In this document: positions 1-22,279 of the stretch, piece after piece
How positions within the stretch are numbered: position 1 is the stretch's first letter
Layout of the letters: the number at the start of each line of letters is the position of its first letter
Origin: a virus
Length of the DNA: 22,279 bases
IMG/VR virus record: IMGVR_UViG_3300049847_000388
Span: 1-22,279 of that record
Reading direction: 5' to 3' (one strand)
The notes under the pieces: generated by a model
What the model saw: the letters and a program-made list of their open reading frames with translations, nothing else
Told to the model about the DNA's origin: nothing
Databases searched by the model: none
Position numbers and translations under genes: made by a program

Positions 1-216
1 GTGTTCGGCAATGCGCTGGTGTACGGCGCTGCGCAGGTGTTCGGCAAGGCGCGGGTGTTCGCTGACGCGCGGGTATACGGCGATGCGCAGGTGTCCGGCG
101 ATGCGCGGGTGTTCGGCAACGCGCTGGTGCTCGGCAATGCGCGGGTGTACGGCGATGCGCTGGTGTACGGCGCTGCGCTGGTGTCCGGCGATGCGCGGGC
201 GCGCGGCAATGCGCCG
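1..216 (+). repeat. Twelve imperfect 18-bp tandem repeats
   Basis: Twelve consecutive 18-base units follow the consensus GTGTnCGGCnATGCGCnG. Units 6 (91-108) and 11 (181-198) are identical. Differences between units mostly fall at the codon positions that vary in the encoded hexapeptide, so the repeat is coding in origin. It is a likely slippage or recombination site. Confidence 0.85.
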
Positions 217-384
217 GACGAAAAAACGCCCGCACAAGGCGGGCGTAAAAGTGCCATCGAAAACGATTCACTCGCCGATGTTCAGGTCCAGGCGCACCAG
301 TGGGAGCGCGTTGTACGCGTCGATGCTGAAGTCTGTGAGCAGCATTTGCGCCTCGATCTTGCGGCGCTTGACCAGGCCCGGTAG
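1..384 (+). CDS. Hexapeptide-repeat (left-handed beta-helix-like) protein, 5'-truncated by window edge
   Basis: The frame opens at base 1 and stops at a TAG at 382-384. Residues 1-72 are twelve six-residue units of the form V-[FYS]-G-[DN]-A-x (for example VYGDAL, VSGDAR), the pattern of left-handed parallel beta-helix repeat proteins found in many phages and bacteria. After the repeats the frame enters DEKTP, crosses the minus-strand terminator at 221-246, and overlaps the endolysin antisense for 117 bases. That tail looks non-native. In proteins of this type I would expect a capping C-terminal segment, and none is visible. The gene may therefore be decayed or cut by recombination at about 217. 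It is the only gene here on the plus strand. Its true start lies left of the window and its function is unknown. Confidence 0.55.
   Translation: MFGNALVYGAAQVFGKARVFADARVYGDAQVSGDARVFGNALVLGNARVYGDALVYGAALVSGDARARGNAPDEKTPAQGGRKSAIENDSLADVQVQAHQWERVVRVDAEVCEQHLRLDLAALDQAR
221..250 (-). terminator. Intrinsic terminator of the late operon
   Basis: On the minus strand an 8-bp perfect GC-rich stem (ACGCCCGC, pairing 239-246 with 226-233) with the 5-nt loop CTTGT is followed directly by a run of Ts (226-221). It starts 22 bases after the endolysin stop codon, so it would end the whole minus-strand operon. The plus-strand reading of the same hairpin is followed by AAAA, so it should work in one direction only. 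Confidence 0.9.
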
Positions 385-792
385 CGGCCGACCCCCTGCG
401 TTGACCCACAGTCGGCAGTTGGCCGCCGCGGCCTCGAAGTTGCCGGCGACCAGGTGCCGGCGCATCCCGCTCGAGGCCCAGGCAATCTCGCCGAGATTCC
501 AGCACCACGAAACGCACGCCGCCAATCTGAGGGAGTGCTCCCGTTCCAAAAACCCAGGCAGAACTTTTAACACCGGCGGGGCGTAGATAGTCTGCATTTT
601 GTGCAGCATGCTCGAGATGCATTCGGCGTAGGTCATTCCAGGTTGACCCCCTCCGCAAACCTCGCCGAATCCGATCGTCGGAATGCCGATCGGGTCGAGG
701 TATGGATGGTACAGGCCATCCGCCCCGAGCTTCTCGCATCCCTCGAACGTGGCAATCGTGCGCGCGACGATCAGAAGTTGCGTGCCGTTCAC
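268..792 (-). CDS. Endolysin, GH24 phage-type lysozyme (muramidase)
   Basis: The 174-aa product hydrolyses the MurNAc-GlcNAc bond of peptidoglycan at the end of infection. The T4-lysozyme-like catalytic triad sits in the N-terminal lobe: E17 in FEG, D33 in YLDP and T39 in PTIGFG. The C-terminal motif NAGGRPLPGL followed by KRR is typical of the family. Length matches phage lysozymes (about 150-180 aa). The start is a GTG at 792 whose GTGA overlaps the stop of the membrane protein upstream, so translation is probably coupled. There is no signal peptide or hydrophobic SAR anchor at the N-terminus, which implies release through a holin, and the gene just upstream is a good holin candidate. An intrinsic terminator follows at once. 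Confidence 0.93.
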   Translation of the reverse strand: MNGTQLLIVARTIATFEGCEKLGADGLYHPYLDPIGIPTIGFGEVCGGGQPGMTYAECISSMLHKMQTIYAPPVLKVLPGFLEREHSLRLAACVSWCWNLGEIAWASSGMRRHLVAGNFEAAAANCRLWVNAGGRPLPGLVKRRKIEAQMLLTDFSIDAYNALPLVRLDLNIGE

Positions 793-1310
793 TTCTTGCT
801 CTTGAGCAGGGAGCGATCCATGAGCAGGTACCCGAAGACGCTCGAGGCGACCCCCATGAACGCCTCGATGAGCAGCATGGCACTGACCCCCTCCGGCGCT
901 TTCCCGGCGAACGCGAAGCCGGTCAGGAGGAAGAACATCGTGGTCGCGGTGATCGTGAGGTAGGGCCGCTGGAACCGGTTGATAAAGTCGATGAACTTGA
1001 TCCCGGTCGGCGCGGCTTCGGCCCGCTGAAGCGCGCCAATGGCCTCCACAGTGCGCGATTCCATCTCGATCGACGCCTGTTCGATCTTGCCCGCCATGTC
1101 GGCCGCGATCTTGCGCAGGTCGATATCGCCCTGCATCTTCGCCAACTCGAGCCGTGACTCGCGCTCCTCCTTCGCGAGATCGTGTTGCAACTTGGCGAGC
1201 AGTATCTGTTGCTCAAACTCCTGTTTCTTCTCGAAATAGCCGAGGAACCGCTCGGCCACGGCCCGGAAGGCACCGCCCCCGAGCAGCGAGAGCAGTGACG
1301 CGATGATCAT
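789..1310 (-). CDS. Probable holin (GTA-type 3TM holin-like membrane protein)
   Basis: This 173-aa protein has three parts. Residues 1-25 form a hydrophobic or amphipathic segment (MIIASLLSLLGGG). Residues 28-100 are a highly charged helical, probably coiled-coil, stretch (KKQEFEQQ, KEERESRLELAK). A C-terminal hydrophobic pair lies at about 116-135 (PYLTITATTMFFLLTGFAF) and 142-164, ending in a basic tail SLLKSKK. This layout resembles the holin family first described in gene transfer agents. Its position directly before the lysozyme, with a GTGA overlap, supports a holin role: permeabilising the inner membrane so the endolysin can exit. GGGAG lies about 7-8 bases upstream of the ATG, which overlaps the previous stop (ATGA). 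The holin role rests on topology and context. Confidence 0.7.
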   Translation of the reverse strand: MIIASLLSLLGGGAFRAVAERFLGYFEKKQEFEQQILLAKLQHDLAKEERESRLELAKMQGDIDLRKIAADMAGKIEQASIEMESRTVEAIGALQRAEAAPTGIKFIDFINRFQRPYLTITATTMFFLLTGFAFAGKAPEGVSAMLLIEAFMGVASSVFGYLLMDRSLLKSKK

Positions 1311-1546
1311 TTGCGTCTCCCGCCTTGCTGCCGCAGATCGGCGACGAGCTTCTCGAGCGCCGCGATGCGCTCGGCTTGCTCCCGGACCTCGGCCTGTAGC
1401 ATGTCGAGCTTCATCGCCTGATTCAGTTCCGAGGCCGCGCTTTCGGCGGGCCTGCGCGTGCGCTGGTCGATCGTGGTCATGGCTTCTTGCAGCGATGCCA
1501 CGTGTTGCTCGAGGCGGTGCATCTGATTCTGGAATTCGACGGACAC
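1307..1546 (-). CDS. Small coiled-coil protein of unknown function
   Basis: I place the start at the GTG at 1546 because AAGGAG lies 7 bases upstream (1554-1559), right after the stop of the preceding tail gene. This gives 79 aa. A longer upstream-extended frame exists but would run back through the preceding tail gene. The protein is almost entirely helical and heptad-like: MHRLEQHVASLQEAM at residues 9-23, then LDMLQAEV, EQAERIAALEKLVADL and a basic end QQGGRRK. No membrane segment or lipobox is visible, so it is not an obvious spanin. It sits between the adsorption genes and the lysis pair and overlaps the holin start by ATGA. It could be a lysis accessory protein or a minor structural protein. 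I do not recognise a family. Confidence 0.75.
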   Translation of the reverse strand: MSVEFQNQMHRLEQHVASLQEAMTTIDQRTRRPAESAASELNQAMKLDMLQAEVREQAERIAALEKLVADLRQQGGRRK

Positions 1547-1553
1547 TGTGGTG

Positions 1554-1559
1554 CTCCTT
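1554..1559 (-). promoter_or_regulatory. Ribosome binding site (AAGGAG) that fixes a GTG start
   Basis: AAGGAG on the minus strand, 7 bases before the GTG at 1546, overlaps the stop region of the upstream gene. It is the strongest Shine-Dalgarno match near this reading frame and decides between the 79-aa form and longer in-frame extensions. Confidence 0.8.
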
Positions 1560-2385
1560 ATATCAAGTGGACATTCAAAACAGGTTTGCGGGGCGCTCCG
1601 AACGATAGCATGATCGTCGACCACGGGCCGCTGGTCTGCCCCGTGTGCGACCATACAGGCGTCTCGACTGCGGTGGTGACCCGAGCGGCGGCATAGACGG
1701 CGGCGGTATTCGTGTAGTCTGGATACTGCCCGAGATGCCACCATCCCGCCGGCTCGTTGAGGTCGGTGATCGGGGCGTTACCGCCCCCGCCGACTACCGC
1801 GGTCGCGGTGAGCGTGATCGAATCCTTGAACTTGGTGTTGCCTGACGCGGTGATGCTCGGGGTGCCGGTACCGGACGAGGCGAGCGTAGCCGCCCCAACT
1901 TCCCCTGGCCCGCCGTTGATGTTGAACACGAACGTCTGGAACGTCGCGTAACTGGACCCCGTGAACGTGACCGTGAACGTGAGATCAGTGACCGCGGCGG
2001 TAGCCGGCGCGCTCCATATCTCAGGGTGAGTCTGCCCGCCGTTGACCGACGTACCTTGCGCGTGCCGGGTCCAAGTGAAGCCCGCGGAGTCGGTGATCGT
2101 GCTGATCGTCGTTACGCCGTACTGCGAGGACATGAGGACTATGCGATCGCCCTTCTTCACGTCGATAGTGCGCTCGGTCCAAGTGTGCGTCGTGACCGGC
2201 CCGGTGTTCGGCGTGGCTCCATTGTTCGACCCAATGCGAACCGCTTGGCCGTAACCCTCGCGAAGCATCGTGTATTGGCCGAACCCGATAGCCACGTCCG
2301 CGCCGATCTGCGTGGCGCGGGCATTCGGTGCAGCGCTCGAGATCGCATACTCGGCGCCTGCTTGAGTGACTCGAATGAAGGCCAT
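1558..2385 (-). CDS. Beta-sandwich tail-associated protein, possible adhesin
   Basis: The 275-aa protein is rich in Thr, Ser, Gly and Val with few charges, as expected for an extracellular beta-rich virion protein. The central segment (about residues 68-155: TIDVKKGDRIVLMSS, TISTITDSAGFTWTR, EIWSAPATAAVTDLTFTVTF) matches a beta-sandwich pattern that recurs in phage and bacterial surface proteins. A second half (about 160-268) contains TLASSGTGTPSITASG, SITLTATAVVGGGGNAP and a Trp-rich PAGWWHLGQYPDYTNT, ending TIMLSFGAPRKP. The start overlaps the previous stop as TAATG at 2385. It is the last tail-type gene before the coiled-coil and lysis genes. A role in receptor binding is inferred from context only. 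Confidence 0.8.
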   Translation of the reverse strand: MAFIRVTQAGAEYAISSAAPNARATQIGADVAIGFGQYTMLREGYGQAVRIGSNNGATPNTGPVTTHTWTERTIDVKKGDRIVLMSSQYGVTTISTITDSAGFTWTRHAQGTSVNGGQTHPEIWSAPATAAVTDLTFTVTFTGSSYATFQTFVFNINGGPGEVGAATLASSGTGTPSITASGNTKFKDSITLTATAVVGGGGNAPITDLNEPAGWWHLGQYPDYTNTAAVYAAARVTTAVETPVWSHTGQTSGPWSTIMLSFGAPRKPVLNVHLI

Positions 2386-3464
2386 TACACGGTCACCTTT
2401 ACGCCGACCTCGAGGGCGTTCACCCCGGCTTCGGTCCAGTTGGCGGACGTGGCCGGGTCCTGCGTGTACGCCTCGTGCACGCCCATGTACTCGGTTGTCA
2501 TCGGCTCGGAGGTCCCGAGATACACCGTGCCCCCGCTGCGGATCGCGTTCGCCACGCTGCGATCGCCGGGGAAGTCGACCTTAGCGATAGCGTAGGGCCG
2601 CACGGCGAGGATGGTAGGGGTGGCCGCCATGATGGGAACGTTCGCCATGTCAAGCGTGGTCGTCGCGTTCAGGGTGGCGGACTGGATATAGGTCGTGTCA
2701 TCGTCCTGCGTGCCGCGCTCGCTCACGCTGCCGAAGTCGGTGCCCGCTGCCGGGGTAAGCCCCGTGTTCGAGCCCGTACCGGTTGGAAACAGGTCGCGTG
2801 TGAACATCTTGCCCCATCGTCCGCCGCGCGCCGCGCCCGGATCGAAGTACAGATCAGAGTAGTAGCGGTGCGCGCCGAACATACCGGCCCCCGCACTCAC
2901 GCCAAAGGAGTCGACCATGTTGGTCCCCAACCCGATGGAGTCGCACCCGGCAACGGTGCCTTTCTTCGTGTTGCCCGAGAATGTGCCCGCGGCGACGCCG
3001 TTCACGAAGCCGTTGAAAATGCCCCCGGTCGAGGCCAACTTGAATTCGATCTCGACGAAGGCCCACGACCCCCGCCAGAACCGCTGCACGGTATCGGTGA
3101 ACAGGGGGACGTATGCCCCGCCGCCCGTGATCAGGCCGGCCACAAGTTGCCCCGAGGCGTTGACGCCGAAGGACACATCCGGTTGCGAGCCCTGCCCGAC
3201 CACCCCGAGCACGATCTGATCCCCGAGCGACATGCATTTGACCCAGAACCCGGCGTACCCGGTGCCGGTGAACGTGGCGCTAGAGGACCAAAGCACGCCG
3301 CACGCGGTTGAGGACGGAGTGATCTTCAGCCCCGGAGCGCCGAGCGTGCGCCCGCCGTTCGCTGCGATCGTGACTTCGGTTGTCGGCGCGAGCACCGCCA
3401 TCGAGCGCGCGAGTTGCGCGATACTCGCGCGGCGGAAGGACTCAACGAGAACATCGCGGCTCAT
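2385..3464 (-). CDS. Lectin-like tail protein, paralogue of the upstream gene
   Basis: The 359-aa protein has a central jelly-roll or LamG-like pattern at about residues 65-215 (FTGTGYAGFWVK, WRGSWAFVEIEFKLA, GIFNGFVNGVAAGTF, YSDLYFDPGAARGGRWG). Its C-terminus is HEAYTQDPATSANWTEAGVNALEVGVKVTV. The ending HEAY-DP-W-NALE-G-KVT is shared with the adjacent gene at 3461-4567, as are TGTGYAGF and YFDPG, so the pair arose by duplication. The start is the ATG of an ATGA overlap at 3464. It is probably an exposed virion protein that binds a glycan or another tail component. The concanavalin-like fold is inferred from pattern, not from a search. Confidence 0.82.
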   Translation of the reverse strand: MSRDVLVESFRRASIAQLARSMAVLAPTTEVTIAANGGRTLGAPGLKITPSSTACGVLWSSSATFTGTGYAGFWVKCMSLGDQIVLGVVGQGSQPDVSFGVNASGQLVAGLITGGGAYVPLFTDTVQRFWRGSWAFVEIEFKLASTGGIFNGFVNGVAAGTFSGNTKKGTVAGCDSIGLGTNMVDSFGVSAGAGMFGAHRYYSDLYFDPGAARGGRWGKMFTRDLFPTGTGSNTGLTPAAGTDFGSVSERGTQDDDTTYIQSATLNATTTLDMANVPIMAATPTILAVRPYAIAKVDFPGDRSVANAIRSGGTVYLGTSEPMTTEYMGVHEAYTQDPATSANWTEAGVNALEVGVKVTV

Positions 3465-4567
3465 GCTGTCACCTTTTGGCCGATCTCGAGCGCGTTAAGC
3501 TTGGCCGTGGTCCACGCCGTACTATCGGTCGGGTCTGTGGCGTAGGCTTCATGCGCGGTGACGAAAGTGGTCGACACGACTGCGGCGGCCGTTCCGGTGG
3601 CCGTGCCTCCGGTAGACTTCGTGAGCAGCGCGCCCGAGCGTGAAGACGTTACGTCCGTGCGCCAGGACACGACCGGTTGCACGCACGGAATGATCGCCGT
3701 GCCCGTGATCGCGATCTGATTGTCGATGTTGTACGTGTCCAGTTGGTTCACGGTGGATGACTCGACATAGGTCGCGTCGGCGTCATGAGACCCGATCGGG
3801 TCGTCGACGTTGCTCACGTTCGTGCCCGACAACGGGGTGAACTGCGTGGTCGTACCCGCGGCGTTCGCCAAGGCGTACACCCCGAAGTGGTCCTTCCATC
3901 GGGCGCCGTACAGGCCACCGGGGTCGAAGTACCATTCGCCATGCGTGCGCAGGCGGGTGACCTGCGAGGTCCCCGCGGCGATACCGAACGCCGATGCGAG
4001 TTGCCCCCCGAGGCTCATCCCGTCCACGCCCGCCGTACCGGCGTGCAGCATGTTGCCCGTGTAGGCGACGCATTGGGCGCCGTTGACCCACGCGTCCAGG
4101 AAGCCGCCCCCGCCCGCGTTGGCGAACTTGTAGCGCATCTCGACGAAAGCCCACAGGCCAGCGCGGAACACGGGGAGTTGCGAACGGGCGAACAGAATGT
4201 ACGCCCCGGCTGTGGTCGCATCGCCAACGATGAATTTCCCGAACTGGTCGTATCCGAATGCGATCTGCCCAACCGCACCGACCCAAAAATTCCCGAGCAC
4301 GGTATCGAGCACAGTGCTCGACACCGCGTTTATCGTTGACGGCTTGACGCTGAACCCGGCGTACCCGGTGCCGGTGTAGATGGTGGACACGGATCGCTTG
4401 ATGCCGTGCGCCGCCGCCCCTGGCGTGCTTTCATAGCCGTACGTCCCGGCGCGGCGTCCCGCTCCTGCGGTGATAGCGTGCGTGCCACTGGTCGTGACGG
4501 TGTACGCCTGCCCTTGCTGCGCAGTCGACAGGCGTTGGAACGTCTCGATGAAGGCGTCCTTCGCCAT
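3461..4567 (-). CDS. Lectin-like tail protein, paralogue of the downstream gene
   Basis: The start is the ATG at 4567, which overlaps the previous TAA as TAATG and gives 368 aa (MAKDAFIETFQRLSTAQQ). A longer in-frame extension to 4936 is Arg/His-rich and is only antisense-type read-through into the preceding gene. Shared features with the neighbour at 2385-3464 are TGTGYAGFSVK, LWAFVEMRYKFANAGGGGFLDAWVNG, WYFDPGGLYGARWK, DADATYVESSTVNQLDTYN and the C-terminal block HEAYATDPTDSTAWTTAKLNALEIGQKVTA. The middle resembles a concanavalin A or LamG sandwich. Divergence from the paralogue is highest in the central surface region. It is likely a minor virion or adsorption protein. Confidence 0.82.
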   Translation of the reverse strand: MAKDAFIETFQRLSTAQQGQAYTVTTSGTHAITAGAGRRAGTYGYESTPGAAAHGIKRSVSTIYTGTGYAGFSVKPSTINAVSSTVLDTVLGNFWVGAVGQIAFGYDQFGKFIVGDATTAGAYILFARSQLPVFRAGLWAFVEMRYKFANAGGGGFLDAWVNGAQCVAYTGNMLHAGTAGVDGMSLGGQLASAFGIAAGTSQVTRLRTHGEWYFDPGGLYGARWKDHFGVYALANAAGTTTQFTPLSGTNVSNVDDPIGSHDADATYVESSTVNQLDTYNIDNQIAITGTAIIPCVQPVVSWRTDVTSSRSGALLTKSTGGTATGTAAAVVSTTFVTAHEAYATDPTDSTAWTTAKLNALEIGQKVTA

Positions 4568-5262
4568 TACGGGATGCTCGCTTTGAACGTGAGGCCGATA
4601 TCGGCGAGGGTCGCGTCCGCGGTGGCCGGCCCGATCACTTGGAAGTAGTCGCCGATCGCGAACGTCGTTGCCGTGGTGAAGGTAACCGTCGGGACGGTGC
4701 CTGCTGCGGCCCACACGAGCGTGCCGATCGAAGCCCCGTTCTTGTACAGCGTGACCGTGGTGCTCGCGGTAGCGGCCACGAGCGCCACGAACGAGGAACC
4801 TGTCAACGATGCGGGCAGCGTGGCGCTCGTGGCGAACTTGTACGCCGCGATCAACTTCTGCGAGTTGCCCATCGCGCCGTCGAGCGTGACGGCGATATCC
4901 ATGCTCGTCGAACCCCCGCCCGATACGGTCGCCCACGAAAGGACGCCCGATCCGTCGGTTTTAAGGTACTGATTCGACGTGCCGTCGTCCACCGGCAGCG
5001 TCAGCGTGTAATTCGCGGTCATGCCCGTCGTGGGACGCTGGAAGGTGATCTTCCAGTCCGCTCCGGAGGCCGCTGCGTCACTGTTCAGGACGAAGGAGTC
5101 GCCAGAGATGTTGACGAGCGACGCAGTCACCGCAGAGTCTGCGGTATCGCCGCCGTTGCGAATGAGCAGATTCGACCCGCTCGCTTTCAGTCGCGGGCCG
5201 GACAATCCGAGACGGAAGAACGTCTGGATGGTGCCGAAGATATCTTGCCAAGTGCCGGCCAT
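4567..5262 (-). CDS. Tail protein with conserved N-terminal docking module (copy 2)
   Basis: This 231-aa protein starts at ATG 5262, with GGGAG 5 bases upstream (5268-5272). Residues 1-112 (MAGTWQDIFGTIQTFFRLGLSG, LLIRNGGDTADSAVTAS, LPVDDGTSNQYL, KTDGSGVLSW) are nearly the same as in the gene at 5318-6007. The DDG-x-x-NQ-L-x-TDG-x-G-LSW strand is common in phage fibre and tail proteins. The C-terminal half (about 118-231) is different: MDIAVTLDGAMGNSQKLIAAYKFA, then beta-rich VTLYKNGASIGTLVW and AIGDYFQVIGPATADATLADIGLTFKASIP. The likely reading is a common docking domain carrying interchangeable distal domains. A stable stem-loop lies just upstream of its ribosome binding site. Confidence 0.82.
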   Translation of the reverse strand: MAGTWQDIFGTIQTFFRLGLSGPRLKASGSNLLIRNGGDTADSAVTASLVNISGDSFVLNSDAAASGADWKITFQRPTTGMTANYTLTLPVDDGTSNQYLKTDGSGVLSWATVSGGGSTSMDIAVTLDGAMGNSQKLIAAYKFATSATLPASLTGSSFVALVAATASTTVTLYKNGASIGTLVWAAAGTVPTVTFTTATTFAIGDYFQVIGPATADATLADIGLTFKASIP

Positions 5263-5276
5263 GCTTGCTCCCGATT

Positions 5277-5298
5277 GGGGAGAGCCGAAGCCCTCCCC
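5277..5298 (-). promoter_or_regulatory. Intercistronic 9-bp stem with UUCG tetraloop
   Basis: In the minus-strand RNA, GGGGAGGGC and GCUCUCCCC pair over 9 bp (one G-U) around a UUCG loop closed by C-G, which is among the most stable tetraloop types. It lies in the 55-base gap between two paralogous tail genes, 19 bases after the upstream stop and 4 bases before the GGGAG of the next gene. No U-run follows, so it is probably not a plain terminator. It could stabilise mRNA ends, guide processing, or tune initiation of the next gene. Confidence 0.75.
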
Positions 5299-5317
5299 GT
5301 GTCACTCAACTACCAGA

Positions 5318-6007
5318 TCACGACGGGGTGTAGTACTCGACTTCGATGCGCGCCGCCCCCGCCGATGCGCCACCGGCCGCGTAGGTCGCGATGATCGCCT
5401 CCGCGCCCTGCGCCGTGAGGCCCGGATGCACGGCGAAGGTCGTCGTGGCCGTTGCGGTGAGATCGTTCTGCGTGGATGCCATATACTTCGACGTGGTGCC
5501 CGAAATACCCACACTCACCGTCGGCGTGCCGTTGAAGGCCGTGTCAACGATGATGCGGACCTCGTTGATGATGTCCGAGGCGCCGGTCGTGAACATCGTG
5601 ACCGGCGAAGTCGAACCGAATGCGAGGGACGTACTATCGACCTTGGCGCTCGAGGCGGTGCTCGCCGACGAGGCCCACGACAGCACGCCCGCGCCGTCGG
5701 TTGACAGCACCTGGTTGGGCGTGCCATCGTCCACGGGCAGGGTCAGCGTGTAGCTCGCCGTCATGCCCGTAGAAGGACGTTGGATGGTGATCGACCAGTC
5801 GGCGCCCGTAGCTGCGGCGTCCGAGTTGATGATCAGGCCAACGTCACCCGAAGAACTGTGCGAGCTTGCCGTCACGGTCGCGTCAGCGGTGTCGCCACCG
5901 TTGCGCACGACCAGGTTCGAGCCATTCGCCTTCAGCCGCGGGCCAGACAGACCCAAGCGGAAGAAGGACTGCAACGTACCAAATGCATCGGTCCAGATAC
6001 CGGCCAT
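5318..6007 (-). CDS. Tail protein with conserved N-terminal docking module (copy 1)
   Basis: The 229-aa protein starts at ATG 6007 with AAGGAG at 6014-6019, overlapping the upstream TAA and 6 bases from the start. Residues 1-113 match the N-terminal module of the gene at 4567-5262 (FFRLGLSGPRLKA-GSNL, RNGGDTAD, TGADW, LPVDDGT). Residues about 125-229 (FGSTSPVTMFTTG, EVRIIVDTAFNG, VGISGTTSKYMASTQND, GASAGAARIEVEY) match instead the C-terminal domain of the beta-helix spike at 6018-7388. The protein is thus a chimera of two modules found in its two neighbours. It is probably a virion surface or adsorption component. No enzyme motif is visible. Confidence 0.83.
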   Translation of the reverse strand: MAGIWTDAFGTLQSFFRLGLSGPRLKANGSNLVVRNGGDTADATVTASSHSSSGDVGLIINSDAAATGADWSITIQRPSTGMTASYTLTLPVDDGTPNQVLSTDGAGVLSWASSASTASSAKVDSTSLAFGSTSPVTMFTTGASDIINEVRIIVDTAFNGTPTVSVGISGTTSKYMASTQNDLTATATTTFAVHPGLTAQGAEAIIATYAAGGASAGAARIEVEYYTPS

Positions 6008-6017
6008 GTGAGACTCC

Positions 6018-7388
6018 TTATGCTTCGATTGTGAGGACTACTTGGCCCGAACCTGCGGAGGCACCGGTGCCAGGGGTTATCGTCAGGATGACCGCGGTAG
6101 CCGCGCCATACTGCCGATTTGGTGAGGTCTCGTACGCCGAGGCGACCGTAGGATCGTTCTGCGACGAGGCCATGAGTTGTCCGGGCGTCCCGGCGATGCC
6201 AACTTGCAGCGCCGCGCCGATCCCGTCGAATGGGGTGTCGATGTTGATCCGCACCGACGTGATGAGCTTGCCGCTCGGGGCGGTGTAGACCGGGGCCGGG
6301 GATGAGTCCCCGAAGCTGAAGTCGAGCACGTGAACCTCGATGCCCGAAGAGGCGCTTGCGGACATGCCGCTCGCCCATCGGTTCGTCGTGTCGTACTCGA
6401 GGGGGCGTCCGGTGAGCGGCACGGTGACTCCTGATCCGGTAGTGCCGGTCACGGGGCCGGGCGTGACCACGGGGGGCGTGGGCGGCGTCGGCGTGACAGG
6501 CGGGGTTGTCGGTGTCGTTGGTGTGATCGGTGGGGGCGGCGGAAGGGCCGGGTTGGGCACGTCGGGTGTCGCCGAGAGCAGGAACGTCAGATCGATCGCG
6601 AAGTCGTTCCCGGCGATGTTGGACCCGGTGCAGGTGCCGGGGTCATAGAACGAGTTGCTCCGATCTTCCCAATGAAGTTGATTCCCGGTGATCGCGTTCA
6701 GCGTGCACACGTTCGACGTGATGTATTGTTCGATGTACATGCCCGCCTGCACGGCCTGTCCCTGGCTGATCGCGCGGTTGTTGCGGATGATGTTGCCCAC
6801 GCCCCCGGCGACGAAAAGCGCCACCGCTCCGGGGTTGATGAGCGTGTTGTTCTCGACGATGGCGTACGAGCCGTTGTTCTCGCCGATCGCGATACCGCCT
6901 GCGGTCATACTCGGGCCGCGCCCGATGATCCAGTTCTGCGACACGACGATCGGCGCGATCTGCGTGCCGCTCGACCCGTTCAGGCTGATCTTATCCTCGG
7001 CGTCTTCGGCCAAAGTGGTGATGATCCGATTGCGCTTGATGCGCGAGCCGGGCATCGTGCAGAGGAAGGCCTGGAAGAACTGCCCCCGTCCGATCGTGCG
7101 GCCAGTCATCCCGCCGCACGTGTTGTCTTCAACGATGAACTGTACTTGCGAGCCACTCAGGGCGAACATGCCGCCCTTGAGGCCGGTCGCGAACACACTG
7201 TTCACGACCATCACGACCGCGTTCGAGCAGTTGTTGAACCAGATCCCGACCCCGGCGCTCCCGCTGAACGAGCACGTGTCGATAATGATCGTGCCCGTGC
7301 AGTTGTTGAACACGAGCGCATCCCCGGCCGCCGCGCTGAACGCGGTACCGGCGACGCTGAACCCATTGATCCCGGTGTAGGTCGGCAT
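6018..7388 (-). CDS. Beta-helix tail spike or tail fibre protein
   Basis: The start is ATG 7388 in a TAATG overlap with the upstream gene, giving 456 aa. A longer extension to 8063 is Arg/His-rich out-of-frame translation and is rejected. Residues about 20-270 contain repeated short strands with Asn ladders (VFNNCTGTIIIDTCSFSG, IWFNNCSNAVVMVVNSVF, IVENNTLINPGAVALFV, IIRNNRAISQGQA), typical of right-handed parallel beta-helices of the pectate-lyase type used by depolymerase spikes. Residues 278-312 are a Pro/Thr linker. Residues about 345-456 form a domain shared with the next gene (SVRINIDTPFDG, VGIAGTPGQLMASSQND, GASAGSGQVVL). It may bind or cleave host polysaccharide. No catalytic residues can be assigned from sequence alone. 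Confidence 0.85.
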   Translation of the reverse strand: MPTYTGINGFSVAGTAFSAAAGDALVFNNCTGTIIIDTCSFSGSAGVGIWFNNCSNAVVMVVNSVFATGLKGGMFALSGSQVQFIVEDNTCGGMTGRTIGRGQFFQAFLCTMPGSRIKRNRIITTLAEDAEDKISLNGSSGTQIAPIVVSQNWIIGRGPSMTAGGIAIGENNGSYAIVENNTLINPGAVALFVAGGVGNIIRNNRAISQGQAVQAGMYIEQYITSNVCTLNAITGNQLHWEDRSNSFYDPGTCTGSNIAGNDFAIDLTFLLSATPDVPNPALPPPPPITPTTPTTPPVTPTPPTPPVVTPGPVTGTTGSGVTVPLTGRPLEYDTTNRWASGMSASASSGIEVHVLDFSFGDSSPAPVYTAPSGKLITSVRINIDTPFDGIGAALQVGIAGTPGQLMASSQNDPTVASAYETSPNRQYGAATAVILTITPGTGASAGSGQVVLTIEA

Positions 7389-8314
7389 TAGAGCGCGATC
7401 GGGTCGCCGAGGGCGAAGGCGATCGTGGTAGCCGTGAGCGCGGTGCCGATGCGCTGCGACAGGTCGCCTGCCACATACGCCGTGATGTCGTTCGTGACGC
7501 CTCCTGCGGTTTTCGAGAGCATGTACTTGTGGCCGGGGGTGAGCCCCGAGAGTGAGCCGACCGTGCCGCCCCACGCCCAGGTGATCGTGCCGCCGATGCC
7601 CGCACCGACCGTGCAGAATCCGCTTGCTTCCCGCTGCGTCGCGGCGGTGGCATCCGCAAGGCGCGCTCGAGCGCCGAGGCCGTTGTTGTAGATGTTGACG
7701 ATCTGCCCCGCGGCGATGACTTCGGTGGCTACCGCCGTACCCGAAGACCCGGCCACGACTGCGCCGCCGCCCTCGGACGCCTCGAGGCGCGCATCGAGAT
7801 TCGTGTAGGTGGATCCGAGATTCGTGCTCGACTGCGCCAATTGCCAGTCGTAGTCCGCCCAACCGATGCGCGTGACGCCGATCACGGACGTTGCCGCCGT
7901 ACCGTTCCACACGACTGTGGCGAGCGCATCCGCTGCGATCGTGGTCGTAACCGCGCTGCCCGAGTTGTCGACGGTGGCGTAGTACGTGCCGGCCGGTTGG
8001 CCGACGAGCGAGACCGTGGCCGTCGCCGCGAGGTAAGCAAGGCGCTTCGCGCTCGGAATCCACGCCGTACCCGAAGTGAGTTGCACGCCTCCGGCTACGG
8101 CGCTCGCGACGAGGCTTGCTTCGCCGATACGGGTCGTCGCCTCGCCGAAGAGCGTGCGCAAGAGCCGGTCGATATCGATCCCGCCGCCGCCGCCGACCGC
8201 TTGCGCGAGCGTCTCGAGCACGTCAAAGCCGAGCTTGATTTTGTGCCAGTTGTCATTGATCGTGGCGACATAGTTCGTGTCGCCGTTGGCTTGATCGGTG
8301 AGATTCAATGGCAT
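7388..8314 (-). CDS. Tail fibre-type structural protein
   Basis: This 308-aa protein starts at ATG 8314, overlapping the previous stop as TGATG. Residues 1-45 (MPLNLTDQANGDTNYVATINDNWHKIK) look like a virion attachment segment, followed by a glycine run at 42-46 and helix DRLLRTLFGEA. The rest is beta-rich and Ala/Thr/Gly-rich. The last 90 residues (ASGFCTVGAGIGGTITW, GLTPGHKYMLSKTAGGVTNDIT, SQRIGTALTATTIAFALGDPI) follow the pattern LTPG-K-Y-LS...GGIT...QRIG-ALSATTL that recurs at the C-terminus of many phage fibre proteins. It lies between the hub region and the spike, as expected for a fibre or an adaptor that carries the spike. Confidence 0.82.
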   Translation of the reverse strand: MPLNLTDQANGDTNYVATINDNWHKIKLGFDVLETLAQAVGGGGGIDIDRLLRTLFGEATTRIGEASLVASAVAGGVQLTSGTAWIPSAKRLAYLAATATVSLVGQPAGTYYATVDNSGSAVTTTIAADALATVVWNGTAATSVIGVTRIGWADYDWQLAQSSTNLGSTYTNLDARLEASEGGGAVVAGSSGTAVATEVIAAGQIVNIYNNGLGARARLADATAATQREASGFCTVGAGIGGTITWAWGGTVGSLSGLTPGHKYMLSKTAGGVTNDITAYVAGDLSQRIGTALTATTIAFALGDPIAL

Positions 8315-8769
8315 CAGCGAATTTCCAAAAGTGTCGGGCCGCGGAAGATTCCGGTCGCGCCCCAGGGCGTTGAACCGAAAGCGGGGCCGAGAGTCGAGAG
8401 TTCAAGGTACGTCAGCGGGCGTGCGGAGATGCCCAGGTTCTGCGTGGCCGTGATGGTCAAGTCCGCTAGATCAACCAGCACGCGAAAGTAGGAGCCTGGC
8501 GCCCGTTTCGAAAATCCGATCACTTCCCATCGGCCGTCATTCGATCGGCGCAGGCGACACGGGTTACCCGCCTCGGCGTAGCTGATCTCGCGGGCGCCCG
8601 CTGCGATCGGCACGTTGCGCAGTAGCTCGCCCGTGCCAAGGGTCACGTCCACGCAATACGTCGACCCGATACCGTCGGAGAACGTATTCGCCGGGCGCGT
8701 GAGCACGCGGGCATCGATCTCGTCGCGCGCGCCGTAGATCTCGCCGTTGATGTATCGAATGATGCTCAT
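8314..8769 (-). CDS. Small tail-tip protein of unknown function
   Basis: The start is ATG 8769, within an ATGA overlap with the hub gene, giving 151 aa (MSIIRYINGEIYGARDEIDAR). A longer frame upstream to 8916 would read through the hub gene and is not supported. The protein is beta-rich with alternating hydrophobic strands (CVDVTLGTGELLRNVPIAAG, FRVLVDLADLTITATQNL) and has no membrane or enzymatic motif. Its N-terminal half, up to about residue 85 (RLRRSNDGRWEVIGFSKR), could be an OB- or barrel-like domain. Its place between hub and fibre genes suggests a baseplate or tail-tip adaptor. I do not recognise a family. Confidence 0.78.
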   Translation of the reverse strand: MSIIRYINGEIYGARDEIDARVLTRPANTFSDGIGSTYCVDVTLGTGELLRNVPIAAGAREISYAEAGNPCRLRRSNDGRWEVIGFSKRAPGSYFRVLVDLADLTITATQNLGISARPLTYLELSTLGPAFGSTPWGATGIFRGPTLLEIR

Positions 8770-10220
8770 ACGCGGAAGCCCTTCACCTGAACGATGCTCT
8801 GCGAGCCGCGTGACAGTTCGCGGGACAAGTCGGTGATGTAGAACTTCTCGCCCGTGCCCAACGTCGCAATGTCGCCCGGCTCGAGGCGCGTGTCGTCCAC
8901 CGCATCGAAGGACCACGAGCTTGCGGAGCGCGCCTCGTAGATCAGTTCACGCACCGCGTACGCCTGCGCCTCGGCTTCGTTCTCCGTGAAGTCGGTTTCG
9001 AGTTCGATGATATTGTCTGAGTAGCCGTCGGCCGTTGCGGATACCGCTTCGGTCACGTTGCGGCTGAACGACCAGTCGTAGGGTTGGCCGCGAATCTCGT
9101 AGGTGCCCGTGCCGATGGATGCCATGACCTGCAAGAGCGCGATCGTCGCGAGCGCATTCAGCGGCTTGCCGATCGGAATTGTCGACCCGCCGCCGAAGGC
9201 AACCACGCCGTCGGGGATGTTGCTCGTGGCGAAGATCGCGGCCATGAGGCCCACGGCCAATGCCTGCGTGTAGGCGTTCGACTTGAGCGTGATCTTGCCG
9301 CTCGTGGGCGAGAGTTCGGTGTAGCCCTCGTCGCACACGTTGAACAGTCCGGAGTTGGCGGTCTGCCGAATCGACATGTAGGTGTTCTGCGCGCGCTGCG
9401 TCTGGTCCGCGCCCCATGCGACTTGTCGATCGACACTGGATTGGAAGAACCCCGCAGTGAGCGACGCGGTAATGAGCGGTTGATCCTGCTGATAGGCGAA
9501 TTGCAAGTTCGGGTCGAGCCACTTGATGCGCACGATAGACGCGGGCACCTGGCCCTTCGACCCGGAGACGCGGATGATCCGCTCGGTGCCGATCGTGAGG
9601 TCGGCCGCACGCGCCACGTCGCGCGAGTATGGGCGGAACAGACCATGCGCGTCCACGAACGGCTCCAACCCCTGCGGACGCAGCAACGACTCGAGCATCT
9701 CCCACAACGGCATGTCGGCGAGTTGCACCGTGCTGTGAACCGTGTGCGGCCCGGCGCTCGGGAGCACGATCTCGGCGGGGGTGACCCCGGCCAGTGCGAG
9801 CGCATCGGCGGCGATTCGGTAGACCTCTGTGCCCACGGTGTATGCGTCGGTTGTGCGCTTGCGGCGGCGCCAGTGTGGCGAAGCGTCGCGTGCGCGGCAC
9901 TGCAACCGCACCCGCGACGTGCCACGCTCCCGTCGGTAATCGTCCTGCGACTCGATCACGCCCCACCATAGCTGCGCGCCGTCGAGCATGATCTCGATCA
10001 GGTCGCCAGGTTGCGGGATGTTGCCCGTGAAGGACAGGTCAAGTTCGATCTCGGCGGACTTCGGAGACTGCGTGCAGCGCGTAACGTAGTCCGACAGATC
10101 GGTCCATGCGGTGGCCGAGCCCGTCGCCAATTGCAGGGGCGACGTTAGCGCAGGGATGTGCCAGCGCACGCCCACGGTGCGCTTGTCATCCATCGTGTAT
10201 TGTCGGCCTCGGAGGTCCAT
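8766..10220 (-). CDS. Tail hub protein (gp27/Tal-like)
   Basis: The 484-aa form starts at ATG 10220, coupled as TGATG to the upstream stop. An alternative in-frame ATG is at 10193 (MDDKRTVG), with no clearly better ribosome binding site. Features match the hub fold shared by siphophage tail-tip and contractile baseplate hub proteins: an early barrel (GDLIEIMLDGAQLWWGVIESQDDY, SRVRLQCRARD, about residues 60-110), then the motif LADMPLWEMLESLLRPQGLEPFVDAHGLFRP (about 150-185), and a late barrel RLEPGDIATLGTGEKFYITDLS near the C-terminus. Such proteins close the tail tube as a trimer and carry fibres. No peptidase or lysozyme domain is fused to it. Confidence 0.8.
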   Translation of the reverse strand: MDLRGRQYTMDDKRTVGVRWHIPALTSPLQLATGSATAWTDLSDYVTRCTQSPKSAEIELDLSFTGNIPQPGDLIEIMLDGAQLWWGVIESQDDYRRERGTSRVRLQCRARDASPHWRRRKRTTDAYTVGTEVYRIAADALALAGVTPAEIVLPSAGPHTVHSTVQLADMPLWEMLESLLRPQGLEPFVDAHGLFRPYSRDVARAADLTIGTERIIRVSGSKGQVPASIVRIKWLDPNLQFAYQQDQPLITASLTAGFFQSSVDRQVAWGADQTQRAQNTYMSIRQTANSGLFNVCDEGYTELSPTSGKITLKSNAYTQALAVGLMAAIFATSNIPDGVVAFGGGSTIPIGKPLNALATIALLQVMASIGTGTYEIRGQPYDWSFSRNVTEAVSATADGYSDNIIELETDFTENEAEAQAYAVRELIYEARSASSWSFDAVDDTRLEPGDIATLGTGEKFYITDLSRELSRGSQSIVQVKGFRV

Positions 10221-10777
10221 CAGATGATCCGGTTCACGATGCGCATGCGCATGTTGATCTCGCCGTTGACCCACTGCCGGCCACTCGGGCCGACGAGGCG
10301 CGACCGCTTGTCGAGGTTGATCCCGTTGCCATTCACCGATACGTCCGAGATGACCACGTTGTACGTGTGCCCGTTCGTGTAGGTCGGGGACCACTGCACG
10401 TACCCGAGAACCGTCGGGTCGGGGGGCGTGGTCCACATCGAGATCAGCATGCGCAAGTGCGACAGTGGCGCGGCGAGGTCGGCGGTCTGCCACCGCTCCG
10501 ATACCTCAACGTCGCGGATGTTGCCTTGCCAAAGCGTGTTCTGGCCGCTCGTGAGCGTCTTCGTGTGCGCCCACTCAGGCGGAACGATCACGTCGGTATC
10601 GAAGTTCGACCAGTAGTCCGGCGAGTAGGGGTAGTCGTACGTGCCAAGCGTCGGGTGCACGAGACGCCCGCGGCCGGTGACGCTGGCGGCAAGCGCTGCC
10701 ACCGTGACCGACGTCGACGCGGTGGCCGTAGCGCCCGCGCCGATCGTGTAGGTGAACGTGGAAGATAGAACGGTCAT
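10220..10777 (-). CDS. Distal tail-like protein
   Basis: This 185-aa protein overlaps its neighbours at both ends (ATGA upstream at 10774-10777, TGATG downstream at 10220). The N-terminal 35 residues are Thr/Ala-rich (TASTSVTVAALAASVTG). The middle is more distinctive: RGRLVHPTLGTYDYPYSPDYWSNFDTD, then VIVPPEWAHTKTLTSG and LWQGNIRDVEVSERWQ. The C-terminal half is beta-rich (VLGYVQWSPTYTNGHTYNVVISDVSVNG). Size and position directly before the hub gene suggest a distal tail (Dit-like) ring protein linking the tail tube to the hub. That is an inference from context. The gene has no catalytic motif or membrane segment. Confidence 0.75.
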   Translation of the reverse strand: MTVLSSTFTYTIGAGATATASTSVTVAALAASVTGRGRLVHPTLGTYDYPYSPDYWSNFDTDVIVPPEWAHTKTLTSGQNTLWQGNIRDVEVSERWQTADLAAPLSHLRMLISMWTTPPDPTVLGYVQWSPTYTNGHTYNVVISDVSVNGNGINLDKRSRLVGPSGRQWVNGEINMRMRIVNRII

Positions 10778-11940
10778 GTCGGGTCCGGTACGGTAGTCGT
10801 CGCGGAGAGCACGGTGGACAATCCGGCCGTGGTCGGGGTGATGTAGCCGAACGCCTCGCCGTCGCCGTCCGTGGAAGGCGGGGATCCGGAGAGCGCCGCG
10901 TTCGTCGCGGTGAACGTGATGCGACCGTTCTGAATGCCCTCGCCCGCGTCGCCGACCAGGCGCATGTAGACCTTGCTCGTGCGGCCCGCGCGGATCTGTT
11001 GCAGCGGGATCGGGCGCGTGAGATACGTGCCCAACGGGTTCATGAGGTACGCGGACATCGCGCCCTGGTGCGAGCCGTCCGCCGCGTCGATGCCCTGGTC
11101 GTAGATGATCAGATTGCGCTTCACGCGATCCCAGGCAACGATGCCCAGGGTCGTTGTCGCGTTGAAGGCCGGCGACCGGATGGTCGAGTAGAACGCGCCC
11201 GTGTTGATGTCGAGCGAATGCAAGAGGCCGGTGTCGGTCGACACGAACACGCGCGAGGCGTCCTCCTGCGCGATCGATGTCACGGTATCACCGAGCACGA
11301 TGCGCCGGACGAGCGCACCGGTCGTCGCGTTGTAGACGCCGATCGCGCCGGCCACAGCATCGAGATTCGTCACCGCGACCGCGATGCCCTGCGCCCGGTC
11401 GATGAACCCGAGGTTGACCGTGGTCGCGCCGCCGAAGAACGCGGCCGGTTGCGCGACGCTCCCCGCGATCCATGTGCGCGGCACGATCTCGCTCAACGAA
11501 CTGTTGAGCAACGTGGTCTGCGAGGCCCACAGCGACCCGTCCCGTGCTTGCGTGATGCGCGCCTCGGTCGTGCCTTGAAGCCCGGCGATGTTGGAGCTAC
11601 GCTCGATGAACGATCCGTCCGCGCCGCTGAACGCGAACCGGTGAACGCCGGTTCCGGGGAACCTGGTCTGCCCGAGCAGGATGAACACGGAAATGGACGC
11701 CGCGGCCGTATCCGTGACGAACGAGCCACCGGAGCCCGTCGCAGGGAGGTCCACGGCGATCCCGAGCATGCGCGCCGAGCCGATGAGGCCCTCGGCGTAG
11801 CCGTTCGGCGCGGTGTTGAGCGGCGGTTCGTTGAATCGCGTTCCGGGGAACAGAGTATTCGCCGCCTGGTACAGCGGGTTCGATTCCCGGTAGTACGTGG
11901 CGCGGGCAGTCGTCGGGGTGGTCCAGATTCGGCGCAGCAT
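10774..11940 (-). CDS. Beta-propeller-like tail protein with C-terminal Ig-like domain (second of two)
   Basis: The start is ATG 11940, overlapping the previous TGA as TGATG, giving 388 aa (MLRRIWTTPTTARATYYRES). A frame extending to 12078 reads back through the previous gene and is rejected. Residues about 95-300 show repeated propeller-type blades: RFAFSGADGSFIERSSN, GVYNATTGALVRRIVLGDTVTSI, RVFVSTDTGLLHSLDINTGAFYSTI and NLIIYDQG. Residues about 322-388 (SKVYMRLVGDAGEGIQNGRITFTATN, DGDGEAFGYITPTTAG, TVLSATTT) look like a Big-1 type Ig domain also found in the two genes upstream. It is probably a virion component exposed at the tail tip. Family membership could not be searched here. Confidence 0.8.
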   Translation of the reverse strand: MLRRIWTTPTTARATYYRESNPLYQAANTLFPGTRFNEPPLNTAPNGYAEGLIGSARMLGIAVDLPATGSGGSFVTDTAAASISVFILLGQTRFPGTGVHRFAFSGADGSFIERSSNIAGLQGTTEARITQARDGSLWASQTTLLNSSLSEIVPRTWIAGSVAQPAAFFGGATTVNLGFIDRAQGIAVAVTNLDAVAGAIGVYNATTGALVRRIVLGDTVTSIAQEDASRVFVSTDTGLLHSLDINTGAFYSTIRSPAFNATTTLGIVAWDRVKRNLIIYDQGIDAADGSHQGAMSAYLMNPLGTYLTRPIPLQQIRAGRTSKVYMRLVGDAGEGIQNGRITFTATNAALSGSPPSTDGDGEAFGYITPTTAGLSTVLSATTTVPDPT

Positions 11941-12905
11941 CAGAACCTCGTCGTCGCGGTGAGGTCGAACGTGCCGCCCGCCGAGGCGAACGGGGCGAGG
12001 TACTTCACCGTCGCGCGGCCGTTGGCATCGGAGACCGATGTCGTGTTGAGGAGCGTGCCCGGTCCGGTGAGCGACCATTCCACGAGCGCCCCCGCCACGG
12101 GCATCGATTGCCCGTCGAGAACGTATGTGCTCATGATCGCGGTATGCGCTTCGGTTGGCGCGCCCTGCGGGAGCGCACCGAAGATCGAATCGAGGTCGAC
12201 GAACTGCGTCGGTTGCGATTCTTCAGCCCACACGGATACGCCCGCCGCCGAGAGCGAAATGAACACGCCGAGCTTGCGCGAGTACCAGGCCCCGACGTTG
12301 TTCGCCTCGAGCGTCTTCGCGATCGGGATGCCGGTGAGGGTGCGCCAATTGAACAGGTTCACTTGACCGGATTCGCACCACGCGATCGCGATCGTCGTGT
12401 CGTCGTAGACCGAGATCACGCCGCCGTAGGGGATGAACCCGTCGAAAATGCCCGCACTGTGCACGAGCGTTTGCGCCGCGCCGTTCGTCTGCGCCGAGGT
12501 GTATAGGTTGCCGTTGTTCGAGCAGTACCAGAACTTGCCCGACGAGATGGCGCGCACGCCACTGAATGCGGTGGGCGAGGCGTGCGCGAACACGACGCTC
12601 CCCACGATGCCGGTGCGCGGGTCGAAGTTGTAGATGCCGCCCGTCGGTCCGCTGTAGAGTCGGATGTAGAACTTGCCCGGCGAGTCGAGATCCGGGATCA
12701 GGTGCCGCGTGTACGCGCCGGGCATATTGCCGCGCTTGACGGTGTACCCGTCCGCTTGGACCACGAGCGTCCCGATGCTCGAGCCGATCGGATACACGAG
12801 GCCCACGCCGTCGACCCAATGGGCCGCGGTCATGTTGTTCGAGCCAGCGGGCACGGGGACGTAGCCGTTCGACAGGGGGATCGGTCCGAAGAGGCGGAAG
12901 AGCAT
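11940..12905 (-). CDS. Beta-propeller-like tail protein with C-terminal Ig-like domain (first of two)
   Basis: The start is ATG 12905, one base after the stop of the preceding small gene, giving 321 aa. The longer in-frame extension to 13061 is Pro/Arg-rich read-through and is rejected. Residues about 25-240 form blade-like repeats (GGIYNFDPRTGIVGSVVFA, AISSGKFWYCSNNGNLYTSA, GGVISVYDDTTIAIAWCESGQVNLFNWRTL, WYSRKLGVFISLSAAGVSVW). Residues about 254-321 are an Ig-like domain: VLDGQSMPVAGALVEWSLTGPG, SVSDANGRATVKYLAP, FDLTAT. The same layout occurs in the next gene, so the two look like diverged copies. They sit between tape measure and hub, where most siphophages have only the distal tail gene. 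Confidence 0.8.
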   Translation of the reverse strand: MLFRLFGPIPLSNGYVPVPAGSNNMTAAHWVDGVGLVYPIGSSIGTLVVQADGYTVKRGNMPGAYTRHLIPDLDSPGKFYIRLYSGPTGGIYNFDPRTGIVGSVVFAHASPTAFSGVRAISSGKFWYCSNNGNLYTSAQTNGAAQTLVHSAGIFDGFIPYGGVISVYDDTTIAIAWCESGQVNLFNWRTLTGIPIAKTLEANNVGAWYSRKLGVFISLSAAGVSVWAEESQPTQFVDLDSIFGALPQGAPTEAHTAIMSTYVLDGQSMPVAGALVEWSLTGPGTLLNTTSVSDANGRATVKYLAPFASAGGTFDLTATTRF

Positions 12906-12906
12906 C

Positions 12907-13125
12907 TCAGGCCCCCGCCAGAATGGATACCGTGACCGTGACGCCCACGGCGGCGGGTGTGTACTTGGCCGCGGCGTGTCCCGCGGCGTCGGTTCGGGTC
13001 GACAACGGCGTGATCGTGCCCGGACCGGTGAGGGTCCACTGCACCGCGACCTCGGGGGCACCGACGTAGCTGATGAGCGACGTTGCGCTGAGGGCGATCA
13101 CCGCGGGGGTAGCCGAGATGCTCAT
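12907..13125 (-). CDS. Single Ig-like (Big-1 type) domain protein
   Basis: This 72-aa protein is a single Ig-like domain: TPAVIALSATSLISYVGAPEVAVQWTLTGPG, then TRTDAAGHAAAKYTPAAVGVTVTVSI. The core VQWTLTGPG and TDAAGHAAAKYTP parallels VEWSLTGPG and SDANGRATVKYLAP at the end of the next gene. Its ATG at 13125 overlaps the tape measure stop (ATGA), and its stop lies one base before the following ATG. Phage Ig-like domains decorate virions and are thought to bind cell-surface carbohydrate weakly. A stand-alone version in this position could be a tail-tip decoration or a domain donor for the two neighbours. It is short but well supported by overlaps and domain match. Confidence 0.78.
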   Translation of the reverse strand: MSISATPAVIALSATSLISYVGAPEVAVQWTLTGPGTITPLSTRTDAAGHAAAKYTPAAVGVTVTVSILAGA

Positions 13126-16100
13126 CGCACCGCTACCTCATTCGCCATGAACCGCTCCATCGCATCGCGGAACGTCATGTCGAGCATCGACTTGTCAATC
13201 ACGAGCGTCGTCCCCGCGCCACCGGCATACGCACTGCCCGGAGTGTTCGGCATATCGCCGATCGGACCGCCGGTGGCGCGGTGCAGTTGCTTCGCAGAAT
13301 TCATTTCCCGCATCACGGTCGACGGGAGCGCGCGCGGCGGGAGCGCATCGCCGTTGATCCACTCCATGAACGGTTGGCCGAGTTGCGCGACGCGCGCCGC
13401 GTTGATCACGTACTCGCCGTTCGAGAGCCACGTCGGGATCGAATCGGATGTGGCGGTGCCCGGACCGGTGATGTAGCCTCCGGTGGCGAAGTTGCCCGCG
13501 GCGAACGCATCGCCGCTCGTGCCACCCCCTGTACCGATGTTCAGTCCGAACAACGCGCCGATCGCCTTGACGCCGGACGAGAGCGACTTGCCCGCGCTAT
13601 CCTCACCGCCGAAGAGCGACGAGTACAACGACTTCGCAAGGTTCTGCGCGATGATATCGTTGAACGTGCGCAGCAACCCCCGCCCGAAGTTTGCGATCGC
13701 TTCCGATGCGTTTTTCGACTCGTTTGCAATGTCGGTGAACAGTCGCGCGATGGCGTTCTCGCCCGCCTGGTCGAATTGCTTCGCCATGTCGTCCTGCACG
13801 ACACGCAATTCTTTGATTTTGACCTTGAGCGCCTCGACCTGTTGGATGGTCTGCGGGTTGCCGATCTCGCGCGCAAGCGCCGCGTACTTCGGCACGAGCG
13901 CATCCAATGCGTCGGCCGTTTCCTTGTGCACCTGAATGACGGCGCGGCGCCCTTCCAATTCGGTGAGCGTGCCGCTGAGAATCTGTAGTTGGATCGTGCG
14001 CTCGCGGTCGGCCTGGCGCTCTTCGATCAACTTGATGTCGCGCTCGACCTGGTCGATAGACTCCTTCGCCACGGTGAGCTTGAGCTTGATCTCGAGTTGC
14101 TCGCGCAGTTGCGGGAATTCCGATTCGTTGGCGATCGCGTCCTGCAACGCTTTGCGATTGGACGCAACCGCCGCGCGGAACGCGGAGCTTGGGTCGAAAT
14201 TCCCGCGGAGCTTCTCGTTCTCGAAAACGAGTTGCGCTTGGGTATCGGACTCCTGCAACCGGCCGCGCGCAATCTCGCGCAGGCGGTTCGCCTCGGCGGC
14301 GGTCTGCAATTCCCGGCCGCGCCGAACGCGCTCTTCGGCCGCGGCGATCTCGCCGTCGATCCGGACTTCTTCTTGCTTCAGGCGCAAGCGGTCGGCATCG
14401 GTCTTGACCGGCGCGCGCTGGATGTCGATCTTCTCCTGCTTGGCGGCGCGGATGATCGACTCTTGATAGGCGATCTCGTTCTGCGCGCCCTCGCGCGCGA
14501 TGCGCGTGCGCTCGTCCCAATACCGCTCGATGCTCACCAGGCCATCGCGGTGATTGTCCTCGAGGAGTTGCGTTTGCGTAGCCAGTTCGGCCTTCTGCTC
14601 CGCGAGCAGAGCGGCGGCGCGGCGCTTGTCCGCCTGCAACTCGGCGCGCTCGAACCCGATCACCGACGAGACGGTAACCGCGCCCTTGCTCTTCTCCTCG
14701 TTGATCTTGCGCACCAGTTCGGCGCGACGGGAAGCGATTTCTTTTGCCTCGGCGTCGGTGATCGGCTTGTCCTCGCCCTTGCGCGCGGCGGAGAACCGTT
14801 TGGCCGCGTCGTCGAACTTGACGAGTTCCTCTTCCAACTTTTGCAGCTTCGGCAGATCGCCGAACGATTGCACGAGCGCGAGCATCGCGGCCGAGTTGCC
14901 GTTCGTGCCGGCGGTTGAGCCGCTCTTTTCGGCGGCCTTGCGCCGCTCCATACCCGAGGCGATTTCCTCGTTGATCGTCTTAAGCGTGGCGACCCGGCGC
15001 TCCTGCTCGGCGATCTCGGCGTCGCTTTCCTTTCGGAACTTCGAGGCGCCGAATTCGGTCGTGTTGCTTCGGCGGAAGGTCTCCTCGACCTCCGCGCGCT
15101 TTTTCTTCATCTCGGCGAGCTTGGCCTCGTCCTTGATGAGTTGCTTCGTGTTGTCCTGAATCTCGGTCATCGAGTTGGCGTTCACGCCATGCTCGGCCTC
15201 GGCGCGCAGCATGCGCAGGCGCTTCTCGAGATCGGCCGTTGTCTGCCCGGCCTTGGTGGCGGCGTCCGCCGCGCTGTTGCCCCAGATCGACCAAGCGGTT
15301 GCGCCCACGGTGAGCAGCAAGAGGATGGCACCAAGCGGCCCGCCCACAAGCCCGAGCGCCCCGGTGAGGGCACCGGAGACGGCCGCCAAGCGTCCCTTGG
15401 AAGCGGCGTGCGTGTCGGTGGCGACGGTGGCCGCGCGTTGCGCCACGGCTTCGGCTTCGGTCGCGGCGGCGGCTCGTGCGGCGGCGGCAGCGCCAGCGGC
15501 GCGCGCGGCGTTCAGCCCGGCAACGGCCGCGGTGTGGTTCTCGGTTGCGACTGCGGCGGCGCGCTCGGCGATCGCGACCTGTTCGAGCGACTGATTGCGC
15601 CGCGCTTCGGCGGCCACGGCCACGAGAGTCGTGCGCTCGGCCAATGCCACGGCCGCTGTGACCTCGGCTTGCGCGACGGCGACGGCGGCGTTGGCGGCGG
15701 CCAATCGTGCCGCCACGGCCTCCCTGCGGGCTTCTGCGGCGGTCGCGAGGGCTTGGGCCTGCGTGTAGCCGCTGACCGCGACAGCGTGGGCCGCTTCGGC
15801 TGCGGCGAGTTCCTGACTGGTACGAACAAGCGCGCCCTGCGCCGCGGCACGCTCGTAGTTGGACGTGGCGCGCTGCGCTTCGGAGAGGGCAGCGGCGCGG
15901 TTGGCCTGCGCGGCGGCGAGCGCTTCGCCAGCGCTCACGACTCGGGCCAGCGCTCCGGCCGCATCGGCGCGAGTGGCGGCGGCCTGCGCAACCGCGTACT
16001 CCTGCGAGGCGAGGATGTTTGCTTGCGTCGCGGCGGCCTGCACGAGACGCTCGCGCGCCAGCGGCACAGCGGCGGCAGCGGCAGCGGCGTCAGCGCGCGC

Positions 16101-17399
16101 GGTCAGGTAGACGGACTCGGCGAGCGCAGCTTCGGCGGTGGCCCGGGCGGCGGCGGTGCGCGCGCCGGTGACGTCGGCTTCTGCTTTGCCAATGGCAGCG
16201 GATGCCGCCGAAACGGCAGCGGTCGCGGCGGCGGAATCAGCGTTCGCCTTGGCGCGCGCGAATGCGGCGCTCTGCGCAGCGGCGGCCGAGGCGGTGGCGT
16301 CCGCCGCGAGCGCCTCGCGTGTGGCGGCGGCAGCGGCACGGCTCTCGATCGTCGACTGCGCGAGCGCCTTTGCCTTGGCCGTGATCGCCTCGGAGAACGA
16401 GATGATCTTGCTCGCGACGAACAGGCCGAGTAGCCCGCCCAAGGCGACCTTCAGTTCGCCGACGTGGTTGTTCGTGAGTTGCGCGACCCGGCCGAGCGCA
16501 TCGAGGCCGCTGGTCGCCGCGTCGGTGAATCCGGACTGCCCGATCTTGATCTGCAAGTCGAACAGGGCATTCTTGAACTTGTTCAGCCGGCCAATTGGCC
16601 CATTGGCGCCCTCGGCGGCGCTGTCTTGAAACAGGGAGTTGATCGAGCGCGACAGCGAGGGGATCACGTCGACGGACGCGAGTTCTCCCTTCTCGAGGAG
16701 CTTCTCGAGTTCCTTCGTCGAGACGCCAAGCGCCTTCGAGAAGATCTGAATGGTGCCGGGCAGGCGCTCGCCCAATTGCTGGCGCAGTTCTTCGGAGGAG
16801 ATTTTCCCCTTCGAGATCATCTGCTGCACGGCTCGGAACGCGCCCTCGAGGTCGGCGTTCGACAAGCCCAAGGTGGCCGATGCGCGCGAGAGGCCGAGGA
16901 AGATGTTGCGTGTTTCCTGGCCCTCGAGCGCGGTGCCCTTGGCGGCGGCGGCGAGCTTGACGTACTCGGGGGCCAGGTCTTTGAAGGACTGGCCGAGTTC
17001 GTCGGAGGTCTTGCGGAGGAAGGCGTACTCTTCGGCGGCGATCTTTGTATCGCCGGTGGCGAATTTCAAGCCCTGACGGGTCTTGAATTCGGTCGCGTTG
17101 GCTTCGAAGACGTTGAAGTCCTTGAAGCCAAGGTCGGCGGGCGCGAGGGTGCGCCAGAGGACGCCGACGGAAACGATCTTCGCGGCCAGGCGGCCGAGGG
17201 CACTTTCGATCGCGTCGACTTGCGCGACGGACGAGGCCCCGGTGCCTGCGGGGATGGTGGCGGCGCGTTCAAGGCTCGCCGAGGTCTTCGTGGCGGCGCC
17301 TTGCAATTGCCCAAGGGACGCATTGATGCCCGAGACGACGGATTGAACGTTTCCGCCCTCAGCAACAAAGCGTACCTTGATGTCCGGCACCGCGGCCAT
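13122..17399 (-). CDS. Tail tape measure protein
   Basis: At 1425 aa this sets tail length and threads the tail lumen. AAGGGG lies 5 bases before the ATG at 17399. Residues about 80-280 carry the conserved tape measure domain, including LEGAFRAVQQMISKGKISSEELRQQLGERLPG. About 337-670 is an extreme Ala-rich helical stretch. A hydrophobic segment follows at about 675-705 (LGLVGGPLGAILLLLTVGATAW). Long charged coiled coils run to about 1240. Near the C-terminus, FATGGYITGPGTATSDSIPTWLSNGEYVINAA is the usual tape-measure ending. At roughly 0.15 nm per residue the tail would be near 210 nm. The gene follows the frameshift extension of the tail chaperone by two bases, and the next gene overlaps its stop by ATGA. 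Confidence 0.95.
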   Translation of the reverse strand: MAAVPDIKVRFVAEGGNVQSVVSGINASLGQLQGAATKTSASLERAATIPAGTGASSVAQVDAIESALGRLAAKIVSVGVLWRTLAPADLGFKDFNVFEANATEFKTRQGLKFATGDTKIAAEEYAFLRKTSDELGQSFKDLAPEYVKLAAAAKGTALEGQETRNIFLGLSRASATLGLSNADLEGAFRAVQQMISKGKISSEELRQQLGERLPGTIQIFSKALGVSTKELEKLLEKGELASVDVIPSLSRSINSLFQDSAAEGANGPIGRLNKFKNALFDLQIKIGQSGFTDAATSGLDALGRVAQLTNNHVGELKVALGGLLGLFVASKIISFSEAITAKAKALAQSTIESRAAAAATREALAADATASAAAAQSAAFARAKANADSAAATAAVSAASAAIGKAEADVTGARTAAARATAEAALAESVYLTARADAAAAAAAVPLARERLVQAAATQANILASQEYAVAQAAATRADAAGALARVVSAGEALAAAQANRAAALSEAQRATSNYERAAAQGALVRTSQELAAAEAAHAVAVSGYTQAQALATAAEARREAVAARLAAANAAVAVAQAEVTAAVALAERTTLVAVAAEARRNQSLEQVAIAERAAAVATENHTAAVAGLNAARAAGAAAAARAAAATEAEAVAQRAATVATDTHAASKGRLAAVSGALTGALGLVGGPLGAILLLLTVGATAWSIWGNSAADAATKAGQTTADLEKRLRMLRAEAEHGVNANSMTEIQDNTKQLIKDEAKLAEMKKKRAEVEETFRRSNTTEFGASKFRKESDAEIAEQERRVATLKTINEEIASGMERRKAAEKSGSTAGTNGNSAAMLALVQSFGDLPKLQKLEEELVKFDDAAKRFSAARKGEDKPITDAEAKEIASRRAELVRKINEEKSKGAVTVSSVIGFERAELQADKRRAAALLAEQKAELATQTQLLEDNHRDGLVSIERYWDERTRIAREGAQNEIAYQESIIRAAKQEKIDIQRAPVKTDADRLRLKQEEVRIDGEIAAAEERVRRGRELQTAAEANRLREIARGRLQESDTQAQLVFENEKLRGNFDPSSAFRAAVASNRKALQDAIANESEFPQLREQLEIKLKLTVAKESIDQVERDIKLIEERQADRERTIQLQILSGTLTELEGRRAVIQVHKETADALDALVPKYAALAREIGNPQTIQQVEALKVKIKELRVVQDDMAKQFDQAGENAIARLFTDIANESKNASEAIANFGRGLLRTFNDIIAQNLAKSLYSSLFGGEDSAGKSLSSGVKAIGALFGLNIGTGGGTSGDAFAAGNFATGGYITGPGTATSDSIPTWLSNGEYVINAARVAQLGQPFMEWINGDALPPRALPSTVMREMNSAKQLHRATGGPIGDMPNTPGSAYAGGAGTTLVIDKSMLDMTFRDAMERFMANEVAVR

Positions 17400-17401
17400 G
17401 T

Positions 17402-18090
17402 CTACCCCTTGCGTAGCGTGTCGATCGCCTTCGTGTACCCTTCCTGCGTGGCCTGCGCCACGCGTCCCGCGTATATATCTCGCAGGATGTCTTCGCGCAC
17501 CGCCTGTTCCGCTGCCTCAAGCATTGACATGAAGCGGGGGAGCGGCATACAAAGGATCTCGGCTACACTGCCGTATCCACGGCTTGCGAGGCGGTCGATA
17601 GCTGCCGCCCAAAGGTCGCGGTTGCTTTCTCGATCATCCCGTCCAGCGCGGGCTTTACCCGCAGGGCGAAAAAACTCACATTCACTTGCAGCACGGCGCC
17701 CATCAAGCGCGCCATGTCGTCGAGCGCCATCGCGCGCAGGTCGGCTTCGTCAAGGCGCGCGCCGATCGCGACCGCCTTGATGATCTCGTCGCCGTACAGC
17801 ACGAGCAACGAGAACAGATCGACGTCGACCCGGCTACTCGCTTCGGCGGTCTCGAGCGCGGCCAGCGCGGCTTCGCTCTCGGTGCCGGGCGCGGCGGTCT
17901 TGACCGCCGTGTCGATCGCATCTTGAATCCGCGACTTGACGAGGGCGACTTGCGCCGAGACGTGGTCCCACATCGGGGCCACGGCTCGGGCGAACTTCGT
18001 GACTTCTGCGACCCGTACCGGGTGCACTGTCACCTGCCGGCCGTCTTCGAGCGAGACGGTTACCGACAGGTCATCGATGGCTGAAGACAT
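17402..18090 (-). CDS. Tail assembly chaperone, -1 frameshifted long form (gpGT-like)
   Basis: Residues 1-141 are read in the first frame up to SFF. A -1 slip at the T TTT TTC site (17668-17674) then adds 88 residues, ending at TAG 17402-17404, for 229 aa in total. The added part contains DLWAAAIDRLASRGYGSVAEILCMPLPRF, then a helical, charged end (EAAEQAVREDILRDIYAGRV, TQEGYTKAIDTLRKG). This resembles the T segment of chaperones that bind tape measure and tail tube. Three facts support it: the extension frame is open exactly to the tape measure ribosome binding site, no other gene would fill 17402-17562, and a stem-loop sits 5 bases after the slip site. Frameshifting here is predicted, not shown. 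Confidence 0.8.
17563..18090 (-). CDS. Tail assembly chaperone, short form (gpG-like)
   Basis: This 175-aa protein lies between tail tube and tape measure, the invariant place of tail assembly chaperones. AAGGAAG lies just upstream of ATG 18090. The N-terminal 60 residues are beta-rich then helical (DLSVTVSLEDGRQVTVHPVRVAEVTKFARAVAPMW). The middle is helical and acidic (EAALAALETAEASSRVDVDLFSLLVLYGDEIIKAVAIGAR, LDDMARLMGAVLQVNVSFF). After SFF the frame ends with ALRVKPALDGMIEKATATFG. The frameshifted long form shares residues 1-141. These proteins coat the tape measure before the tube polymerises and are absent from the mature virion. Identification rests on position, size and the slip signal. 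Confidence 0.85.
   Translation of the reverse strand: MSSAIDDLSVTVSLEDGRQVTVHPVRVAEVTKFARAVAPMWDHVSAQVALVKSRIQDAIDTAVKTAAPGTESEAALAALETAEASSRVDVDLFSLLVLYGDEIIKAVAIGARLDEADLRAMALDDMARLMGAVLQVNVSFFALRVKPALDGMIEKATATFGRQLSTASQAVDTAV
17648..17674 (-). promoter_or_regulatory. Programmed -1 ribosomal frameshift signal
   Basis: The heptamer T TTT TTC is in the correct phase of the first frame (codons AGT TTT TTC, 17668-17676). After a 5-base spacer (GCCCT) comes a 6-bp stem, GCGGGU pairing with GCCCGC around AAA (17648-17662). Slippery site, spacing and stem match bacterial -1 frameshift elements. The -1 frame is then open for 88 codons up to the tape measure gene. Confidence 0.8.
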
Positions 18091-18099
18091 GGACTTCCT

Positions 18100-18879
18100 T
18101 TACACGAGGACCTTGATATCGCCGAACGATCCGAGGGACGAGCCGAGCGGTTGCAGCGTGTCGGCCAGCACTTCACCGGTGAGCTTGAAGTCCGCGAACT
18201 TGTCCGAGGTGATCGTCGGGAGTTGGTCGGCCAGGTTGATGCGCACGCGGTACAGTTCGATGATGCGCTTCTTCGAGTCGAGCTTGTTGATGACCTCGAG
18301 GCGGATCCACCGTTCCGGCGCCGGTTGCGAGAACATCGCGAAGTCGGTGCGCACGTCGTAGATGTAATCGATCAGCGGCGCGAGCGTGGCGCTGGCGGTT
18401 GCGAACGCGGCGGACAGGACCTTGATGCGTCCGGTTTTCGCGTCGTCAACGCGGTAGTCCGTCCCGGCGACGTAGGTCGTGCCCCCGGTGCTGTCCGTGA
18501 TCACGACGGTACCGATGTCCGGGTTCTTCGTGAACAGGTAGTCGCCGACGGAGAATCCGGTCGGGAGCACCTCGTTCGTCACCGTGCCGCCAGCGACCGC
18601 GGCTTTCGAGCCGTAGAGCGCAAGCGCCAGCATGTCGAGGTTGAAGTTTTCGGCCGTGGCCTCGAACGTGCCCTCACGTCGGTAGCCGACCACTTCATCC
18701 TGAAAGTCGTCGCCCGAGTACGACTCGAAGTGCTTGAGGATCTGTTCCTGGAACTTCACCATCGCGTCGGTGAAGTTGCCGAGCCAGGTGAACGCGCCGG
18801 GGAGGCCCGTGACCGGATCTTTTGCGGCGGCGAAGACCCGCGCGCGGGGGAACATGTAGTAGTTGTCGGCAGCGGGCAT
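18100..18879 (-). CDS. Major tail tube protein
   Basis: The 259-aa protein polymerises as hexameric rings to form the tail tube around the tape measure. AGGAG at 18886-18890 is 6 bases from ATG 18879 and overlaps the previous stop. The first half contains YYMFPRARVFAAAKDPVTGLPGAFTWLGNFTDAMVKFQEQ and EVVGYRREGTFEATAENFNLDMLALALYG, a pattern seen in siphophage tube proteins (an early strand block, then a loop and helix before the second beta sheet). The second half has VVITDSTGGTTYVAGTDYRVD and WIRLEVINKLDSKKRIIELYRVRI. Position before the chaperone and tape measure supports the call. There is no sheath gene, so the tail should be non-contractile. Confidence 0.87.
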   Translation of the reverse strand: MPAADNYYMFPRARVFAAAKDPVTGLPGAFTWLGNFTDAMVKFQEQILKHFESYSGDDFQDEVVGYRREGTFEATAENFNLDMLALALYGSKAAVAGGTVTNEVLPTGFSVGDYLFTKNPDIGTVVITDSTGGTTYVAGTDYRVDDAKTGRIKVLSAAFATASATLAPLIDYIYDVRTDFAMFSQPAPERWIRLEVINKLDSKKRIIELYRVRINLADQLPTITSDKFADFKLTGEVLADTLQPLGSSLGSFGDIKVLV

Positions 18880-18888
18880 CGTGCGCTC

Positions 18889-19338
18889 CTAGTTGAAGTC
18901 TGATTCCGGGTTGGCGCTTGCCAAGTCCGATTGGGCCGCCCGGTACCGGGCACGAAAAAGCATAACTGTCTGGTGCTGGGTTCCGTCCACGTCGTCCACG
19001 TTGAAGTGCGTGGCCTCCGCGTCGATCCCAACCCCGTCCACAAGTTGCACCGGTCGGGTGATCGCCCGATGCACCGCTACCTCGATCGCGTCGGAGTCCG
19101 CCTCGGCGTTCGTGCCGCGCGTGTGGACCTCGATACTGAATACAAGTTCGTTCTGCGCGCTGTCCGCCGCGGCTTCGTTCGTGTGCTTGCGCACGATGAT
19201 CGCCGGGAGTTCGGTCGCCTGGAACGACGCCACTCGTGACCGGTAGATGTTTGCCACCGGTACGAGTGCCGTCACGTTCGCGTCGGCGGATAGCCTGACG
19301 AACGCCCCTGCGATCACAGCTTCCCGGATACTGGTCAT
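18889..19338 (-). CDS. Tail terminator / tail completion-like protein (gpU-like)
   Basis: This 149-aa protein overlaps the preceding stop by ATGA at 19338. It begins with a helix (SIREAVIAGAFVRLSADANV) and continues with alternating strands: NIYRSRVASFQATELPAIIVRKH, ELVFSIEVHTRG, then a helix (EADSDAIEVAVHRAI) and a final sheet (GVGIDAEATHFNVDDVDGTQHQTVMLFRARYRA). That helix, strand pair, helix, strand order matches small tail terminator proteins that cap the tail at the head-proximal end. The order head-tail joining protein, this gene, tail tube is the usual one. I infer function from fold pattern and position. Confidence 0.75.
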   Translation of the reverse strand: MTSIREAVIAGAFVRLSADANVTALVPVANIYRSRVASFQATELPAIIVRKHTNEAAADSAQNELVFSIEVHTRGTNAEADSDAIEVAVHRAITRPVQLVDGVGIDAEATHFNVDDVDGTQHQTVMLFRARYRAAQSDLASANPESDFN

Positions 19339-19643
19339 ACGTTCAGTGTCACGATCACTTCACGAGCCTCGTTCAAGAATCGCACTTCACGGACCTTGAA
19401 CGTCAGCGGCACGGTGCGCACGATCAATTGCACAACATCACCATTCTTGAACGACGGGAGGCCAGCGGTGCGGCATCGGATCTGGTGATCCTGCGCCGCT
19501 TGCCTCCCGTCGAACGTCTCGAGCGTTGGCGCTTCGTACCGCACGCGCACATTGCCCGCGAGGAGAACGAGATCTGCGTTCGCTGTCAGGGCATAGATCC
19601 CGCCGAGCGCACCGTCGATCATGTCCTCCCACTGGTCTACCAT
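19335..19643 (-). CDS. Head-tail joining protein (gpFII-like)
   Basis: I take ATG 19643 as the start because its ATG overlaps the end of the decoration gene by 7 bases and the product begins cleanly (MVDQWEDMIDGALGGIYALT). The in-frame extension to 19736 is Arg/His-rich and lies antisense-like within the upstream gene. The 102-aa protein has a short N-terminal helix, then strands with VRVRYEAPTLETFDG, DHQIRCRTAGLPSFKNGDVVQLI and FKVREVRFLNEAREVIVTLNV. The pattern of a modest beta-barrel with a phrase like FKNGD before a strand resembles lambda gpFII and relatives, which form the ring where the tail docks on the filled head. Confidence 0.75.
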   Translation of the reverse strand: MVDQWEDMIDGALGGIYALTANADLVLLAGNVRVRYEAPTLETFDGRQAAQDHQIRCRTAGLPSFKNGDVVQLIVRTVPLTFKVREVRFLNEAREVIVTLNV

Positions 19644-19969
19644 TCGGTGAGCCGAACATCCATGACGGTCGCGGCACCTGCCACCGGGGCCACGGAATGG
19701 CCGAGCAGCACGTTCGCGCCGACGGTGACCGTGCACTGATTCAGCGCGTCATCCCAATAGACGGGCAGGCCGCCGGTGGCGAACGCATCGCCCGCCTTCT
19801 TCGGCAGATTCCAGATACCCTCGATCTTGACGGTGATCACGTCACCGATCGCGCCGGTCAGCAGTGCGACGCCGGCCTTCTGACCGATCACGACCACGTC
19901 ACCGGACGTCACCGCCGCGAGGCAGGTGTGGTACAGGACGTCGCCTTCTTGAACGAAATTCTTCGCCAT
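19637..19969 (-). CDS. Capsid decoration / stabilisation protein (DUF2190-type)
   Basis: Two ATGs stand in tandem at 19972 and 19969. GGAG at 19976-19979 is only 3 bases from the first but 6 from the second, so I prefer 19969 (110 aa, MAKNFVQEGDVLYHTC). The protein is nearly all beta: SGDVVVIGQKAGVALLTGAIGD, ITVKIEGIWNLPKKAGDAFATGGLPVYWDDALNQCTVTVGANVLLGHSVAPVAG, and DVRLTEW at the end. This EGVW-LPK-A-GD, PVYWDDA, G-AVA arrangement is typical of DUF2190 proteins, which lie beside capsid genes and are linked to capsid decoration or cementing. It follows the capsid gene after a 52-base gap that contains a hairpin. Confidence 0.85.
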   Translation of the reverse strand: MAKNFVQEGDVLYHTCLAAVTSGDVVVIGQKAGVALLTGAIGDVITVKIEGIWNLPKKAGDAFATGGLPVYWDDALNQCTVTVGANVLLGHSVAPVAGAATVMDVRLTEW

Positions 19970-19975
19970 CATGTT

Positions 19976-19979
19976 CTCC
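19976..19979 (-). promoter_or_regulatory. Ribosome binding site (GGAG) choosing between tandem ATGs
   Basis: GGAG lies 3 bases from the ATG at 19972 and 6 bases from the ATG at 19969. The second spacing is closer to the optimum, so the protein probably starts MAKN rather than MMAKN. Confidence 0.6.
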
Positions 19980-19990
19980 GAGTTGGGTCA

Positions 19991-20017
19991 GGGCCGGCGA
20001 TCACCGGCCCTCGAGGG
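19991..20017 (-). promoter_or_regulatory. Intercistronic hairpin after the capsid gene
   Basis: On the minus strand GGGCCGG and CCGGCCC form a perfect 7-bp stem with a 6-base loop (19991-20010), just after the capsid stop at 20022. It overlaps a 10-bp palindrome CCCTCGAGGG (20008-20017) that shares its CCC. No T-run follows, so full termination is unlikely. A partial block or an mRNA-stabilising 3' end for the abundant capsid message is possible. Confidence 0.55.
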
Positions 20018-20021
20018 TTGA

Positions 20022-22190
20022 TTACACGCCGTCGTTCTTGACCCAGGTCTTGTCGTCCCATCCCTTCACGCCCACGTCGATGCGCACCTTGAATTCGGTG
20101 CCGTCGATGTGCCACCCGTCCTTCTGTTCGAGCAGCGGCCGGGTCTGGCCGTCGAGGTACAGAAGCTGGAAGCCGTCGTACCGCTTCTGGTCTGCGAAGG
20201 CGAAGTACGGGAGCGGGCCGCCGGCAAAGGCGTCGTCGAGTCGGACTTCCGTGATGATATCGAACGCGCCGCGCACGACGTTCACGGTCCGGCTCGTGTC
20301 GTCCACGGTGTCGGTGATCGACACTTTGAACTCGTTGCCCTTGACCACGTTCAGTCGGTCGAGCAGTGCGACCGGCGCGAGGATTCCTTTCATCGGGATG
20401 TTGAGCGACTTGGTGCTACCCGCGAGATTCGCCGGGAGCTTGCGCATGCGCATCGCAAGGCGCATTGCCGCGATGCTATCGGTCGAGGGCACGGAGGCCG
20501 CGGCGCCGGTGATGTGGTTCAGGTGGTTCACCGCATCGAAGAGCGGGAATCCGTCGCGCATGACCGGGTTCGACAGGAGGTAGGCATACACCAGGTCGCC
20601 GATGTGACGCGGTACCGCGTTGCCTTGCTTCTGCGGGATGCGGGTGAACGCCGACATGTCATCGTTGATCACCATCTGGCGCGAGATGTTGAACATCTTG
20701 CCGTAGGTGAGGATCGCCGCGGTGTCGCCGGTCTCGCCGATCGTCGCGTATTTGTACTCGCCGTTTTCCTTGATCAGATCAAGGCCGCCGAGGAAGCCCA
20801 TGTCGATGCGGGTGATCGGACGGAAGTCGGGCACGCTGCCGGTGTCGATCCACTGGTCGTACGTCTCGCCTTCCGCGCCTTCGTCGTAGCCCTTCAGCAT
20901 CGTGCGGTTCACGAGGCTCGTGAGGAAGAGGGGGAAGTCGCTGGTCGAGTGCGTGAAGGCCGCGCCAACGACGTCGAGCTTCGACATCGAGTAGGGGTTC
21001 ACGCCCGAGAGGCGAAGCGATTCGCGTGCGAAGTCAAGCATGCTCGCACCGCGGAAGGTGTTCGCGGCAACGTTCTTGCGCTCGGCGACGGGCACGAGGT
21101 CGAGCATGCCAACGCGCTCGAGGATCGCCATTTCGGCGCCGATCCGGAAGTTGTCCTTCGCGTCGACCGTGGTGCGCACGCCCTGGCCTGCGGCGACGGG
21201 CTCAACGCCTTTCGCTGCGGCTTCGAGGAGCTTGGCGCCAACGGCTTCGACCGTCTGCGTGGTGTCGGCGAGCGCGGCCATTTTCAGGTCGACGAACGCT
21301 TGGCCCTTGTCCTCGAACGGCTTGAACATGGCGACGATCGCGTTCACGCGGACCTGCGGGTCGAGCGCAACGGGTGCCGATGCAGGTGCAGGTGCAGGTG
21401 CAGGTGCAGGTGCAGGTGCAGGCGCCGGTGCCGGTGCAGCGGCGGGTGCAGGCGCCGGTGCCGGTGCAGCGGCGGGTGCGGGGTCGGCCGCGGGTCGGAT
21501 TGCCGCTTGTGCTTTCACCGCGTCAGCAACGGCCTGCGCGACGAGAGCTTTGATCGCTTCCTCGTTCATGGTGATTCGGTCCTTAAGAGTCGCGGCTACT
21601 GCCGCAGGGAGTTGCTTGAACTGCGACAGGTCGGCACTTGCGAGGACGCCGCCTTCCACCACTGCATCGGCAAAGCCAGCTTCAACCGCGGCCTCAGCCG
21701 TGAAATAGTGATCTTTGGAACCGTCGAGCATCGCCATGATCTCGGCCTTGCTCTTCCCGGTCTTCGTTTCGTACGCGCCCGCCATCGCCTCGGCGTAGGT
21801 GTCGAGCGTCTCGGCCAGCTTGCGCAGGTCGTGCGCGCTTCCGGTAGCCCCGATCCAAGGCCCATGGATCATCATGAGCGACGCTTTCGCCATCTCGATG
21901 CGCGTTCCTGCCATCGCGATGAGGCTCGCGATCGACGCGGCCAGGCCCTCGACGGAAACGACGAGATCGCCCTTGAAGCGCTTCAACGTGTTGTAGATCG
22001 CCAAGCCTTCGGCGACTGATCCGCCTTCGGAGTTGATCCGGATCACGGCGCGCGGCGTCTTGACTTTCGCGAAATCGGCGGCGAACGCTTTCGCGGTGAG
22101 GCCCTCTTCGAAGAAGGACTCGCCGATCCGGCCGAAGATCATGACCTCGGTTGTCGTCTCGCTTTTCGCTTGGATGCGGTAATAGCTCAT
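20022..22190 (-). CDS. Prohead protease (ClpP type) fused to major capsid protein
   Basis: The 722-aa protein joins two functions that are separate in most phages. Residues 1-190 are a ClpP/S49-type serine protease: S86 in EGLAASIASL, H109 in MMIHGPW and D160 in GSKDHYFTAEAAVEAG fit the Ser-His-Asp triad. Residues 208-232 are a helical segment (MNEEAIKALVAQAVADAVKAQ). Residues 235-273 are an Ala-Pro linker. Residues about 278-722 are the capsid protein (FRIGAEMAILERVGMLDLV, GYDEGAEGETYDQWIDTGSVPDFRP, FPLFDAVNHLNH, PFAGGPLPYFAFAD-type ending). Such fusions are known in several siphophages. Start ATG 22190 overlaps an upstream TGA (ATGA). A possible internal start at 21569 would give capsid protein without protease. 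Confidence 0.92.
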   Translation of the reverse strand: MSYYRIQAKSETTTEVMIFGRIGESFFEEGLTAKAFAADFAKVKTPRAVIRINSEGGSVAEGLAIYNTLKRFKGDLVVSVEGLAASIASLIAMAGTRIEMAKASLMMIHGPWIGATGSAHDLRKLAETLDTYAEAMAGAYETKTGKSKAEIMAMLDGSKDHYFTAEAAVEAGFADAVVEGGVLASADLSQFKQLPAAVAATLKDRITMNEEAIKALVAQAVADAVKAQAAIRPAADPAPAAAPAPAPAPAAAPAPAPAPAPAPAPAPAPASAPVALDPQVRVNAIVAMFKPFEDKGQAFVDLKMAALADTTQTVEAVGAKLLEAAAKGVEPVAAGQGVRTTVDAKDNFRIGAEMAILERVGMLDLVPVAERKNVAANTFRGASMLDFARESLRLSGVNPYSMSKLDVVGAAFTHSTSDFPLFLTSLVNRTMLKGYDEGAEGETYDQWIDTGSVPDFRPITRIDMGFLGGLDLIKENGEYKYATIGETGDTAAILTYGKMFNISRQMVINDDMSAFTRIPQKQGNAVPRHIGDLVYAYLLSNPVMRDGFPLFDAVNHLNHITGAAASVPSTDSIAAMRLAMRMRKLPANLAGSTKSLNIPMKGILAPVALLDRLNVVKGNEFKVSITDTVDDTSRTVNVVRGAFDIITEVRLDDAFAGGPLPYFAFADQKRYDGFQLLYLDGQTRPLLEQKDGWHIDGTEFKVRIDVGVKGWDDKTWVKNDGV
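21381..21480 (-). repeat. Hexamer and 30-bp tandem repeats coding the Ala-Pro linker
   Basis: Bases 21381-21420 are TGCAGG repeated six and two-thirds times on the plus strand. They are followed by two tandem 30-bp units (21421-21450 and 21451-21480) that differ only at the last base. Both lie in frame within the linker between protease and capsid domains and encode alternating Ala and Pro. Unit changes of 6 or 30 bp would keep the frame, so linker length can vary without loss of the protein. Confidence 0.92.
21580..21584 (-). promoter_or_regulatory. Possible internal ribosome binding site for protease-free capsid protein
   Basis: AAGGA lies 10 bases upstream of an in-frame ATG at 21569 (residue 208), placed exactly between the end of the protease domain and the helical segment plus linker. 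Initiation here would give a 515-aa capsid precursor lacking the protease. The spacing is at the long end of the usable range. Confidence 0.45.
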
Positions 22191-22246
22191 ACCGCCATGC
22201 TCGCATGGGGGCCATTCAAAAATACAGACAGATTCTTGAGAATCAC
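22187..22246 (-). CDS. Possible 19-aa leader peptide before the capsid gene
   Basis: A GTG at 22246 has AGGGGG four bases upstream and overlaps an upstream TGA as GTGA. It encodes 19 residues (MILKNLSVFLNGPHASMAV) and ends in the ATGA that starts the capsid gene. The overlaps on both sides follow the rule of this operon, and the capsid start itself lacks a strong ribosome binding site, so a coupling peptide is possible. Against it, third positions are not GC-rich as in neighbouring genes and the peptide is tiny. Alternatively the same frame is open to the window edge. Confidence 0.2.
   Translation of the reverse strand: MILKNLSVFLNGPHASMAV
22191..22242 (-). promoter_or_regulatory. AT-richer leader with two 6-2-6 inverted repeats before the capsid gene
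   Basis: Two perfect inverted repeats with 2-base centres lie here: GATTCT-CA-AGAATC (22231-22244, overlapping the leader edge) and CCATGC-GA-GCATGG (22195-22208). The second ends 5 bases before the ATG at 22190. The stretch is less GC-rich than the genes around it. I see no convincing promoter boxes. The dyads could be operator sites or short mRNA hairpins that affect capsid translation. Confidence 0.4.
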
Positions 22247-22279
22247 TTGTCCCCCTCGGTTTTCACCCCGGACTTCGTT
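22243..22279 (-). CDS. C-terminus of an upstream gene, probably portal protein (partial)
   Basis: The last 12 codons before a TGA at 22243-22245 read TKSGVKTEGDK and have strongly GC-rich third positions, unlike the other two frames. A portal gene normally precedes the protease or capsid gene, so this is its expected place. The fragment is too short to identify by itself, and the call is by context. Confidence 0.3.
   Translation of the reverse strand, partial: TKSGVKTEGDK

Follow-up and report, generated by a model that had tools for sequence, protein, structure and literature searches.

A probable lambda-type G/GT gene for tail assembly chaperones, with a -1 ribosomal slip site, in an uncultivated phage

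In phage lambda, G attaches to the tape measure protein, as does the G portion of GT, and T attaches to the major tail subunit; it matters in which ratio the two forms are present (PMC5009743). A shift into the -1 frame is the usual case; in the corresponding gene of PaMx73, a P. aeruginosa Mu-like phage of the D3112 type, the heptamer T TTT TTC is reported at codons 116-118 (PMC4378225). Among the public relatives of the locus described here, the long form is already annotated in four: the record of Stenotrophomonas phage Summit lists a 'tape measure chaperone frameshift product', gpG and gpGT are annotated in Pseudomonas phage MP29 and Stenotrophomonas phage phiSHP3, and a joined tail assembly chaperone is given for Rhodobacter phage RcRios.

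The window analysed here is the whole stretch of 22,279 nucleotides of the IMG/VR virus record IMGVR_UViG_3300049847_000388. On its minus strand, an ORF of 175 aa starts with an ATG at 18090, has the last base of its stop codon at 17563 and matches the tail assembly chaperone family phrog_1442 (E 1.4e-15). It is gene G, encoding the short form of the chaperone (17563..18090). It lies between the genes for the major tail protein (upstream, 18100..18879, minus strand, 259 aa; phrog_807, E 4.2e-54) and the tape measure protein (downstream, 13122..17399, minus strand, 1425 aa; phrog_2335, E 1.3e-84), that is, where a G/GT gene is expected. The short G stop and the tape measure ATG are separated by 163 bases.

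Some other features of this window may be mentioned. On the minus strand at 20022-22190, an ORF of 722 aa matches a head maturation protease along its whole length and, in its last two thirds, a 'major head and protease protein'. Since both matches fall into one ORF, this is apparently a fusion of the protease with the major capsid protein. Two adjoining ORFs in the tail-side region (4567-5262 and 5318-6007, minus strand) are nearly identical over their first ~110 residues and apparently represent a duplicated gene. At the contig end (2-300, minus strand) there is a putative coding frame with a run of short repeated units resembling HRRTPA/HCRTPA.

Close to the 3' end of G the codons read GTG AGT TTT TTC GCC; T TTT TTC (17674..17668, minus strand, codons 140-141 of G) thus stands in the X XXY YYZ phase appropriate for a -1 shift. 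In seven genes of the window, with 3458 codon positions in all, there is no other in-phase slippery heptamer that has Y = A or T. Upstream of it, no clear Shine-Dalgarno-like stimulator was seen by eye. The -1 frame, here called the T segment (17402..17668, minus strand), passes the G stop; counted from behind the FF encoded at the slip, it has 88 codons without a stop and ends with a TAG at 17404..17402; two bases later follows the tape measure ATG at 17399. The long product GT would hence comprise 141 + 88 = 229 aa. However, a -1 frame of equal length arose in 17% of simulations which used the codon usage and base composition of the window. The open frame on its own is therefore weak evidence, near to the chance level, and was set aside.

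These readings agree largely with a first-pass annotation of the same DNA. The in-phase heptamer, the 88-codon frame and the TAG two bases ahead of the tape measure gene were all recovered when the sequence was read again, and the proposal that this so far unlabelled ORF encodes a tail assembly chaperone is borne out by the phrog_1442 match as well as by relatives with annotated gpG/gpGT pairs. The gap before the tape measure gene, counted there as 161 bases, has to be corrected to the length given above. The length of 229 aa for the long form stands; the accompanying statement that this form is needed for tail assembly is too strong, because this is known for lambda and may be supposed here.

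In its arrangement the locus resembles lambda gpG/gpGT: the site is flanked by the genes for the major tail protein and the tape measure protein, a -1 shift would occur near the end of G, and the T segment ends just before the tape measure start. This likeness is one of gene arrangement; the slippage itself, its rate and the roles of G and GT in the window phage are inferred. Most ribosomes would read G to its own stop, yielding the 175-aa protein. A minority would move back by one base on T TTT TTC, with both Phe-tRNAs re-pairing with UUU, and would then read on through the T segment to give GT. As in lambda, both G and GT, the latter through its G part, may bind the tape measure protein, and the T part may recruit the major tail protein so that the tail tube is built to its correct length. 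Judged by the sequence, it is very probable that this is a lambda-type G/GT gene whose long form is made through -1 ribosomal slippage.

A close relative of this phage is not present in the collections searched. With G or T alone as query, no relative was obtained among viral contigs or phage records, megablast with the whole window gave no match, and a scan of the viral contigs with only the major tail protein was likewise without a relative. As the G and T queries had remained without matches, relatives were approached via the neighbouring genes. An alignment of 11 major tail protein sequences was too diverse for scanning, and one of four sequences worked. A locus was accepted if the ORF after the major tail protein carried an in-phase heptamer in its last part and a -1 extension past its stop. 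Altogether 69 loci conform to this rule, a number which is not a fraction of any defined total, and 48 are left after clustering of their T segments at 70% identity. The heptamers in these 48 are T TTT TTT and T TTT TTC (16 each), C CCT TTC (six), A AAA AAG (five) and others (five). In 37 of the 41 T- or C-based sites, inspection by eye shows an Asn, mostly within Val-Asn, at a constant position immediately ahead of the slip; the context reads VNxx-FF or VNG-PF in the relatives and VNVS-FF in the window. Because the rule required a heptamer, the 69 loci are selected for its presence. At the level of sequence, the independent evidence is the homology of the T segments together with the constant context of the site, not the locus count. 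Loci classified as lacking a slip site often have no chaperone-like ORF behind the major tail protein by the simple rule (for instance, an ORF of 900-1100 aa, or none), and therefore are not counter-examples. In RcRios, V16 and a Loktanella phage (Casjensviridae) the rule gives other X XXY YYZ sites or none; RcRios is nonetheless annotated as frameshifted.

The named relatives illustrate how far the likeness goes. Summit and DLP_3, Stenotrophomonas phages of the genus Delepquintavirus, are the best relatives by their major tail protein (34-36% identity). Their heptamer follows VNMD at the same place as in the window, and for Summit the frameshift product is annotated, but the heptamer is T TTT TTT and the T segment is ~20% identical. 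The D3112-type P. aeruginosa phages (MP29, PaMx73) share with the window T TTT TTC, the gene order and a homologous T segment, although the one of MP29 is only ~17% identical. In P. aeruginosa phages of the B3/Fc02 type the gene order is the same as well, and none of the T segments found is closer to that of the window than the one of Fc02 (30%, with the stretch GYGSVA in common); these differ from the window in their heptamer, C CCT TTC, and their records contain no annotated long form. Behind the chaperone gene, B3, Fc02, DLP_3 and QH16 have ORFs labelled 'hypothetical protein' (L025:4262-4393, L027:4169-4312, L024:4321-4449 and L032:3916-4065, respectively). These small ORFs are the ends of -1 T segments, so that the four records lack the long form. 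A different organization is seen in a relative on a viral contig of 132,772 bp (L047:4266-5323), where G-like and T-like parts stand in one frame of 185 aa without a heptamer, with phrog_1442 matching at the start and phrog_8022 at the end. Behind it stands a further gene for a tail assembly chaperone, which belongs to a different family (phrog_313, E 1.1e-17). In this contig a fused protein, together with a chaperone encoded separately, may have taken the place of the frameshift.

A profile was built from 36 non-redundant T segments of relatives, the window being excluded, and run against the 386 stop-to-stop frames of the window. Its only significant match is the -1 frame behind the slip site (E 9e-13, 42.9 bits, 89 of 90 columns); the second-best frame reached E 0.015. 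The first aligned residues are exactly the FF encoded at the slip site. With an earlier profile, made from 12 segments, the same frame had reached E 5.7e-6 versus 0.22 for the next one. The first-pass annotation had suggested comparing the extension with T segments of related phages, and this comparison came out in its favour; many relatives also have a slippery heptamer at the position homologous to that of the window. The gene, its slip site, the open frame and the homology of the -1 frame to the T segments of other phages are directly established.

This match also bears on the idea that the -1 frame is open by mere chance and that the 163 bases before the tape measure gene are non-coding. 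High G+C content favours long open frames, as seen in the 17% of the simulation, but homology over 89 of 90 columns contradicts a chance opening, and the arrangement is kept in relatives of very different sequence. We give this idea practically no credence. It is also very improbable that T is translated as a small protein of its own from a start within the -1 frame, for example the ATG of MPLPRFMSML (48 aa), for which no frameshift would be needed. Separate small ORFs are indeed annotated at the T position in DLP_3, B3, Fc02 and QH16, and the 47-aa PHROG phrog_8022 matches the end of a T-like segment in one relative. However, the first ATG of the -1 frame is without a Shine-Dalgarno sequence (GTAGCCGAGATCCTTTGTATG), and conserved residues of T, the W...L...G part, lie upstream of it, which makes such a start unlikely. 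Furthermore, the heptamer is retained at the homologous place in relatives, and the record of Summit, a phage congeneric with DLP_3, gives a frameshift product instead.

The long form might also originate from transcriptional rather than ribosomal slippage. RNA polymerase is known to slip on homopolymers in bacteria, and the window offers a run of six T, with seven or more in many relatives. Yet six T is short for polymerase slippage. Moreover, several relatives use C CCT TTC, at which tandem tRNA slippage is possible and a long run does not exist. For this reason the transcriptional explanation fits less well, and we assign it a very small likelihood.

Ribosomal -1 slippage on T TTT TTC is thus the reading we retain, and for it a stimulating structure downstream has to be considered, although some known G/GT genes do without one. 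After a spacer of five bases (GCCCT, 17667..17663) there is a hairpin, GCGGGT-AAA-GCCCGC, with a 6-bp stem and an AAA loop (17648..17662, minus strand), which would be a possible stimulator. The first-pass annotation had spoken of a complete frameshift signal. Heptamer, spacer and stem with its AAA loop are all present; however, 6% of shuffled versions of this part of the sequence contain a hairpin of the same kind, as do 8% of window positions, and the folding z-score is about -0.6. In the window and its relatives together, a comparable hairpin occurs at 5 of 42 sites versus 3.7 expected. The hairpin thus does not exceed chance expectation, it is not conserved, and it is not supported as a proven component of the signal. 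Being close to the chance level, it was dropped as evidence. Since hairpins stay at this level over all 42 sites, one might suppose that in this phage group shifting generally works without any downstream stimulator, with nothing but the heptamer and its close surroundings determining the G:GT ratio; we consider this rather unlikely.

Summarizing, the G/GT reading of this locus is very probably correct, and the arrangement is an ordinary one, well described in long-tailed phages. The understanding of tail assembly is unchanged by this case. Its value lies in the corrected annotation of one uncultivated phage, for which gene callers would miss a GT protein of 229 aa, and in the fact that T segments can be recognised by a profile at ~20% identity.
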